From Pseudomonas sp. HN11 (lineage in GTDB: Bacteria; Pseudomonadota; Gammaproteobacteria; Pseudomonadales; Pseudomonadaceae), in contig NZ_CP089985.1 of the NCBI RefSeq assembly GCF_021390155.1, positions 3,979,001 through 4,043,000 of the forward strand: a stretch of 64,000 nt of DNA. Reading direction: 5' to 3'. Both the position numbers and the translations under genes were made by a program. The notes beneath the pieces were generated by a model. The model searched no databases, was not told the origin of the DNA, and worked only from the letters and a program-made list of their open reading frames with translations. Below are positions 1 to 64,000 of the stretch, one piece after another (the stretch's first letter is position 1; each line of letters begins with the position of its first letter).

Positions 1-27
1 GTCGCTGGCATTGGCGGGCGAATGAAA

Positions 28-55
28 AAGGGGCAGCCTCGTCAGGCTGCCCCTT
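28..55. terminator. Rho-independent terminator hairpin
   Basis: A perfect 12-bp inverted repeat (AAGGGGCAGCCT / AGGCTGCCCCTT) with a 4-nt loop, CGTC. It lies just past the stop of the minus-strand gene that ends at 74. An A run on the left would give a U tract in the minus-strand transcript, so it should end that gene; it could also serve a gene arriving from the left edge. Confidence 0.85.
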
Positions 56-73
56 CTCACTTACACCGTTGGA

Positions 74-1516
74 TCAGTGGATGATGTCCTGGGTGCAGAT
101 GTGCCCGAAGGTCACGTAAGGCACACTTTCACCCCCCACACCCACACCGGGGAACTCGTCCAGCTCGATACGCCAGCCGCCGAAGTTGAAGGTAGTGGCC
201 CAGTTGTATTTGACGCCGGTGCTGCTGTCCGGGTACTCCACACGGTAGTCGCCGAAGCAGTCACCAATAGCGGCACTGGCCTGGGACGTGCCCGCACTGT
301 TGGTGGTGGCCTTGAAGTCGGTCCAGTGGAACTCGGCACCGTCGAAGCGTTTGTCGATACGCAGGATGGGCGTGACACCCAGCAGCGGAGCGCCAGTGGT
401 GTCGGACCAGTTGGTGGTCCAGTTCACCGTACGAGCAGCCTGGGTCGCCATCCAGAAGACCGATGCCGGCACCCGCACGACGTTGTCACCTTTCACGTCC
501 GACGTGTTCAGCCGAGGCGTAGAGCCCAGGCTCAACTGGTACTGCTTGGTCGGGTCCTGAACCACGGCAGGGTTGGCCCGCACACGCACCTTCACCGTGG
601 TGCCCGGTGTGACACTCGGGTAGGTCGAGGTCGAACCGGCAGGGATGGTGACCCAATTGACCCCGTCAAAACGATCGAAAATCCATTGGTTGCGGCTGCC
701 GTTCGCGTCACCGGCCAGGTACATGCTCACGCTTTGGCCACGCACAGCCTTGAAGTCGAAGTAATCGACATCGCTGGCGTTGTCGAGGTTACCGGTCACC
801 TTGTTCATCGAGTCCGGCAGCACAAAGGCGGTTTGCGGCGTGTCATTGGGTTCATAGGCATCGACGTTGGTATCCACCGCCACGCCAAAGCTGAATTGCG
901 AGCTGCTGGCGACCTTGGCGACCATGTACCAGTAGTAATCACCGGCCGGCAGCACGCCGTTGAGGTACTCGTCGGCATTGCCTGCGGCATCCGAGGAACC
1001 CACCACGCTCAGGTTGCCCTGGCCGTCGTCCTGGAACAGGGTCAGCGACATGTCGGTGCCCGCGCTCTGGTTGACCAGTTGCACCTGGACCCGCGCGTTT
1101 TCTGGCAGGTTGAAGTGATAAGCGAACTCTTCACCTTGAGCCACACCCGTGATGGTGTAGAGCGTGTTGATATCCAGGGTGGGGAACAGCGGGACGAAGG
1201 CCGCAACGGCAGCGCTCTTCAGCTCGGCCTGGCCGGGCTTTTTCAACTCACCGACCACGGTGTTGAAAGGCGCGGATTTGACGGACTGCGTGACAGCCTT
1301 GGACTGACCGGTCTTGGCTGCCTTCAGCTTTTGCTTGAGGCTGGCCGGGACATTCGCCGCGTCCAGCTTGCCGCCGGATTTCAGGGCTTTGTCCACGGCC
1401 TGCCTGACCGCTTCGACATTGAGTTTCTGAGGGTATTGCTCGGCCAGGGCAAAGGCCGAAACGAAGCAGGAGGCCGCCATGGCCGCGCCCAGCATAAAGG
1501 CTTTTTTCGATTTCAT
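74..1516 (-). CDS. Secreted protein with pre-peptidase C-terminal (PPC)-like beta domains
   Basis: A 480-residue protein with a clear Sec signal peptide (KSKK start, hydrophobic stretch, cleavage likely after Ala-Leu-Ala near residue 25). The middle third resembles PPC-type beta-sandwich domains: a GEEFAYHFNLPENARVQVQL-like strand pattern, then YEPNDTPQTA at the start of a second unit, which is the usual EPNDT entry motif of PPC domains. PPC domains normally accompany secreted peptidases, but I see no peptidase motif, so this is probably a stand-alone secreted or surface protein. It appears monocistronic, with the hairpin at 28-55 behind it. No specific function can be assigned. Confidence 0.8.
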   Translation of the reverse strand: MKSKKAFMLGAAMAASCFVSAFALAEQYPQKLNVEAVRQAVDKALKSGGKLDAANVPASLKQKLKAAKTGQSKAVTQSVKSAPFNTVVGELKKPGQAELKSAAVAAFVPLFPTLDINTLYTITGVAQGEEFAYHFNLPENARVQVQLVNQSAGTDMSLTLFQDDGQGNLSVVGSSDAAGNADEYLNGVLPAGDYYWYMVAKVASSSQFSFGVAVDTNVDAYEPNDTPQTAFVLPDSMNKVTGNLDNASDVDYFDFKAVRGQSVSMYLAGDANGSRNQWIFDRFDGVNWVTIPAGSTSTYPSVTPGTTVKVRVRANPAVVQDPTKQYQLSLGSTPRLNTSDVKGDNVVRVPASVFWMATQAARTVNWTTNWSDTTGAPLLGVTPILRIDKRFDGAEFHWTDFKATTNSAGTSQASAAIGDCFGDYRVEYPDSSTGVKYNWATTFNFGGWRIELDEFPGVGVGGESVPYVTFGHICTQDIIH

Positions 1517-1628
1517 TTTTTATCCATCCATAGTTAAAAACTGAAGGTCAGGTGACATCCGGTCACCTGGGATGGAATGTAGAATATGGCTGTACATATG
1601 TACAGTATTTTTTATGGAAAAATCATTC

Positions 1629-2009
1629 CTATGGAATCGGGATGTCGTACCACCAGCGCCAGACGATCCACACAACGGTCCCTAAGGCCCAAATGTACCC
1701 AACGTAATAGGGCCACACCACCCAACGCTTGAGCGCCAAAGGGACAGACGCCAGTTCGGCTTCAGTCACAACACCGGCCGCCATATAGCGTTTTGAATCT
1801 GAGAAAAACGCTAGAATCAACAACATGCGATATTGCCTGTCGATCCACTGGTTTCGGCACCAGAAGCGCTTATTGTCGCGAACCCTTTCATTTTGACTGA
1901 AGTGGCTTTCCACCTCGTCAAGCTTTGTATATTCCGCAAAAATCATCAGTCCCACGATTACAAACATTCCAGCAAACAACACGATGGAGTAGATGAGAAA
2001 AAGGTCCAT
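1629..2009 (-). CDS. Small membrane protein of unknown function (possible immunity partner)
   Basis: A 126-residue protein with two hydrophobic segments, an N-terminal helix (about residues 3-25) and a Trp-rich C-terminal helix (about 95-120, ending WRWWYDIPIP), with a charged loop between them. It starts 2 nt after the stop of the 194-residue protein encoded just upstream on the same strand, so the two are almost certainly co-transcribed. I recognise no family. A soluble or glycine-zipper protein followed directly by a small membrane protein is a common layout for effector/immunity pairs, but that is inference from arrangement only. Confidence 0.7.
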   Translation of the reverse strand: MDLFLIYSIVLFAGMFVIVGLMIFAEYTKLDEVESHFSQNERVRDNKRFWCRNQWIDRQYRMLLILAFFSDSKRYMAAGVVTEAELASVPLALKRWVVWPYYVGYIWALGTVVWIVWRWWYDIPIP

Positions 2010-2011
2010 GG

Positions 2012-2596
2012 TCAGGTCCCCTCGGGCAGGAAAATCAAATCCCCATCGGCGTCCACGATCCTCCCTCCCAAAAATGAACCAAAACTGCCGAACTCATCAC
2101 CTCCCACAAACCCTCCCGCTGCACCTCCGATAACGCCACAGGCGAGTTCACCTTTTCCCTTCATTCGAATGCCTAAGAACATTGTGCATGCCCGACGAGC
2201 TGCGTCTGCACCGACTTTTCCCAGAAAAGCGGCTCCTGCGACTCCACCCGCCATTCTCCCCGTCTCAACATACTTAGCCCTTCTGCATTGAGCTTCCCTT
2301 CCCGTCATACACGCCTCCTTGATCTCCAAACTCGCCACGCCTACGTCCAACGCCAATCCTATGTAAGTCCCTTTGCCCAACCACTTTGACATCAACCACG
2401 CTTCCTCGACCGAACAATTCAGGCTGTGGCTGTCGGGAACAATCACCAGTTGCCCCGGTGCCACCAAGCCGGGCCGCAGGTGCCGATTCAGCACATCAAA
2501 ATGATCCGAGCGCGGGCGGCTCAGGCTGCCGCCCATCAATCGGGATTTGAGGCTTTGGTAGTCCATTGCGCGGTCGTTGATAAAGCTCTGCGCCAT
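2012..2596 (-). CDS. Hypothetical protein with LysM-like N-terminal segment and glycine-zipper C-terminus
   Basis: A 194-residue protein with no signal peptide. Residues about 35-52 (RPGLVAPGQLVIVPD) resemble the 'xPGQxLxIP' end of a LysM-like unit. The C-terminal half is Gly/Ala-rich with repeated GxxxG spacing (AGGVAGAAFLG, ACGVIGGAAGGFVGG), as in membrane-inserting glycine zippers. It ends 2 nt before a small membrane-protein gene. No family can be named with confidence. A small secreted-type toxin, possibly the remnant of a longer effector, is one reading. The upstream intergenic stretch 2597-2733 holds no other gene I can support. Confidence 0.6.
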   Translation of the reverse strand: MAQSFINDRAMDYQSLKSRLMGGSLSRPRSDHFDVLNRHLRPGLVAPGQLVIVPDSHSLNCSVEEAWLMSKWLGKGTYIGLALDVGVASLEIKEACMTGREAQCRRAKYVETGRMAGGVAGAAFLGKVGADAARRACTMFLGIRMKGKGELACGVIGGAAGGFVGGDEFGSFGSFLGGRIVDADGDLIFLPEGT

Positions 2597-2733
2597 GCCC
2601 TACATCCAGGATGCAATTGAGATGGCGTCGGAATATAAGCAAGCGACTGCGCCCCGGACACAAGCCAAGGGTGGCTGCTTTACATTTGGGAAGCTGCCTA
2701 CGCAGCGGTGAAATAGAGCCTACAAAAACAGCC

Positions 2734-3795
2734 TTAATACCCGGTCATTTCCAGGTAGCCCACCCCACCGTCAAACCGTACCGGCCCTTCCCAGTACGGA
2801 ATGCTCAGGTTCATCCAGGCGTTCGGGTTGACGGCTTGGGTGATGATATCCAACTGTTTGCCAGGGATTTTCAGCGACCAGCGCGTGGGAATCTTGCGCC
2901 CATCAATCGTGGTGGTTTCCAACGGTGTCAGTTGGATATCAGCGTTGTGCAGCGTTTGCGTCTGGCCTTGCGCGTCGATCCAGGTGCCCGTGAGATACCC
3001 AGCGCCGTCGGCTTGCCGTACCCGAAACAACATCAACTGCTCGCCCCGGTCCAGGTGCAGGGAAAACCAGTCCCAGCCGGTCTGGCCGGCGCTCAGCGGT
3101 TGGCTGCTCCACTCGCGGTCGAGCCAGGCCGGGCCGGTGACTTTATAGACTTCGCCATCGACAGTGACGCTACCACTGGCACTGAAAAACGGCTGGCTGT
3201 AGTAGTACGACGCCTGGCCCTGGTCGGACTTGCGGCTGTAGCCGTTGTCGCCCTGCAACACCAGTGAGCGACTGGACGTCAGGTGCAGGTCATAGGCGAA
3301 TTGCGCACCACTGGCCTTGAGTTGCATGTCGGCCAAGCTGCTCGCGGCGCCGGGACGGGTGACAAAGTTCCAATCGTCGATCCAGGCGTTGAACGGCTGC
3401 GCCTGGGCCCCGGCCTGGCCCACGCCGCCGCGCGCAAAGCGTTCGGCGGCAGAGTGGTGAGTGGCGGACGTCACGGCGGCGTGGCCAAGCCAGATCGTCG
3501 AATCACGCCAGCCCGCCTCGGTCGGCCCCGCCTTGAGCGCATTGCGGAACAACGTCCACTGCACGCCGAAGACATTGCCCTGCGCGTCCTTGAGGTTGGC
3601 GGTGACGTACCACCACTCGATCCGAAAGCCGGCGTGGGAGCCATGGTCTTCGGGGAAGCTGAACACCTTGCCAGGCACCACTTGGGCAAAGTCCGCCGCG
3701 TCACTGCCCAGACCGGCGAAGCTCTCCTGCGGCGCAGGGACTTTTTCGCAAGCGGCCAGTAACAAGCACGTCCACAGCAGGCACTTAATCTTCAT
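2734..3795 (-). CDS. AttH/CrtC-like lipocalin-fold lipoprotein
   Basis: A 353-residue lipoprotein: MKIKCLLWTCLLLAAC gives a lipobox (LLAAC) with the lipidated Cys at residue 16. The body carries hallmarks of the AttH / carotenoid 1,2-hydratase-like family (FPEDHGSHAGFRIEWWYVT, then GVQWTLFRNA), a two-lipocalin-domain fold. Function in this branch is undefined; it is not evidence for carotenoid synthesis. The ATG at 3795 is chosen over an upstream TTG because it sits at the start of the signal peptide. Its start overlaps the end of the FtsX-like permease gene by 11 nt, and the ATPase, permease and lipoprotein form one operon that probably moves or modifies an envelope component. Confidence 0.85.
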   Translation of the reverse strand: MKIKCLLWTCLLLAACEKVPAPQESFAGLGSDAADFAQVVPGKVFSFPEDHGSHAGFRIEWWYVTANLKDAQGNVFGVQWTLFRNALKAGPTEAGWRDSTIWLGHAAVTSATHHSAAERFARGGVGQAGAQAQPFNAWIDDWNFVTRPGAASSLADMQLKASGAQFAYDLHLTSSRSLVLQGDNGYSRKSDQGQASYYYSQPFFSASGSVTVDGEVYKVTGPAWLDREWSSQPLSAGQTGWDWFSLHLDRGEQLMLFRVRQADGAGYLTGTWIDAQGQTQTLHNADIQLTPLETTTIDGRKIPTRWSLKIPGKQLDIITQAVNPNAWMNLSIPYWEGPVRFDGGVGYLEMTGY

Positions 3796-6247
3796 TGGCA
3801 AATGCCCTCAACAAGTCCGCCGGACGGCTGCGATACAACTGCCACAGGGGCAACGCCGAAGCCAGCAAGGTCGCGAACATCGCCAACCCGAACAATTGAA
3901 CAAGTTGCCACGGGAACACCTGCAACGGCAGGCGCCAGCCAAAGGCTTGCACGTTGATCACCGTATCCAGGCACCAGGCCAGCAGCAGGCCGAGCGGCAA
4001 GGCCAATACCAACGTGAGCACTGCCAGCAGCCAGGTCTGGCCGAGGTTGAGCAGCATCAACTGACGGCGCGTAACGCCCAGCGCCCACAGCGGTGCGAGT
4101 TGGCCAAGTCGGCTCTGGCTTTGTGTCAACAAGCTGATGAACAACGCCACACCGGCCACGCCCAACGTCAGGCTGTTCAGGGCCGCCGTGGCCGCGAAGG
4201 TGCGTTCAAATACCTGGCTGGACCAGCCTTTGAGTTGCTGTTGATCGACGATACGGCTGTCATCCAGAGCAAAGGCGCGTTGCACCTCACGCGTCAGCGG
4301 CGCCACATCCGCCGGTGACACCCGCAGGTTGAAACGCGCCGGTGACAGCGTTGGCCAGTGGGTCAACAGGTGCTTGGAATTAACCAGCATATGGCCCTTG
4401 GGGTTGCCGTAATCGGCGTAGATCCCCACCAGTTTGGGCGCCCACACGCCTTGTGGTGTGGGGATGTTCACGGTGTCGCCGAGCTGCACACCGAGCTTGC
4501 GCGCCAATTGCTCGCTAAGCATCAAGGTGTCGTCTTGGCGCAACTGGTCCCACGGTTCGCTCGTCGCTTCAAGCAACGGCCAATGCTGGCGATAGGTCGG
4601 ATCGTCGACCACGCCAAACAGGTCCGCCGGCCAACCTTGCAATTGCACCGCGACCTGCCAGGTGGGCAGCACGGCTCGCACCAGTGGTTGCTGCGCCAGC
4701 CAGCGGCTGAGCTGCTGCGCCTGCGTCGGATTTTGCGGGTTGAGGTACAGCTCGGCGGTGAGACGTTGCTCCAGCCAGTTGTTGAAGGTGTGACGAAAGC
4801 CCGACGTCATGGAGCCCGCGCCGATATTAGCCGCCAAGGCCAGTAGCAACGCCATCAGCGCCAGGCTCAAGGCCGGTAATTGCTGGCGGCAGTCCGCGAG
4901 AAACCATTGGCCCAACACCGAACGGCTGCGTCCCAGCACCGCCTTGAGCAGACCATTGAGCACCACCGGCAAACCAAGGGCCGCACCGAGCAGCAACGCG
5001 GCCATCAGTACAAAGCCGGCGGCCAGACTGTCACCCAACCACAACGCCAGCACGGCGATCAGCAATGCAGTACCGGCCACCCAGCCTTGACGCCGCAACC
5101 AGCGCCCATGGGCTTCCTGCCAGGCCTGGGCATTGGCGAGCGCCAGCAAGGGTAGACGCGCCGCCCGCCAAAGGCTGCCGGCACCGGCCAGCAAGGCGCC
5201 GAGCAGGCTCACACTCAACCCCGCGCCCCACCACCACGCACTCAGGTTCAACTGACCCGACACCTCGGCGCCATACAAACCGCGCAAGCTGGCGGCCACA
5301 TCCGGCAGCAACAGGCTGGCGAGCAGGTAGCCGCTGGCAACCCCCAATATGCCCCCTAACAATGAGAGCACGCCGAGTTCGACGCCCAGGCTGACAATCA
5401 ACATCCGCGCACTGACGCCGCAGGCCCGCAAGTTACGCAGCAGCCCGCGTCGCTGCTCCAGGGCCAGGCCGATGGCGGCGTGCACGATAAACAGCCCCAC
5501 CACAAAAGACAGGAAGCCCAGTGCGTCGAGGTTCAGGTGAAAGCTTTCGGTAAGGCGCGCAAGGTTATTGTCCTCGCCCTGCTTGAGTTGCAACCCGACG
5601 GGCGGCGTAGGCTGGCCGGCGGCGAACGTCTTGTCCACCAGCAGGCGCGACAGGCGCTCGGGCATTTCCAGCACCGGTTGGGCAAACGCGATATCAGTGA
5701 GCAACAGGCCAGGCGCCATATCCGCTTGCGCTTGCAGCGGCGGCAGGGTTTGACCATTCAGGGTGGTCGGCTGCTGACCTTCGTGCAGCCCCAAGGCGTG
5801 CAAAGTCTGCGGCGCGATCCAGGTACGCCCTGGTGGCTCGAAAAACGCCAGCATCTGTGCCCGACTCAAGCGCTGCCCCGCCACCGCGCCACTGCCGGGC
5901 AACGACACCGGGTCAATACCCATCAATTGCAGACGCACATCCTCCACCCCCTTGAGTTGCACCCGGCCCTGCACCACCGGCGACACAGGCCAACCGGCAC
6001 GGCGCAATTGGGCAAATACTACTTGGGGGAAACTTGCCCCGTCCGGCGCACTGAGGCTGGCCTGGGGTTCACCGCCGATCAACTGACTGGCGCGGGCATA
6101 GCTGTCGCGTGCCTGGCTGTTGAGCGCTTGCACGCCGATGAACAGCGCGGTGGCCAGCCACAGGCCGGTGAGCACGCTGAAAAACTGTACGGGATGCCGC
6201 CCCCAGTGGCTGAGCAGCGCGCGTAAGGTCCAATAAAACACGGCCAT
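3785..6247 (-). CDS. FtsX/MacB-type ABC transporter permease
   Basis: An 820-residue inner-membrane protein with an N-terminal transmembrane helix, a large periplasmic domain, and repeated helix groups (about residues 240-500 and 690-820) typical of large FtsX-fold permeases with two membrane blocks. ATG 6247 is used because it lies directly behind the ATPase stop codon (at 6249-6251), the usual coupled arrangement; reading further upstream would run into the ATPase gene. Its partners are the LolD-like ATPase before it and the AttH-like lipoprotein after it. Such proteins couple cytoplasmic ATP hydrolysis to lipoprotein or envelope extraction rather than to small-molecule import. The substrate is unknown. 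Confidence 0.88.
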   Translation of the reverse strand: MAVFYWTLRALLSHWGRHPVQFFSVLTGLWLATALFIGVQALNSQARDSYARASQLIGGEPQASLSAPDGASFPQVVFAQLRRAGWPVSPVVQGRVQLKGVEDVRLQLMGIDPVSLPGSGAVAGQRLSRAQMLAFFEPPGRTWIAPQTLHALGLHEGQQPTTLNGQTLPPLQAQADMAPGLLLTDIAFAQPVLEMPERLSRLLVDKTFAAGQPTPPVGLQLKQGEDNNLARLTESFHLNLDALGFLSFVVGLFIVHAAIGLALEQRRGLLRNLRACGVSARMLIVSLGVELGVLSLLGGILGVASGYLLASLLLPDVAASLRGLYGAEVSGQLNLSAWWWGAGLSVSLLGALLAGAGSLWRAARLPLLALANAQAWQEAHGRWLRRQGWVAGTALLIAVLALWLGDSLAAGFVLMAALLLGAALGLPVVLNGLLKAVLGRSRSVLGQWFLADCRQQLPALSLALMALLLALAANIGAGSMTSGFRHTFNNWLEQRLTAELYLNPQNPTQAQQLSRWLAQQPLVRAVLPTWQVAVQLQGWPADLFGVVDDPTYRQHWPLLEATSEPWDQLRQDDTLMLSEQLARKLGVQLGDTVNIPTPQGVWAPKLVGIYADYGNPKGHMLVNSKHLLTHWPTLSPARFNLRVSPADVAPLTREVQRAFALDDSRIVDQQQLKGWSSQVFERTFAATAALNSLTLGVAGVALFISLLTQSQSRLGQLAPLWALGVTRRQLMLLNLGQTWLLAVLTLVLALPLGLLLAWCLDTVINVQAFGWRLPLQVFPWQLVQLFGLAMFATLLASALPLWQLYRSRPADLLRAFANED

Positions 6248-6248
6248 T

Positions 6249-6917
6249 TCAAGCAGCGCCCGCGGGGATGACTCGACCATGATGCAACACCACTTGCCGG
6301 TCCAGGCGTGCGGCAATTCGCGGGCTATGCGTCACCATCAACAGACTGGTAGGGCTGTCGCGAAGCAGGTCCAGCAACAATTGCAGCACTTCGTCGCTGG
6401 TGGCTTCGTCAAGGTTACCGGTGGGTTCGTCAGCCAACAGCAGACCCGGCCGCGACGCCAACGCGCGCCCCACCGCCACCCGTTGCTGCTGGCCACCGGA
6501 GAGTTGTTCCGGGTAGCGCTTGAGCATGTCCGCCAGGCCCAGGCGCTCCACCAACTGTGCCTGCCACTGCGGGTCATAACGCCCCGCGAGCCGCGCCTGG
6601 AACGCCAGGTTGTCCTCGACCCGCAGACTGCCGATCAGGTTGAATTGCTGAAACACCAGCCCGATTTCCGTGCGCCGCCAATGGGCCAGTTGTGCTTCGT
6701 TGAGTTGGTCCAGACGCTGCTTGCCCACCTGAATGCTGCCGCCATCCACCCGGTCGAGCCCGGCCACCAGGTGCAATAAGGTGCTCTTGCCGCTGCCCGA
6801 CTCGCCCATTAACGCCAGGCTGCTGCGCTCGCCCAAGTGCAGATCCACACCAGCCAATACCGTCAACGGCCCTTGGGGGGTGGCATAGTTCTTAATCACA
6901 TTTTGCACCTGCAACAT
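6249..6917 (-). CDS. LolD/MacB-family ABC transporter ATP-binding protein
   Basis: A 222-residue ATPase starting MLQVQNVIKNY. Walker A is GESGSGKST (about residue 38), the signature is LSGGQQQR, and Walker B is LLLADEPTGNLD followed by the D-loop and the switch His in VTHSP. The ADEPTGNLD form is typical of the LolD/FtsE/MacB group. The start at 6917 matches the family's usual N-terminus; longer in-frame starts add residues with no family match. It heads the operon with the FtsX-like permease and AttH-like lipoprotein. Confidence 0.92.
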   Translation of the reverse strand: MLQVQNVIKNYATPQGPLTVLAGVDLHLGERSSLALMGESGSGKSTLLHLVAGLDRVDGGSIQVGKQRLDQLNEAQLAHWRRTEIGLVFQQFNLIGSLRVEDNLAFQARLAGRYDPQWQAQLVERLGLADMLKRYPEQLSGGQQQRVAVGRALASRPGLLLADEPTGNLDEATSDEVLQLLLDLLRDSPTSLLMVTHSPRIAARLDRQVVLHHGRVIPAGAA

Positions 6918-7091
6918 GGCAACACTCGTTTGATGGGTGGCAATCGAGAATAACGGCTGTCGCCCAACGCCACGCAAATTTTTCACATGGTTTTCACCGG
7001 CTGCCTACCCAGAGCGCTTTAAATTACCCGCCAAGCATCACTTGTCGGCAACTTGTTAGTTGCCATGCTTCACAACTTTTTACAGGCAAGA

Positions 7092-7111
7092 TGTTCAGCG
7101 AAAAGACAGCC
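7092..7111. promoter_or_regulatory. Copy A of a 20-bp repeat upstream of the phosphatase gene
   Basis: The stretch TGTTCAGCGAAAAGACAGCC recurs with a single change at 7885-7904, upstream of arnT. A second short similarity follows each copy (GTTGCGCCTAACTAA at 7156-7170, and GTTACGCCTTTTAACTAAG near 7922). Two copies in front of two lipid A/LPS-modifying genes suggest a shared binding site for a regulator. No known consensus was matched with confidence. Confidence 0.5.
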
Positions 7112-7192
7112 AGTCTGTGACAGCCTCTTGTGTCACTGCCGGAATTCGCCAATACGTTGCGCCTAACTAATACAACACTGCCAACACGACCC

Positions 7193-7867
7193 ATGGTGAA
7201 TGAAGTGGTTGACCTTATCCTGATCAAACCGCGCTCGCGATGGGCCTTTATCAAGCGCCTGCGACGGCTCTGGCTGGGGCTCCTCGTGGCGGGCTTCCTG
7301 CTTGCAGCCAGCCTGCTTTGGCACGCGTCGCCGAAAGACCTGGGCGTCGGCAACCGCCTGCTGACTTCCCATGTGCTGCCCCTCTGGCGCGACGGTGACC
7401 TGATCGTGCTGGTGCGCCACGAAGAGCGCTGTGACCGTTCGTCCAACCCATGCCTGGGTCCCGTGGAAGGCCTGACGATCAACGGCAGCCAGCAGGCCGA
7501 AACACTGGGCAAGGCATTTAAAACATTGGGCATGGACGGCAGCGACGTGCTGGCGAGCCCTGCCATCCGCACTGCCCAGACGTTGCGGTTCATGTTCGGC
7601 AAAAACGAATTGACCTCCGGCCAGCAAGCGGTGTGCGGCCCGGCCATGGGTGAAGAATTGCTCAGCCACAAGACCTCAGGGCGTAACCTGGTGTTCGTCA
7701 CCCACAGCGGCTGCATCGCCGACTTCGAGGCCTCCCAGGGCTTTCCCCACGCCGCGTTTCCCAGGTATGGCAGTGCCCTGTTCGTGCAGGTATTGCCCAA
7801 CGGCAAATTCAAGACCCTGGGTATCATCAACAGCCCGGATTGGCCCGCCGCGTTAAAACAACTCTAG
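7193..7867 (+). CDS. Ais-like histidine phosphatase (LPS core heptose-phosphate phosphatase)
   Basis: A 224-residue protein with an N-terminal membrane anchor (about residues 18-40) followed by a histidine-phosphatase domain. The catalytic motif is LVRHEERCDRSSNPC, closely resembling the RHxxRCDRSxNPC signature of Ais/PmrG proteins, with the second catalytic His in VFVTHSGC. E. coli Ais dephosphorylates heptose(II) of the LPS core and is encoded beside the arn genes. Here too the next gene is arnT-like. A longer reading from GTG 7130 is possible, but ATG 7193 fits the repeat layout shared with the arnT leader. Expected to be anchored in the inner membrane facing the periplasm. Confidence 0.8.
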   Translation: MVNEVVDLILIKPRSRWAFIKRLRRLWLGLLVAGFLLAASLLWHASPKDLGVGNRLLTSHVLPLWRDGDLIVLVRHEERCDRSSNPCLGPVEGLTINGSQQAETLGKAFKTLGMDGSDVLASPAIRTAQTLRFMFGKNELTSGQQAVCGPAMGEELLSHKTSGRNLVFVTHSGCIADFEASQGFPHAAFPRYGSALFVQVLPNGKFKTLGIINSPDWPAALKQL

Positions 7868-7884
7868 AAACTTTCCTGTCCGTT

Positions 7885-7904
7885 TGTTCAGCAAAAAGAC
7901 AGCC
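7885..7904. promoter_or_regulatory. Copy B of the 20-bp repeat, upstream of the arnT leader
   Basis: TGTTCAGCAAAAAGACAGCC differs from the copy at 7092-7111 at one base. It lies 42 nt before the leader ORF that precedes arnT. A regulator acting on both the phosphatase and the glycosyltransferase is the simplest explanation. Confidence 0.5.
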
Positions 7905-7946
7905 CTGATCTGGCATGTTTAGTTACGCCTTTTAACTAAGGACGTC

Positions 7947-8048
7947 ATGACTATTTTCCGTAATTCAGTGAACGCTGTGACTGTATCTTCTATTACGCCA
8001 TTACTTAAAGTCCCCACAATTAAACGTCAGGGAGCGACGTTTGCATGA
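7947..8048 (+). CDS. 33-codon leader ORF translationally coupled to arnT
   Basis: An ATG-started ORF of 33 residues beginning [13 protein letters not shown] and ending GATFA, with a good Shine-Dalgarno (AAGGA, 5-6 nt upstream). Its stop overlaps the arnT start as ATGA (8045-8048), so ribosomes finishing the leader could restart on arnT. The arnT ribosome-binding region (GGGAG near 8030) lies within the leader's 3' end. The peptide is rich in Val/Thr/Ser and has no recognisable domain. I take it as a regulatory leader for coupling or attenuation rather than a functional enzyme. Confidence 0.6.
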
Positions 8049-9727
8049 CTCGATTAAAACCCCTGCCGCTATTACTGCTGGCCTTTGTCGCGTTTTATCT
8101 GCTGCCTCTGGGCCTGCACGGTTTATGGATCCCGGACGAAACCCGCTACGCCCAGATCAGCCAGGAGATGCTCCAGAGCGGCAACTGGGTGGCGCCACAT
8201 TTCATGGGTGTCCGCTATTTCGAGAAGCCTGCGGGCGGCTATTGGTTGATCGCCTTGGGCCAGGCGGTTTTTGGCCAGAACCTGTTCGGTGCGCGCATCG
8301 CCTCGGCACTGACCACTGGGTTGAGCGTACTGCTGGCCTACCTGATCGCCCGTCGCTTGTGGAATGACCCACGCAAAAGCTTCGCCTGCGCCCTGCTCTA
8401 CCTCAGCTTCGGCCTGGTGGCCGGGCAAGCGGGCTATTCCAACCTCGATCCGCAATTCACCCTGTGGGTCAACCTGAGCCTGGTGGCCCTGTGTTTTGCA
8501 CTCGACAGCGCGACACTGCGTGGCCGCCTATGGGCGTGGGCCATCGTGGGCCTGGCCTGCGCCATGGGTTTCCTGACCAAGGGCTTCCTGGCCTGGGTGC
8601 TGCCGGTACTGATTGCCGCGCCCTACATGCTCTGGCAACGACGTCTGGGAGAATTGCTGCGTTATGGCCCAGTGGCAATGGTCGTCGCGATACTGGTATG
8701 CCTACCGTGGATGCTTGCGATCCACCTTCAGGAACCGGACTTCTGGCGCTTTTTCTTCTGGAATGAACATATTCGCCGCTTCAGCGCCGACAACGCGCAA
8801 CACGTGCGGCCGTGGTGGTTCTTCCTGCCGATCATCGTTGTGTCTTGCCTGCCCTGGGCGGGGCTGCTGCCCGCCACGCTGCGCAAGACCTGGCAGGAAA
8901 AGCGCCAGCCGTCGATCATCTTTCTGGCGCTGTGGCTGTTGCTGCCACTGGGGTTCTTCAGCCTGAGCAATGGCAAGCTGCCGACCTACATCATGCCGTG
9001 CCTGCTGCCCTTGGCGTTGTTGATGGGGCATACGCTGGTCGACCTGATTAATCAGCATAAAGCCCGCACAATCTGCCTCAACGGCCTGCTCAACTTCGTG
9101 ATCGGCATGGTCGCCATGATCGGCCTGATCTACCTGCAAATCGCCCGGCCGCTGTACAGCAACAGCCACGCCGAGATGTTCAGCCTGTCCCTGGCGTTTA
9201 TCGTGTTGCTGGTGTGGATCCTCACCAACCTGCTGCAAGCCTTCCGCCCGCTGGCGCTGTGGGCGATGCCAACGCTGGGCATCGGCCTGCTGGTCATCCT
9301 GCTGCCGGCGAGCATGCCGGCGTGGATCGCGGATAACGAAATGCCCGATCAGTTTGTGCTCGACCACCTGGAAGAGTTGCAGCAGACCCAAGCGCTGCTG
9401 AGCAATGAACTGGGCAGCGCCAGCGCCCTGGCCTGGCGGCTGAAACGTCCGGAAGTGGCGCTGTATGACACCGAGGGCGAGTTGCGCTATGGCTTGCAGT
9501 ACGCGGGCTCGGCGCATCGCAAAGTGGAGTTGGAAGAGGTACAGGCTTGGCTCAAGGAGAAGCGCCAACTCGGCTCGGTCGGCGTACTGATGCGCGTCAA
9601 CAGCACCAGTGAAATGCGCGAGGCCGGGCAACTGCCGCCTGGGGGCAAACGCTACTACAAGGGGTCCCTTGAACTGATCATCTATGCGGCGAGCAATGCG
9701 GGAACCAACGCGACCCAACGTGAATAA
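8045..9727 (+). CDS. arnT: ArnT-like lipid A aminoarabinosyltransferase (GT-C, PMT family)
   Basis: A 560-residue polytopic membrane protein with about 11-12 hydrophobic helices. It starts near the catalytic loop [15 protein letters not shown], where the Asp-Glu pair fits the GT-C catalytic acid of ArnT/PMT enzymes, followed by [10 protein letters not shown] and [11 protein letters not shown] motifs seen in ArnT. ArnT transfers 4-amino-4-deoxy-L-arabinose from undecaprenyl phosphate to lipid A on the periplasmic side, giving polymyxin resistance. The usual arnBCAD and EF genes are absent here, so this is a stand-alone, probably second, copy and its donor sugar could differ. Family assignment is firm; exact substrate is not. 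It ends 7 nt from the convergent mcbF. Confidence 0.85.
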
Positions 9728-9734
9728 GTCCGCT

Positions 9735-10448
9735 TCATCCTTTCGACAGGCTGGCGGCGTGGATAAACGCTTCATCCAGGCTGTCGGCACCGTACGCCGC
9801 CATAAAGCTGCACGCGTCAGTGAAACGGTTGAATCGTCTTTGACTCAGCATATAAAAGTCATCGCAATGCGCGACGACTTCATCGACGTTGTGTGATGAA
9901 ACCAGCACCGCAACACCCTCTGCCGCTGCCCCCTCCAGACAACGCCAGATGTGATAACGAAACTCGGGATCCACACCCGCCGTGGGTTCATCCAGTATCA
10001 CCAGGTCCGCGTTGGCGCAGAGCAGGGACAACGTAAAAAACCAACGCTTTTCCCCATAGCTGCAAAGGGCGGATTTTTTGTTCCAGATCTCGCAGTAACG
10101 CTCTGCGATGCCGGGGCTCCATTTTTCGATTTTATCGAGTGCATGTTGTTGAGTGACCTGGGTGTCGGAGCAAAACAACATGGCCATTTTGAAGATGTCG
10201 AACATGCGAAATACCGGCGGCGTACTGATGACCTGCGACAGGTACAGCAGCTTGGAGAAGGAGTTGTTTATCTCACCACCCTCCGTTTTTTTCAGGCCGC
10301 ACAGCACATCAAAAAACGTGGTTTTGCCGGAGCCGTTTGGGCCGAGAAGGCCTGATATGGAGCCGGCAACGACTGTCAGAGAAGCCTTATGAAATACGAT
10401 ATGAGTTCCATATCTGACATCAAGAGAGTCTACGAGAAGCCTCGCCAT
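9735..10448 (-). CDS. mcbF: McbF-like ABC exporter ATP-binding protein (microcin export/immunity)
   Basis: A 237-residue ATPase with Walker A GPNGSGKTT (residues 36-44), Walker B LVILDEPTAG and the H-loop SSHN. The signature loop is unusual, reading SYGEKR in place of LSGGQ. E. coli McbF is 247 residues. ATG 10448 overlaps the mcbE stop (ATGA), so the two are translationally coupled. With McbE it would pump the modified peptide out of the cytoplasm and so also give the producer some protection. It is the last gene of the operon: only 7 nt separate it from the convergent arnT, leaving no room for mcbG. Confidence 0.87.
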   Translation of the reverse strand: MARLLVDSLDVRYGTHIVFHKASLTVVAGSISGLLGPNGSGKTTFFDVLCGLKKTEGGEINNSFSKLLYLSQVISTPPVFRMFDIFKMAMLFCSDTQVTQQHALDKIEKWSPGIAERYCEIWNKKSALCSYGEKRWFFTLSLLCANADLVILDEPTAGVDPEFRYHIWRCLEGAAAEGVAVLVSSHNVDEVVAHCDDFYMLSQRRFNRFTDACSFMAAYGADSLDEAFIHAASLSKG

Positions 10449-11191
10449 CAATAACGACTCCAAACAGGATTAATCAATAAAAAACGACACATCACTAAGA
10501 ACAAAAATAGAAGTGAAACGATAACAAACAAGAAAACCAACCCGCACTCCACCACGCCGCCCAACATAATCCTATTCGCCCACCACATCGGGTTAAAAAA
10601 ACTAACTGCAGCTAATGTGGGACTGACTGGACTACTACTGATGATCCCAAGAGCCAACATCGTAAGGGACAAAATGGAAAATAGGGTACTCGCATTTTGA
10701 AAGCCTAGCGGGATCAGTGTCAGCAACAGTGCGGGTATAGAGAAAACAAGAAAACAAACATAAAATCGCCCTACAATTACGAGATACTCCGCAATATCAA
10801 GCCCCCCTGTAAAAACGCGGGTGAGTATATAAAAAACGGAGCAGTACAATATTGAAACGACTGAATATGCAGAAAACTGCCCAAGCAAGAAGATCACCTT
10901 CGTACGATCCGTATAAACAAAAGACCGCAGAAAACCACTTTCCCTACGACCGACTATGTAAAATGCCAGCCCAAACAGCGCTACATTTGAAGACACGAAT
11001 GCGTAAAACCAGGAAGTGCTCGAAAGATAATCCACTGCACCACCACTCAGAGGCGTGCGCGCGTATGTAATCAAATAATAGGTAACCGCTGGCGACACTA
11101 CTGTCCAAAACAACGCAACCGGCTCTCTGAGTTGTTCCTTTATGAATAATACCGCTAGCAAGGCCGGCCTTGACACGAAATAGAAATCCAT
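10448..11191 (-). CDS. mcbE: McbE-like ABC-2 type permease
   Basis: A 247-residue membrane protein with six predicted helices and an ABC-2-type layout (short N-terminal amphipathic region LLAVLFIKEQLREP, helices, final helix near residues 215-240). E. coli McbE is 241 residues. It lies between the YcaO gene (9 nt upstream) and the ATPase gene (1-base stop/start overlap), matching the microcin B17 order. Base composition is clearly AT-richer than the flanking chromosomal genes, in line with horizontal acquisition. Confidence 0.85.
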   Translation of the reverse strand: MDFYFVSRPALLAVLFIKEQLREPVALFWTVVSPAVTYYLITYARTPLSGGAVDYLSSTSWFYAFVSSNVALFGLAFYIVGRRESGFLRSFVYTDRTKVIFLLGQFSAYSVVSILYCSVFYILTRVFTGGLDIAEYLVIVGRFYVCFLVFSIPALLLTLIPLGFQNASTLFSILSLTMLALGIISSSPVSPTLAAVSFFNPMWWANRIMLGGVVECGLVFLFVIVSLLFLFLVMCRFLLINPVWSRY

Positions 11192-11199
11192 TATTCACC

Positions 11200-12393
11200 T
11201 CATGGAAACGGGACCATAACGCCTAGCCGAGCGCTAAGCACCGACGACTCAAAATCTTTGGAATACTTATTGATCAGATTAAAATGCTTCGAGTTATTCA
11301 TATGAAGAAACAGGTCAGGAGAGACAAATTTAACAAAGACTCCCGCCACCCCATCAACCTCTTCAAACTTTGAGTAAAAATAGCCAGAGACATCTAACTT
11401 TTTCAGCACTGACAAAAATTCAGGCAATGTAAAATCCTGTAGAGACCTTACCCCTCCACACTCTTGCACATTGACAATATCTTGATAGGTCTCATAAGCG
11501 TTGCAACTTAAAAAATAACGTATATATGAGTCCTCAAGCTTCGCCTCATCAGAGTCGGTTGCCTTGAACAAATTCATGAAGCGAAATGTCTGCCACAGTT
11601 CAAGCAAAGACTTTTCCAAAGCAATAGTCATATTCGAAGAATAGGCCATACCAGCGCAATAATTCACATGGCGATCAACTTTTCTCTGCCCATAAACAAC
11701 CAATACGCAACACCCTGGAAACCTCGTATCAGATATATCTAAAAAAGTCACATCCCCCGACATGGACAGAGCATCATATAAGTGCCTTACTTCTCGACGC
11801 ATCAATAACTCCCTCACCTGTTTAGAAGGAATCTGCGAACGACACATTTTCGTTAACCAGAATCTAATTAGAAATTGGCGCTCAAGGTATTCTTTTATCG
11901 CCCCTAGAAAGGCTATATCTGGGCCCCAGTGGAAACTGCACCCACAGGTGTCACGCAAAGGGTAGAGCCAGTTATCATCGCCGACGCTATGGGACGAGAG
12001 CGAAATACAGGCAGTTGGAATAAAACACGCAGAGAAGTCAGAGGCCCTGAGTACTTGACTTAAAGCGAACCTGTGCTCACCAACCTCTGCAAGAGAGGTC
12101 TTCTTATTCGCAGTCTGAGTAAATGCTTCCGCAAAACCACGAGCTTCACTTTCTGATAAATATTTACTAAGACAACCGCGTTCTTTTGCCACAACTTCCC
12201 TGTAAAAATGACGGCGTTCGAAATACTCACCTGTAGCAGTTTTTATCGAATGCGAACCTCCTCCGACACCAGATCCATTAACTGAAAGGAAATCCGATAT
12301 TTCTACCGAGCAGGGCAGACCGAGTACGCCCGCAGGCTGAAAGAGGATAACTCCGGGCAAATCCGGATTATGCATACCATTAATAAGCTTCAT
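11200..12393 (-). CDS. mcbD: YcaO-domain cyclodehydratase, McbD-like (azoline formation)
   Basis: A 397-residue YcaO protein; E. coli McbD is 396. The ATP-binding signatures of YcaO enzymes are present: SHSIKTATGEYFER (residues 47-60, with E56, E59, R60), then GAIKEYLERQFLIRFW (about 164-179, E168, E171, R172), then ALEKSLLELWQ. The C-terminus ends VPFP, short and Pro-rich as in azoline-forming YcaO proteins. It would use ATP to activate backbone amides so that Cys (and Ser/Thr) side chains cyclise to azolines, with the peptide delivered by McbB. It overlaps the mcbC end by 14 nt. Confidence 0.92.
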   Translation of the reverse strand: MKLINGMHNPDLPGVILFQPAGVLGLPCSVEISDFLSVNGSGVGGGSHSIKTATGEYFERRHFYREVVAKERGCLSKYLSESEARGFAEAFTQTANKKTSLAEVGEHRFALSQVLRASDFSACFIPTACISLSSHSVGDDNWLYPLRDTCGCSFHWGPDIAFLGAIKEYLERQFLIRFWLTKMCRSQIPSKQVRELLMRREVRHLYDALSMSGDVTFLDISDTRFPGCCVLVVYGQRKVDRHVNYCAGMAYSSNMTIALEKSLLELWQTFRFMNLFKATDSDEAKLEDSYIRYFLSCNAYETYQDIVNVQECGGVRSLQDFTLPEFLSVLKKLDVSGYFYSKFEEVDGVAGVFVKFVSPDLFLHMNNSKHFNLINKYSKDFESSVLSARLGVMVPFP

Positions 12394-13186
12394 ACTGCTT
12401 ACCTATAAAATGAACGCACATTGGTAAAAACAGAGCAGGGTTAATTCCCAAAACCTTACACAGCATCAGATCCGTATAAGCAGACCATAGCCGACATGAC
12501 AGACCCAGCGACTTGGCTTGCAGCTCGACAAGCATGTAAATTGAACCAATCTCCATGAGGGCCATTCGATACGCACGATATCGATATTTGAAGAGATTTT
12601 TAGGCATATAGACTGCGTAGACTATTGCCAAGCCGGGCGATCCAATTTTATTAGAAGAGAACAGCAGTGCCGCTTTGAGCTCCTCCACCTCAATTTTAAT
12701 CTGCATCACCTCAAATTTTCGGGACTTCGGAAGCAAATGGAGTACTTTCCCTGGACAAGGCCAACTAGGGTTATCATCAATCATCGAGCAGAGAAAAACT
12801 TCAACCGGGTACAGTGCACCACCACTCGGATATCCTCTTTTGCAGGAGTCCATATTCCTCGATAGTAATGGACATATCAAATTTTCCACATCTGAAAACT
12901 CTAATAAGAGAGGTGAAAAATACTCACACGACTCATTCCTGTACAATGTTTTTTCTCTGTCCTTCTGGGATATATTTATCTCCAGCGTCAGATCCATATC
13001 GGGATAAAGGGCCAATTCATTCCCCGTCAGTTTCTCAAGACTTTTCTCATCCAATCGATGGAGAATTGTGCGGCCTTTAGTAGCCCCATGAAATGTAAAA
13101 TTACCTTTATTATGAAATTCAAGCACCTCATCGTAAACTGATGACTCTACAAATCTAAGATAGTAATCATGCGGAATATTTTTCAT
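12380..13186 (-). CDS. mcbC: McbC-like FMN-dependent azoline dehydrogenase (SagB family)
   Basis: A 268-residue protein; E. coli McbC is 272. The nitroreductase-fold SagB/McbC signature appears as RGYPSGGALYPVEV (residues 117-130). A Lys-Tyr pair at 200-201 (FKYRYR) falls at the position of the Lys-Tyr motif essential in azoline dehydrogenases. It would oxidise thiazolines/oxazolines to thiazoles/oxazoles using FMN within the McbBCD complex. Its start overlaps the mcbB stop (ATGA at 13183-13186), so the two are coupled. Confidence 0.92.
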   Translation of the reverse strand: MKNIPHDYYLRFVESSVYDEVLEFHNKGNFTFHGATKGRTILHRLDEKSLEKLTGNELALYPDMDLTLEINISQKDREKTLYRNESCEYFSPLLLEFSDVENLICPLLSRNMDSCKRGYPSGGALYPVEVFLCSMIDDNPSWPCPGKVLHLLPKSRKFEVMQIKIEVEELKAALLFSSNKIGSPGLAIVYAVYMPKNLFKYRYRAYRMALMEIGSIYMLVELQAKSLGLSCRLWSAYTDLMLCKVLGINPALFLPMCVHFIGKQYEAY

Positions 13187-14040
13187 TCACTCGCCCTCAA
13201 ACAATCACACATATACCAGTGCGAATTAGACTCTTCTGAAACTTGCCCATCCATCAGTTGAAGATATGAGCTATGCAGAATGTCATCCTGATATTTATAC
13301 ATATCACTATGCTCCGTGAAAATTTTTACCTTTTTGATAACTGCACCAACAATGGTCATTTCCTGATACAGACTGAGCACCTTAGCTGGCACACCGACAT
13401 GTTTATTTTTACAAAACGCCAAAATACTGGCCCAATTATTCTTTGCAGTCCTAACCGACTGATTATGAATAAGCCTGTCAACGCTACAAAAATGGCACGG
13501 ATTACCTATTTCTGCGATATAAGGCTGACCGACGCAAAAAACATTGCCCATTTGCCAACAGACGCTAATGGCGCTTTTAGGGGATGCACGTGCGAGATCA
13601 AAATACAATTTTTTAACATACTCATAATCATACACATAGCACAGCAGCACGATGAAGCATTTAAGATCTCGGACCAACTCAACCAACTCACTTGAAAACG
13701 ACTTAAACTCTAAACAAGTAGACACTTCACTCCTGAATAGGCTTTCAACATCAACCCGACCTGCCCAATCATGAACAACTATCGTTTTCTCAAAATATAT
13801 GTCCTCAACAGACTTTAGAGGAATTACTCTTTCCAAGAATGCAAAAGCATCACTTTGATTCAATCCATTTTCCGCTAACACCTCATCCAACTCGGCTTTC
13901 GTCATCGACTTCGATAGCTTCAGTTCCCGAAGAGCGTTTAACAACGACTGAGAACGAATTTTCGAAATTCCGAGATCGGAAATTAGAAGACTCTCCGTTT
14001 CAAAGTTCAAAATCTCATAATTGGGTATGATTATATTCAT
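13183..14040 (-). CDS. mcbB: McbB-like zinc-binding, leader-recognising subunit of the synthetase
   Basis: A 285-residue protein; E. coli McbB is 295. Paired cysteines at 182/185 (CHFC, after EIGNP) and 278/280 (CDC) would form the structural zinc site of E1-like TOMM scaffold proteins. The N-terminal region (about 1-80) is helical and strand-rich, as in a peptide-clasp (RRE-like) domain that binds the precursor leader. Position as the first gene after the precursor matches microcin B17. The Shine-Dalgarno AGGAG sits 8 nt before ATG 14040, just after the intercistronic hairpin. Overall identity to McbB appears low; the call rests on cysteines, size and context. Confidence 0.87.
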   Translation of the reverse strand: MNIIIPNYEILNFETESLLISDLGISKIRSQSLLNALRELKLSKSMTKAELDEVLAENGLNQSDAFAFLERVIPLKSVEDIYFEKTIVVHDWAGRVDVESLFRSEVSTCLEFKSFSSELVELVRDLKCFIVLLCYVYDYEYVKKLYFDLARASPKSAISVCWQMGNVFCVGQPYIAEIGNPCHFCSVDRLIHNQSVRTAKNNWASILAFCKNKHVGVPAKVLSLYQEMTIVGAVIKKVKIFTEHSDMYKYQDDILHSSYLQLMDGQVSEESNSHWYMCDCLRASE

Positions 14041-14056
14041 TGCACGATCTCCTACA

Positions 14057-14084
14057 GAGGTTTTCTGAAAATCCAGAAAACCTC
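14057..14084 (-). promoter_or_regulatory. Intercistronic hairpin between mcbA and mcbB
   Basis: A perfect 11-bp inverted repeat (GAGGTTTTCTG / CAGAAAACCTC) with a 6-nt loop, between the precursor stop and the mcbB ribosome-binding site. No T run follows in the direction of transcription. It is better read as an attenuator or mRNA-stabilising structure that keeps precursor mRNA in excess over enzyme mRNA than as a full terminator. Confidence 0.75.
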
Positions 14085-14106
14085 ATTAGGTGAGTGAATA
14101 GTGAAT

Positions 14107-14307
14107 TTACTCAACCGCCGATGGAGGCTCCATTATCGAATTATGGCAGCCCCCGCTTCCCCCATTACAACCGCCGCCGCCACCACATCCTCCGCTGCCA
14201 CCGCACCCACCTTGACTCCCCGACGCTCCGGCATTACCTGCGTAAGGGTTGAATCCTTCCTCACTTTCGAAACTAAAAACGAACTCTCCAAACTCTTCGT
14301 CGTTCAT
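14107..14307 (-). CDS. mcbA: McbA-like microcin B precursor peptide
   Basis: A 66-residue precursor; E. coli McbA is 69. ATG 14307 has a strong Shine-Dalgarno (GGAGG, 6 nt spacing). The acidic, Phe-rich leader (MNDEEFGEFVFSF, about residues 1-26) carries EFG and a hydrophobic residue four after the Phe (F6, V10), parallel to F8 and L12 in the McbA leader. The core from about residue 27 is Gly-rich with Cys at 35, 41, 47 and 54 and Ser at 29, 31, 38, 51 and 57, then a non-glycine tail ending PPSAVE. Cys spacing is 6, 6 and 7. No Ser-Cys or Cys-Ser neighbours exist, unlike McbA. It heads the operon and is encoded immediately before McbB. Confidence 0.93.
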   Translation of the reverse strand: MNDEEFGEFVFSFESEEGFNPYAGNAGASGSQGGCGGSGGCGGGGGCNGGSGGCHNSIMEPPSAVE

Positions 14308-14343
14308 CTCAAACCTCCAGTTCCGTGCATGTATAGACTTTAG

Positions 14344-14363
14344 GTTGCTCACCATCGAGCAAC
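14344..14363. promoter_or_regulatory. Inverted repeat in front of mcbA (possible operator)
   Basis: GTTGCTC and GAGCAAC flank a 6-nt spacer, a perfect 7-bp inverted repeat 37-56 nt upstream of the precursor start. A TATACA at 14335-14330 (minus strand) could be a -10 element close to it, though the 5' leader would then be short. Placement suits an operator or 5' mRNA hairpin. No regulator gene lies in the operon. Confidence 0.45.
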
Positions 14364-14986
14364 GAAACCAATCTAGGCCGGCGGGAGAATATCGCAACAA
14401 AAATAAAAATTTTACGTAGGAAATATAACTACTATCTTTCGGACATTTCACTCACAAACTTAGGAAATTCAACAATTACCTAGAAGACCAGAAATACCGC
14501 CAACCCCGCATCAACAAATCAATCCATGTAAATTTAATAAGTTAGGAATTATCGAACCTTTAGAAAAAACCAATGCGAATGCAGGCATTTTTTGCAAAAC
14601 AAAACTTATTCCTACAGACTCGCAGAGAAAATCCGACAAGTGGCACTGCTTAGTTCTGAGGATGTGCGAACAGAGGAGGCCAAACGCGCATTGTGCAATA
14701 TCAATTGTGGTCGTGCCTTGGCGTGTGCGGGCAACGACCACCGGATAATCACTACCCAGCCGGATAATGGCGAACGGTGGTCTCACAAGCGTGGGGATGA
14801 AAGCGTGGTGTTTGTACCAGAGCGTCAATAGACAGAGATTTCACTTCTTCAACATGTCGATCTTCTCCCGTATTTCCTCATCAATTAGCCCGCGAAGCCT
14901 TTCAAACAAGGTGGGTCAGGCATGTCGAGCCCCTCGAGAGGCGACGTGGCGGGTCAGTGTGATGGAGGTGCGCCCACGCCTGCAAA
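14364..14986. other. AT-rich intergenic region upstream of the microcin operon
   Basis: About 620 nt without a gene I can support. Two overlapping frames of roughly 80-105 codons exist (one per strand, 14511-14831), but neither has a ribosome-binding site or a family match. The left part (14364-14500) is strongly AT-rich and should contain the mcbA promoter; on the minus strand a TATATT occurs near 14425 without a good -35. The right part returns to chromosomal composition and runs into the decayed ABC gene, so the boundary of acquired DNA probably lies near 14.6-14.9 kb. Confidence 0.5.
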
Positions 14987-15520
14987 TCAGCTCTGCGGAT
15001 TGATCCCACTCTTGCGCGGCACATCGGCCTCGTCCGTGCCCGCTCGCAAACCTGCCACCTGCGCCTGCACCGCCCGCCCCTCCGCTCGATTGCGGATAAA
15101 TCCGACACGGGTAAATCGCTCCAGAAACGGTACCGGCAAGGCCTTGTCCGATGTCACCGCCGGTTGCTCAGCCACATCCCCGAACAAGGTATACGCGGCA
15201 CTTGGTAGGTGTCGCGTATTGAGGTCGCTGGTCAGCCGTCCTTCCTGCAACGCGATCGCGCGGTTGGTGACCCGTTGCAGGTCGGACAGGCGCTGGGAGA
15301 TGTAGAGGATGGCCACGCCCCGTGCGCGCTGGCTGTCGATCAGGCCGAGCAGGCGTTCGGCGTCGTTTTCGGACAGGGCGGCGGTGGGTTCGTCGAGGAT
15401 CACCAGCCGGGGTTGCTGGGTGAAGGCACGAACCAGTACCAGCAGTTGGCGATCCGCCTGGCCGAGGCGTTCGACCGGGTGTTGCAGCGGCAACTCCAGG
15501 CCCAGCCCGGCGACGGAGGG
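14987..15520 (-). pseudogene. Remnant of a sugar ABC transporter ATP-binding protein (RbsA/MglA type)
   Basis: The open frame begins without a Walker A region and contains a Walker B block (LVILDEPTAALSENDAERLL), the H-loop region ILYISQRLSDLQ and ALQEGRL, as in the first nucleotide-binding domain of sugar ABC ATPases. It then jumps to PFLERFTRVGFIRNRAEG, which resembles a segment before the signature of the second domain. A normal member has about 500 residues; this has about 175. N-terminal loss plus an internal deletion make it a pseudogene. No start codon is convincing. Confidence 0.75.
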
Positions 15521-15757
15521 TTATCAGCAGTTTGATGAATGCTTTCAGCATGGCTACCACGCAGGCCTATGGGGACTGCCGTTGCCTGTTTGAGCGGTGG
15601 GATCGATGGTTAGTCTGCGGTCCGTCACTGCCAATTCAGTGATCGGGCTTAGGCGCGACAGATGTTGGCTCCTACACATACAGTGAACAGGTACAGCGTT
15701 TGTCGTTAGCTGACGGTAGGGCAAGCCAGCGCCCCCATAAGAACTGCGTTGCCACAG

Positions 15758-18700
15758 TCAGATCCTGCGTCGCCGGTTGAGCTGGGGAATGGCCGCCTGA
15801 GGAACCTCCACCCGCTCCACCTGCGTCGCCGTCTGCGCCGCCAATTGCGCCAACGTCGGATGACTGAACAGCGTCCGCGCATCCACCTCCAGCCCCGCCT
15901 TGCGCATCCGTGCCACCAGGTTCACCGCCAGCAACGAATGCCCACCCAACTCAAAGAAATGGTCATGCCGCCCGACCCGTTCCAGCTTCAAGACTTCGGC
16001 CCAAATCCCGGCCATCAATGTTTCCACTTTCCCCATCGGAGCTTCATACGCGCGGCTCACCACCGATTCCAACCCCGGCTCCGGTAAGGCCTTGCGGTCA
16101 AGTTTGCCGGCAGGATTGAGCGGTAACTCATCCAACTGCACAAAAGCCGCCGGCACCATGTACTCCGGCAATTGCTCCAGCACATGCGCACGCAACGCAT
16201 CCAGGCTGGGAGCGCCTGTACGCACAGTGAAATAAGCGACCAAACGCTCATCCCGAATCAACACCGCCACTTCGCGCAACGCCGGATGCGCCAACAGCCG
16301 TGATGCGATTTCCCCCAGTTCCAAACGCACGCCGCGCAGTTTGACCTGGAAGTCATTGCGTCCCTGGAATTCCAGGTTTCCGTCCGGCAGGTAACGTACC
16401 AGATCACCCGTGCGGTACAGCCGATCTCCTTCAACAAACGGGCTCTGGATAAAACGCTCGGCAGTCATCTGCTCCAGCCCCAGGTAACCACGGGCTACAC
16501 CGACCCCACCGATATGCAACTGCCCACTGACGCCCATCGGCACAGGCGCATCGTGCTCGTCCAATACATACAGGCGCGTGTTGTTGATCGCCCGGCCAAT
16601 CGGCAGTTGCAGCGCAGGCACCGGCGCGCCGGGTTCCAGGGTCCAGGCGCTGCTGTCCACCGTGGCTTCGGTGGGGCCGTAGACGTTGTGCAAACGCACC
16701 TTAGGCAAACGCGCCTGCACGCCACGAGCCAAAGCTTCGGTGAGTTCACCGCCACCACACAACACATCGGTGAGGCTGGTGCACAGGGCGGACGCTTCCA
16801 GTTCAAGAAATTGCTGGAGCATGGCCGGCACGAACTTGATCACGGTGATCTGCTGTTCGCGAATCACCTGCGCCAGGTAGGCAGGCTCACGATGACCATC
16901 GGGCCGCGCCAGCACCAGGCGCATGCCATTGGTGAGCGGCCAGAACAACTCCCACACCGAGCCGTCGAAGCTGAACGGCGCCCGTTGCAACAGCGCGCCG
17001 CCCTCGGCGTTGGGACACAGTTGGGAGCCCCAGTGCATCAGATTACCGAGGCCGCGGTGTTCGATCATCACGCCTTTGGGCGTGCCGGTGGAGCCCGAGG
17101 TGTACATCACGTAGGCCAGGTTGGCGATGCTCAATCCCGGCACCAACGGGTTGCCGATAGGTGCCTGGCTCCAGGCGCAGTGGTCGAAGTCGATCACCGG
17201 GATCGACACTTCGCCCGGCAAGTCGCGGGTGGCCGCGTGCACCAGCAACGCCACAGGTTGGCTGTCGTGGAGCATGTAGGCCAGACGCTCGCGCGGGTAG
17301 CCAGGGTCCAGCGGCACATAGGCGCCGCCGGCCTTGAGAATAGCCAACAAGCCCACCACCAGATCCAGCCCACGCTCGACGCACAGCGCCACACGGGCGT
17401 CCGGGTGCACACCGCGTTCGCGCAGGTAAAACGCGAGTTGGTTGGCGCGTTCGTTAAGCTCGCGGTAGGTCAGTTGTCGCTCACCGGCCTGCACCGCCAC
17501 GGCGTGGGGGATATGCCGTGCGTGGGCTTCGAACAGCGCCTGTACGGTGAGGGTTTCGGGGTAATCGACCTCAGTCGCGTTGAAGTCCACCAACAGCGTT
17601 TTCAACTCGCTGGCGGGCAGTACCTGCACCTCACGCATTAGGGCTTGCGGTGCCTGCTCCAGCACATCCGCCAGATTGACCAGTACGGTTTCAAGGTAAT
17701 CCAACAGACGCTCGGCACCGACCTTGCGCGGGGCTTTGGCCTTGATCTGAAAGCCGCTGGCGATATCGTCCACGGTCAGCATCAGCGGGTAACTGAGGAT
17801 GTCTTCACTGCTGAGCAAGGCGATGCCAGGCACCAGCGTCAGATCGCGTTCGGCATCGGTGTGGCGGTAGTTGAGCAGGCTGTTGAACAACGGCGACGCA
17901 CTGCTGCAACGTTGGGCCAATGCGAGGGAGGCCTGTTCATGGGCGAGCAAGGCACTGAGCCGAGCGTGAGTGTCGCGCAAGGCATTGGCCGCAGTCTGCC
18001 CGGCCAGACGTACCCGCAACGGCAGTGTGTTGATGAACATGCCCAGGGCCCGGTCCGCGCCCTCGCCCGCCTGCAAGCGGCCGAGCAGCACGGTACCGAA
18101 GACCACGTCATCGCGGCCCGCGACACGGCTGAGCACTTGGGCCCAGGCCAGGTGGAACAGGCTGGCGGCGCTCACGCCCAACCCACGGGCCTGGGCACGC
18201 AGGCGTTGATTGAGACTGTCGCTCAGCACCCGTTCGGCTTCATCAGTGTGCGACCGGTCCGCCTGGCGTTCCTGTAGACCGAAGGCCTGCGTCGGCTCGT
18301 CGATATCCCCCAGTTGCTCACGAAAAAAAGCCTCATGCGCGGCCTGCCGGGCCGGCGAACGGGCTTGCGTCACCATATTGCGATAGGGCACCGGCACCGG
18401 CAGTTGTGCCTGTTGACCGAGCAAGTGGGCACGGATTTCCTGCATCAGAATCGTGGTCGACGTGGCATCGTTCACCAGGTGATGAAAGCGCAGCCGCGCA
18501 ACCCAACGCTCGTGCTGCGGCTCCTGCGCATAATCCAGGGCCATCAGCGGTGCCTGACGCAAATCCAGCGGTTGATCGCCCTCGCGTAGCGGCTCAACGC
18601 GCAATTGCGCCTCGCGCCACACCACCTGCATCGGTTGCTCCAGGGCATCCCAGACCAGACTTGTACGCAGGATATCGTGGCGGTTGATCACCTGTTGCAG

Positions 18701-21700
18701 GGCTTGGGCAAACGCGTCCAACTGCTCGCGGCGGGCAAAGCTGAACAGCGCCTGTTGCTGGTAAGGATCGCGCTCATCGGTAATGTGGTGGTAGAGCAAG
18801 CCTTCCTGCAACGGCGCCAGTGGGTAGACGTCCTGCACATTGGCCGCACCGCCGGGAATGGTTGCGACGATGCGCGCCAGGCTCGCTGGGTCCAGCTCAG
18901 CCAGGTCAGGTGCGTCCACCTCCGCGTATTCACTCGCCGCCGCCAAGGCCGCCAGGGTCGGTTGACCGAACAGCACCTGCACATCGGCGCGCAACCCGAC
19001 TTGGCGCATGCGTTGCACCAGTTGCACGGCCAACAGCGAATGCCCGCCGAGTTCAAAGAAGTTGTCGTGACGCCCTATCTGCTGCACCTGCAACAGCTCG
19101 GCCCAGAGCTGCGCCAACAGGGATTCCACGCCGATATGCGGGGCTTCATACAAGCGGGTGACAAAGGCGTCCTGGGTCGGCGCCGGCAACGCCTTGCGAT
19201 CGAGCTTGCCGTTGGTGGTCAGGGGCAACGCGTCCAGTTGCGTGTAGGCGGCGGGCAGCATGTAGTTGGGCAGCGAGGCTTGCAGATGGGTGCGCAGGGC
19301 TTCGATCTGCACCACTTCCCGGGAAACGAACCAGGCGAGCAACTGCCCATCGCGTGACTGCACCACCGCTTCCTGTACGTGCTGATGGGTGGCCAGGGCG
19401 GATTCGATTTCGCCCAGTTCGATGCGCACGCCACGGATTTTCACCTGGTCGTCATTACGTCCCAGGTATTCAAGGTTACCCTCCGGCAGCCAGCGTGCGA
19501 GGTCGCCGGTGCGGTACATGCGGCCTTCGATAAACGGGTCGTCGAGGAAGCGTTCGGCGCTGAGCTCGGGGCGATTGAGGTACCCCCGCGCGACGCCTTT
19601 GCCGCCGACGTACAACTCCCCCGCCACACCGATGGGCACAGGGCGTTGCTGTTCATCGAGCAAATACACCGTGGCATTGGCGATAGGTGCGCCGATATGC
19701 AACGGCTGCCCCACTTCCATGCGCCCGGAGGTGGCAACCACCGTGGCTTCGGTGGGCCCGTAGTTGTTGATCACCGCAAAGGACTGCGACTGGGTGAAAG
19801 AACGCAGGCGGTCGCCGCCGATCAGCAGGGTGCGCAGGGTCGGATGTTGCAGGCTCTGGCTGAACGCGTACTCGGCCACGGGCGTTGGCAGGAAGCACAC
19901 GTCCAGTGGCTGCGCGCGCCACCAACTCAGCAACGCGTCGATATCTTCAGCGCCTTCATGAGCGGGCGGCAGGTGCAGCGTGGCACCTACACAGAGCGCA
20001 GGCCAGACCTCCCAGGCCATCGCGTCAAACCCAAAACCGGCGACGCTGGCAGTATGGCTGCCGGCGTGCAGGTCGAAGGCCTGGCAATGCCAGTCCACCA
20101 GGTTCGAGACCGTGTGATGCTCGACCATCACCCCCTTGGGCAAGCCGGTGGAGCCGGAGGTGTAGATCACATAGGCAAGGTTGGACGGGCTGACTGGCAC
20201 TCGGGGGTTGGTGCCCAGGTGGAAGGTCGGGCGGTCGAGTTGGATCACCGGCACGTTCAGCGCAGGCAGGCGCTGCAGCAGGTCGTGCTGGGTCAGCACC
20301 ACCACCGGATCGCTGTCTTGCAACAGATAGTTCAGACGTTCGCCAGGATGAGCAGGGTCCAGCGGTACGTAGCAGGCGCCGGACTTCAGAATCGCCAGCA
20401 ACCCCACCAGCGTATCCAGACCGCGCCGCGCTAGGATCACCACGCGGTCATCCGGCTGCACGCCGCGCTCCAACAGTTGATGGGCCAGGGCGTTGGCCTG
20501 CTGGTTGAGTTGGGCATAGCTCAGTTGATCGCCCTGGTACACCGCCGCCACCGCGTCCGGCGTACGTGCGGCCTGGGCTTCAATGCGCGCATGCAGGGTT
20601 TGCGGTTGCCCGCTGGGCTGGGCGGTGGCATTCCAGTGTTGCAGTTGGATGTGTTCGGCAGGCGTTACCAAGGAAAAGTCACGGACCTTCAGCGCGGTGT
20701 CTTCCAGCCCCTGCTCCAGCAACCAGGTAAAGCGCTGCGCCAGGGCGAGCACCTCGTCGTGCTGGAAGTACGCTTCGTTGTAGACGCAATGCAGGCACGC
20801 GGTGTCCTGATAGCGGTTGCTGCGCAAGTGGATCGCCAGCGGCAACGGCTCGTGGTGATTGGACACCTTGACCGCACGGGCCTCGGTGGTGCCGTAGCGC
20901 AGTTCATGGTCGTCCTGTTCGAAGGACACCGACAGGTCGAACAACTGAGCGCGATCAGTGCGGCGCAAGCCCAGTTCACGGTTCATCTCGCTCAAAGGAA
21001 AGCGTTGGTGGCGGAAATCCTGCTTGAGCTGGTCGCGAACCCCACGTACCACTTCGCAGAACGGCAACTGCTCATCGAACTGCAGACGCACGGCGCTGAC
21101 CTGGGTGAACAGCCCGACGGTGGCGCGAAAATGCGCATTGGAGCGGTTGAGAATCGGCAGCCCCACCACCCATTCCTGGCGCTGGGCCGTGCGGGTGAAA
21201 TACACATACAGGGCCGCCAACAGCACGTGAAACGCCGAGGCCTGGTAACGGCTGGCCACTTGTTCCATGCGGTTGAGCAGCGTCACCGGAAACCCTTGGA
21301 CCAGGGTATTGCTGGACGCCTTGGCGTTATACCGCGGCGTCAGTAAGGGTTCTGGAAGCACCCGGTATTTGTCCAGCCAATACCCGCGGTCGCGGGGGTA
21401 GCGGGCCGAAGCCTGGTAGCGTTCATCTGCGTCGATAAAGTCGATGTAGGACGGCGCAAGCGCCTCCGGTTGCCGTCCTTGGTCCAGGTCTGTGTATAGC
21501 CGGGCGAGCGATTGCAGCATCTGGCCGAAGCCCCAGCCGTCGAGGATCAGGTGGTGGGCCTGGGTGCCGAGGCGGTAGTGATCATCGTCAAGCTTGACCA
21601 GGAAGAAACGAAACAGCGGTGCGCCCTGCATCCTGTACGGCAGGGCCATCTGCGCCTGCATCAGCGCCTGGCTGGCAGCCTGTGGATCAGGCTCGTCGGA

Positions 21701-21967
21701 AAAATCATGCAGGGCCAGGTCGACGGACAACGTGGTGGCGAAGGTCTGCCGAGGTAAACCGTTGGCGTCGGTGTGCAGTTGCGTGCGCAAGGCATCGTGC
21801 TTGATCACCAGCAACTCGATGGCGCGCTGCATCAGGTCTTGCGCAATGGGGCCGGAAAAGTCCACGTAGCCGCCGATGTTGTACAGCGGCGAATCGCCCA
21901 CGCGCAGTTGGTCGAGCCAGATGTCCTGTTGGGCGGCAGTAAGGGGGAAGCTGGAGGAATGCTTCAT
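15758..21967 (-). CDS. Two-module lipopeptide NRPS (Cstart-A-T-C-A-T), ViscA/MassA/WlpA-like
   Basis: 2069 residues. Domain order: condensation with HHLILDGWG (about 138), adenylation 1 (YTSGSTGLPKG, NNYGPTE, YRTGDLARW), carrier 1 (ELGGHSLL), condensation 2 with HHLVNDATS and a PLAPLQEGLLYHH start, adenylation 2 (YTSGSTGTPKG, VYGPTE), carrier 2 (ELGGHSLL); no thioesterase. The N-terminal condensation domain suits a lipo-initiation role. My reading of the ten-residue code gives DAWFLGNVVK for A1, the classic Leu code, and DGWKLGVVDK for A2, where Lys at position 278 suggests an acidic substrate, probably Glu. Leu-Glu with no thioesterase fits the first synthetase of viscosin-group lipopeptides, whose remaining synthetases are often encoded elsewhere. 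The ATG has AAGGA upstream. Confidence 0.9.
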   Translation of the reverse strand: MKHSSSFPLTAAQQDIWLDQLRVGDSPLYNIGGYVDFSGPIAQDLMQRAIELLVIKHDALRTQLHTDANGLPRQTFATTLSVDLALHDFSDEPDPQAASQALMQAQMALPYRMQGAPLFRFFLVKLDDDHYRLGTQAHHLILDGWGFGQMLQSLARLYTDLDQGRQPEALAPSYIDFIDADERYQASARYPRDRGYWLDKYRVLPEPLLTPRYNAKASSNTLVQGFPVTLLNRMEQVASRYQASAFHVLLAALYVYFTRTAQRQEWVVGLPILNRSNAHFRATVGLFTQVSAVRLQFDEQLPFCEVVRGVRDQLKQDFRHQRFPLSEMNRELGLRRTDRAQLFDLSVSFEQDDHELRYGTTEARAVKVSNHHEPLPLAIHLRSNRYQDTACLHCVYNEAYFQHDEVLALAQRFTWLLEQGLEDTALKVRDFSLVTPAEHIQLQHWNATAQPSGQPQTLHARIEAQAARTPDAVAAVYQGDQLSYAQLNQQANALAHQLLERGVQPDDRVVILARRGLDTLVGLLAILKSGACYVPLDPAHPGERLNYLLQDSDPVVVLTQHDLLQRLPALNVPVIQLDRPTFHLGTNPRVPVSPSNLAYVIYTSGSTGLPKGVMVEHHTVSNLVDWHCQAFDLHAGSHTASVAGFGFDAMAWEVWPALCVGATLHLPPAHEGAEDIDALLSWWRAQPLDVCFLPTPVAEYAFSQSLQHPTLRTLLIGGDRLRSFTQSQSFAVINNYGPTEATVVATSGRMEVGQPLHIGAPIANATVYLLDEQQRPVPIGVAGELYVGGKGVARGYLNRPELSAERFLDDPFIEGRMYRTGDLARWLPEGNLEYLGRNDDQVKIRGVRIELGEIESALATHQHVQEAVVQSRDGQLLAWFVSREVVQIEALRTHLQASLPNYMLPAAYTQLDALPLTTNGKLDRKALPAPTQDAFVTRLYEAPHIGVESLLAQLWAELLQVQQIGRHDNFFELGGHSLLAVQLVQRMRQVGLRADVQVLFGQPTLAALAAASEYAEVDAPDLAELDPASLARIVATIPGGAANVQDVYPLAPLQEGLLYHHITDERDPYQQQALFSFARREQLDAFAQALQQVINRHDILRTSLVWDALEQPMQVVWREAQLRVEPLREGDQPLDLRQAPLMALDYAQEPQHERWVARLRFHHLVNDATSTTILMQEIRAHLLGQQAQLPVPVPYRNMVTQARSPARQAAHEAFFREQLGDIDEPTQAFGLQERQADRSHTDEAERVLSDSLNQRLRAQARGLGVSAASLFHLAWAQVLSRVAGRDDVVFGTVLLGRLQAGEGADRALGMFINTLPLRVRLAGQTAANALRDTHARLSALLAHEQASLALAQRCSSASPLFNSLLNYRHTDAERDLTLVPGIALLSSEDILSYPLMLTVDDIASGFQIKAKAPRKVGAERLLDYLETVLVNLADVLEQAPQALMREVQVLPASELKTLLVDFNATEVDYPETLTVQALFEAHARHIPHAVAVQAGERQLTYRELNERANQLAFYLRERGVHPDARVALCVERGLDLVVGLLAILKAGGAYVPLDPGYPRERLAYMLHDSQPVALLVHAATRDLPGEVSIPVIDFDHCAWSQAPIGNPLVPGLSIANLAYVMYTSGSTGTPKGVMIEHRGLGNLMHWGSQLCPNAEGGALLQRAPFSFDGSVWELFWPLTNGMRLVLARPDGHREPAYLAQVIREQQITVIKFVPAMLQQFLELEASALCTSLTDVLCGGGELTEALARGVQARLPKVRLHNVYGPTEATVDSSAWTLEPGAPVPALQLPIGRAINNTRLYVLDEHDAPVPMGVSGQLHIGGVGVARGYLGLEQMTAERFIQSPFVEGDRLYRTGDLVRYLPDGNLEFQGRNDFQVKLRGVRLELGEIASRLLAHPALREVAVLIRDERLVAYFTVRTGAPSLDALRAHVLEQLPEYMVPAAFVQLDELPLNPAGKLDRKALPEPGLESVVSRAYEAPMGKVETLMAGIWAEVLKLERVGRHDHFFELGGHSLLAVNLVARMRKAGLEVDARTLFSHPTLAQLAAQTATQVERVEVPQAAIPQLNRRRRI

Positions 21968-22445
21968 AAGATCCTTCTCATGGGGGTCACTGGCCGCGCA
22001 GGGAGGCCCATTACGACGAATGGGCCGGATTGGAGCATGAGGCGTCAGGGCTGTCTGTCACCCTAAACCCGGACATCCAATTGGATGGAACTGGCTTGGC
22101 TGAGGCTTCATTGCTGAAACGATTAAAGCTGTGTAGGAAATTGGCTATATCTAGCCGAATCCAGCTTCATTTATATTTTTAAAATTATTTATTTTTTGTT
22201 ATTTATCAAATACTTAATCAAAAACAAAAACCTCAACTGTTTTTTCTAAGACGGAATTGCCTCTCAGAAACGTCGAATTAATGACGTGGTTTTTATGGCA
22301 GGTTGTGTCCCTCGTTTCTGCTACATACGTAGGACGAATCCCCTGGCTAAATATAATCTCGACTACCGATTCTGGTGTGTGAGCAACGGATCGCCCCCGC
22401 AAAGGCCCAGAGAGTCTGTTGACGGTTTTCGACATCAAGGATGAG
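21968..22445. promoter_or_regulatory. Divergent promoter region between NRPS and LuxR regulator, with a 14-bp palindrome
   Basis: About 480 nt between divergently read genes. A perfect 14-bp palindrome, CATCCAATTGGATG, lies at 22074-22087, 107 nt upstream of the NRPS start, and is a good candidate operator. The stretch 22165-22240 is very AT-rich and probably holds promoter elements. I see no gene here. Confidence 0.6.
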
Positions 22446-23243
22446 ATGGCTATGAGTTTGACCAGCAGTATTGCCAACCCGCAAAGCCCGAATTTCTATG
22501 CCGAAATGGGCGAGTTGATTGCCCACAGTGGCCACGCCGACTTCGCCGCACACATGCTCCACTTGGTGGACAAGTGGGTGCCGATCCACTTGGTGGACCT
22601 CAGCGAATGGACCCTCGACGAGTTGCGCGACCGCGTGCTCGATATCAAGCTGCTCGGCAGCGCCGGCCAGACCCAGGACCTGCCGCCCCTGGCGCTGAAC
22701 TCCATGGCCGACCACCCGCTATTGCGGGAAATGCTCGGTATGCAGGACCCGCTGCTGATCCAACTGAAGGCCAAGGCCAAAAGCGCGTTCCCTCGCGGCA
22801 CCTCGCACCAGTGCAACCTGGTGTCGCGCCAGGGCAACCGGCGTTGTGTGATCTCGTTTTATCGCCCGCCTACCCATCGCGGGTTTTCCCTGGCCGAGCT
22901 GTCGTTTCTCAAGTGCCTGTCAGACACCCTGCTGCCGTTGATCGAGTGTCACGCCCAGAGTCTGCGCCAGGCGCCCCACCCCGACGCCGAACCGGCCCAC
23001 ACCCTGCTGGAGCAATCCCAATTGCAGCGTGAGTTCTACAAGCGGCTGTCCCTCGGAGAAATCACCCTGTCGGCACGCGAACAAGAAGTGTGCCTGGGCC
23101 TGCTGACCGGCGGTACTGTGCCGCAAATGGCGGAAAAACTCAGCGTGAAGAACAGCTCCATCGAAACCTACCTCAAGCGCGCCGCCGCCAAGTTGGGCGT
23201 GAGCGGTCGACATGGTCTGGCCAAATGGATGGTTGGCGCCTGA
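22446..23243 (+). CDS. LuxR-family transcriptional regulator of the lipopeptide synthetase
   Basis: About 265 residues from ATG 22446, preceded by AAGGA (ATG 22452 is also possible). The C-terminal GerE-type helix-turn-helix reads [16 protein letters not shown]...[25 protein letters not shown] (about 205-255). The N-terminal region does not show the Trp/Tyr/Asp pattern of an acyl-homoserine-lactone pocket, as expected for the non-quorum LuxR proteins that control Pseudomonas lipopeptide genes. It lies divergent from the NRPS and shares its last base with the outer-membrane factor gene (TGATG), so those two are coupled. Confidence 0.88.
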
Positions 23244-24721
23244 TGAATAAATTGAGCGCATTCGCGATGGCAGGGATGCTCGGCGGCTGCTCGCTGATCC
23301 CGGACTATCAACGGCCCGAGGCACCTGTACCGGCGCAATATCCCCAAGAAGGCGTGTACGCACGGGCGCAATCCGGCACGTCGGACTGGCGGCAGCTGTT
23401 CCATGACTCGGCGCTGCAACAGCTGATCGACGCAGCCCTGATCAACAACCGAGACCTGCGGGTGGCGGCACTGAACGTCGAGGCCTTTCAGGCGCAGTAC
23501 CGTATCCAGCGTGCGGATCTGTTCCCGGCCGTCTCTGCGACCGGGGCCGGTCAGCGCCGGCGCTTGCCGGGGGATGTGAACGGCACGGGCAAGCCGGCCA
23601 TCACGTCGAGCTATTCCGCGACCCTGGGCATCAGCGCCTATGAATTGGATTTATTCGGCCGCATCCGCAGCCTCAGCGAACAGGCCATGCTCACCTACCT
23701 GGGCACTGAAGAGGCTCGGCGCAGCGCGCAATTGAGCTTGGTCGCCAACGTCGCCAACGCCTACCTGACCTGGCGCGCCGACCAGGAACTGCTGGCCCTG
23801 GCCCGGCAAACCTTGGTCGCCAACGAGCACAGCCTGCGCCTTACCAGCGGCAGCAAAACCGCCGGCAAGGCGTCGGCGTTGGACGTGGTGCAAGCCAGTA
23901 CCAGCGTTGAAAGCACACGTGCCAGCGTCGCCCGTTATGAACGCCAGGTCGCCCAGGACCTCAACAGCCTGGCCCTGCTGGTGGGCGGCCCGGTAGATGA
24001 GAAAATGCCGTCGCGTCCACTCGCCGATGATCTGGTCGCACGCGTGCCCGCCGGCCTGCCTTCAGACTTGCTGCAACGCCGTCCGGATATCCTCCAGGCC
24101 GAATACCAACTGCGCGCCGCCAACGCCAATATCGGCGCCGCACGCGCTGCGTTTTTCCCGTCCGTGAGCCTCACCGCCAACGCCGGCAGCGCCAGCACGG
24201 AACTGTCGGGACTGTTCAAAGGCGGCTCGGGCAGTTGGACGTTCCAGCCGCAGATCAACCTGCCGATCTTCAATGCCGGCAGCCTGCGCGCCAGCCTCGA
24301 CTACGCCAAGCTGCAAAAAGATATCGGCGTGGCGCAGTACGAAAAATCCATCCAGACCGCCTTCCAGGAAGTCGCCGATGGCCTGGCGGCGAGGCAGACC
24401 TTTACCGACCAACTGGAAGCGCAACGGGATTTTGTCGCGGCCAACCAGCAGTATTACAACCTGGCCGAACACCGCTACCGCAGCGGCGTGGACAGCAACC
24501 TCACCTTCCTCGATGCACAGCGTGCGCTGTTCAGCTCGCAGCAGGCGCTGATCATCGATCGCCTGGCGCAGTTGGTGGCGGAGGTGAAGTTGTATACGGC
24601 GTTGGGCGGTGCGTGGGGAGAAGCCCTTGCGGACGCGAGCGGGGTTGTCGCGTTTAACCCTGAGGAATCACCGCCTCCGCCTCGATCTCGATCAGCCACT
24701 CCGGCAACGACAACCCGCTGA
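23243..24721 (+). CDS. NodT-family outer-membrane efflux lipoprotein with altered C-terminus
   Basis: 492 residues, starting [17 protein letters not shown], giving a lipobox (LGGC). Two outer-membrane-factor repeats follow, with [19 protein letters not shown] and the second-repeat [27 protein letters not shown] motif, as in OprM/NodT proteins. It would be the outer-membrane channel of a tripartite pump, probably for lipopeptide export given its place beside the LuxR gene and NRPS. No membrane-fusion or inner-membrane pump gene is present here. The last 20 or so residues ([20 protein letters not shown]) are encoded antisense to a RidA remnant, so the original C-terminus seems to have been replaced. 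Confidence 0.88.
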
Positions 24722-24848
24722 CGATAATCCACGAAGACGGCGGCGGGTCATGCGGGAAGCGCCGGCCCCGCGGCACCTCCAGGGCCTGGCTGAAGCCGTA
24801 TTGCAGGGAGTTGAATACCGTCGTGGGATTGATGACCTTTGGTTGCAT
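24654..24848 (-). pseudogene. Internally deleted RidA/YjgF-family gene
   Basis: The 64-codon frame joins a typical RidA N-terminus (VINPTTVFNSLQYGFSQALE) directly to a typical RidA C-terminus ([18 protein letters not shown]). About half of the usual 115-130 residues is missing, including the Arg-containing active-site region. The frame is preserved across the deletion, so a short protein may be made but should not be active. It overlaps the 3' end of the NodT gene by 68 nt in the opposite orientation. Confidence 0.8.
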
Positions 24849-24934
24849 GACGCGTCCTTGTTGTCTGTAGGAAAACAAGGCTAACCCAAGGGCATCGTTC
24901 AATCCGGCGGTTCAACATCCCGCAACATATCGGG

Positions 24935-26275
24935 TCAGGGTTTGCTCTGTGTCACGCGCCACACCTTGTTCCCCACATCATCCGCCACCAACAACGCACC
25001 CTGCCCGTCCAGGGTCACACCCACCGGCCGGCCTTGCGCTTCACCTTCGGCATTGAGAAAACCGGTGAGGAAGTCGACCGGTGTACCCGACGGTTTGCCG
25101 TCCTTGAACGGAATAAATACCACCTTGTAGCCCGCCTGCGGGTTGCGGTTCCAGGAGCCATGCTCGCCGACAAACACCCCATCGGCAAAGGCGCCCGGCA
25201 TGCCGCGCGGGTCAGAAAAAGTCAGGCCCAGCGGCGCGACGTGAGTGCCTAGGGCGTAGTCCGGCGCGATGGCCTGGGCGACTTTGTCCGGGCGTGGCGG
25301 CTGGACGCGCACGTCGACGTGGCTGCCATAGTAGCTCCACGGCCAGCCGTAGAATGCACCGTCCTGCACCGAAGTGAGGTAGTCGGGCACCAAGTCGCTG
25401 CCGATTTCATCGCGTTCGTTGACCACCGTCCACAGTTGGGTAGAACCCGGTTTCCAGGCCAGGCCGTTGGGGTTGCGCAAGCCGCTGGCGAACAGGCGTT
25501 TCTCGCCGCTGGTCACGTCCAGTTCCCAGATCGCGGCACGCCCCTCTTCTGCGTCGAGACCGTTTTCGCCGACGTTGCTGTTGGATCCCACCGTGACATA
25601 CAGCCGGGTGCCTTCAGGGTTCGCCAGCAGGTTTTTGGTCCAGTGATGGTTGATGCCGGCCGGCAGGTCGGTGACCTTGACCGGAGTGGCGTCGATATGC
25701 GTCTGGCCTGTGGTGTAAGGCACCTTGACCACCGCATCGGCATTGGCGATATACAAGTCGTTGCCCAACAGCGCCATGCCGAACGGCGACATCAGGCCGC
25801 TCAAGAACTCGGTCCGCACTTCGGCATGCCCATCGTGATCGGCATCGCGCAGCAAGGTAATTCGATTGGCGCTCGGCGCATCCGCGCCCACACGCCCCAT
25901 TACCACTCCCATCGCCGTGCGCCGTGCCCAGGCGATCACACCCGTGCCACCGTCGGTGGCGCCTTCGGGCATGGGCGGGTGATTACTTTCAGCGACCAGC
26001 ACATCACCGTTGGGCAGGGTGTAGACCCAGCGCGGGTGATCGAGGTTGTCGGCCAGGGCCGTGACGGTGAAGCCTTGGGGGGCAGTGGGTTGCACACCGT
26101 CAGGCCAGCCCACGGCCTTGGACACCTTGAGCGTGGGGATCAAAGAAGTACTGGGCTCGGGCAGTTGCGGCGCAGGCCCGACTCCGGCCTGGAAGGGTAT
26201 TTTGGAGGCTTCGCCACAGGCGCTGAGAACAGCGGCGGCGGCAATCAGGAGCGCAAGGCGGCTTGGTAAATTCAT
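24935..26275 (-). CDS. PQQ-type sugar (sorbosone-like) dehydrogenase lipoprotein
   Basis: 446 residues with lipobox LSAC (Cys 20). The sequence follows the six-bladed propeller pattern of L-sorbosone/soluble glucose dehydrogenase-like proteins: LDHPRWVYTLPNGDVLVAE, FGMALLGNDLYIAN, HHWTKNLLANPEGTRLYVTVGSNSNVGENG, GLRNPNGLAWKPGSTQLWTVVNERDEIG and GEHGSWNRNP. These proteins oxidise sugars or aldehydes in the periplasm with PQQ; the substrate here is unknown. It stands alone, with convergent or unrelated neighbours. Confidence 0.87.
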   Translation of the reverse strand: MNLPSRLALLIAAAAVLSACGEASKIPFQAGVGPAPQLPEPSTSLIPTLKVSKAVGWPDGVQPTAPQGFTVTALADNLDHPRWVYTLPNGDVLVAESNHPPMPEGATDGGTGVIAWARRTAMGVVMGRVGADAPSANRITLLRDADHDGHAEVRTEFLSGLMSPFGMALLGNDLYIANADAVVKVPYTTGQTHIDATPVKVTDLPAGINHHWTKNLLANPEGTRLYVTVGSNSNVGENGLDAEEGRAAIWELDVTSGEKRLFASGLRNPNGLAWKPGSTQLWTVVNERDEIGSDLVPDYLTSVQDGAFYGWPWSYYGSHVDVRVQPPRPDKVAQAIAPDYALGTHVAPLGLTFSDPRGMPGAFADGVFVGEHGSWNRNPQAGYKVVFIPFKDGKPSGTPVDFLTGFLNAEGEAQGRPVGVTLDGQGALLVADDVGNKVWRVTQSKP

Positions 26276-26371
26276 GGTTGGAACCTCAGGGCGGAAAGCT
26301 GAGGGAGTATTGCCTCATAACGCGCGGGTAACCACCGGGCGTTGCGCAATTGAGTGTTAACCGGGGGGCAC

Positions 26372-26672
26372 GAATGGCATAGAAGGCCCTTTTTATCGGA
26401 CCGTTCTTACATAATTTTCGGGTTGCGTCCGATGAACCTCGCCGCTAACCTTCGCGGGTCGCTGCAAATTCAGCGAACGGGTGTGGTAGCCCAGTTCTTT
26501 CATAGACCCCAAAACGCTCGAGGGCGTTTTTTTGTGCGGGCTGCTTTGTGGCGGCTGTGCATGGGTGGCTTCGGCCTGCCGGGTTTCTATGACCGGTCTA
26601 CCACCCCGTGTACAGTCGCCTCCTTACTTCGTGTGGTAGCGAAATGGAGGTACTCATTCATAGGAGTCTCAC
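26372..26672 (+). promoter_or_regulatory. Structured leader region upstream of the DUF6124 gene
   Basis: About 300 nt with repeated short blocks: GTGTGGTAGC occurs near 26482 and 26631, and CTACCACCCC near 26597 can pair with them. A CCTCC...GGAGG stem encloses TTCG...CGAA near 26620-26650. A GGGCGTTTTTTT run (26524-26532) after CGCTCGAGGGCG looks like an internal terminator. The pattern fits an attenuated or structured 5' leader. I cannot name an RNA family. Confidence 0.45.
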
Positions 26673-26673
26673 C

Positions 26674-26949
26674 ATGAAAAAAGTCACCCCCAATCCCCCG
26701 CCATCCACCACGGATGACCAACCGCAACTCCCTCCCGATGTCATTTTCACCGTCCGTCCCGGACTCAGCACCGAAGCCGCCTTGAGCAATGCCAGCGAGA
26801 TGCTTGATTCAGCGTCTGTCTGCGCCTATGACTGCGCCGAACACCTTGATGGGTCAAGCCGTAAAAAGGTGCTGGCGATGGTGCAGATGGTCGAGATTGC
26901 GCAGTTGTTGGTCGATGAGGCGCTGAATCGGGAATGCCCGGTGGCCTGA
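26674..26949 (+). CDS. DUF6124 family protein
   Basis: 91 residues, ATG 26674 with TAGGAG upstream. It has a Pro-rich N-terminus, then a helical body reading VRPGLSTEAALSNASEMLDSASVCAYDCAEHLDG and ending in a helix MVEIAQLLVDEAL. This is the pattern of DUF6124 (formerly DUF3077), small cytosolic proteins found in many copies in Pseudomonas. Function is unknown. The long structured leader suggests regulated expression. Confidence 0.85.
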   Translation: MKKVTPNPPPSTTDDQPQLPPDVIFTVRPGLSTEAALSNASEMLDSASVCAYDCAEHLDGSSRKKVLAMVQMVEIAQLLVDEALNRECPVA

Positions 26950-26984
26950 TCAACCACGCAATTGCATCAGAAAACGCAATCCCC

Positions 26985-27073
26985 TGTGGGAGCCGGGCTT
27001 GCCCGCGATAGCGGTGTGATCAGTCACAGCAACGCCACCTGACACTCCGCTATCGCAGGCAAGCCAGCTCCCT
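26985..27073. repeat. Pseudomonas REP doublet in inverted orientation
   Basis: Two REP units face each other: TGTGGGAGCCGGGCTTGCCC plus CGCGATAGC at 26985-27012, and its near-reverse complement CCGCTATCGCAGGCAAGCCAGCTCCC (in two parts) at 27048-27073, separated by about 35 nt. This is the form of a REPIN-type doublet of fluorescent pseudomonads. It lies between convergent genes. Confidence 0.85.
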
Positions 27074-27090
27074 CATTTGAGCGCCGTCGC

Positions 27091-28023
27091 CTACCAACGC
27101 CCCATCGCCAGACTGAACGGCGAAAACTCCTCGAACTGCCACCTCAACGCCAATGCCGCCGGACGTCGCACCACATGCTCCACCGTCACGGTCCACAGCC
27201 GTTGTGCGCCCTCAAACAGAGCCACTTCGGGGCCGTCGAGGATCAATGAGGTGCGCCCAGCCACTTGCAGCACATCGCCCGATTCAAAGTCGATGAACAA
27301 CAACCCCGCCACCGGGTTGGCTTGCAGGTTGCCCAGGGTGGCAAAGAACAGGTTGCCGGCAAAGTCCGGGATGGTCAGCACGTTGCCTTCGACCCGCACA
27401 AAGCCTGTGTTACCACCCCGGTGCGAGACGTCTACCGAACGTTGGCCGTCCATGTCGACGTAACTGGCGACGAACAGGGTGTCAGCATTGCGGATCAAGA
27501 TTTGCGCGGCAGTGTCCAACTCGTTGAGGCGTTCGATCACTGTTCCGGGTTTACGGGCGACGCCGTCGACCGGGCGCAGCTGAATGTACTTGGGGCAGTT
27601 ACCGAAGGTGTGCACCACGTCGACCGAAAAACCCTCATGGTCAAGCGCACCGATACGGCCATTCATGCGATTGCGGCGGCGGGTATTGAGGTCGATGCCC
27701 AACAGGCCGACGGCCGCCCCCATACGCAAGGCGTTGCGGGCCGGGTCGGTCGCGGACGGCAGGCTGTCGATCTGCAAGGTCTGCGGGTCCGGCGAGTGGG
27801 CAAAACCGGGTGCGCCTTCGATCATCGTCGCCCACGGGATGCCCTGCTCGTCCACCGCACCCAGTATCAGGTAAGGCAACAAGGGGTAGAAATCGCGATG
27901 CTGTTCCGGCAGGTGATCGCGGATCACCTTCGGCCCGACCACAGCCATGCGGTCGGCCACGCCCACCGCTTCTTGTATGTGCCGTTCGCCGGCATGCCAG
28001 GGAGATTGTTCGATCAGGTTCAT
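27091..28023 (-). CDS. Pyridoxamine 5'-phosphate oxidase-related flavin-binding protein
   Basis: 310 residues from ATG 28023. It follows the split-barrel flavin-binding pattern (LILGAVDEQGIPWATMIEG, then LFVASYVDMDGQRSVDVSHRGG and NPVAGLLFIDFESGDVLQVAG). It belongs to the long, two-barrel PNPOx-like group, whose members often have unknown substrates. It lies downstream of two LysR genes on the same strand, so these may control it. A longer in-frame start would add 24 residues without family similarity. Confidence 0.75.
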   Translation of the reverse strand: MNLIEQSPWHAGERHIQEAVGVADRMAVVGPKVIRDHLPEQHRDFYPLLPYLILGAVDEQGIPWATMIEGAPGFAHSPDPQTLQIDSLPSATDPARNALRMGAAVGLLGIDLNTRRRNRMNGRIGALDHEGFSVDVVHTFGNCPKYIQLRPVDGVARKPGTVIERLNELDTAAQILIRNADTLFVASYVDMDGQRSVDVSHRGGNTGFVRVEGNVLTIPDFAGNLFFATLGNLQANPVAGLLFIDFESGDVLQVAGRTSLILDGPEVALFEGAQRLWTVTVEHVVRRPAALALRWQFEEFSPFSLAMGRW

Positions 28024-28102
28024 GGCGCGCACCTCAGGTTGGATATACAGATGCTGCGCCCTGCCAGCCGGCGTGAGAATCACCACGCCAGGCAATCCAC
28101 TA

Positions 28103-28987
28103 TTACGCTCGCTGAAATGCCGGGTGTTCGCGCAGCGCCGTCACACAATGGTCGACAAAACTGCGCACGCGCATCGGCGCGTTGCGACCTTCCCGGTACA
28201 CCACCTGCACAGGCAGTGGCGGCAGTTCAAAATCCGGCAATACGCGACGCAGTTGCCCGCTCTGCAGGTGTTCGTGCACCGGATAACTCAGGCAGCGAAT
28301 CAACCCTGCGCCATGCACCGCCGCATTGATCGCCCCCTGCACGGTGGCGCAGCCGAGTCGGGCGCGGGCCTTGAGTTGATAGCCGTGGAAATCCCAGTGC
28401 ACCTGATCGGCGCTGGCGATCAGTCGGTGCTGCTTGAGGTCGTCCGGGCGCAGGGGTTCGCCGTGAGCAGCGAGATAGCCGGGGCTGGCGCAAAGGATAG
28501 GCCGCACCTGCCCCACAGGCCGGGCAATCAGTGAAGAATCGGGCAGATCACCGACAAGGATGGCGACGTCGAGCCCTTCTTCATGCAGGTTCGGATAATA
28601 GTCGTGGTAGCTGACGACCAGATTCACCTCGGGATAGCGGTCCAGGTAGTCAGCCAGGACCGGCGCCATCACATAACGACTGAACAGCAACGGCAAAAAC
28701 ACCCGCAAATTGCCCTGGGCCTGCACGTGTAGCCCCTTGGCAGACGCTTCGGCGGCGTCCACCGCAGCGAGCAGGCGCACGCAGTCCGCCAGGTAGGCGC
28801 TGCCGGCGTCGGTGAGGCTTACGCCGCGCGTGCTGCGCTCCAGCAGCGGCACGCGCAAACGCGCCTCCAGGCGGGCGATCGCGCGTACCAGGGTCGGGGC
28901 GGAAACCTGTGCGTCACGCGCCGCCGAGGCCAGGCTTGGCTGCCCGGTCAGCGCCATGAACAGCTGCATATCGCGATAACGCTCCAT
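28103..28987 (-). CDS. LysR-family transcriptional regulator
   Basis: 294 residues: N-terminal winged helix (MERYRDMQLFMALTGQPSLASAARDAQVSAPTLVRAIARLEARL) and a LysR substrate-binding domain ending in the typical FVDHC...L helix. Its ATG overlaps the stop of the preceding LysR gene, so the pair is translated together. The helix-turn-helix is somewhat atypical: VSAPTLVRAIARLE rather than the common SQPAVSRQI form. Target genes may be the adjacent PNPOx-like or GST genes. Confidence 0.88.
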   Translation of the reverse strand: MERYRDMQLFMALTGQPSLASAARDAQVSAPTLVRAIARLEARLRVPLLERSTRGVSLTDAGSAYLADCVRLLAAVDAAEASAKGLHVQAQGNLRVFLPLLFSRYVMAPVLADYLDRYPEVNLVVSYHDYYPNLHEEGLDVAILVGDLPDSSLIARPVGQVRPILCASPGYLAAHGEPLRPDDLKQHRLIASADQVHWDFHGYQLKARARLGCATVQGAINAAVHGAGLIRCLSYPVHEHLQSGQLRRVLPDFELPPLPVQVVYREGRNAPMRVRSFVDHCVTALREHPAFQRA

Positions 28988-29907
28988 CAGTTGCGCCGTT
29001 TCATCGCCGGGTTCAAGGCGACGTCCTGGCCCAGGCGATGGGCGAGGAAGTCGACAAAGGTGTTGATCTTGGCCGGCACCCGGCCGCTTTTCTGGAACAC
29101 CACCTGGATCGGCAACGGCGCCGACTCATAGGCTTGGAGGACAATCTCCAACTCACCCGCCGACACCGCCGCTGCGACTTGATAGGACAACACCCGCGTC
29201 ATGCCCCAGCCCAAGCGCGCCAGGTTGATTGCGGCATTGTTCGCCGTGACCACCAGACGTGGCTCAATGGACACGGTCAAGGGTTGGCCGCCGTCGACGA
29301 ATTCCCAGCCACTCACCAACTGGCTGGATGACGACGTGGCGATCTTGGCCTCACGTAACTGTGACGGATGCGTAGGCCGCCCGTACTGTTCGAGATAGTC
29401 CGGCGATGCACACACCACTCGGCGCACTTCACCGACCTTGATTGCCTGCTGCCCCGGCTCATGCAGGTGGCCGATACGCACGGCCACATCCACGCCTTCG
29501 TCAGTCATGTTGACCACGCGATCGACCAGCAAGGCGTTGATGTTTACCAAGGGGAACCGGTCCAGGTATTCCCCCAGCACCGGCGCCACATACAGTTCGC
29601 CGAACAGTACCGGCGCGGTCACCGTCAAATGGCCGCAGGGGATCGAATAACTGCCCGCTGCGGCTTCTTCGGCCTCATCGAGTTCCGCGAGGATGCGCCG
29701 GCAATCTTCCAGATAACGTTGACCGGCTTCGGTGAGGTGCAAGCTGCGGGTGGTGCGCGCCAGCAGTTGGGTGCCGATGCGTTCCTCCATGGCGGCGATG
29801 GCCCGCGTCACGCTGGGTGGCGAGGTTTTCAGACGGCGCGCGGCGGCGGCAAAGCCCTCCTCCTCGGCCACGGCCAGGAACACCTGCATTTCATGGAATC
29901 GGTCCAT
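28987..29907 (-). CDS. LysR-family transcriptional regulator
   Basis: 306 residues from ATG 29907 (a GTG two codons upstream is also possible). The N-terminal helix-turn-helix reads FAAAARRLKTSPPSVTRAIAAMEERIGTQLLARTTRSLHLTEAG, followed by a periplasmic-binding-like effector domain. It forms a tandem with a second LysR gene (start/stop overlap at 28987). The two proteins share the ATRAI-type recognition helix region and probably arose by duplication. Confidence 0.9.
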   Translation of the reverse strand: MDRFHEMQVFLAVAEEEGFAAAARRLKTSPPSVTRAIAAMEERIGTQLLARTTRSLHLTEAGQRYLEDCRRILAELDEAEEAAAGSYSIPCGHLTVTAPVLFGELYVAPVLGEYLDRFPLVNINALLVDRVVNMTDEGVDVAVRIGHLHEPGQQAIKVGEVRRVVCASPDYLEQYGRPTHPSQLREAKIATSSSSQLVSGWEFVDGGQPLTVSIEPRLVVTANNAAINLARLGWGMTRVLSYQVAAAVSAGELEIVLQAYESAPLPIQVVFQKSGRVPAKINTFVDFLAHRLGQDVALNPAMKRRN

Positions 29908-29925
29908 CGGCACGCCTCTAGAAAG

Positions 29926-30546
29926 TTATTGCGACTGCAAGCCTACCGCCGTGCGCGGCATGCCCACGAACCCCGGCAACGCCTCGATACTGGCAAGCCA
30001 GGCGCGTACATGAGGGTAGTCGGCCAGCGAAACATTGCCTTCCGGCGCGTGAGCGGTATAGGTGTAGAAAGCCACATCGGCAATGGTCGGTTGCTCGCCG
30101 ACCAGGAAACGGCTCTGGCTCAATTGCGCTTCCACCAATTTCAGCAAGGCATGCGAGCGAGTAATCGCGACGGCAGTATCGACCTCGGCACCAAACACCG
30201 TGGCCAGCCGCGCAGACGCAGGGCCGGCGTGCAGTTGGCCGGCAGCGGTCGACAGCCAACGCTGCACACGGGCCTGCCCCACCGGGTCGCTCGGCAACCA
30301 TTGGCCTTTGCCGTAGGTGTTCGCCAGGTAAATCAGGATCGCGTTGGAGTCCGCCAGCACGACACCATTGTCATCGATCGCCGGCACCTGGCCGAACGGG
30401 TTGATGGCGGCAACGAACTCGGGCGCTTTGTGGGCGCCTTGCTTAAGGTCCACCAGCACATAGTCCGTAGGCAGGTCGAGCAGCGACAGCATCAGCTCAA
30501 CGCGGTGGGAGTGGCCGGACAAGGGGAAACCGTAGAGTTTGATCAT
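29926..30546 (-). CDS. Glutathione S-transferase family protein
   Basis: 206 residues from ATG 30546. The N-terminal thioredoxin-like domain ([25 protein letters not shown]) has Ser at the usual catalytic position (SGHSHR), and [21 protein letters not shown] carries the cis-Pro and the SNAI (usually ESxAI) glutathione-binding motif. The C-terminal helical domain ends with [15 protein letters not shown]. Cytosolic. It lies just upstream of the LysR tandem on the same strand. Confidence 0.88.
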
Positions 30547-30658
30547 GAGAGGCTCCAATAAAGTGGGGTACCAACGCCCCACATGTTCCGCCGCTGCCCT
30601 GGCCGTTGGAATCACCAGGATTTACAATCCAGCATTTCGTCCGGTGAAACAATCTCGA

Positions 30659-31450
30659 TCAGCGTTCTTGAAGCCGATCGCGCAAAAACCGATGGCTCAC
30701 CGAAAACAACCGCCGGTAGGTGAGCAGCACCGCACCCACCGTGCCCAACGCCGACGACGCGGCGATCAGAAACATGATTACGATCTGATACCGCACCGCA
30801 TCCACCGGGCTCTCTCCCGCCAACACCTGCCCGGTCATCATGCCGGGCAGGCTGACGATGCCCACCACGGTCATCTGGTTCAATGTCGGGATCATCCCGG
30901 CGCGCACGGCCTGGCGGATGGCTTCCTGCGCGGCTTCCCAGCGTGAGCCGCCAAGGGCCAGGATCATTTCGATGGTGTTGCGCCCCGATGTCAGCTCCTG
31001 GGTCATGCGCTCTATCCCCAGCGACACGCCGGTCAGGGTATTGCCGAGAATCATGCCGAGAATCGGGATTGCATATTGCGGCTCGTACCAAGGATGGATG
31101 CGGATTACCGCGAACAAACCTACCGCCGTCACCAGCCATGAACTGCCCCACACCGAGAGGATGCTGTCCACGCGCTGCCCCCGGTAAGTCCGCCGCCCGC
31201 GCCCCGCCGCCGAGATACCAGCGATCAGGGTCATGGCGCACATCAACGGCAGCACCACGTACCAGTAAGCAAATTCGAACACCCAGCCCAGCAGATAACC
31301 GATGGCCAGCAGTTGCACCACGGTGCGCACCGCCGCCCGGAACAGCTGGCGCTCCAGGCCCAGGCGCAGCAGCAGAGAGAGCGCGCCGTTGATCAGGATC
31401 AGCGAAGCGGCGATGCCCATGTCCAGTGCGGTGAGGTTCTGATAGTTCAT
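30659..31450 (-). CDS. fetB: FetB-like ABC permease (UPF0014), iron export
   Basis: 263 residues, ATG 31450 overlapping the ATPase stop. About seven hydrophobic helices and the UPF0014 hallmarks: RTVVQLLAIGYLLGWVFE, LGMILGNTLTGVSLGIER and MTVVGIVSLPGMMTGQVLAG. E. coli FetAB exports iron and protects against oxidative stress. A longer upstream frame is not needed. Iron as substrate is taken from the family. Confidence 0.87.
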   Translation of the reverse strand: MNYQNLTALDMGIAASLILINGALSLLLRLGLERQLFRAAVRTVVQLLAIGYLLGWVFEFAYWYVVLPLMCAMTLIAGISAAGRGRRTYRGQRVDSILSVWGSSWLVTAVGLFAVIRIHPWYEPQYAIPILGMILGNTLTGVSLGIERMTQELTSGRNTIEMILALGGSRWEAAQEAIRQAVRAGMIPTLNQMTVVGIVSLPGMMTGQVLAGESPVDAVRYQIVIMFLIAASSALGTVGAVLLTYRRLFSVSHRFLRDRLQER

Positions 31451-32124
31451 GGCTGGGGCACTCCACTCAATACACCGGCGCTCATTTGCAAATGGATGTC
31501 GCTCATGCGCCGGGCCTGGGCCAGGTCGTGGGACACCCAGATACAAGCGCGGGCGCGATCTGCGTCAAACCAGGCGTCAATCAGCGCTTCCACTTCGCGG
31601 GATGAGGTGGGATCAAGGGCGGCGGTGGGCTCGTCGAGCAGCAGTACTTCGGGGTTGAGTTGCAGGGTGCGGATCAGCGAAACCACCTGGGATTCGCCGC
31701 CCGACAGATCGGCGGCGCGCTTGGCCAGAAAGTCCGGCGTCTTGCCGGCGTGGCCCAGTAGCGTGATCACCGTGGCAAGGTCAAAGCGGCGTTTGCGTGA
31801 CGTCTTGAGGCTGAAGGGAAAACGCAGGTTGTCTTCCACCGTGCCGTCGAGCAGCGCCGGGCGTTGCGACAGGTAGCTGATGTGGCAGCGGTAGTGGGGA
31901 ATCTGCGCGTTGCCGATTGGCTTGCCATTCCACAGGATCTGCCCGGAGCTGGGCGCGTCCAGCAGGGCCAGAGCGCGCAGGAACACGCTTTTGCCGGAGC
32001 CGGATGAACCGGTGATCGACACGCGGTCAGCAGCATTCAAGGTGAAATCGGTGGGCTGGAGCAACGCCACGTGACGGCGCTCGTCCAGGCGCGTCAGGGC
32101 GCGGGTTTCGATCAATGCGCTCAT
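31447..32124 (-). CDS. fetA: FetA-like ABC transporter ATP-binding protein
   Basis: 225 residues with Walker A GSSGSGKS (about residue 36), signature LSGGESQ and Walker B LLLDEPTAALD. ATG 32124 is preferred because the longer frame adds 25 residues with no ATPase similarity. The stop overlaps the fetB start (ATGA), so they form a two-gene unit. It lies divergent from the aldo/keto reductase gene at 32256, with a short shared promoter region. Confidence 0.87.
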   Translation of the reverse strand: MSALIETRALTRLDERRHVALLQPTDFTLNAADRVSITGSSGSGKSVFLRALALLDAPSSGQILWNGKPIGNAQIPHYRCHISYLSQRPALLDGTVEDNLRFPFSLKTSRKRRFDLATVITLLGHAGKTPDFLAKRAADLSGGESQVVSLIRTLQLNPEVLLLDEPTAALDPTSSREVEALIDAWFDADRARACIWVSHDLAQARRMSDIHLQMSAGVLSGVPQP

Positions 32125-32255
32125 GGACGCGGTGTTCCTCTCAATCTGGATGGCGCAATGGTGAGGCACACTCGCCAGGATTTCATTCAAAAAATTCAAA
32201 CTATCGCATCCGGTGTGGCTCAGAACTCTAGGTTCAACGTTACCGAGGAGGCGAC

Positions 32256-33332
32256 ATGCAATACCGACAACTGGGCCATTCCGGCCTGCTGGTATCCGAA
32301 ATCATCCTGGGCACCGTGCCCTTTGGCGGTCGCGCCGAGTTTGAGAAATGCGGATCGGTGGATGTGCCCCTGGCCAAACGCATGTTCGATATCGCGTTCG
32401 ACGCGGGTGTGAACATGGTCGACACCGCCGACCTCTACTCCCATGGCCTGGCCGAAGAGGTGGTCGGCAAAGCGCTGGGCGACAAACGCAACGATATCCT
32501 GCTGGCCACCAAGGGCCGCAGCCCCGTGGACAACAACCCCAACAACTCAGGTTCGTCGCGCTACCACCTGATTCGCGCGTGCGAAGCCAGCTTGAAACGC
32601 CTGGGCACAGACCATATCGACCTCTACCAACTGCACAACTGGGACGGCATGACCCCCATCGAGGAAACCCTCGAAGCTCTGCGGCTGCTAGTGGGCTCGG
32701 GAAAAATCCGTTACTTCGGCACCAGCAATTTCACCGCCTGGCAGATGATGAAAACCCTGGGCAAGGCCGAGCTGCACGGCATGCTCAAACCCATCACCCA
32801 GCAGATCTACTACACCCCGGAATCCCGCGAAGCCGAGTACGAACTGCTGCCACTGGCGCTGGACCAGTCGGTGGGCACGCTGGTGTGGGGCCCGATGGGC
32901 GAAGGCCTGTTGACCGGCTCTACCCGCCGCGGCCACAAGCCGCCTGCCAACACCCGCCAAGGCAGCGGCTGGCCGGAACCCTATGTGCATGACCAGGAGC
33001 GTGCGCTCGACATCATTGAAACCCTCGCCGCCGTCGGCGGTGAACACGGCGTTTCGGTAGCCCGCACATGCCTGGCGTGGCTCAAGGATCGACCGGGTAT
33101 CACTTCGCTGATCGTCGGCGCCCGCACCGAGGAGCATCTGCGCGACAACCTCGCCGCGACAGAACTGAAACTGACCCAGGAACAATCCTCACGCATCGAA
33201 GCCGTGACTCGACGCCAGCCGTTGTACCCATACTGGCATCGTTTTACCGCCGGGATCGACCGCTTTGATCCGGCGGAGCAGCCATTTCTGGCAGAGCATC
33301 AGAAGACCCTGGATGCGCGCAAGGACAAGTAA
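32256..33332 (+). CDS. Aldo/keto reductase
   Basis: 358 residues starting MQYRQLGHSGLLVSEI with GAGG nearby as Shine-Dalgarno. TIM-barrel AKR motifs with catalytic residues: GVNMVDTADLYSHGLAEEVVG (Asp, Tyr), LLATKGRSP (Lys) and DLYQLHNWD (His). A C-terminal cofactor segment reads SLIVGARTEEHLRDNL, the usual NADP(H)-binding SIIIGAR form. This subgroup resembles the long AKR proteins related to YghZ/Tas. Substrate unknown. Confidence 0.9.
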   Translation: MQYRQLGHSGLLVSEIILGTVPFGGRAEFEKCGSVDVPLAKRMFDIAFDAGVNMVDTADLYSHGLAEEVVGKALGDKRNDILLATKGRSPVDNNPNNSGSSRYHLIRACEASLKRLGTDHIDLYQLHNWDGMTPIEETLEALRLLVGSGKIRYFGTSNFTAWQMMKTLGKAELHGMLKPITQQIYYTPESREAEYELLPLALDQSVGTLVWGPMGEGLLTGSTRRGHKPPANTRQGSGWPEPYVHDQERALDIIETLAAVGGEHGVSVARTCLAWLKDRPGITSLIVGARTEEHLRDNLAATELKLTQEQSSRIEAVTRRQPLYPYWHRFTAGIDRFDPAEQPFLAEHQKTLDARKDK

Positions 33333-33385
33333 TGCCCTGGCAGCCTTGTGCTCAAGGCTGCCTTTTCCCATTCAAGGAGCCGCCC

Positions 33386-33628
33386 GTGATAGCGCAAATC
33401 ATGATCGCCGCCCTCGGCGTCGTCGCCATCTGGTTCAGCCAGAGCAAACGCTTGAAAGTGCGCCGCTACGCCTGCCTGTTCGGCATGGCTGGTCAGCCGT
33501 TCTGGTTCTGGTCATCAATCAATGCCGAACAATGGGGGATTGTGTTGCTGAGCTGTTTCTACACCGTGGCATGGGCGAAGGGGATCAAGACCCATTGGCT
33601 CGATCACAAGCCAGACACATACCACTGA
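33386..33628 (+). CDS. Small membrane protein, GTG start
   Basis: 80 residues with three hydrophobic stretches (about 2-14, 31-44 and 49-63), ending HWLDHKPDTYH. The GTG at 33386 has an AAGGAG Shine-Dalgarno with 6-nt spacing, which decides the start over the in-frame ATG 33332 that overlaps the end of the aldo/keto reductase gene. No named family. It might be of phage or mobile origin, but nothing nearby supports that. Confidence 0.7.
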   Translation: MIAQIMIAALGVVAIWFSQSKRLKVRRYACLFGMAGQPFWFWSSINAEQWGIVLLSCFYTVAWAKGIKTHWLDHKPDTYH

Positions 33629-33735
33629 TTTGCAATGGAGCGCAGCACTGCCTATATTTCCGGCCTGGCGCGCTCTACGCCACCTTCCGCGGAAAGGGCT
33701 GCGCCCCAGACCCTGCAACACCCTCTTTTTTTCCT

Positions 33736-33909
33736 TTGCTGACGGCCACTGAAACGCACCTCGAATGGCCACGCCAGGTGCTGGCGTTGACTACGCTGGG
33801 GCACGCCGTGCTGAACGGCCGTGTGCGCTGGGCCGGTGGTGTCTGCCTGCGACCTGGCCAGCCTCACTGGACAATTGATGAAGACAACATGCCTGTATGG
33901 CGCCCGTGA
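33736..33909 (+). CDS. Weak small ORF, uncertain start
   Basis: The frame ending at 33909 is open for a long way upstream and has chromosomal-type codon use; the best in-window start is TTG 33736 (57 residues, including HLEWPRQVLALTTLGHAVLNG). No ribosome-binding site and no family match. Listed because the stretch 33629-33954 otherwise has no gene. Confidence 0.25.
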   Translation: MLTATETHLEWPRQVLALTTLGHAVLNGRVRWAGGVCLRPGQPHWTIDEDNMPVWRP

Positions 33910-33954
33910 TTAGGCTAATGTGCGCCCATTCAACCTTCATCTGCGAGACTGTCC

Positions 33955-34779
33955 ATGCGTAAACTGATCTTCGCCAGCCTCTGCCTGCTGGCCGGCTGCC
34001 AACAAACGCCGCCGGCCAACGACCAGCTCGACGCCGTGCTCTGGACCCAGACCTCCATCGAGCATGAGTTGATCTACCGCCAGCTCTTTGCCAATGCCAC
34101 CCGCCAACTCGACGTGGCCCTGGCGGATCCGACCTGGGATGCCCTGCCCTTCCCGCCACGCAACCTGAAAGGCTTGCCACCGGCGGTCGTGGTCGATATC
34201 GACGAAACCCTGCTGGACAACGTGCCGCTCAACGCCCGCGATGTGGTCAACAACCAGATCTATTCCTACGACCGCTGGAACACCTGGGTCGACCAGGCCA
34301 AGGCCCAGGCATTGCCCGGCGCGGTCGCCTTCCTGCAAGCGGCCCAACACAAAGGCATCACGATCTACTACCTGACCAACCGCGAACACAGCCAGGTCGC
34401 CGCCACAGTGAAAAACCTGCGCCTGCGCGGTTTCCCGGTGGAAAGCGACGAACACGTCCTCGCCGCCAGCACCCCCACCGGCCACTGCGAAAGCGCCGGC
34501 TACGGCAAAAACTGCCGCCGCCAATGGGTCGCCGCCCATGCCCGCGTGTTGTTGATGGCCGGCGATTCTCTGGGGGATTTCGTCCAGGCCGAGCACAACA
34601 CCGTCGCGGATCAACGCAAAGCCGTGGCGCCCTACATGAACTGGCTGGGGCAGCGCTGGTTTCTGCTGCCCAACCCGACCTATGGCAACTGGTACAGCGC
34701 GCCGTATGGGGATGATGAGAAGTTGCCGTTCGAACAAAAGCGCAAGCTCAAGCAGCAAGCGTTGCAGTTGCAGGAGTAG
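33955..34779 (+). CDS. Class B-type acid phosphatase lipoprotein (e(P4) family, HAD fold)
   Basis: 274 residues with lipobox LLAGC (Cys 15). HAD motif I reads VVDIDETLLDN, motif II is in YYLTNREHSQ, and motif IV is in LLMAGDSLGDF. This matches the lipoprotein e(P4)/5'-nucleotidase outer-membrane acid phosphatases, which strip phosphate from NMN, nucleotides or other phosphomonoesters at the surface or in the periplasm. Transcribed alone. Confidence 0.9.
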   Translation: MRKLIFASLCLLAGCQQTPPANDQLDAVLWTQTSIEHELIYRQLFANATRQLDVALADPTWDALPFPPRNLKGLPPAVVVDIDETLLDNVPLNARDVVNNQIYSYDRWNTWVDQAKAQALPGAVAFLQAAQHKGITIYYLTNREHSQVAATVKNLRLRGFPVESDEHVLAASTPTGHCESAGYGKNCRRQWVAAHARVLLMAGDSLGDFVQAEHNTVADQRKAVAPYMNWLGQRWFLLPNPTYGNWYSAPYGDDEKLPFEQKRKLKQQALQLQE

Positions 34780-34795
34780 CGATGGAGCCTGGATA

Positions 34796-35080
34796 TCAAC
34801 GTTTTTTGGGGCGCTCGTTTTTAGACATCTCCCTGGCGGCCCAAGCCATACCAAGGGTTAGAGCAATGAATACGGCTTCACATACTACGTTCCAAATGAT
34901 CGTGAACCAGAACAACTTCGGCTGCCCTACAAGCGTGTAGGTGACGGAAGGCCCCACGCGACTGTAAGAAATCGCCACACCGCGAATTAACCCGTCGACA
35001 ATGAGATAGCCATGAAGCCCTACAACAAAGATGAGAGCGGCTGTGATACACCAAAGCGATCGGCTGTCCGATAGCCTCAT
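34796..35080 (-). CDS. Small two-helix membrane protein next to an Hcp remnant
   Basis: 94 residues with helices at about 9-31 and 57-80 and a basic C-terminus (NERPKKR). An AGGAGAA ribosome-binding site lies 7 nt upstream. Directly upstream on the same strand, 19 nt away, is the last part of an hcp1-like gene. The order hcp then small gene suggests a leftover of a type VI secretion accessory module, perhaps an immunity or accessory protein. No family recognised. Confidence 0.65.
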   Translation of the reverse strand: MRLSDSRSLWCITAALIFVVGLHGYLIVDGLIRGVAISYSRVGPSVTYTLVGQPKLFWFTIIWNVVCEAVFIALTLGMAWAAREMSKNERPKKR

Positions 35081-35099
35081 AGCAATTCTCCTAGAAGCC

Positions 35100-35201
35100 T
35101 CAAACCTTGACGTTCTGCCGGATATTCCAGCCGAACTTCACTGGGCCACCGTCCTTGGCACCATCGGCTTTCTGTGGCTGGTAGCTGACGTCGACCGTGG
35201 C
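35100..35201 (-). pseudogene. C-terminal fragment of an Hcp1-type T6SS tube protein
   Basis: 33 codons ending in TGA encode VDVSYQPQKADGAKDGG plus PVKFGWNIRQNVKV. This nearly equals the C-terminus of P. aeruginosa Hcp1. A stop codon interrupts the frame just before, and the upstream sequence (to about 35260) does not continue Hcp in any frame. The remaining 130 or so residues are missing, so this is a relic. Confidence 0.85.
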
Positions 35202-35259
35202 CTAACTGATAGCTTGGCAGCAACTCTGAGCTTTACCAGTAGCGCTATGTCCGGAAACG

Positions 35260-35936
35260 TCAAAACACTTGCGATCGGCAGAAGTCGTGGTAATTGAATG
35301 GCCGGCCTAACTGCACCAACGCTTTGTGCAGATCCAGCTCGCCATTGCGCTCGCGGTCGATGGCCTGGGCCTGCTCATCGGTATCCGCAATGATTGGCGA
35401 AATACCCGGCAGGATGGTTACGTGGTCAGGGTTACGCCCAGCGGCGGCGGTGCGTTTTTTGATGTCGCTGTAGTACGCCTGGGCATCTTCGAAATTGCCC
35501 ACGCCGGCGAAAATCCCCTCGGCATAGTTCGCCGCCAGGCTGCGCCCGGATTCGGAGATTCCCGCCTGGAAAATCACCGGTTGGCCTTGGGCCGAATGGG
35601 CTATATTCAGCGGCCCGGTGACCGAGAAAAACTCGCCGTGGTGATCGAGGCGGTGTTGGCGCTGCGGGTCGAGGAACACCTTGGTTTGTTTGTCACGCAC
35701 AAAGGCGTCGTCTTCATAAGAGTCCAACAGGCCCTGCACCACCTCCAGGTGTTCGGCCGCGCGGCGATAACGCTCGGTGTGGTCGATGTGTTGCTCGCGG
35801 CCAAAGTTACCGGCCGCGCCTTCCAAGCCGGTGGTGACCACGTTCCAGCCGGCGCGGCCGCCGCTGATGTGGTCCAGGGACGCAAACTGCCGCGCCACGT
35901 TGAAGGGTTCGGTATAGGAGGTTGCCGAATTTGAGT
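35260..35936 (-). pseudogene. Internal fragment of a luciferase-like flavin monooxygenase (NtaA/SfnA type)
   Basis: The open frame covers SATSYTEPFNVARQFASLDH, then ISGGRAGWNVVTT, DPQRQHRLDHHGEFFSVTGPLN, GQPVIFQAGISESGRSLAA and HVTILPGISPIIADT. These are the central motifs of long LLM-class FMN-dependent monooxygenases, normally about 440-450 residues. About 220 residues remain: the first 100 or so and the last 120 or so are gone, and the 3' end breaks at HDF. In-frame stops lie just upstream near 35955. Confidence 0.88.
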
Positions 35937-36048
35937 TGCCGGGGTGAGATGGGCATCAAGGTATTCCTCCGTGGATGGCCGCGGTGCTGGCCTGTGGAGA
36001 ATGACCTTAATGCCCGCGGGCGGGGCTTGTGAAAGGCTTTGTAGATCC

Positions 36049-36135
36049 ATGCCAATTATTAAAATTACTGATTTAAACTCAGAAAAAACATTCGAAAAAG
36101 GCATAATAAATAGCAACACTGTCGCGGGGCGTTGA
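36049..36135 (+). CDS. Possible 28-residue peptide with bacteriocin/RiPP-leader-like start
   Basis: MPIIKITDLNSEKTFEKG and ten further residues (ending NTVAGR). The MPxIxIxDLxxxxxxxxxA/G start resembles leaders of small Pseudomonas peptides that usually continue to a Gly-Gly site. Here the frame stops after AGR. No clear ribosome-binding site. It sits in an AT-rich patch of gene debris and may be a truncated relic. Confidence 0.3.
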   Translation: MPIIKITDLNSEKTFEKGIINSNTVAGR

Positions 36136-36247
36136 AGCGGCTTTGGACACGATCATGATAAAACAAGGAGAATGGCGACCTTTCAAACTCAACGCGCTGG
36201 CATCAGGTTCTCCCTCGATCCCAATCTGATTCAAGCCACAAGGTCAT

Positions 36248-36400
36248 ATGGATATGAAACGGGTACTTATCGCTTGGCTCGATATGTTATCGCTCACCCA
36301 ACCCTCACTGTCCTTCGCGGATAACCTCAACGGGAAAACCCTATTTACCCAACGGTGTGCGATGTGCCACGGCGCCGATATCAGGCGATCGGTCGGCTGA
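36248..36400 (+). pseudogene. Truncated periplasmic cytochrome c
   Basis: 50 codons encode a signal peptide (MDMKRVLIAWLDMLSLTQ through the likely cut after SFA) and then NGKTLFTQRCAMCHGADI, containing a CxxCH heme-binding motif. The frame ends shortly after the motif, so the axial Met and most of the fold are missing. A different 50-codon frame with a good AAGGAG site (36172-36324) overlaps it but matches nothing. Together these suggest the junction of a deletion. Confidence 0.65.
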
Positions 36401-36403
36401 GTA

Positions 36404-36464
36404 CATATCCGTTTTTTAGGTTACGGCGGCTATTGGTTCCGCCGTTACCTAAATAACGGATATG
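36404..36464. repeat. Long near-perfect inverted repeat downstream of gspD
   Basis: Arms of 26 bp (CATATCCGTTTTTTAGG... and its partner ...CCTAAATAACGGATATG) with two mismatches and a 9-nt loop. It resembles the CATATCCGTT/AACGGATATG repeats scattered in Pseudomonas intergenic regions. It is 5 nt past the gspD stop and could work as its terminator. Confidence 0.8.
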
Positions 36465-36469
36465 AACAC

Positions 36470-38581
36470 CTACTGACCAGGCCGCAACAACTGCATCTGC
36501 TGCCGATAATCATCCGTCACCTGCCGCGCCTGCCCACTGCTGGTAATCACCTTAGGCGTAATCAACACAATCAACTCCGTCCGATCCTTTGACTTGCTGG
36601 TACTCCCAAACAACCACCGCAACCCCGGAACCTTCCCAAGATAAGGCACGGCACTCACACTCTCTCCGTTGTCCTGCTTGATCAACCCCCCCAGCAACAC
36701 CGTCTGCCCACTCTGCACCGCCACCTGCGTCGACACCGACCGCGTCGAAATACGCGGATTCACCGGCGTGTCGCTGTTCGCACTCTGGCTTTCGGCATCA
36801 CTGACCTGCTGCTGAATATCCATATACACCAACCCACCCGGATTGATCCGCGGTACCACGTCGAGGATCACCCCCGTCTGCACATACTCGACGCTGCTCA
36901 AGGTGGTATCCGCATCCCCGGTATTCACCGTGGTCTGGTTGATCGGAATGTTGTCCCCCACCTGAATCTGCGCTGGCTGGTTGTTCATCACCACCAGCGA
37001 CGGCGCCGACAGCACCTGCGTGCGGCCATTGGTTTCCAGCGCATGCAATGCCACTTGCAAATTCGAACTGACAAACGAATAGAACAACGAATCCGTCGCC
37101 CCAAGCCCAGCCCCACCGCCGCCCAGTGCGCCCTGGCTGCCGGAAGCGTTGGCCACGCTGGTGCTGGAGGAATTACCCGCCAGACGCCCCAGGTACCACT
37201 GCACGCCCAGGTCCAGTTCACCGGTGAGCTTGACCTCTAGGATGCGCGTCTCGATCTGCACTTGCAGCGGCGGGTTATCGAGCCGTTTGATGGCCGCTTC
37301 GATCTCTTTCCACTGTGCCGGACGGGTGCGCACCAGCAGTTGGTTGCTGCTCTTTTGCGCAGTGATGCGGGTGCCGGCTTCAAGAGCGTTGATGGGCGCG
37401 ACTTGCTTTTCTTCCGGCTCCGGCTCTTCGGCAGCAGGTGGGTTGTTCTGCAGGCCACCGGTATTGAGCGACGACAGAGTCGTCGTGCGCAGGCCAGGCG
37501 CAACCTTGGCCGGTGTATCGTCCTTGATCGCGCCGGTGCCGTAGATCTGTCGCAGGTACTTGGCCAGGTCGGCGGCCTTCATATTGCGCACGTCGTAGAC
37601 GTACATCTGCGGCTCGTTACCGCCACCCTCGTCGATGGTACGGATCCAGTCGCCCACTTCGCTGAGGTAATGCGGCTGGGAAGAAATCGCTACCACCGAG
37701 TTGGTCCGTTCAATCGGCAAAAAGCGCAGCATGCCGGCCAGGGGCATGCCGCTGTCTGGGCCGAACATGCTTTGCAGTTGGGGCATCAGCTCGGCCACGG
37801 AAGCCCGTTGCAGACCGAACACGCCCACCGACATACCCTTGAGCCAGTCCACATCGAAAGTGTCGATGGTGTCCTGGTAGTTGGCCAACTCATCCGGGGT
37901 GCCCGCCAGGCTCAGCACGTTGCGCGCCGGGTCCACCAGCAAGAACGCGTTCTCGCGGGCGAAGGGTTTGAGCAGTTTCTGCATCTCGGTGGCGGAGATA
38001 TAGCGCAGCGCAAACAGCCGCGCCGACAGGCCGCTGGACGGTGCGGCCACGCTCATCTGCGGCACCAGTTTGCCGGCCACCGCCTGGCTGGCGGGCAGGA
38101 TCACGTAGCGATCACCCTGCTTGATCATCGCGTTGTCGGTCCAGGACAGCAGGGTTTCGAGGATCGACAGCGCCTGTCGCTTGTCCACCGGTTTGGAGGT
38201 GGAAAAACTCACGTTGCCCTTCACGCCCTGGGCGATGCTGTAGTTTTCGTGCAGCAGGTCGCCCATCACGCTGTTGATCACCGCTTCGATGGGTTGGTCG
38301 GCAAAGTTGAAGACGATATCGCCGCCCTCTTCTTTCGCCACCGGCTGCGCTGCCGGCGCGCGCACGAACTGCTGGTTGCCACGGATCAGTTGGCGCTGCG
38401 TTGGGGTTTTTATCGCAGGCGGTGGACTTTCCGGCGCGGCTTGCTCGGTCGGCGGGCGTTGCGAGCCGGTGCCTTGCATGGCTTCGTGCAGCAGATCGTC
38501 GTCCGGATCGAGGCGGTCGGGGAAGGATCCACAGCCGCTCAGGACAAAAGCGGTAGCCAGGCAAAACGTTGAGGTGCGCAT
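36470..38581 (-). CDS. gspD: Type II secretion secretin GspD, lipoprotein form (Hxc-like)
   Basis: 703 residues from ATG 38581. MRTSTFCLATAFVLSGCG has a lipobox (LSGC), so the secretin is itself lipidated, as in HxcQ, and may need no separate pilotin. N-domains carry NFADQPIEAVINSVMGDLL and FALRYISATEMQKLLKPF; the secretin domain shows VQIETRILEVKLTGELDLG, GDNIP, VGVILDVVP-like (TGVILDVVPRINPGG) and QSGQTVLLGGLI. It is the last gene of the operon. An Ala/Pro-rich N-terminal extension in the longer frame was not included. Confidence 0.93.
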   Translation of the reverse strand: MRTSTFCLATAFVLSGCGSFPDRLDPDDDLLHEAMQGTGSQRPPTEQAAPESPPPAIKTPTQRQLIRGNQQFVRAPAAQPVAKEEGGDIVFNFADQPIEAVINSVMGDLLHENYSIAQGVKGNVSFSTSKPVDKRQALSILETLLSWTDNAMIKQGDRYVILPASQAVAGKLVPQMSVAAPSSGLSARLFALRYISATEMQKLLKPFARENAFLLVDPARNVLSLAGTPDELANYQDTIDTFDVDWLKGMSVGVFGLQRASVAELMPQLQSMFGPDSGMPLAGMLRFLPIERTNSVVAISSQPHYLSEVGDWIRTIDEGGGNEPQMYVYDVRNMKAADLAKYLRQIYGTGAIKDDTPAKVAPGLRTTTLSSLNTGGLQNNPPAAEEPEPEEKQVAPINALEAGTRITAQKSSNQLLVRTRPAQWKEIEAAIKRLDNPPLQVQIETRILEVKLTGELDLGVQWYLGRLAGNSSSTSVANASGSQGALGGGGAGLGATDSLFYSFVSSNLQVALHALETNGRTQVLSAPSLVVMNNQPAQIQVGDNIPINQTTVNTGDADTTLSSVEYVQTGVILDVVPRINPGGLVYMDIQQQVSDAESQSANSDTPVNPRISTRSVSTQVAVQSGQTVLLGGLIKQDNGESVSAVPYLGKVPGLRWLFGSTSKSKDRTELIVLITPKVITSSGQARQVTDDYRQQMQLLRPGQ

Positions 38582-38586
38582 GTCAA

Positions 38587-39105
38587 TCAAGGGAGAGGCT
38601 CGCGGGGCAAAGTGATGGGGGGCCGGTTGGACGGCGGCGGCAGGCGTTTGGCGTAGAGGCTCAAGGTTTGCGTGCGGCCATCCAGGCTGAATCGGGCGTA
38701 TTGCGGAGTGAGGTGGTCCAGGCGCCAGCCGTTGGGCAGGGCCTGACCGAGACGCACGGTCAGGGCACGGCCGTCGGCCTGCTTGAGCATGGCCATTTGC
38801 AGGTTGCCGGTGATCATGATGCCGCTGAGGGTCAGGTTGGCCAGGCTGGTGACCTGGGCTCTGCCCACGACGCGGTCCGGGCTGCGGTCCGGGCTGAACA
38901 GCGGCGCCTGCCAAGTGGCGGCGAGGTTTTCCAACGGGACACTCGGCGCGACCTGTACCTGAGCGGTGGGATGGGCACGCGTGGGCGCTTCAGGCAGCCA
39001 CTGCGGTTCATCGCCGATGCTGCTGAGGATCACCGCCATCAACACGCTCAGCAATCCCGACAAGCCGAGCAAACCCCACTCCACGGGGCGTAGTCTGCCG
39101 ATCAT
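38587..39105 (-). CDS. T2SS inner-membrane protein, GspC/GspN-like
   Basis: 172 residues: one N-terminal helix (EWGLLGLSGLLSVLMAVIL) and a periplasmic part with ATWQAPLFSPDRSPD and LTLSGIMITGNLQMAMLK, the HR-like region of GspC that contacts the secretin, then LGQALPNGWRLDHLTPQYARF. There is no PDZ domain, so it is a short GspC or a GspN-type protein. It lies between gspM and gspD, 5 nt before gspD. Confidence 0.78.
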   Translation of the reverse strand: MIGRLRPVEWGLLGLSGLLSVLMAVILSSIGDEPQWLPEAPTRAHPTAQVQVAPSVPLENLAATWQAPLFSPDRSPDRVVGRAQVTSLANLTLSGIMITGNLQMAMLKQADGRALTVRLGQALPNGWRLDHLTPQYARFSLDGRTQTLSLYAKRLPPPSNRPPITLPREPLP

Positions 39106-39704
39106 GGCGTCACCGGCGCCGGTTGCAGGTAACCGCGCACCAGCAAGTGCACCACCAACTTGCCTGCACCGCCATTGGCTGGCGCCTGCTGACTGCGACG
39201 GATGCGCAGTTCATCCACGAACAGGAACGGCGGCTGATACTCCAGTTCATGCAGCAATGCTTCCAAGGGTTCGATGGCACAGTCGAGAGTCAGGCTGACT
39301 TTCACTTGGCGATACGGCTCGCCGTCGTCTTGGTCCGGTGTGATGGGCTTGCGCTGGGTGAGGCTGCAACCGCCACCGAGGTTGGCGTGGCTGTTGATCA
39401 GGTCAGCGAGGCGTTGCATCAGGTCGGCCGCCACGACGTCGGGGTCATCTCCCGGCAACAGGCTGGTGCTGCTGGCTGGGTCTCGACGGGCCTGTTCAAG
39501 CTGCTGGCGCAAGGCCTCGCGTTGGCGTAATACACCGGCATACCGCTGTTGCTGCTCGCGCAGCTGTTCAGCCTGCTCGCCCATATCGCGCAGGGGCCCG
39601 GCGAACCAGCTGTCGATCAACAGCCAATAAGCTGTGCCGACCACCACGGCCAGCACCAGTAAGGCGGCGCATCGGCGTTCACGGGGTGTGAGGGGGCGGC
39701 GCAT
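39102..39704 (-). CDS. gspM: Type II secretion protein GspM
   Basis: 200 residues from ATG 39704. It has an N-terminal membrane helix (CAALLVLAVVVGTAYWLLID), a coiled-coil (MGEQAEQLREQQQRYAGVLRQREA split over about 40-80) and a ferredoxin-like end with LEALLHELEYQPPFLFVDELRI. GspM stabilises GspL in the inner membrane. The start overlaps the end of gspL by 26 nt. Confidence 0.85.
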   Translation of the reverse strand: MRRPLTPRERRCAALLVLAVVVGTAYWLLIDSWFAGPLRDMGEQAEQLREQQQRYAGVLRQREALRQQLEQARRDPASSTSLLPGDDPDVVAADLMQRLADLINSHANLGGGCSLTQRKPITPDQDDGEPYRQVKVSLTLDCAIEPLEALLHELEYQPPFLFVDELRIRRSQQAPANGGAGKLVVHLLVRGYLQPAPVTP

Positions 39705-40671
39705 CGGCGGTCTCCTGGCGTAGGTGGGCACGCAAGGCAAACTGGTCTTTGCCGGTGCGCGCATCGGGCTGGATCACCCCTTCGAACTGGGCATTTTCCA
39801 GGCTGCGGCAGCCTTTGATACGGGTGATCAGCGCACTGGCCTTGGCGCTTTGGCCAGAGATGGAAATTTCGCCGTCTTTCACGTCCAACTGATCGAGCCA
39901 AGTGTCGCCGGGCAGGCAAGTGGTCAGGTCATTGAGCAGCGCGGCCAGCGGCGGTTGCGCCAGTTTGCGCCGGGTAAGGTATTGCGCCGCGCCACGGGTA
40001 TTGAGCAATTGCTGGCGCAGGGCATACACCTCGGCAACCTGGGCTTTCTGTTGCTGGACGCTGGCGTGCATGGCGTCGATGACGCGCTGGCGGTCGTTGA
40101 GCCACAGCAGCATCGCCGCGATCAGCAAGGCCCCGCACAACCACGGCAGGCTGCGTTGCAAGCCCATGCCGGGCGGACGTTGACGGGGGCGCAGTGGCGC
40201 GGGCAACAGATCGATACCGAGGTTGGCCGCGTCCACGCGATGGGGATGCAGGCCGAGGGCAGCACAGTCAGTGAGAATCTGGTCCAGGCGCTCGCGCAGC
40301 ATCGCCACCAGCGTGACCTCAAGGTGGGTGGGCGTGCGCCGCTCCTGGCGTGCGACGAAGTAGAGTTGGTCGGCCTCGAATGGGGTATAGCGGTCCAGTT
40401 CATAACCGACCACGACACTCAGATTGCGCCCGGCGGCCAACGGCAGTTGCACGCGTTGCAGCAGCACAGCATCCGCGCCGAGCATCAGCACTTGGCGCGC
40501 GCTGCCCGGCGCGACAGGCGCTGCGACCGGCCAGTGGTGGATCTGCTCCGGCGGTTCTTGCCGTGCCAGCCAACTCGGCACACAGGCGCGCAGCTCCGCG
40601 AGCCATAGGCGCCAGGCCTGTTGCAACAGGCTGCCGCGCCAGTGCCGGGCGATGGGTTCCAGTCGATTCAT
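39679..40671 (-). CDS. gspL: Type II secretion protein GspL
   Basis: 330 residues from ATG 40671. The N-terminal cytoplasmic domain (VVGYELDRYTPFEADQLYF) is of the PilM/GspL actin-like kind, followed by a helix LPWLCGALLIAAMLLWL (about 165) and a PilN-like periplasmic domain (LLNDLTTCLPGDTWLDQLDVKDGEISISGQS). GspL links the ATPase GspE to the membrane platform. Its start lies within the operon, 3 nt from overlapping the gspK stop. Confidence 0.85.
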   Translation of the reverse strand: MNRLEPIARHWRGSLLQQAWRLWLAELRACVPSWLARQEPPEQIHHWPVAAPVAPGSARQVLMLGADAVLLQRVQLPLAAGRNLSVVVGYELDRYTPFEADQLYFVARQERRTPTHLEVTLVAMLRERLDQILTDCAALGLHPHRVDAANLGIDLLPAPLRPRQRPPGMGLQRSLPWLCGALLIAAMLLWLNDRQRVIDAMHASVQQQKAQVAEVYALRQQLLNTRGAAQYLTRRKLAQPPLAALLNDLTTCLPGDTWLDQLDVKDGEISISGQSAKASALITRIKGCRSLENAQFEGVIQPDARTGKDQFALRAHLRQETADAPPPHTP

Positions 40672-41369
40672 TCTTGCCAACGCAACACCCGATAGGGCTG
40701 TGCGCTGTCCTCCGATGGGCTTAATAAAACGGTGACTTGCAGCCGCGCCTGATAACCACCGGGGCGCTCGGCGCGGCTGTCGACCACCAGCACTTCGCCG
40801 GGGTCGGCACCTTCGGCGTGCTGGCGCGGCAGGTTCAACGCCTTGCGCATCAACGGGCTGGCGAAGGCGGGATCGGGGCGATCAAGGTCGCTCCACAGGG
40901 TGATCTCGGGCAGCAATTGGCTATAGAGGGCTTGCGTCATGCCAGGCAATTGGCGCACTTCTTCCAGCACCCGAAATGGCACAAGCCCCTGTTGACGGCG
41001 CACTTGGAGGGCCTTGGTCAACTGTGTAGCTTGGGCCGAGGTGGCGCCGCAGGCCAGGGCCAGACGTGTGAAATCCTGTGCCTCGGCATTGATCAGGTAG
41101 AGCTTGCCGCGCTCACTGCGCAGGCTGACGTGTAACTGGGCGTCGTCAAACACCAAGGGGATGTCACGACCATCGGCCACCCAGCGCCGGTCGGCCATGA
41201 CCATGGCGATACCGGCTTCAGCGGCCAGCACGGTTTGTGTGTGCTGGCGCAACCACAGTGCCTGGCGACTTTCCAGCTGCACCCAGCCGGCCAGGCCGCC
41301 GAGCAACACGCTGAGCAAGGCCAGTACCCACAGCACCAGCAGCAGGGCCGCACCGCGCTGGCGCCTCAT
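40668..41369 (-). CDS. gspK: Minor pseudopilin GspK
   Basis: 233 residues from ATG 41369. The prepilin-type N-terminus reads RRQRGAALLLVLWVLALLSVLL: Gly before the cleavage site and the hydrophobic helix, without Glu at +5, as expected for GspK, which caps the pseudopilus. A helical insert (LALACGATSAQATQLTKAL) and VLEEVRQLPGM match the family. The longer frame upstream overlaps gspJ and has no signal. Confidence 0.88.
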   Translation of the reverse strand: MRRQRGAALLLVLWVLALLSVLLGGLAGWVQLESRQALWLRQHTQTVLAAEAGIAMVMADRRWVADGRDIPLVFDDAQLHVSLRSERGKLYLINAEAQDFTRLALACGATSAQATQLTKALQVRRQQGLVPFRVLEEVRQLPGMTQALYSQLLPEITLWSDLDRPDPAFASPLMRKALNLPRQHAEGADPGEVLVVDSRAERPGGYQARLQVTVLLSPSEDSAQPYRVLRWQE

Positions 41370-41935
41370 TCTTCCACACTCCCGCTGGACAGGTTCAAGC
41401 GCAAAGCAATCACCTGGGTGACCCAGGGCACCGGGCCGTCGACGCTGGCGGCGATGCGCACGGCGGCCGGCAAACGCCTGGGCCATGGCCATTCATTGAT
41501 CCAACCGGTGGGCTGGCCCAGCGGTGACGTACCGCGATAACTGAACTGCAGACCCTCGATGCTTCTCAGCAGCACCTGGGGCTCACGTTGAGCAAACCCG
41601 ACCTGCAAATCCTGTTCGACCTGTTGCAGGCTGAACCGCTGGATCCCCCCACCGAGCACACCGGGCAAGGTCGAGACGAACTCCAGACGCTGCGCCGTGC
41701 CGACGAAAAATCCACCGCCTTCGCCCACCGCCAGCGGTAACGCCTCGCTGATCGCCGTGCGCAAAAACTGCTGCGCGGCACGCACTTCATCCAGGCTCAC
41801 CGTATACGCCTGGGCCTTGGACACGGCACGATTGGCGCCCAGCAATGCGCCGCCAACCAGCACCAGCAACACGCCCAGCAAGCTGAGCACCACGAGGATT
41901 TCCAGCAAGGTAAAACCCTGCTCGCGGCGTTTCAC
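41366..41935 (-). CDS. gspJ: Minor pseudopilin GspJ
   Basis: 189 residues. The prepilin signal is KRREQGFTLLEILVVLSLLG with Glu at +5. The globular domain contains EVRAAQQFLRTAISEALPL and the C-terminal VTQVIALRLNLSSG strand. GspJ binds GspI and GspK at the pseudopilus tip. Four-base overlap with gspK. Confidence 0.9.
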   Translation of the reverse strand: MKRREQGFTLLEILVVLSLLGVLLVLVGGALLGANRAVSKAQAYTVSLDEVRAAQQFLRTAISEALPLAVGEGGGFFVGTAQRLEFVSTLPGVLGGGIQRFSLQQVEQDLQVGFAQREPQVLLRSIEGLQFSYRGTSPLGQPTGWINEWPWPRRLPAAVRIAASVDGPVPWVTQVIALRLNLSSGSVEE

Positions 41936-42264
41936 AGGCGTGCCTTCAACGTGCTGAAACGGGCCTGGTGCGGGCCCTCGTCGAGAACCAGGTCGAGACG
42001 AAAAATACGCGCTTGCTGCCGGGCGGTTGTCAGTCGCCAGTGGATGCCGTCCAGTTCGCCCTGGCTGACGCCATTGCTCAACCGTCCTGCGGCTTCCTGA
42101 TCGAAAATGGTCAGCGCCGCATGGGTGAGCCGGTCACTGTGGGCCACCTGGGACAACGAGCGCGCGCTCTGGCCGAACGCAACCAGCAGGACCGTGCTGC
42201 ACACCGCCATCAGCGTCAGCGCGGCGAGCATTTCCAGCAGCGTGAAGCCAGCCTGGCGGTTCAT
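41932..42264 (-). CDS. gspI: Minor pseudopilin GspI
   Basis: 110 residues from ATG 42264 with prepilin signal NRQAGFTLLEMLAALTLMAV. ATG 42264 places the cleavage motif at the N-terminus as required; the longer frame does not. It would initiate the tip complex with GspJ and GspK. Four-base overlap with gspJ and gspH. Confidence 0.9.
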   Translation of the reverse strand: MNRQAGFTLLEMLAALTLMAVCSTVLLVAFGQSARSLSQVAHSDRLTHAALTIFDQEAAGRLSNGVSQGELDGIHWRLTTARQQARIFRLDLVLDEGPHQARFSTLKARL

Positions 42265-42686
42265 GGCAGCGCCTTGGATTGCACGCTGCCGGTGAGCCAG
42301 CCGATATCGATACGCCAACGCCGGGCGCCGTTGACCAACAGAAGATTGCCGCCGGTGGAGCTGCCGTCAGGGTAGAACTCGACGGCAGGGCCGACCTGTT
42401 CGGCAGTGTGCAGCGTGACTTGCAGCTGCGACGGCCAACGTTGCAACGCTCGTCCCGGCGCCTGGAATGTCCGATCTCGCAGGTCAAACTCAGTGCGCGC
42501 GGCTTGCCCACTGACTATCGCCCCCGCCCGTGTGGTGCGCAACGCCTCCACCATCTGCCCGACCGCGCGACGCTCTTTCGCCGTTTGCAGACCCTGGCGC
42601 ACACCCACCCCCAGTAAACCGGCAGCCAGGCTGAGCAACAGGATCACCACCAGCATTTCCAGCAGGGTAAAGCCGCGCTGGAACAT
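42261..42686 (-). CDS. gspH: Minor pseudopilin GspH
   Basis: 141 residues from ATG 42686 with prepilin signal FQRGFTLLEMLVVILLLSLA. The body has ERRAVGQMVEALRTTRAGAIVSGQAARTEFDL and FYPDGSSTGGNLLL, matching GspH. It lies 8 nt after gspG. Confidence 0.9.
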   Translation of the reverse strand: MFQRGFTLLEMLVVILLLSLAAGLLGVGVRQGLQTAKERRAVGQMVEALRTTRAGAIVSGQAARTEFDLRDRTFQAPGRALQRWPSQLQVTLHTAEQVGPAVEFYPDGSSTGGNLLLVNGARRWRIDIGWLTGSVQSKALP

Positions 42687-42693
42687 GGCCGCG

Positions 42694-43083
42694 TTACTCC
42701 CAATTGCCCAGGTCGGCGCTGTAGCCTTCGCCGCCCGGCTGGCCATCCTGGCCATAGAAGATCAGGTCGAACGCACCATGCTCACCGGGAAAGCGATAAC
42801 CGAAGGCATGCCCGAACGGGTCCTTGAGGTCCGAAGGCTTGGCATAACCACCAGGCCTGTCCACCAGCTGTTGCAGGCTGGTGGGCGGCGCGCCGACGTC
42901 GAGGGCGTAGCTGTCAATCTTCATGCTCAAACTGGACAGCTGGGCCTTCCCCGCGCCGTACTTGCCCTTGTCCACATTACCGCCGACCTGGCGCACGACG
43001 ATGGTGGCGACAATGCCGAGCAGTACGATCACCGCGAGCATTTCCAACAGGGTGAAACCGCTTTGGCGGCGTGGTTTTCTCAT
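42694..43083 (-). CDS. gspG: Major pseudopilin GspG
   Basis: 129 residues with prepilin signal RKPRRQSGFTLLEMLAVIV; Gly-Phe cleavage site and Glu at +5. The C-terminal part DPFGHAFGYRFPGEHGAFDL and SYGxDG-like FYGQDGQPGGEGYSADLGNW match the calcium-binding loop of GspG. It forms the pseudopilus shaft. A prepilin peptidase is not encoded here, so the shared PilD/XcpA enzyme must process it. Confidence 0.93.
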   Translation of the reverse strand: MRKPRRQSGFTLLEMLAVIVLLGIVATIVVRQVGGNVDKGKYGAGKAQLSSLSMKIDSYALDVGAPPTSLQQLVDRPGGYAKPSDLKDPFGHAFGYRFPGEHGAFDLIFYGQDGQPGGEGYSADLGNWE

Positions 43084-43096
43084 GAGTTCAGCTCCT

Positions 43097-44293
43097 TCAT
43101 ATATTGCTGGTCAGGCTCATCAGCGGCAGCATGATCGCCAACATGATCACCGCCACCAGCACTGCCATGACCACGGTCAGGGACGGCACCAGGGCAGCAA
43201 GCAGACGGTCGATGCCGCGCTTGGCTTCGACGTCGAAGATGTCAGCCACCTTGAGCAACATGCTGTCGAGTTCGCCGGCCTGTTCGCCGACTTCGATCAT
43301 TTGCAGCGCCAGTTCCGGCAGCAGCGGCTGGCTGCCGAACGCACTGGCGAGGGTGCCGCCGCTTTTTACCGATTGCGCCGCATGGCCAACTTGGGCCTGC
43401 AACGCGCGGTTGGTGCAGACTTGCTGTGCGATTACCAAAGCTTGCAGCAACGCCACGCCATTGCTGAGCAGCGTGCCGAGGGTGCGCGTCAGGCGTGCCG
43501 CTTCGACCCGTTGCAGCAGCGGGCCGATCACACGAATACCGAGCAGGCGACGATCGTATTTTTCTCGAAATGCCGGATTGCGCAGACGTGCCGCCCAACA
43601 CCCGCCGCTCACGATCAGCCCGGCCAACACCACCAGGCCATAGGCGCCGAGGAACTCACCCAAGGCGAGAATCACCTCGGTGATCAACGGAATCGGCACA
43701 CCCAGGTCCTGGAAGATCGGTACGAATTGCGGCACCACATAGGCCAGCAACAAGGCGAGGGAACCGAGTACGCCCACCACCAGGAAGGCCGGATAGATCA
43801 GCGCATTGATCACTTCGCCACGCAGACGCTCACTGCGTTCCAGGTAGTCGCTGAGTTGGCGCAAGGTACTTTCCAGCGCGCCACCGGCCTCACCGGCACG
43901 CACCATGCTCAGGTACAACGGCGAGAACGTGTCACCCTCTTCTTCCAATGCGGTAGACAGCGGTTTACCCGCTTTGACGTGATCGCGGATGCGTTCAATC
44001 AGTGCGCGAACCTGGGGTTGGCCGGGTTGTTTGAGCAACAGGCCAAGGGCGCGCTCCAGGGGCTGGCCAGCACCGAGCAACGTGGCCAGTTGCTGAGTAA
44101 AACTCACCAGCGCTGCGCCTTTCAATCGCCCGCGCGCGCTGCGCAATAGAGGGCTGCCCGCCGTTTCGATCTGCAACAGCAACAGACCGCGCTTGTGCAA
44201 GGCAGCCACGGCAGCGGCCTGATCCCGGGCTTCCAGCGTGCCGTTCTGCGCCACGCCCTGGCTGTCCAGGGCGCGGAATTTGAACAGACTCAC
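43097..44293 (-). CDS. gspF: Type II secretion platform protein GspF
   Basis: 398 residues with the repeated T2SSF domain (ALVSFTQQLATLLGAGQPLERAL, and LTRTLGTLLSNGVALLQALVIA) and three membrane helices, the last LVPSLTVVMAVLVAVIMLAIMLPL. It forms the inner-membrane platform that GspE drives. Four-base overlap with gspE. Confidence 0.93.
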   Translation of the reverse strand: MSLFKFRALDSQGVAQNGTLEARDQAAAVAALHKRGLLLLQIETAGSPLLRSARGRLKGAALVSFTQQLATLLGAGQPLERALGLLLKQPGQPQVRALIERIRDHVKAGKPLSTALEEEGDTFSPLYLSMVRAGEAGGALESTLRQLSDYLERSERLRGEVINALIYPAFLVVGVLGSLALLLAYVVPQFVPIFQDLGVPIPLITEVILALGEFLGAYGLVVLAGLIVSGGCWAARLRNPAFREKYDRRLLGIRVIGPLLQRVEAARLTRTLGTLLSNGVALLQALVIAQQVCTNRALQAQVGHAAQSVKSGGTLASAFGSQPLLPELALQMIEVGEQAGELDSMLLKVADIFDVEAKRGIDRLLAALVPSLTVVMAVLVAVIMLAIMLPLMSLTSNI

Positions 44294-45981
44294 GCGCCCT
44301 CTCCACGGGTGACGCGCAGCACTTCTTCCAGTGACGTAATACCCGCCAGCGCCTGACGCAGCCCCTCCTCATACAAAGTGCGCAAACCGGCCCGGCGAGC
44401 GGCCTGCTCCAAGGTGGAGGCATCGGCATGACGCATCAGCAGGCTGCGCAGTTCATCGTTCATCACCAGCAGTTCAGTGAGGGCACTGCGGCCGTGATAG
44501 TCACCGCGAAAGAGCAGGATCGGGCGTTGTTCGGTCAAGCGATCCAGGCCGTGTTCCGCGATCAGTTCCGGCGGCGCTTCAAAGGCCACGCGGCTGGCCG
44601 GATCCAGGCGCCGCACCAGACGCTGGGCAAGAATACCGCTGACGGTCGAGGCGATCAGGTAGCTTTCCACGCCCATGTCCAGCAGCCGCGTGATACTCGC
44701 CGCGGCGCTGTTGGTGTGCAGGGTGGAAAGCACGAGGTGCCCGGTCAGCGACGATTGAATGGCGATGCGGCAGGTTTCCAGGTCGCGGATCTCGCCGATC
44801 ATGATCACATCCGGGTCCTGGCGCACGATAGAGCGCAGCGCCCCGGCGAAGTCCAGGCCGATGGCGGGCTTGACCTGGATCTGGTTGATACCTTCAAGCT
44901 GGTACTCCACCGGGTCTTCCACGGTGACGATCTTGCGCTCGGCCGTGTTGAGCCGCGACAGCGCAGTGTAGAGCGTGGTGGTCTTGCCGGAGCCGGTGGG
45001 CCCGGTGACCAACAGGATGCCGTGGGGGCGCTCCAGCAGGTCGAGGAAGGTGGCCAGGCGTTGGCCGTCAAAGCCGAGGCTGGGGAAGTCGAACCGCACG
45101 GTCTGCCGGTCCAGCAGGCGCAGCACCACCGACTCGCCGAAACTGGTGGGCACCGTGGACACCCGCAGGTCCAGTTCCTTGCCCTGGATGCGCAGCATGA
45201 TGCGCCCGTCCTGAGGCAGCCGGCGCTCGGCGATGTCCAGCCGCGCCATGATCTTCACCCGCGAAATCACCGCCGCCGACGAGCTGGCGGGCGGCGCTTC
45301 GGCGTCGTGCAGCACGCCGTCAATGCGGTAGCGCACCTTGAGCTGGCTTTCGAAGGGCTCGATATGGATGTCCGAGGCGCGCTGTTCCACGGCGCGTTGC
45401 AGGATCAGGTTGACCAGGCGGATCACTGGCGCTTCGGAGGCCATGTCCTTGAGGTGTTCGATATCTTCCTGGGCGCCGCCCTGCTCATCGAGGTTCTCGA
45501 TCAGTGTGCCCATGGCCGAGCGGCCCTGGCCGTAGTAGCGCTCGATCAGGGTGTCGACTTCGTTGCGCGGGCCGATGGTCAGCCACACCGGCACCTGGCA
45601 CGCGTAGGCCAGGGCCTGGAACGGATAAAGTTGCGTCGGGTTGGCCGCCAGCACCCGCAGGCCGCCCTGGCTCCAGCCCATGGGCACCACTTGATAGTGA
45701 CGCATGAAGCGTTCGGTCAAGGCCGGCAAGGGGTCAAGCAGCGGCGGCGCGGCGTCGGCCAGCAACAGCGGGGCGTCGAGCAATGCCGCCCAGGCACGGG
45801 CCAGTTCCACTTCGGAGACCAGGCCCAGGCGTGTCAGCAGGCTCAGCAAGTCATCCGTGGACAGGCGGCGGGCGCGCTCCAGGTCCACCGTTTTAAGCCC
45901 GGCATGCTGCATCAGCCACGCGCACACCTGTTCGGTGTGCGGAGTCTGCATCTGGCAGGCATCGATAGGCGCTGACGACAT
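44290..45981 (-). CDS. gspE: Type II secretion ATPase GspE, lacking the tetracysteine zinc motif
   Basis: 563 residues. Walker A GPTGSGKTTT, Asp box TVEDPVEYQLEGINQIQV, Walker B IMIGEIRDLETCRIA, and His box STLHTNSAAASITRLLDMGV. The usual CxxC...CxxC zinc-binding loop between the His box and the GYxGR region is absent; the region reads DPASRVAFEAPPELI and then FRGDYHGRSALTELL. It is the first gene of the operon and starts with ATG 45981. Confidence 0.93.
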   Translation of the reverse strand: MSSAPIDACQMQTPHTEQVCAWLMQHAGLKTVDLERARRLSTDDLLSLLTRLGLVSEVELARAWAALLDAPLLLADAAPPLLDPLPALTERFMRHYQVVPMGWSQGGLRVLAANPTQLYPFQALAYACQVPVWLTIGPRNEVDTLIERYYGQGRSAMGTLIENLDEQGGAQEDIEHLKDMASEAPVIRLVNLILQRAVEQRASDIHIEPFESQLKVRYRIDGVLHDAEAPPASSSAAVISRVKIMARLDIAERRLPQDGRIMLRIQGKELDLRVSTVPTSFGESVVLRLLDRQTVRFDFPSLGFDGQRLATFLDLLERPHGILLVTGPTGSGKTTTLYTALSRLNTAERKIVTVEDPVEYQLEGINQIQVKPAIGLDFAGALRSIVRQDPDVIMIGEIRDLETCRIAIQSSLTGHLVLSTLHTNSAAASITRLLDMGVESYLIASTVSGILAQRLVRRLDPASRVAFEAPPELIAEHGLDRLTEQRPILLFRGDYHGRSALTELLVMNDELRSLLMRHADASTLEQAARRAGLRTLYEEGLRQALAGITSLEEVLRVTRGEGA

Positions 45982-46273
45982 AATATTCAGGGATCTTGTA
46001 TTGCGAGAAAGTATGGCTATTTGAAACTACGGAAACATGCCATTAGTTAGCCACAACCCAGGCGACAGTAAGCCGGGGTTATCGACTGGAAGTTATAGCT
46101 CTAGTTCCGGAGGGTGGGGAATAAAATAAACATAACGGCCAAGACCCCTGCACCAGAGCCTTAGCAGCTAATAGCCATCACTCCAGGAGTTGCAATTAGC
46201 CACTTCATTGCACTTACACCCCTCAAATAACTCAAGCGCCTTACTTTGTTGGTTCTTACACTTTTCAACCGCA
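45982..46273. other. Intergenic region with a Cys-rich reading-frame remnant
   Basis: About 290 nt between gspE and fecE. On the minus strand an open frame ending at 46168 reads AVEKCKNQQSKALELFEG, then CKCNEVANCNSWSDGY, with five cysteines in about 25 residues and natural-looking composition. It has no in-frame start and overlaps the fecE end, so it looks like the 3' remnant of a lost gene. The gspE promoter should lie in 45990-46130. Nothing else is supported. Confidence 0.4.
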
Positions 46274-47065
46274 TCAATCGTGAGTGCGCGTGCTCTTTTC
46301 CACCAGGCACATCGGTGTACCGGCGACCGGCTCTTGCATCACCTGCACCTGCACATCGAACACCTGCCGCATCAACCCGGCACTGATCACCTCCCCCGGC
46401 GCACCATCAGCCACCAACTTGCCGCCGTGCATCACGGCCAGGTGGTCGGCGTAGCGGCAGGCCTGATTGATGTCGTGCAACACCGTGATCACAGTCTTGC
46501 CTTCAGCGGCCAGTTCGCCCATCAAGTCCATGAGTTCGACCTGATGGCTGATGTCGAGGTAGGTGGTGGGTTCATCCAGCAACACTACCGGCGCATTCTG
46601 CGCCAACACCATCGCCAGCCAGGCACGTTGGCGCTGGCCGCCGGAGAGGTCTGCCAATGCGCGATCAGCCAACACGTCCAGCTCCAGGCGCTGCATGGCT
46701 TGGGTCACGTGAGACCGATCACTGCCGCTCAAGCGCCCCCATAACGAGTTATGCGGGCTGCGGCCGTAGGCGACCAACTGGCGCACGCTGACGCCTTCGG
46801 GCACCGGCAGCACCTGCGGCAAAAACGCGATCTGCCTTGCCAATTGGCGAGCGGACAGGCTGGCGTAGGCCTGCCCATCCAAGCTCAGTTCGCCTTCGGT
46901 CGGCTTGAGGATGCGCGCAAAGGCCTTGAGCAGGGTCGACTTGCCGCAGCCATTCGGGCCGATCAGGGCGGTGACCTTTCCGGTTGGCGGCGCAAAGGAC
47001 AAGCCCTGCACAATGCGCGTGGTGCCGTAACCGATATCCAGCTCGCGTGCGTGAAGAATACTCAT
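46274..47065 (-). CDS. fecE: FecE-like ferric-siderophore/citrate ABC ATPase
   Basis: 263 residues from ATG 47065. Walker A GPNGCGKST, signature LSGGQRQRAWLAM and Walker B VVLLDEPTTYLDISHQ, the typical form for iron-chelate importers. It belongs with the FecC/FecD-type permeases and FecB-type binding protein upstream on the same strand. Confidence 0.9.
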   Translation of the reverse strand: MSILHARELDIGYGTTRIVQGLSFAPPTGKVTALIGPNGCGKSTLLKAFARILKPTEGELSLDGQAYASLSARQLARQIAFLPQVLPVPEGVSVRQLVAYGRSPHNSLWGRLSGSDRSHVTQAMQRLELDVLADRALADLSGGQRQRAWLAMVLAQNAPVVLLDEPTTYLDISHQVELMDLMGELAAEGKTVITVLHDINQACRYADHLAVMHGGKLVADGAPGEVISAGLMRQVFDVQVQVMQEPVAGTPMCLVEKSTRTHD

Positions 47066-47069
47066 GTGA

Positions 47070-48038
47070 TCAGCCCTTGAACCGTGCCAGCAACCAAAGA
47101 AAATACGGCGCGCCAATCACCGCAGTGAGCACCCCGGCGGGGATTTCACTGGGCGCGATCAGCGTGCGCCCGAGGGTGTCGGCCAGCACCAGCAACAGCG
47201 CGCCGATCAGCATCGCAGCAGGCAGCAGGCACTGGTGTTGCCCGCCCACCAACCGACGCGCCATGTGCGGCGCGACCAGACCGATAAAACCAATCGGCCC
47301 GATAACACCGACGCCCAGGCTGGTCAGCAGCACCGCGCAAACCATCGCCAACCAGCGCGTGCGACTGAGTGCCGTGCCGAGGCTGTGGGCGGCTTCATCG
47401 CCCAGGGCGATCAGGTTCAGCGGCTTGGCCAGGCACAGGCCCAAGGGGATCAGCATCAGGAACGGCAGCACCAGCGCCACATGGTGCCAATTGCGGCTCC
47501 ACAGGCTGCCTGTCAGCGCGAGCAAAGCGGTGTTGATGTCCAACGGATGGGACAGGATCAGAAACTCGGTAACGCTGGACAAGGTCACCGCAATCGCCAC
47601 ACCGGACAGCGCAAAGCGCACCCCGGAAAAACTCACCCCGGTGTTGTACAGCGCCAGCAACAGCGCGCCGCCGGCGCCACCCAGGCAAGCCACCAGCGGC
47701 AGCCATGCAATCGGCATGTGCGGCCAACTGATGATCGCCACGGTCAGCGCCAAACCAGCGCCTTGGGTCACGCCGAGGATTTCCGGCGAGGCCAACGGGT
47801 TGCGGATCACACCCTGCACAATCGCCCCGGCCAGGCCGAAGGCGCAACCGGCCAGAATCGCGATCAGGCTGCGTGGCAGGCGGTGGTTCCACACTTCGAA
47901 GTCGAGGGCGTCGTGCGCCAGCAGGCGCTCCAGCACGGTGTCAGGCAGGAGCCACACAGTGCCGGCGCTGAGGCTGATCAACGTCGCCAGCAGCAACAGG
48001 CCGAGCAGCAGCCATAAGCGCGATCGTGGCCGGGTCAT
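47070..48038 (-). CDS. fecD: FecD-like iron-chelate ABC permease
   Basis: 322 residues, FecCD family: LPRSLIAILAGCAFGLAGAIVQ, NPLASPEILGVTQGAGLA, and GVGVIGPIGFIGLVAPHMAR, with about ten helices. It overlaps the stop of the FecC-like gene by four bases. Confidence 0.9.
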   Translation of the reverse strand: MTRPRSRLWLLLGLLLLATLISLSAGTVWLLPDTVLERLLAHDALDFEVWNHRLPRSLIAILAGCAFGLAGAIVQGVIRNPLASPEILGVTQGAGLALTVAIISWPHMPIAWLPLVACLGGAGGALLLALYNTGVSFSGVRFALSGVAIAVTLSSVTEFLILSHPLDINTALLALTGSLWSRNWHHVALVLPFLMLIPLGLCLAKPLNLIALGDEAAHSLGTALSRTRWLAMVCAVLLTSLGVGVIGPIGFIGLVAPHMARRLVGGQHQCLLPAAMLIGALLLVLADTLGRTLIAPSEIPAGVLTAVIGAPYFLWLLARFKG

Positions 48039-49024
48039 AGGGCGCGCCTGGCAAGAAAGAGGAAGAACGGTGCGCCGATCAGCGCGGTGACCACACCGGC
48101 CGGGGTCTCCACTGGAAATGCCACAGCGCGGCTGAGGAGGTCGGCGCCCAGCACGATCACCGCGCCCAACGCGGCACTCAGCGGGATCAGCCAGCGATAG
48201 TCATTACCGAGGAACTGGCGAAGGATATTCGGTGCAATCAACCCGACAAACCCGATGGGGCCGACTGCGCAGACACTCGCCCCCACCAACAACAGGCTGG
48301 CGATAAACACCTGCAAACGCAGGCTGGCAATGCCCACACCCAGGGAGCGCGCCGCGTCTTCGCCGAGGTTGATCAGGTTCAGGCGCGGCGCGCACCACAG
48401 CGCCCACAGGCCGCCGATCAAGGTGCACGGCCAGAGCAGTTGCACTTGCGCGGCGCCGACATTGGCCAGGGAACCGGCCAGCCAGTTGAGCACGCTTTGT
48501 GCCTGGACCTCGACCAGGATTACCGTGAGCCGGGTCAAGGCGGCGCACAACGCCGCCACGGCCACGCCGGCCAATACCAGGCGACCTTGGGTGGTGGTCG
48601 GCGACCAGGCGCCGCCGAGGCTGAACACCGTGACCCAGGCCAGGGCGCCACCCAGGCAGGTCATCAACAAGGCACCGCCGGCAAACGGTGGCGCGACCAA
48701 TCCAGTGGAAAACAACGCCAGCCCCAACGCCGCCCCCGCTGTCACGCCAAACAAGGACGGCGATGCTAGGCGGTTGCGCGTGATGCCTTGCATCAACGCA
48801 CCGGCCAGGCCCAGGCAGGCACCGACCAACGCGGCGCACACGGCCCGTGGCACGCGCAACTGCGCAACGATATACGCCATATTGCCGCCCACGCCGCCTT
48901 GATGGATAAGGCCATTCCACGCATCCGTCGCTGTAATGGTGAACGGTGACCAGCTATACAGCGACAGCCAGAACAACCCGGCGCCCAGCAGCACGATGCC
49001 TGCCGTCGCAAAACTTCGCCCCAT
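48035..49024 (-). CDS. fecC: FecC-like iron-chelate ABC permease
   Basis: 329 residues, FecCD family: RVPRAVCAALVGACLGLAGALMQG, RNRLASPSLFGVTAGAALG and VCAVGPIGFVGLIAPNILR. The binding-protein gene ends 2 nt upstream, the FecD-like gene starts within its stop. The two permeases would form the heterodimeric channel. Confidence 0.9.
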   Translation of the reverse strand: MGRSFATAGIVLLGAGLFWLSLYSWSPFTITATDAWNGLIHQGGVGGNMAYIVAQLRVPRAVCAALVGACLGLAGALMQGITRNRLASPSLFGVTAGAALGLALFSTGLVAPPFAGGALLMTCLGGALAWVTVFSLGGAWSPTTTQGRLVLAGVAVAALCAALTRLTVILVEVQAQSVLNWLAGSLANVGAAQVQLLWPCTLIGGLWALWCAPRLNLINLGEDAARSLGVGIASLRLQVFIASLLLVGASVCAVGPIGFVGLIAPNILRQFLGNDYRWLIPLSAALGAVIVLGADLLSRAVAFPVETPAGVVTALIGAPFFLFLARRAL

Positions 49025-49026
49025 GC

Positions 49027-49947
49027 TTATGGGCTCAGTACGGCTTTACCGCCCTTTAGAATCGCCAGCGCGTCTTCAGCGATTTGCTCCGAAGCCAGCA
49101 CACCGCGGTTGCGCGCCCAGCTGTCGCCGTCGACTTCGGCGACCTGTTTGTTACGCACCGCACCAAGCACTTGCCACAGCGGCTGCTTGCTCCAGCTGTC
49201 GACGATGCTGGGGCGACGGTAATGCCCGACCAGCAACCAGCCTGGGTCGAGGGCGAGCAGTTGTTCCAGGCTGATGAACTCGGTGGGCGCGGCATTGGCG
49301 CGTACCGAAGGGACTTTCAAACCGATGGCTTCGAGCACACTGCCGGCATAGGAGTCCGGGCCGTGCACGGAGAAACTGTCTTCACGCGCCACGCCGAACA
49401 CCACGCTGGCGCCGGCTGGGATCTGCTGAGCAATGGCTTTGAGGTTCTCGCGGTTCTTCTGGATCCGCGCTTCCATCTGCGCGCTCTTGCCCAGCGCCTT
49501 GCCGATCAGCTCGGCGGATTTCAGGCTGCCCTGGTAATCCTCACCGCGCGACGGCAGCAACAGGGTCGGCGCGATGCTCGCCAGGTCGCTGTACAACGCC
49601 TGGTGGCGGTTGAGGTCGGCAACGATCAAGTCCGGCTTGAGCCGGGCGATTTCCTCGATGCTCGGTTGCGAGCGCAGGCCCACGGACTTCCATTGGCCGA
49701 TGGCCTGGCGCACACGCGGCAACACGCGGTTGGCATCGCCATCATCGGCCGCGCCAATGGGCGTTACGTCAACCGCGGCCAGGCTGTCGAGAAAGGAAAA
49801 CTCCAGCACCACCACACGCTTGGGCGCGTCCGGTAAATGCACCGCATGCTGGCCGTCGTTGAGGTCGATTGGGGCGGCGCTCAGCAGGCTTGAAGTCAAC
49901 GCCAGGAGGCAGGCGGCAAGGGTGGGGATGGAGCGCGGCATTCGCAT
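49027..49947 (-). CDS. fecB: FecB-like periplasmic iron-chelate binding protein
   Basis: 306 residues with a Sec signal (cut likely after LLSAA). The mature part (PKRVVVLEFSFLDSLAAVDV, TPIGAADDGDANRVLPRVR, SQPSIEEIARLKPDLIVADLNRH, SLEQLLALDPGWLLVGHYR) follows E. coli FecB very closely. It should deliver ferric citrate or a similar chelate to the FecCDE importer. A Fur-box-like site lies 82 nt upstream. Confidence 0.9.
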   Translation of the reverse strand: MRMPRSIPTLAACLLALTSSLLSAAPIDLNDGQHAVHLPDAPKRVVVLEFSFLDSLAAVDVTPIGAADDGDANRVLPRVRQAIGQWKSVGLRSQPSIEEIARLKPDLIVADLNRHQALYSDLASIAPTLLLPSRGEDYQGSLKSAELIGKALGKSAQMEARIQKNRENLKAIAQQIPAGASVVFGVAREDSFSVHGPDSYAGSVLEAIGLKVPSVRANAAPTEFISLEQLLALDPGWLLVGHYRRPSIVDSWSKQPLWQVLGAVRNKQVAEVDGDSWARNRGVLASEQIAEDALAILKGGKAVLSP

Positions 49948-50028
49948 GACAAGGACCTCGGCGTTAAAACACCCCAGCTAGACAGGCCGGGGAAAACGGC
50001 GGGTACTATTCCATATCGGGGCGGCGTG

Positions 50029-50047
50029 ATCAAAAAACATTCTCATT
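50029..50047. promoter_or_regulatory. Possible Fur box upstream of fecB
   Basis: On the minus strand the 19 bases read AATGAGAATGTTTTTTGAT. The first ten bases match the typical Fur-box half AATGAGAATG; the second half is degenerate. Its place before an iron-uptake gene supports the call. No DNA-binding prediction could be run. Confidence 0.5.
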
Positions 50048-50083
50048 AAGGTGTTCAGGTACGCACTGATACCGCCGCCCCAA

Positions 50084-50107
50084 TGTGGGAGTAAGCCCGC
50101 TCCCACA
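50084..50107. repeat. REP-type hairpin downstream of the receptor gene
   Basis: TGTGGGAGTAAGCCCGCTCCCACA is (in two pieces, TGTGGGAGTAAG and CCCGCTCCCACA) a short hairpin of the Pseudomonas REP kind (TGTGGGAG...CTCCCACA arms). It lies 20 nt after the receptor stop and before the fecB promoter, so it may also act as a transcription end. Confidence 0.8.
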
Positions 50108-50126
50108 GTTGATCGGTGTACAGCCG

Positions 50127-52517
50127 TTAGAAGTCGACGGTGGCAGAAAGCAGATAAGTTCGCGGCGTCGACAAGGTCAGTCCCGGCTCGCTGTCATCCG
50201 AAGCACCGGCCGAACTCCAGTAGCGTTTATCGGCGACGTTCTCCACATTCGCCCGCAAGGTGATGTGTTTGTCATCCACCTTGAACCCATACCGTGCGCC
50301 GACGTCGATGCGGTTCCAGGCGTCGATTTCCTTGACGTTGGAGGGGTTCAGGTACTGCGAGCTGGAATAGATGCCACGGCTGGTCAAGGTCAAGCCTTCC
50401 AGCCCTGGCACATCCCATTCAGCCCCCAGGTTGACGTTGTACTTGGGCGTGGCGGGGGCGCGATTGCCGTCCCAGGCGCCGTTGGTGGTGTCTTTCAGTT
50501 CACTGTCGATGTACATCACACCGCCGAGCAGGCGGAAGCCCTTGAGCGGCTCGCCGAACACACTCAGTTCTACACCAGAGTTTTCGCGCTTACCGTTGGG
50601 ACCAAAGAGCCGCGTGGTCGCATTGGTTTCATAGGCCGGCTGCTTGATGCGGAACACAGCGGCGGTCACGGCGAACACACCCGCATCGTACTTGGCACCG
50701 ACTTCCACCTGGCGGCTGATAAACGGCGGGAAGATCTCGTCTTCGTTTCGCGCGGTGGACGGCGCGATCTTGCCCTGGCTCAGGCCTTCCATGTAGTTGG
50801 CGTACAGCGACAGCTTGTCGGTGGCCTTGAACAACAGCCCGCCGGATGGCGAGACCTTCTCTTCATCGTAGGCCGTATCGCCTTTGATGCCGTCGCTCCA
50901 GTCATCGACCTTCACGCGCTGCCAGCGGGCGCCGAGGGTCAGCAACAGGCGATCATCGAAGAAGCCCAGGGTGTCGGACAGGGCCACGCCGCTGAATTTG
51001 TTTTCGGTATAGACCTTCGGATCAAACCGTGTCGGCCGTGAAGGCGTCGGGGTTTGCACTGGGTTGTAGAGGTTGCTCGACGGCGACGTATAACGCGCGC
51101 CGCCGTTGGTGAAGTCCATGTCGAAGTAGCTGGCGGCCAGATTGACCTCATGGCTGACCGGCCCGGTATGAAACCAGTTGCGCACGCCGGCGGTGTAGGT
51201 GCGCACGTTTTCATCGCGGGTGAAATCCCGTGGCTGCACGCTGAAATCACCGGCCGCATTGGAGACGGACACCGCGTGACGCAGGAAATCGTGGTTGCTT
51301 TTGCGCGCGCCCATGCCGCCGTAGAGCATCACGTTGTCGCTGAGATCGTACTCGGCGTTGAAAGTGCCGAAGGTGTCGTTGGTGCGAGCCTTGCTCCAGG
51401 ATTTCGCATAGTTGCGGCGCACGTCGCTGGCGCTGGGCACCGGCGCTGCAGCCGCCACCTGAACGCGCTCTTGCGGTGCATCGGTGTCGCGTTCGGTGTG
51501 GCCGATATCGGTGGAAAGGCGCAAGCGTTCGCCACGAAAATCCAGGCCCAGCACGGCCATTTCGCGATCGACGCTCTGGTGGTCCCACTCGGTGTCGCCG
51601 GACTGCTTCACGCCGTTGAAGCGGATGCCGAACTGATTGTCCTCGCCAAAGCGTCGACCAATGTCCACCGCGCCGCCGGCCTGGCTGTCGGAGGCCCAGT
51701 TGCCGGTAAACGAGTTGATGTCCTTGTCGGTGGCACGCTTGGGCACCACGTTGATCCCGCCGCCCACGCTGCCGCGCGGCGAAATGCCGTTGATCAACTG
51801 GCTCGGGCCCTTGAGGATGTCGACGCGGTCGGCCATTTCCATATCGATGGTGTACGTCGGCAGCACGCCGTACAGGCCGTTGTAGGCCACGTCACTGTTG
51901 AATAGGCTGAACCCGCGAATGGTGAATTGCTCGTAGCGCCCACCGGCCGGGTTGGTGGCACGCACCGAAGGGTCGGTGGCGATCAGATCGCCCAGGGTGC
52001 GGGCCTGTTGGTTTTTCACTGCCTCAGCGGTGTAGGTGGTGATGCTGAACGGGGTCTCCATGAAGTCCCGCGTGCCCAGCATGCCCTGGGCCGTGCGGCG
52101 CGCCACCTGGCCACCGGCGTAGGTGTCGCCGTCGTACAGGCCAGTGGTGCCGAGGATTGATGTGGGGGCCAATTCCAGGCTACCGCCCTCCGGCGCGAGC
52201 ACCAGCATGTAGGCCTGCGCGCCCATCGGCTGCAGTTGCAGGCCAGAGCCTTGCAGCAAACGGGCAAAGCCCTCCTCTACTCCATACTCGCCGGACAAAC
52301 CGCTGCTGCTGCGCCCACTGACCAAGGCCGGGTCCACCGACAGATTGACGCCTGCCAACCCGGCAAAGCGAGTAAGCGCCGCACTCAGGCTGCCGGCGGG
52401 CACCTGATAGCTGCGGCGGGTGGCGGTGTCTTCGGCGTAGCTGACGACGGAGAAGAACGGGCTGGCGCTGAGGCTCAGCAGCAGGCTCAGTTTCAGCAAG
52501 GGTCGGACGACGGGCAT
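50127..52517 (-). CDS. TonB-dependent siderophore receptor with N-terminal STN signalling domain
   Basis: 796 residues from ATG 52517 with signal peptide (PVVRPLLKLSLLLSLSASP). An STN domain follows (YQVPAGSLSAALTRFAGLAGVNLSVDPALV to about residue 120), then the plug (DRVDILKGPSQLINGISPRG) and a 22-strand barrel ending in TYLLSATVDF with terminal Phe. The plug is of the siderophore (FhuA/Fiu-like) type, not FecA-like. STN domains normally talk to a FecR-type anti-sigma factor, but no sigma/anti-sigma pair is encoded in this neighbourhood. The order receptor then fecBCDE copies fecABCDE. Confidence 0.92.
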   Translation of the reverse strand: MPVVRPLLKLSLLLSLSASPFFSVVSYAEDTATRRSYQVPAGSLSAALTRFAGLAGVNLSVDPALVSGRSSSGLSGEYGVEEGFARLLQGSGLQLQPMGAQAYMLVLAPEGGSLELAPTSILGTTGLYDGDTYAGGQVARRTAQGMLGTRDFMETPFSITTYTAEAVKNQQARTLGDLIATDPSVRATNPAGGRYEQFTIRGFSLFNSDVAYNGLYGVLPTYTIDMEMADRVDILKGPSQLINGISPRGSVGGGINVVPKRATDKDINSFTGNWASDSQAGGAVDIGRRFGEDNQFGIRFNGVKQSGDTEWDHQSVDREMAVLGLDFRGERLRLSTDIGHTERDTDAPQERVQVAAAAPVPSASDVRRNYAKSWSKARTNDTFGTFNAEYDLSDNVMLYGGMGARKSNHDFLRHAVSVSNAAGDFSVQPRDFTRDENVRTYTAGVRNWFHTGPVSHEVNLAASYFDMDFTNGGARYTSPSSNLYNPVQTPTPSRPTRFDPKVYTENKFSGVALSDTLGFFDDRLLLTLGARWQRVKVDDWSDGIKGDTAYDEEKVSPSGGLLFKATDKLSLYANYMEGLSQGKIAPSTARNEDEIFPPFISRQVEVGAKYDAGVFAVTAAVFRIKQPAYETNATTRLFGPNGKRENSGVELSVFGEPLKGFRLLGGVMYIDSELKDTTNGAWDGNRAPATPKYNVNLGAEWDVPGLEGLTLTSRGIYSSSQYLNPSNVKEIDAWNRIDVGARYGFKVDDKHITLRANVENVADKRYWSSAGASDDSEPGLTLSTPRTYLLSATVDF

Positions 52518-52601
52518 TGGCAGAAGCTCTCGATATTGTTCACTTGCCTGGAATGACAGGCGAGATGAAAAAAAGGGACAAGCTTCAGCCAATTTTTTCG
52601 C

Positions 52602-54212
52602 TTACCACACTGCGATCGTTGAATCCGCCCTTGGCTCCGTTCCGCCGCACAATACACCACTGACCGGATCACGCAGGATGATCTGCCCACGCCCGTAGTC
52701 GGTGAGGTCGCTGGCGATCTGCACCTGGTGCCCACGCCGTGCCAGAGCGTTGGCCAAGTCGCGGGATGCGCCCTGTTCGATGCCGACCTTCATGTCGCCC
52801 AGCCATTGCCAGCGCGGCGCGTCCAGGGCCGCTTGCGGGTTGAGGCCGAAGTCCACCAGGTTCATCACCATCTGCACATGGCCCTGGGGCTGCATGTAGC
52901 CGCCCATCACGCCGAACGGGCCGAGGGCCTGGCCGTCCTTGGTGAGAAAGCCGGGGATGATGGTGTGGAAGGTTTTTTTGCCCGGCGCCAGGCAGTTGGC
53001 GTGGGTCGGGTCGAGGCTGAACTCTTGCCCACGGTTCTGCAACGCGATGCCGCTGTCGGGCAGTACCACGCCGGAACCGAAGCCGTGGTAGTTGCTCTGG
53101 ATAAACGAAACCATGTTGCCTTCGACGTCCGCCGTAGCCAGGTACACCGTGCCGCTGGCATGGGGGTCGCCGGGTTTGGGCGGCCGGGCCTGTTCGCCGA
53201 TCTGCCCACGGCGACGGCTGCTGTAGTCATCGCTGAGCAGGTCGGCGACGGCCACACGCATGTGCAGCGGGTCGGTGATGTAGTGCAGGCCGTCGCTGTA
53301 GGCGAGTTTCATCGCCTCCAATTGACGGTGCCAGGTCTGCTGGCTGTCGCGGTGATCGAAGCTGAAGCCTTCGAGGATTTTCAGCGCCATCAGCGCCACC
53401 AAGCCCTGCCCGCTGGGCGGGATTTCCCAGACATCCACGCCCCGGTAGTTGACGTGGATCGGCTCCACCCACTCGGCGCGGTAATCCTTGAGATCGCTGG
53501 CATGCAGGTAGCCGCCGCTGGCCTTGGAATGCGCGTCCAACCGTTCGGCCAGTGCGCCGCGATACAGGCTTTCGCAGCGGGTGGCCGCCAATTCTTCGAG
53601 GGTTCGGGCCTGGGCCGGGTTGCGAAACATCTCTCCGGCCCGTGGCGCACGGCCGTCGATCAGGAAGGTGGCGAACCAGGCATCCAGCGCAGCGTCGCGA
53701 TGGGGGCTGAATTCTTCCAAGGTAAGCTGCCACTGATGGGCAACCACCGGCGACAGCGGGAAACCGTCGCGCGCCAGGCGAATGGCCGGTTGCAGCAACT
53801 CGGCAAACGGCAGCTTGCCAAAACGCTGGGACAGCTCTGCCCAGGCCGACGGGCAGCCTGGCACGGTGACTGGGGTCCAGCCATACAGCGGCATCTGATC
53901 ATGCCCCGCCGCCTTGACCGCCTCAATGCTCAAGGCGGCCGGCGCATGGCCGTTGCCATTCAAACCGTGCAATTGGCCCTTGCACCAGACGAGGGCAAAC
54001 GCATCGCCGCCGAGGCCGCAGCCGGTAGGTTCCACTACCGTCAAAGCGGCCGCCGTGGCAATCGCGGCGTCGATGGCGTTACCGCCCTTCTGCATGACCT
54101 CGATACCGGCCTGGGCGGCCAGGGGCTGGGACGCCGCGACCATGCCGCGCTGGGCAAACACGCTCTGGCGTTGCGAGGGATAAGGGTACTCGTGAGCAGA
54201 AAATTTAAACAT
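52602..54212 (-). CDS. Gamma-glutamyltransferase family protein
   Basis: 536 residues without a signal peptide. GGT motifs: GGNAIDAAIATAAALTVVEP, GCGLGGDAFALVW, and the small-subunit start region ASGTVYLATADVEGNMVSFIQS, whose Thr would be the autoprocessing nucleophile. The C-terminal SLDPTHANCLAPGKKTFHTI and FGVMGGYMQPQGHVQM fit. As a probable cytoplasmic enzyme it would hydrolyse gamma-glutamyl compounds brought in by the ABC importer encoded just upstream. Confidence 0.88.
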   Translation of the reverse strand: MFKFSAHEYPYPSQRQSVFAQRGMVAASQPLAAQAGIEVMQKGGNAIDAAIATAAALTVVEPTGCGLGGDAFALVWCKGQLHGLNGNGHAPAALSIEAVKAAGHDQMPLYGWTPVTVPGCPSAWAELSQRFGKLPFAELLQPAIRLARDGFPLSPVVAHQWQLTLEEFSPHRDAALDAWFATFLIDGRAPRAGEMFRNPAQARTLEELAATRCESLYRGALAERLDAHSKASGGYLHASDLKDYRAEWVEPIHVNYRGVDVWEIPPSGQGLVALMALKILEGFSFDHRDSQQTWHRQLEAMKLAYSDGLHYITDPLHMRVAVADLLSDDYSSRRRGQIGEQARPPKPGDPHASGTVYLATADVEGNMVSFIQSNYHGFGSGVVLPDSGIALQNRGQEFSLDPTHANCLAPGKKTFHTIIPGFLTKDGQALGPFGVMGGYMQPQGHVQMVMNLVDFGLNPQAALDAPRWQWLGDMKVGIEQGASRDLANALARRGHQVQIASDLTDYGRGQIILRDPVSGVLCGGTEPRADSTIAVW

Positions 54213-54233
54213 GGCAGAGGCTCTTCAAAAAGG

Positions 54234-55013
54234 TCATAGCACGCGACTGAGAAAGGCTCGGGTACGGGGGTGGCTGGGGTGGCTGAAAATCTGTTCCGCA
54301 GGCCCTTGTTCGATGAGTTCGCCTTGGTCAAGCACCACCACGCGGTCGGCCACTTCACGGGCAAAACCCATTTCGTGGGTGACCACCACCATGGTCATGC
54401 CCTCCTCGGCCAGTTCCTTCATCACCTGCAGCACTTCGCCGACGGTTTCCGGGTCGAGGGCGCTGGTGGGTTCGTCGAACAACATGGCCTGGGGTTTCAT
54501 CGCCAGTGCACGGGCGATGGCCACCCGTTGCTGCTGGCCGCCGGAAAGCATCGACGGGTAGTGGCTGGCCTTGTCCGCCAGGCCGACCCGCGCCAGTAAT
54601 CCGCGGGCCTGTTCCAAGGCTTCGGCGCGTGGCGTGCCAAGCACCTGGATCGGCGCTTCGATGATGTTTTCCAAAGCGGTCATATGGGGGAACAGGTTAA
54701 AACGCTGGAACACCATGCCAATGTCGCGGCGCTGGCGGGCGATGTTGCGCTCCGAATCGCGCACCAGGCTGCCGTCGCTGCGCTCGCGATAGCCCATGGC
54801 GCGGCCATTGACGCGGATGCGTCCGCCCTGGATGTCTTCCAGCAGGTTGATGCATCGGATAAACGTGGTCTTGCCCGAACCCGATGCGCCGATCAGCACC
54901 ACCACTTCACCGCGTCGCACTTGCAGGGAAATCCCCTTGAGGATCTGCAGCGCGCCAAACGACTTATGAATATCCAGCGCCTCGATGATTACGTCTTCAC
55001 TTTGATGCGACAT
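54234..55013 (-). CDS. Polar amino-acid ABC transporter ATP-binding protein
   Basis: 259 residues with Walker [10 protein letters not shown], signature LSGGQQQR and Walker [14 protein letters not shown], characteristic of GlnQ/HisP-like polar amino-acid importers. It starts 2 nt after the permease stop and precedes the gamma-glutamyltransferase by 21 nt. Confidence 0.92.
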
Positions 55014-55015
55014 GG

Positions 55016-55792
55016 TTATCGTCCCCTCAGCAGTTTCAAGGTGCTGCGCCCGAACAGGCGGCTGGACGCCGGTGGCGGTGCCGAAGGCCGGTCGGACTGG
55101 CCGAAGCGTGCTTCCAGCCAGCGCTGGAAGAAGCCCCAGAGCGTGGTGAGCATCAGGAAGTAGATCGCGACCACCAGGTACAACTCGAACACGCGGAACG
55201 TCGCCGAAGTGACCATTTGCGTGCTGAGCAGCAACTCCTGCACGCCGATCACGCTGACCAGGGTGGTGTTCTTGAGCATCACGTTGAACTCGTTGCCCAG
55301 CGGCGGCACGATCACGCGGAACGCCTGGGGCAGCACGATGCGCCGCATCAGCTTGGCAAAGCCCATGCCCAGGGAGCGCCCGGCTTCATATTGCCCCTTG
55401 TCTACCGCACCGATGCCGGCGCGGATGATCTCGGCCATATAGGCGCCTTCGTTGAGGCCCAGAGCGATGATCGCCGCCTGGATATTGCCGGGCACGACCA
55501 GGCCGAACAGGTCGATATCCTCAAAGCGGAAAATCCCGCCCGCCGCCAGCGCTGTGTACAGGAACACGATCTGCACCAACAACGGCGTGCCGCGCATCAA
55601 CCACACATAAAACCGTACCGGCAGGCGCAGCAGCGGGTTCTTCGACAATCGCAACAGCGCCGCCGCCAAGCCCAGCACGCAGCCCAGCAACATCGCGGAC
55701 ACCGCGATCAGGCAGGTCAGCCATAGACCGGTGAGGTACACCCCACTGGGCTGCAGCAGGTACTGCCAGAACACATCCCAATTGAAGTTCAT
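55016..55792 (-). CDS. Polar amino-acid ABC transporter permease
   Basis: 258 residues from ATG 55792 with about five helices and the HisMQ/EAA loop ([34 protein letters not shown]). It starts 11 nt after the binding-protein stop. It appears to be the only permease, suggesting a homodimer. Confidence 0.92.
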
Positions 55793-55803
55793 TGCGGGAG
55801 ACC

Positions 55804-56610
55804 TCAGTCGAGAGTGTCGCTGCTGACATGCCATTTATTCAGCAGCGCCACGTAGCTGCCATCACCGCGCATGTCACTGATCACTTGCTGCACGGCGGCA
55901 GTGAGTTGCGGGTCGTCCTTGCGCATGCCCAGGCCGGTGAGGATGCGACTGAATGCAGGAACGCCTTCCTGGAACAGGTCCGGGGCCATCGCGGCGTAGT
56001 AGCCGGCGGTTTCCACCGTGGTGCCGTAGGCGTCGACCTGGCTGATGCGCAGGGCCTGGAAGGCATCGGTATCGGTGTTGTACACCACCAGTTTCATCAA
56101 AGGCTTGCCGGCTTTGGTCAGGCTGTCGTTTTGCGCGTCCAGCAGGGTCTTGATGGTGGAGCCGTTGAGCACCGCGACCTTGTGCCCGGACAGGTCATCC
56201 AGGGCCTTGATGCCTTTGGGATTGCCCTTGGGCACCACCACCGACTGGCTGGAATACATGTAGTTGACGATATCGATCACCTGGCGCCGTTCGGGTTTGT
56301 CGAATAACTGGTCGACGATCATGTCGCACTGCTGGGCGAGCAACGCCGGCACCAGGCCGGAGAACGGGATTACGCGCCACTGCACCTGCTTGTCGCCCAG
56401 GCGCTTGGCGATCTCAAGGCCAAGGTCAACGGTAAGTCCACGCGGTTTCTGCGCTTCATCAAAGGACACCAGGGGCGGTGAATCCATCCCCGAGCAATAG
56501 ACGAGTTTATCGACGGTCTTCAAGCGTTCCGGTACCTGAGGCGCGGCAGCAGCCCATTGGGTACAGAGGCCGAGGGAAAAAGCCACCAGCAAGGCGCGGC
56601 GTTTATGCAT
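55804..56610 (-). CDS. Amino-acid-type ABC periplasmic binding protein
   Basis: 268 residues from ATG 56610 with signal peptide (cut after WAAAA). A SBP family-3 pattern is visible: LVYCSGMDSPPLVSFDEAQKPRGLTVDLG, QCDMIVDQLFDKPER and ISDMRGDGSYVALLNKW. Ligand unknown; with the gamma-glutamyltransferase in the unit, a gamma-glutamyl peptide or opine-like compound is plausible. Confidence 0.9.
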   Translation of the reverse strand: MHKRRALLVAFSLGLCTQWAAAAPQVPERLKTVDKLVYCSGMDSPPLVSFDEAQKPRGLTVDLGLEIAKRLGDKQVQWRVIPFSGLVPALLAQQCDMIVDQLFDKPERRQVIDIVNYMYSSQSVVVPKGNPKGIKALDDLSGHKVAVLNGSTIKTLLDAQNDSLTKAGKPLMKLVVYNTDTDAFQALRISQVDAYGTTVETAGYYAAMAPDLFQEGVPAFSRILTGLGMRKDDPQLTAAVQQVISDMRGDGSYVALLNKWHVSSDTLD

Positions 56611-56675
56611 GACCAGACACTCCAGTTCGTTGGTTAACGGGGCAGGACTCAACGTCAAAACACAGCAGGTCTTTG

Positions 56676-57344
56676 TTATTTTCCGGTTTGCAGGAACTGG
56701 AACAGCGCCGGGACGGTACCCTCGATGTGCTCGCGCACCACGGCCTCGGCGCGGGCAGCGTCACTGGAACGGATAGCGTCAAGGATCACCGCATGTTCCT
56801 GGCGTGCGCTAAGGGGTTTCTCACCATGCTGCAACCACAGGCGCATGGGCGCTTCCACCAGCGAGTAGAGCGCCGAGATCTGCTTCATCAAGCGCGGGCG
56901 GCCGCTGAGGCTGCACAGGTATTCGTGAAACGCGCGGTGGCGACTGACCCAAGCGGTGCTTTCGTCGCGGTAGTCATCCATTTCGTCGAGCATGCGTTCA
57001 AGTGCGGCCAATTGACGGTCGCCGATGCGTGCAACTGCCACGCGCACTGCCAGGCCTTCCAAGGCGCTGCGCATCTCGAACACTTCGTGTAACTCATCAA
57101 TATCCAGGCCGCTGACGACGGCGCCACGGTTGGGTCGCAGGGTTACCAGACCTTGGGCATCCAGGCGGCGGAAGGCTTCGCGCACGGGCATGCGGCTCAT
57201 GCCGATCTCACTGGCGATGTCTTCGGCGATCAGGCGGTCGCCCTTGCGGTAGCGGCCACTGCAAATGGCGTCGAGCAGGAAATTGTAGGCCTCCTCTTCT
57301 GCGGTGAGGGGCTGACGGTCAACGTAAGCAGAGGCAAATTGCAT
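56676..57344 (-). CDS. GntR-family (FCD domain) transcriptional regulator
   Basis: 222 residues from ATG 57344, with AAGGTG as a ribosome-binding site. The winged helix reads RYRKGDRLIAEDIASEIGMSRMPVREAFRRLDAQGLV, and the FCD ligand-binding domain has ELHEVFEMRSALEGLAVRVA and HRAFHEYLCSLSGR. It is the first gene of the importer/GGT unit in the same direction and probably controls it in response to the substrate. Confidence 0.92.
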   Translation of the reverse strand: MQFASAYVDRQPLTAEEEAYNFLLDAICSGRYRKGDRLIAEDIASEIGMSRMPVREAFRRLDAQGLVTLRPNRGAVVSGLDIDELHEVFEMRSALEGLAVRVAVARIGDRQLAALERMLDEMDDYRDESTAWVSRHRAFHEYLCSLSGRPRLMKQISALYSLVEAPMRLWLQHGEKPLSARQEHAVILDAIRSSDAARAEAVVREHIEGTVPALFQFLQTGK

Positions 57345-57701
57345 CGGCAGCACCTTTTGAATTTTTGTATCCAATTATCCACGAATGCAAAAAAGCATGA
57401 TATGTGCCAACTAATCTGGCTATGAGCCAAGTGATTGATTCAGATGAACTAGCGATGAAGTATCGAAAGTTGCGTGGAACGCGCGCGTAGGAAATTGCTA
57501 CCAAACGGCGCAGAAGACGCCCCATCTGTGAACAGAGGTAACGGGACATGGCCATACCATCTTGCTGGCAGAAAATATCCCACACCCATATAGGCTTCGG
57601 CCTGCAGGCAGGTTTATGAATACCGCGTTATGAAGGAACTCTGCGCCCCCCCAACAGGTCGGGTGTGTAGGCACTTTCTTCTAACTGCACGGTTGGGCCC
57701 G
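57345..57701. other. Promoter region between divergent genes
   Basis: About 360 nt between the GntR gene (minus) and the DUF115-like gene (plus). Two moderately AT-rich patches (57355-57420 and 57550-57600) probably hold the two promoters. I see no small gene, repeat or clear operator. Confidence 0.5.
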
Positions 57702-58553
57702 ATGAAACAAACATCCTTCGTCGCCATCGAACAGGCTGGCAACGCTCAACAGGCTTTGTACGCCCCCTTCACAGCCCCGTGGCTTTCGAACAAATACCAG
57801 CTGGATGTGAGCGATTTTGGTGCCTGCCGGAACACCGAGTCAGGTGCGGTCTTCATCATCGCCTCCGGGCCCTCGGTGAAGTCGTTTCCCATCGAAAAAT
57901 TTGCGCATGTGCCAATGATCACCATGAATGGCGCCATTTCGATGTTTTTGGACACTGACATCAAGCCGTACTTTTACGCCTGTACGGACAGAAGTTTTTC
58001 CGAACAGCAGCCGGATCTGTTCAAACACGCGATGGCGATCAGCCAGAGAGTTGCGCTGTGGGAAGATCACGCCCGGTCTTCTCATGCTCGACCAACTGGA
58101 CGGCTGTACCCGTTATCCAAGGCAAAGCGGCCTTCCTGGCTGGAATCTGTACTGGGTAAACACAGCGCACTGGTCGTTAATCGCCCATTGCTACCGAGTC
58201 GGGAAAGGCCGCTGGGATTCAGCAAAGACATGAGCGAAGGCTTTTTTGACGCTCGAACCGTGGCCTATCTGGCCATACAGTTGGCGTTCCATGTGGGATT
58301 TACCCAGGTCTTTCTGGTGGGCGTTGATCTGGACGAGAATTCAGGCAGGTTTTATGAGAGCGCTGAATCCGCCAACTCACCCTGCGGGCTCGATCAGCAC
58401 TACTTCACGCGCATATTGCCGTCTTTCGAATTGATGTCCGATAAAGTCGTGGGGGATGACTTCAGGGTTTACAACCTGTCTGACATCTCCCGAATTCCGG
58501 ACAGTGTCGTTCCCCGTGCCACCCTGGCAGATGTTGAAGGCATGCTTGCGTAG
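57702..58553 (+). CDS. DUF115-like glycoconjugate/motility-associated protein
   Basis: 283 residues from ATG 57702. A Rossmann-like start VFIIASGPSVKSFPIEKF and MITMNGAISMFLDTDIKPYFYACTDR, then FHVGFTQVFLVGVDLDE, correspond to the DUF115 pattern (xxGxGPSL...xxxxNxxxxxL...PDxxxxxD) seen in surface-glycan and flagellin-glycosylation accessory proteins. No partner genes lie nearby. The exact enzyme reaction is not known to me. Confidence 0.65.
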   Translation: MKQTSFVAIEQAGNAQQALYAPFTAPWLSNKYQLDVSDFGACRNTESGAVFIIASGPSVKSFPIEKFAHVPMITMNGAISMFLDTDIKPYFYACTDRSFSEQQPDLFKHAMAISQRVALWEDHARSSHARPTGRLYPLSKAKRPSWLESVLGKHSALVVNRPLLPSRERPLGFSKDMSEGFFDARTVAYLAIQLAFHVGFTQVFLVGVDLDENSGRFYESAESANSPCGLDQHYFTRILPSFELMSDKVVGDDFRVYNLSDISRIPDSVVPRATLADVEGMLA

Positions 58554-58577
58554 CGCTGCCAAAGCCAGAAATGAGAA

Positions 58578-58609
58578 AGGGGACCCACTACTGATGCAGT
58601 GGATCCCCT
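58578..58609. terminator. Terminator hairpin
   Basis: GGGGACCCACT and AGTGGATCCCC pair around an 8-10-nt loop after the DUF115-like gene. It may also end the minus-strand tRNA-Pro transcript, of which a 3' fragment lies next to it. Confidence 0.7.
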
Positions 58610-58619
58610 CTCGGAAATA

Positions 58620-58665
58620 TGGTCGGGACGGAGTGATTCGAACACTCGACCCCTAGCACACCATG
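58620..58665 (-). other. tRNA-Pro 3' fragment: island attachment site
   Basis: Read on the minus strand, 46 nt match the 3' half of a Pseudomonas tRNA-Pro: anticodon-stem GTGCTAGGGG, T-arm GAGTGTTCGAATCACTC, and acceptor end CCGTCCCGACCA. The 5' half is absent. An integrase gene begins 172 nt further on. This is the usual scar where an island has integrated in a tRNA 3' end; the intact tRNA should lie on the minus strand at the far, right-hand end of the island. Confidence 0.85.
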
Positions 58666-58794
58666 CAATAAATCAATGAACATCCATGGTTTTCACTGTA
58701 CCTCTATAGAATCCTAAGGCCCTTAAAAACGTGGGCTCTCAGCAATTTACTCTTCCAGCGACCACCATTCTGGCCTACCCTTAGCTGACGAAAC

Positions 58795-58818
58795 TGTGGG
58801 AGTAAATGTGGGAGTAAA
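58795..58818. repeat. Two tandem 12-bp repeats before the integrase gene
   Basis: TGTGGGAGTAAA occurs twice without a gap, 19 nt before the integrase start. Candidate arm-type binding sites for the integrase or its excisionase. Confidence 0.65.
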
Positions 58819-58836
58819 TTTCTTAGGAGGTTGATC

Positions 58837-60288
58837 ATGGCCAAGCTCACCGCCAAAGAGCTAGAAGCGCTTACTGAGCAAAATGTCGGTACCGTTATAC
58901 GCGACGAGGGCAGCCTCTCGGGTAGGGTTTCACTCCGCAAAAAAGGCGTCGCCATCCCCTTCTACTTCCAGTTCCGCTGGGAGGGTATTTACACTCGCTT
59001 TTCCTGCGGTACCTGGCCAAACAAGTCGCTGACCGAAATCCGCAAGGAGCGCAACGAAGCGCGAGACCTTGTAGCGAAAGGGATCAATCCTAATGAAAAC
59101 AAACGTGCCGCGAAGGTCAGGCAAAAAGCGGAACTGGCCGCACAACTCGCAGAGGCCGATCGACAAAAATCTGAGGAGCTAACGCTTTGGGATCTCGCGG
59201 AAGAATGGCTCCGCGACGGGGTCGCTCGCAAGGACGGTAACGCAGAGCTACGGAGAAAGTTTACAAAAGATCTTTACCCCACTCTTGGCTCTAAAGTCAT
59301 CAGCTCATACAGTGAACATGACCTGCGAAACGTAGTGCGGGCAGTAATGGCTCGCGGCGCTACTCGTCAAGCCATCAGTCTTTTCTCGGATATCGTTCAA
59401 ATGTTCGGGTGGGCCCAAAAACGCCAACCATGGCGAACGCTACTGATTAACGGAAACCCAGCAGACTTGGTCGAAATCAACAAACTTATACCCAGTGACT
59501 ATCAGGAGGAGCGGACTCGGATCCTTTCCTCAAGAGAACTTCAAGAACTACACCTCCGTTTTCAACAAATGACTGCGGATTACGCAGCATTACCTGCCGG
59601 CAAAAAGTACGAAGGGATTCGCCCTCTCAAAGTAGAGTCTCAGCTTGCACTTTGGATCTGTTTAGGAACGTTGTGCCGGATCGGTGAACTACTTAAGGCC
59701 GAATGGAAAAATGTCGATCTGAACCAGCAGACTTGGTTCATCCCCAGCGAGAACGTCAAAGGCACCCGGGGCAAAAAACAGGACCATCATGTCTTCCTCT
59801 CACCTTTCGCCCTGCATTTCTTTCAGGAGCTCAAGATCTTGACGGGAGACTCTCAGTGGTGCTTTCCCAACAAGCAGGATGATGGACATGTAGACGTAAA
59901 GGTGGTGAGCAAACAGGTCGGCGATCGCCAGGCCCGGTTCAAAAATCGCAAAGCCCTCTCTCGACGGCGCCACGACAATACTCTAGTCCTTGCCGATGGC
60001 CAAAACGGTGACTGGACGCCACACGACCTGCGTCGCACGGGCGCGACTATGATGCAGGCCTTGGGGGTCAGCTTGGACGTCATCGATCGCTGCCAAAACC
60101 ATGTGTTGGCTGGCTCCCGCGTGAGACGCCATTACCTGCATCACGACTATGCCGAAGAGAAGAAACGCGCCTGGAACCTGCTGGGCGATCGCCTCAGCGC
60201 CGTGCTGTCCTCAACTTTCGAGCACAAGCCAAACGAGTCTATATTGTCTTTTCCTGTACACGCAGCAACAGAGATGCGGACACTGTAA
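58837..60288 (+). CDS. Tyrosine-recombinase integrase (phage/ICE P4-like type)
   Basis: 483 residues from ATG 58837 with a strong TAGGAGG site. Catalytic residues are visible: Arg in LGTLCRIGELLKAEW, HDLRR (His-x-x-Arg) and the nucleophile Tyr in RRHYLHHDYAEEK. The N-terminal DUF4102-like domain (RVSLRKKGVAIPFYFQFR, SCGTWPNKSLTEIRKERNEAR) and a core-binding domain precede it. It would integrate at tRNA-Pro next door. Confidence 0.93.
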   Translation: MAKLTAKELEALTEQNVGTVIRDEGSLSGRVSLRKKGVAIPFYFQFRWEGIYTRFSCGTWPNKSLTEIRKERNEARDLVAKGINPNENKRAAKVRQKAELAAQLAEADRQKSEELTLWDLAEEWLRDGVARKDGNAELRRKFTKDLYPTLGSKVISSYSEHDLRNVVRAVMARGATRQAISLFSDIVQMFGWAQKRQPWRTLLINGNPADLVEINKLIPSDYQEERTRILSSRELQELHLRFQQMTADYAALPAGKKYEGIRPLKVESQLALWICLGTLCRIGELLKAEWKNVDLNQQTWFIPSENVKGTRGKKQDHHVFLSPFALHFFQELKILTGDSQWCFPNKQDDGHVDVKVVSKQVGDRQARFKNRKALSRRRHDNTLVLADGQNGDWTPHDLRRTGATMMQALGVSLDVIDRCQNHVLAGSRVRRHYLHHDYAEEKKRAWNLLGDRLSAVLSSTFEHKPNESILSFPVHAATEMRTL

Positions 60289-60432
60289 TAAAGCAGTTGC
60301 ACCCAGCGCTCTCCGGAATTCGTCATCGCGACACCGGTGTTGTGTCCTAAAATTCGCGATACCCCAAGGCGACCGAGTGCATGCAGCCCGATGAATGACG
60401 GTCTGTCACCTCAGTTCAACAAGGCCATAACA

Positions 60433-61950
60433 ATGAACACTCATTTTCGCCGTAATGCCCCGCACCATGAAGGCCCAACTACGCGGATTCCCGCACGCGC
60501 ATACGCCCGCTTCGATCACCTCGAAATCATTCATGACGCCCAATCTGTCTTGCTGGCATTTGACTTGGTCGATGGCGATTGGCTGGACACGCAGGGACAG
60601 CAAAATCCGCTGCTGAATGCGGAGCGGCCCTACGATGTTGCAAAGGCTTGGGGTGAGTGGAAACAACTTGCTCCGTACGGCGCCTCAAATCCATTCGAAT
60701 CGATGCCGATGTATCGGTTGGAATTTGAACTACCCGACGGGCAGAAACTCTTCGGCCTGCCACCCCTTCCCTCCGTAAACGATTCCCACGCTCTGCGTAA
60801 CGCAGCCGCGGACCTTGAGCAAATGTGGTTCGAGCTAGAGATTAACAATCAACGTGGATCGGGAGTCATGTCGGCAAAGCTCTATCCCGGACTGTTCGCT
60901 AACTCAGTCCCGGTATACGCAAAGGGAAAAATGCCATCGTCGCAAAAGAATAAGGCGCTGTCCGCCATCTTTTCTCTGGCACATCTGCCGACCTTGTCCA
61001 CGCAGGAACTGGAAGCTGAGCTTTCAAGCGCGACGGCTGATCTGCTGGCTGTATATGACGTGGGTCAAGGCAACGCCAATGCGCTGCTGTCAACTAAACA
61101 ATTCCGAGAGCCTGGAATACCGACGCACTATTACGATTTGGGCGCTGGCGTTTACAGAAATAAGCACACAACACCTTACCCGCTGGCGTTCTGCTTCACA
61201 AAAGCGCCCTCGATCATACTCTCCCACTGGGATGCCGATCACTGGGCTGGCACCTACGCTGTCACTGTAAACAACGCTTACCCCGCGCTCCGGTGCAGGT
61301 GGATCGCCCCCCTCCAGGCAGTCGGCCCCCTACACATAGCATTCGCTCACGACGTCATCAGCAAAGGAGGGGAGTTTTTAATCTACTCTCCGCCTCCAGG
61401 TGAGATCGGGAACGCGATACTGACGTCACAACGGCGTATCAGATTCATGCGCGGCAACGGCAGAGACCGCAATGGAACCGGGATCGTCCTGGCCGTGGAA
61501 GAGCCTGATAGTGTTCCTGCAAGGAGCTGGCTGCTCACCGGCGATTGCGACTATCTGCACTTCGTGAAAGAACTGAAACCATTGCCACCCGTGGGCATGG
61601 TCTCACCACATCATGGTGCTGATCTCGACAGCAAAAGTCCCATTCCTAAATCACCGAGCGGAGTGGCTTATAAACGGTTAGCGTACTCATTCGGCCCGGG
61701 AAACAAACATGGGGCTGTTCAGCACCCGACTTACCAAGGTCTTATGCTGCATAACGGCGCGGATTGGGACCATAACATTTGGAGCCTGCTGGCCCCCAGC
61801 TCCATTACATCTGGAGGCGACGTTCTGACGACCAGCGAACATGCTCCCGGCACTTCGCGCGGCGGAGCACTAATCGGATGGGACAAGCCGCCCACTGGTT
61901 TTCTCACACCTTGCCGCGGCGGGTGCTCGGCACCGCTCAATCAAAGCTAA
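60433..61950 (+). CDS. ComEC-like metallo-beta-lactamase-fold protein in the island
   Basis: 505 residues from ATG 60433 (ATG 60391 is also possible). An MBL core of the ComEC/Rec2 kind: VYDVGQGNANALLS, the metal motif SHWDADHWAGTY (HxxxDH-type), LLTGDCDYL and SPHHGADLDS. The first 220 residues match no domain I know. There are no membrane helices, so it is not a DNA channel. Solitary ComEC-like MBL proteins are frequent in islands and sometimes lie in defence loci; a nuclease-like role is possible but not shown. Confidence 0.7.
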   Translation: MNTHFRRNAPHHEGPTTRIPARAYARFDHLEIIHDAQSVLLAFDLVDGDWLDTQGQQNPLLNAERPYDVAKAWGEWKQLAPYGASNPFESMPMYRLEFELPDGQKLFGLPPLPSVNDSHALRNAAADLEQMWFELEINNQRGSGVMSAKLYPGLFANSVPVYAKGKMPSSQKNKALSAIFSLAHLPTLSTQELEAELSSATADLLAVYDVGQGNANALLSTKQFREPGIPTHYYDLGAGVYRNKHTTPYPLAFCFTKAPSIILSHWDADHWAGTYAVTVNNAYPALRCRWIAPLQAVGPLHIAFAHDVISKGGEFLIYSPPPGEIGNAILTSQRRIRFMRGNGRDRNGTGIVLAVEEPDSVPARSWLLTGDCDYLHFVKELKPLPPVGMVSPHHGADLDSKSPIPKSPSGVAYKRLAYSFGPGNKHGAVQHPTYQGLMLHNGADWDHNIWSLLAPSSITSGGDVLTTSEHAPGTSRGGALIGWDKPPTGFLTPCRGGCSAPLNQS

Positions 61951-62547
61951 CGCCGCCTCTGTAGTTCACCCTGCCAGGGCTGCATTCTAGGTCCGAGGCA
62001 AGGTGCGCTTCTGTTTCCTTCTAACCTATAACGGGCTTGGAACAAAGGATTCCCTTTGCCTAAAGAAATTGCTGTCGCTGAAGCAAGCCCAACGGTTCTT
62101 GGCCCTACACCTGACCTGAATAGGTTAAATAGGGATAGCGACAGCGCTCATCGCACCTAGCGCATTTTCAATGCGATCCCATTTCAGGACAGGAAGCATC
62201 GACCCTCCTCACTCATCTCTTTTGGGATGGCATCTATACGCGGCATGACTGTTAATAGAGCTCGAACGTGTATTTATGATATTCGCAATTAATACAAACG
62301 TCCCCACGATTAATTTCAAGCAAAAAAAGCGCCCATTTTGAGGTATCAAACTTAAATTATTATTTAATTCATCACTGTTAGTGATAGGTATCGTATTACT
62401 CCAACAAAATCAGTCTAATACCGCACACGGACTATAATTCGGCGATACGTTCGTCCCGAATGTCGCGATTTTTTTAACTTTCCATGATGTTTTAGTGGTC
62501 GATCTCTTGGCATACTACGTCATACATAACAACAACCGGATCCGCTC
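61951..62547. other. AT-rich intergenic region in the island
   Basis: About 600 nt with no supported gene. A 34-codon TTG frame near 62056 has no ribosome-binding site. From 62260 on, the DNA is strongly AT-rich. TATAAT at 62433-62438 is the best -10 element for the cytochrome gene, but no good -35 lies 17 nt before it. Confidence 0.5.
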
Positions 62548-63153
62548 ATGGACGCTGTGTCGAAAGACTCGAAGACGATTCATCCTTTATGGCTACGGTT
62601 ATGCCACTGGATAAATGCTGTGGCGGTTCTACTGATGATCATGAGTGGTTGGCGGATTTACAATGCGTCCCCTCTTTTTGACTTCCATTTTCCCAAAGGT
62701 ATTACATTAGGAGGATGGCTTGGGGGCGCGCTCCAGTGGCACTTCGCCGCGATGTGGATGCTCGGTGTCAATGGTTTAATTTATCTGCTTATGAACCTGA
62801 CGACGGGTCGACTACGTCGTCGATTTTGGCCACTTAGCTTGAGTACACTTTCGAGCGATCTCAAAGCAGCGTTGCGCGGGCAGCTAAAACATGCTGATCC
62901 TAAACACTACAACATGGCACAGAAGTTTGCGTATATAGCGGCTGTAATTGCGGGTATCGTATTAGTTCTCTCTGGCCTCGTTTTGTGGAAATCCGTACAG
63001 TTTTCCTATCTGCGCGAAGCATTGGGGGGTTATGAGGCAGCTAGGTATCTTCATTTTTTTGCGATGAGCTTCCTCACTTTTTTCATCGTGGTGCATCTGA
63101 CGATGGTCGCACTTGTGCCAAAGACGTTGTTGACGATAGTGAGGGGCTACTAA
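62548..63153 (+). CDS. Cytochrome b561-type membrane subunit
   Basis: 201 residues, four helices. Heme-ligand histidines are expected in IHPLWLRLCHWINAVAVLL, LQWHFAAMWMLGVNG, and YLHFFAMSFLTFFIVVHLTM. It resembles the cytochrome b/b6-domain partner of YedY-like oxidoreductases. The molybdopterin protein starts 2 nt after its stop, so the two should form an inner-membrane redox complex. Confidence 0.88.
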   Translation: MDAVSKDSKTIHPLWLRLCHWINAVAVLLMIMSGWRIYNASPLFDFHFPKGITLGGWLGGALQWHFAAMWMLGVNGLIYLLMNLTTGRLRRRFWPLSLSTLSSDLKAALRGQLKHADPKHYNMAQKFAYIAAVIAGIVLVLSGLVLWKSVQFSYLREALGGYEAARYLHFFAMSFLTFFIVVHLTMVALVPKTLLTIVRGY

Positions 63154-63154
63154 A

Positions 63155-63949
63155 GTGACCAAAGATAACAAATTTACCGGGCTTTCGAACAGTGACGCTA
63201 AAGATTTAATCGCAGACGCGCAACGCTTGATGAAACCGAAATTTGACGTCGCTGGACGCCGCCAATTCTTGCGCCAAGGCCTCACGCTCGGAGGGATGAT
63301 GATGCTTACAGGCTGCAGCCTGGATGACAACGCTGACGCCGAGAAAGTGTTATCCGAAATCTCTCGGTTTAATGATCGAGTGCAAGCCTGGCTATTCAAT
63401 AGCAGCCGCTTAGCGCCGGAGTATACAAGTGCGGATATAACACGCCCCTTTCCGTTTAATGCTTTCTACGGCGAAAACTCGATCCCCGTGATCAATGGAG
63501 ATGAATATCGTCTGGAAGTACGAGGGCTTGTCAGAGATAGCAAAGCTTGGCATCTATCCGAGCTCCAAACAATGGCACAAGTCGCCTACACCACCCGACA
63601 TATATGTGTCGAAGGGTGGAGCGCCATTGGCAGATGGGGTGGTGTTCGCTTTAGCGATTTTCTGAATTTTATTGGTGCCGATATCAGCGCTCAATATGTA
63701 GGTTTTCGCTGCGCAGATGACTATTACACGAGTATCGATATGGCCTCTGCTCTTCATCCACAGACACTATTGGCGCTCACGTGGGATGATCGTACGCTTC
63801 CGTCAGAATATGGCTATCCTATCAAGGTGCGTATTCCAACAAAATTAGGTTATAAAAATCCGAAACACGTTGTTTCAATCGAAATAACTAACCGTTTCCC
63901 TGGTGGCTATTGGGAAGATCAAGGCTACAACTGGTTCGGAGGAAGTTGA
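63155..63949 (+). CDS. Sulfite-oxidase-fold molybdopterin-dependent oxidoreductase (YedY-like)
   Basis: 264 residues from GTG 63155. A probable Tat-like or lipoprotein segment (GRRQFLRQGLTLGGMMMLTGC) comes after an unusual 44-residue N-terminal cytoplasmic part. The Moco-binding core contains TRHICVEGWSAIGRWGGV with the ligand Cys, GFRCADDYYTSIDM and GYPIKVRIPTKLGYKNPKHV. Partner of the cytochrome b561 gene. Substrate unknown; protein methionine sulfoxide or other S-oxides are possible. Confidence 0.88.
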   Translation: MTKDNKFTGLSNSDAKDLIADAQRLMKPKFDVAGRRQFLRQGLTLGGMMMLTGCSLDDNADAEKVLSEISRFNDRVQAWLFNSSRLAPEYTSADITRPFPFNAFYGENSIPVINGDEYRLEVRGLVRDSKAWHLSELQTMAQVAYTTRHICVEGWSAIGRWGGVRFSDFLNFIGADISAQYVGFRCADDYYTSIDMASALHPQTLLALTWDDRTLPSEYGYPIKVRIPTKLGYKNPKHVVSIEITNRFPGGYWEDQGYNWFGGS

Positions 63950-63993
63950 TCCCCCCGCTACGAACATTTTAATCCACGCAAAGAGAGACTCAA

Positions 63994-64000
63994 ATGAAAA
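63994..64000 (+). CDS. Start of a further gene, cut by the window edge
   Basis: ATGAAAA with AAGAGAGA 8-10 nt upstream starts at 63994. In related cytochrome b / molybdopterin oxidoreductase units the next gene often encodes a small secreted MxKDx-repeat peptide; only two codons are visible, so this is a guess. Confidence 0.35.

Follow-up and report, generated by a model that had tools for sequence, protein, structure and literature searches.

The window analysed here, 64,000 nucleotides of the chromosome of Pseudomonas sp. HN11, contains six genes in the order mcbA-B-C-D-E-F (14307-9735), all on the minus strand and every frame open. A preliminary description made from the letters alone had given the same genes, order and place and left the strand unstated. 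The precursor gene mcbA (14307-14107) encodes 66 amino acids, comprising a leader with the motif FG-x-x-[LIVF] (residues 1-26, 14230..14307), a core ending in the tripeptide NSI (residues 27-58, 14134..14229) and an acidic C-terminal tail (residues 59-66 and the stop codon, 14107..14133). It is followed by mcbB for a scaffold and leader-binding protein (13183..14040, 285 amino acids), mcbC for a SagB-type azoline dehydrogenase (12380..13186, 268 amino acids), mcbD for a YcaO cyclodehydratase (11200..12393, 397 amino acids), mcbE for the membrane protein of an exporter (10448..11191, 247 amino acids) and mcbF for its ABC ATPase (9735..10448, 237 amino acids from an ATG, or 242 from a possible alternative TTG start at 10463). 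As had been stated, these lengths are near those of E. coli McbA to McbF, given as 69, 295, 272, 396, 241 and 243 (PMC10912980). The earlier claim that overlapping starts and stops bind B to F into one unit was slightly overstated: B/C, C/D and E/F overlap, and D and E are separated by an 8-base gap. A region 5' of mcbA (14360..14470, minus strand) is conserved in an alignment of 11 loci, and the elements TTGCGA (14397-14392) and CTAGAT (14376-14371) upstream of mcbA are possibly a promoter.

McbD was matched in 24 of 298 Pseudomonas genomes, where the best match (genome G017) reaches 85%, and named genomes contributed 37 loci, with Pseudomonas simiae as the best at 80%; 47 loci, the window included, were left after duplicate removal. 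Beyond the genus, the window's own genome was the sole McbB match among 293 genomes drawn from the order, a thin sample given the McbD rate of 24/298 within the genus. The AT-rich composition reported earlier is borne out (G+C of 44% in the operon versus 62% in its flanks), but not the acquisition deduced from it. In each of the 44 loci whose flanks could be used, the operon is poorer in G+C than the sequence on either side (a 45th, L083, was left out because it has only 11 flank bases), so the low G+C content is not proof of a recent gain. A recent horizontal gain in this subgroup is unsupported, as 11 other full loci have the same downstream flank. Carriage by a phage or plasmid was likewise rejected: McbD had no match in 50,697 phage records, and its plasmid matches (137 records) bear eight other genus names, Pseudomonas not among them. 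No neighbour gene accompanies every full locus: when flanking reading frames were clustered by similarity, the largest group covered 13 of the 47 loci.

A piece of a sugar-type ABC ATPase gene and an NRPS gene lie upstream of the operon in the window; genes resembling arnT (NF009784, E 4.9e-226) and pmrG lie downstream.

Synthetase, exporter and proposed product

The preliminary description had advised a search with McbB, McbC and McbD. Among solved structures, the E. coli McbBCD complex (6gos) was the first match of all three proteins (E 4e-11, 2.5e-39 and 1.9e-56, respectively), and McbB and McbD matched no other solved structure at E up to 0.001; identity to the E. coli proteins is 20% for McbB, 32% for McbC and 33% for McbD. 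In profile searches, McbB matched TIGR04424 of NCBIfam with E 7.1e-74 (249 bits, cut-off 65) and McbD matched the Pfam family YcaO with E 4.9e-16 (59.4 bits, cut-off 25.7), scoring below the SagD-family cut-off of NCBIfam. McbC lies barely over the Pfam nitroreductase cut-off (23.8 versus 23.5 bits) and under that of NCBIfam SagB (62.9 versus 78.4 bits). Residue conservation was read from alignments of nine sequences, namely the window protein, the E. coli protein and seven relatives. The Lys-Tyr pair of McbC, located earlier at exactly 200-201, is invariant in them and is taken here to belong to the active site; cysteines 182, 185, 278 and 280 of McbB, invariant with E. coli included, presumably bind zinc. 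The C-terminal PFP of McbD, a PxP motif, is invariant in the nine and also in 20 aligned sequences. Such a motif has been termed catalytic in azoline-forming YcaO enzymes (PMC7136475). The operon combines a TIGR04424 scaffold, a YcaO protein with C-terminal PxP and a SagB-type dehydrogenase with Lys-Tyr, three of the hallmarks of an McbBCD-type linear azole peptide cluster, the fourth being azoles in the product.

Genes B to F have dN/dS values of 0.07-0.18 between the window and six close relatives, those at dS above 1.5 (dS reaches 2.9) being rough. The core differs from those of the same relatives by 7-17 synonymous and 0-1 nonsynonymous changes, while nonsynonymous differences number 2-9 in the leader and 3-5 in the tail. 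The TIGR04424 match, the McbBCD structure matches and the purifying selection seen both in B to F and in the core place the operon far beyond chance. The azole synthetase, the Gly/Cys-rich precursor and the two-gene ABC exporter of the preliminary description are all there, open and under selection.

For the exporter the evidence is of another kind. McbE, like McbA, matches none of the families in Pfam or NCBIfam with E of 0.1 or below, and its predicted model is all-helical (mean pLDDT 87.5). McbF matches ABC_tran with E 9.6e-15 and many other ABC ATPase families as well. The P. syringae microcin B-like operons have synthetase and exporter of the same types as the window. In clusters of the klebsazolicin and phazolicin type, an exporter of another type replaces McbEF. 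Elsewhere in the window genome the TldD/PmbA family has three matches, including a pair some 2 kb from each other, and SbmA/BacA has two.

The operon probably makes and exports a microcin B-type linear azole peptide, with McbEF as the sole dedicated immunity seen; we put the probability of this reading at roughly 75%. The leader would be held by McbB while McbD, using ATP, turns cysteines and serines of the core into azolines, which McbC would oxidize to thiazoles and oxazoles. A chromosomal TldD/TldE protease would trim the leader, a step linked to TldD/TldE and to export in an earlier study (PMC5810440). McbEF would pump the peptide out and thereby provide immunity, and related bacteria would probably be inhibited. 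The observed part of this reading is that the genes are open and their motifs conserved, that B to F as well as the core are under selection, and that relatives have lost A to D while retaining E and F; the TldD/PmbA-family pair of the window genome is in favour of it too. The scores of McbC and McbD below NCBIfam cut-offs, and the damage to E or F in 3 of 18 genomes with these two genes alone, count against it.

Missing mcbG, precursor core and target

The E. coli operon mcbABCDEFG has the A-F order, the protein types, similar lengths and a Gly-rich precursor in common with the window operon, which differs in being chromosomal, in its core without adjacent Ser/Cys, in the acidic tail after the tripeptide and in the absence of a detected mcbG. 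Neither tblastn with E. coli McbG (E up to 1) nor a pentapeptide pattern revealed mcbG in the window flanks searched or in the available flanks of the 47 Pseudomonas loci, which vary in length and are partly short (L083 has 5,420 bases in all), so that a distant mcbG would escape; the E. coli control locus was positive by both methods. A weak McbG match in L085 alone (36 residues, E 0.14) was left uncounted, and the one pentapeptide match in the window genome lies in a 114-amino-acid frame unlinked to the operon. Since mcbG was not found, McbEF is the only dedicated immunity seen. In E. coli, full immunity is reported to need McbE, McbF and McbG and to be partial otherwise (PMC6795089).

By its composition, mcbABCDEF without mcbG, the window operon falls under the definition of the pseudomonad mcb-like class. 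This class is already described (PMC7136475, PMC8719888, PMC4603692): mcbABCDEF clusters without mcbG are listed for strains of the P. fluorescens group (PMC8719888), 30 microcin B17 clusters were counted in E. coli and three Pseudomonas species (PMC4603692), and for a pseudomonad group missing the pentapeptide-repeat gene a target other than gyrase was argued (PMC7136475). No difference is seen between the window operon and the published clusters with A-F and no pentapeptide-repeat gene (PMC7136475, PMC8719888). The operon, open, selected and microcin-B-like, is one more member of this published Pseudomonas class and hence not new in itself. The P. syringae operons, in contrast, are reported with mcbG and a gyrase-targeting product (PMC8719888, PMC7136475).

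A precursor is present in 45 of the 47 loci (none was found in L040 and L051). The leader motif occurs in 40 of the 45, the window included, a count that is not independent of the start codons, eight of which were set by hand ahead of an FG/LG motif. In the core, GGCGGSGGCGGGGGC recurs in 41 precursors, the exceptions being L072, L077, L085 and L087. Directly after the third Cys, 17 precursors have Asn, 23 have Ser and five have Lys, the 23 being made up of 21 plus L072 and L085, whose shortened repeats were read by eye. A Ser-Cys pair like that of E. coli McbA occurs in no core of the 45; the only two such pairs lie in tails (L062, L067). From the start of the core to the end of the tail, the window precursor has no adjacent Cys, Ser or Thr, and its core consequently cannot form the bis-azoles of microcin B17. 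Past the last Gly-Gly or Gly-Cys, each of the 45 precursors has a tripeptide of the type polar-small-hydrophobic, an observation rather than a test, as the pattern was defined after viewing the sequences. Beyond it, 41 precursors continue in a tail of 5-15 residues, net negative in 39, and four end there. The window precursor has Asn-Ser-Ile followed by the eight residues MEPPSAVE, not the C-terminal Ser-His-Ile of microcin B17. The tail could be cut off or could be tolerated, or the peptide could act on a different target. Nothing on such a tail appeared among the listed literature matches for follower peptides combined with azoles or microcin B17.

Two readings of the target have to be weighed against these features. 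The operon could be a functional microcin B17 system whose mature product poisons DNA gyrase and for which McbEF gives sufficient immunity by itself. The synthetase and exporter types, the gyrase targeting reported for products of P. syringae clusters (PMC7136475), and the tripeptide comparable to Ser-His-Ile in 45/45 precursors all fit this, as does the Cys-Ser at the third Cys in 23/45, where one bis-azole is possible. Activity is also reported to persist in a fragment of microcin B17 that lacks the first bis-heterocycle (PMC3622597). The window core, however, is devoid of any adjacent pair, no mcbG was found in the flanks of the 47 loci, and the tripeptide is followed by a tail, loss of the terminal Ser-His-Ile in E. 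coli being reported to abolish cleavage-complex activity (PMC3622597). Gyrase is a possible target, but with mcbG not found and no adjacent Ser/Cys pairs in the core its poisoning is not to be assumed, and we regard this reading as rather doubtful. That the peptide hits some different target, such as the ribosome in the case of klebsazolicin and phazolicin, is a serious candidate reading at somewhat less than even odds. It agrees with the argument made for mcb-like clusters without the pentapeptide-repeat gene (PMC7136475) and with the finding of that gene in none of the 47 loci, and the Gly-rich core pattern, like that of microcin B17, would speak against it. It can be tested whether the peptides of mcb-like clusters lacking mcbG act on a target distinct from gyrase, and the window peptide without a bis-azole site and the 23/45 precursors able to form one provide a comparison set.

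Of the earlier label, a complete microcin B17-type operon, the A-F set for synthesis and export holds; mcbG and the adjacent Ser/Cys pairs of the core do not. Strictly defined microcin B17 has mcbG, adjacent Ser/Cys pairs and a C-terminal Ser-His-Ile and poisons gyrase, and none of the first three was found in the window. The operon is microcin B17-like in synthesis and export, yet should not be filed as microcin B17 itself.

Genomes with mcbE and mcbF alone

McbE was matched in 41 of 296 Pseudomonas genomes, 23 of them with an McbD match and 18 without, although McbD is the longer query. The reverse was not seen: none of the 24 genomes with an McbD match is without mcbE (the E match of G244 is partial, and the 24th genome, G297, is outside the 41-genome list, its mcbE lying in locus L037). 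When the 18 were searched by tblastn with eleven query sets, F was present in all, and B, C and D gave no match in 16, the others containing debris of B and C (L126) or a precursor with B debris (L138). E and F are open across the whole match in 15 of the 18; the exceptions are L126 and L136, with a damaged E, and L133, whose F lacks its start. At variable distances, both flanks resemble those of full operons in 15, one does in L131 and L139, and none in L138. In nine (L126, L127, L132-L135, L138, L140 and L142), mcbA or its upstream stretch (at most 70 bases from the mcbA start) lies within 900 bases before mcbE. dN/dS is 0.11-0.21 in six pairs among four of these genomes, the only pairs computable at low dS; in the tree, one of the four, L135, falls together with a genome that has the full operon, and it may thus have lost its other genes recently. 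In G174, whose McbE and McbF are closest to those of the window, B and C survive only as fragments and D is absent. Inactivation in close relatives had been named beforehand as evidence against the operon; it does occur in G174, but the window copy is open throughout.

The 18 genomes with mcbE and no McbD, set against 0/24 of the reverse kind, suggest that McbEF may be kept by non-producers as immunity by export. The EF-only genomes could instead be decaying remnants in which E and F simply still await loss. Damage to E or F in 3/18 and debris of B, C, D or mcbA beside L051, L126, L138 and L142 would be expected of decay. It is nevertheless improbable, since both genes are open in 15/18 where B, C and D are absent or fragmentary, dN/dS is low in the six pairs, mcbA or its upstream sequence precedes mcbE in nine, and none of 24 genomes has D without E. 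Co-option of McbEF for another substrate would explain selected retention without the producer gene set equally well; with no neighbour gene seen to be shared among the full loci as a whole (EF-only flanks were compared by DNA similarity), we consider it unlikely, if a little less so than decay. If immunity by export is the reason for retention, the EF-only genomes are candidate immune non-producers, for which no title or abstract among the literature matches listed gave a Pseudomonas example. Neither these genomes nor the core and tail counts were found in the literature examined.

A tree of 65 rows was computed from McbE and McbF, quickly made and with long branches, its full rows coming partly from a second search. 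Nineteen rows were labelled EF-only, the 18 plus L051 (G138, D debris only), and L040, L050, L081 and L086 were counted as full despite a damaged or missing synthetase part. The label needs 15 changes of state, and starred branches make at least 11 of these unavoidable. With the labels shuffled the mean is 16.7, and as 95/500 shuffles were equally low, the label is about as scattered as chance. The changes alone do not separate gain from loss, but the debris and the flanks point to loss. A wider proposal would make the mcbG-less Pseudomonas peptides a separate family of azole antibiotics with a non-gyrase target, a near-invariant core pattern and an acidic C-terminal tail that holds the peptide inactive before cleavage. 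It would set them in a genus-wide arms race, with the changes, at least 11, read as losses and with immune non-producers retaining mcbEF at the native site, several behind the old mcbA upstream region. As a whole this is speculative and on balance not expected to hold.

A parallel exists in two microcin B17-resistant E. coli strains, which, like the EF-only Pseudomonas genomes, have immunity genes without production genes (PMC10926693). Those strains are described with mcbG and an mcbF orthologue flanked by a transposase, which was read as transfer (PMC10926693), whereas the Pseudomonas genomes have mcbEF, between full-operon-like flanks on both sides in 15/18. Among 5,426 E. coli genomes, mcbEF-like DNA was present in 135 and mcbBCD-like DNA in 110, the two being counted separately.

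Flanking genes

Downstream, the operon in the window is bordered by arnT-like and pmrG-like lipopolysaccharide genes on the plus strand (7130-9727). Upstream, on the minus strand at 15758-21967, lies an NRPS gene whose 2069-aa product has two adenylation domains, and related NRPS sequence also lies upstream of the mcb operon in several relatives. A further minus-strand frame of 168 aa (14987-15493) encodes part of an ABC transporter ATPase of the sugar type and is probably a gene remnant, since its profile match to the xylose ATPase model covers only positions 138-226 of 513.

Region upstream of mcbA and precursors

An alignment of 11 loci revealed a conserved stretch upstream of mcbA (window 14360-14470), in which most loci carry a repeated TTCCTA-like box, with one copy altered in the window. 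Judged by sequence, TTGCGA/CTAGAT in this stretch is a possible promoter. The precursors of three mcb loci (L072, L085 and L087) have shortened or rearranged Gly/Cys repeats, which look as if they had been produced by repeat slippage.

Damaged synthetase genes and a third TldD/PmbA frame

An interrupted mcbD, with a stop or split into two frames, occurs in the mcb loci L050 (genome G052) and L046/L086 (G037, Pseudomonas agarici), where mcbE and mcbF remain open. At L138, a locus with mcbE but without McbD, B is present only as a piece and neither C nor D was found; a precursor-like frame with a NAISSTDD end is retained next to mcbEF (around position 6790 of L138). The genome of HN11 itself contains a third TldD/PmbA-family frame (L093, C1:5783350), apart from the usual pair.
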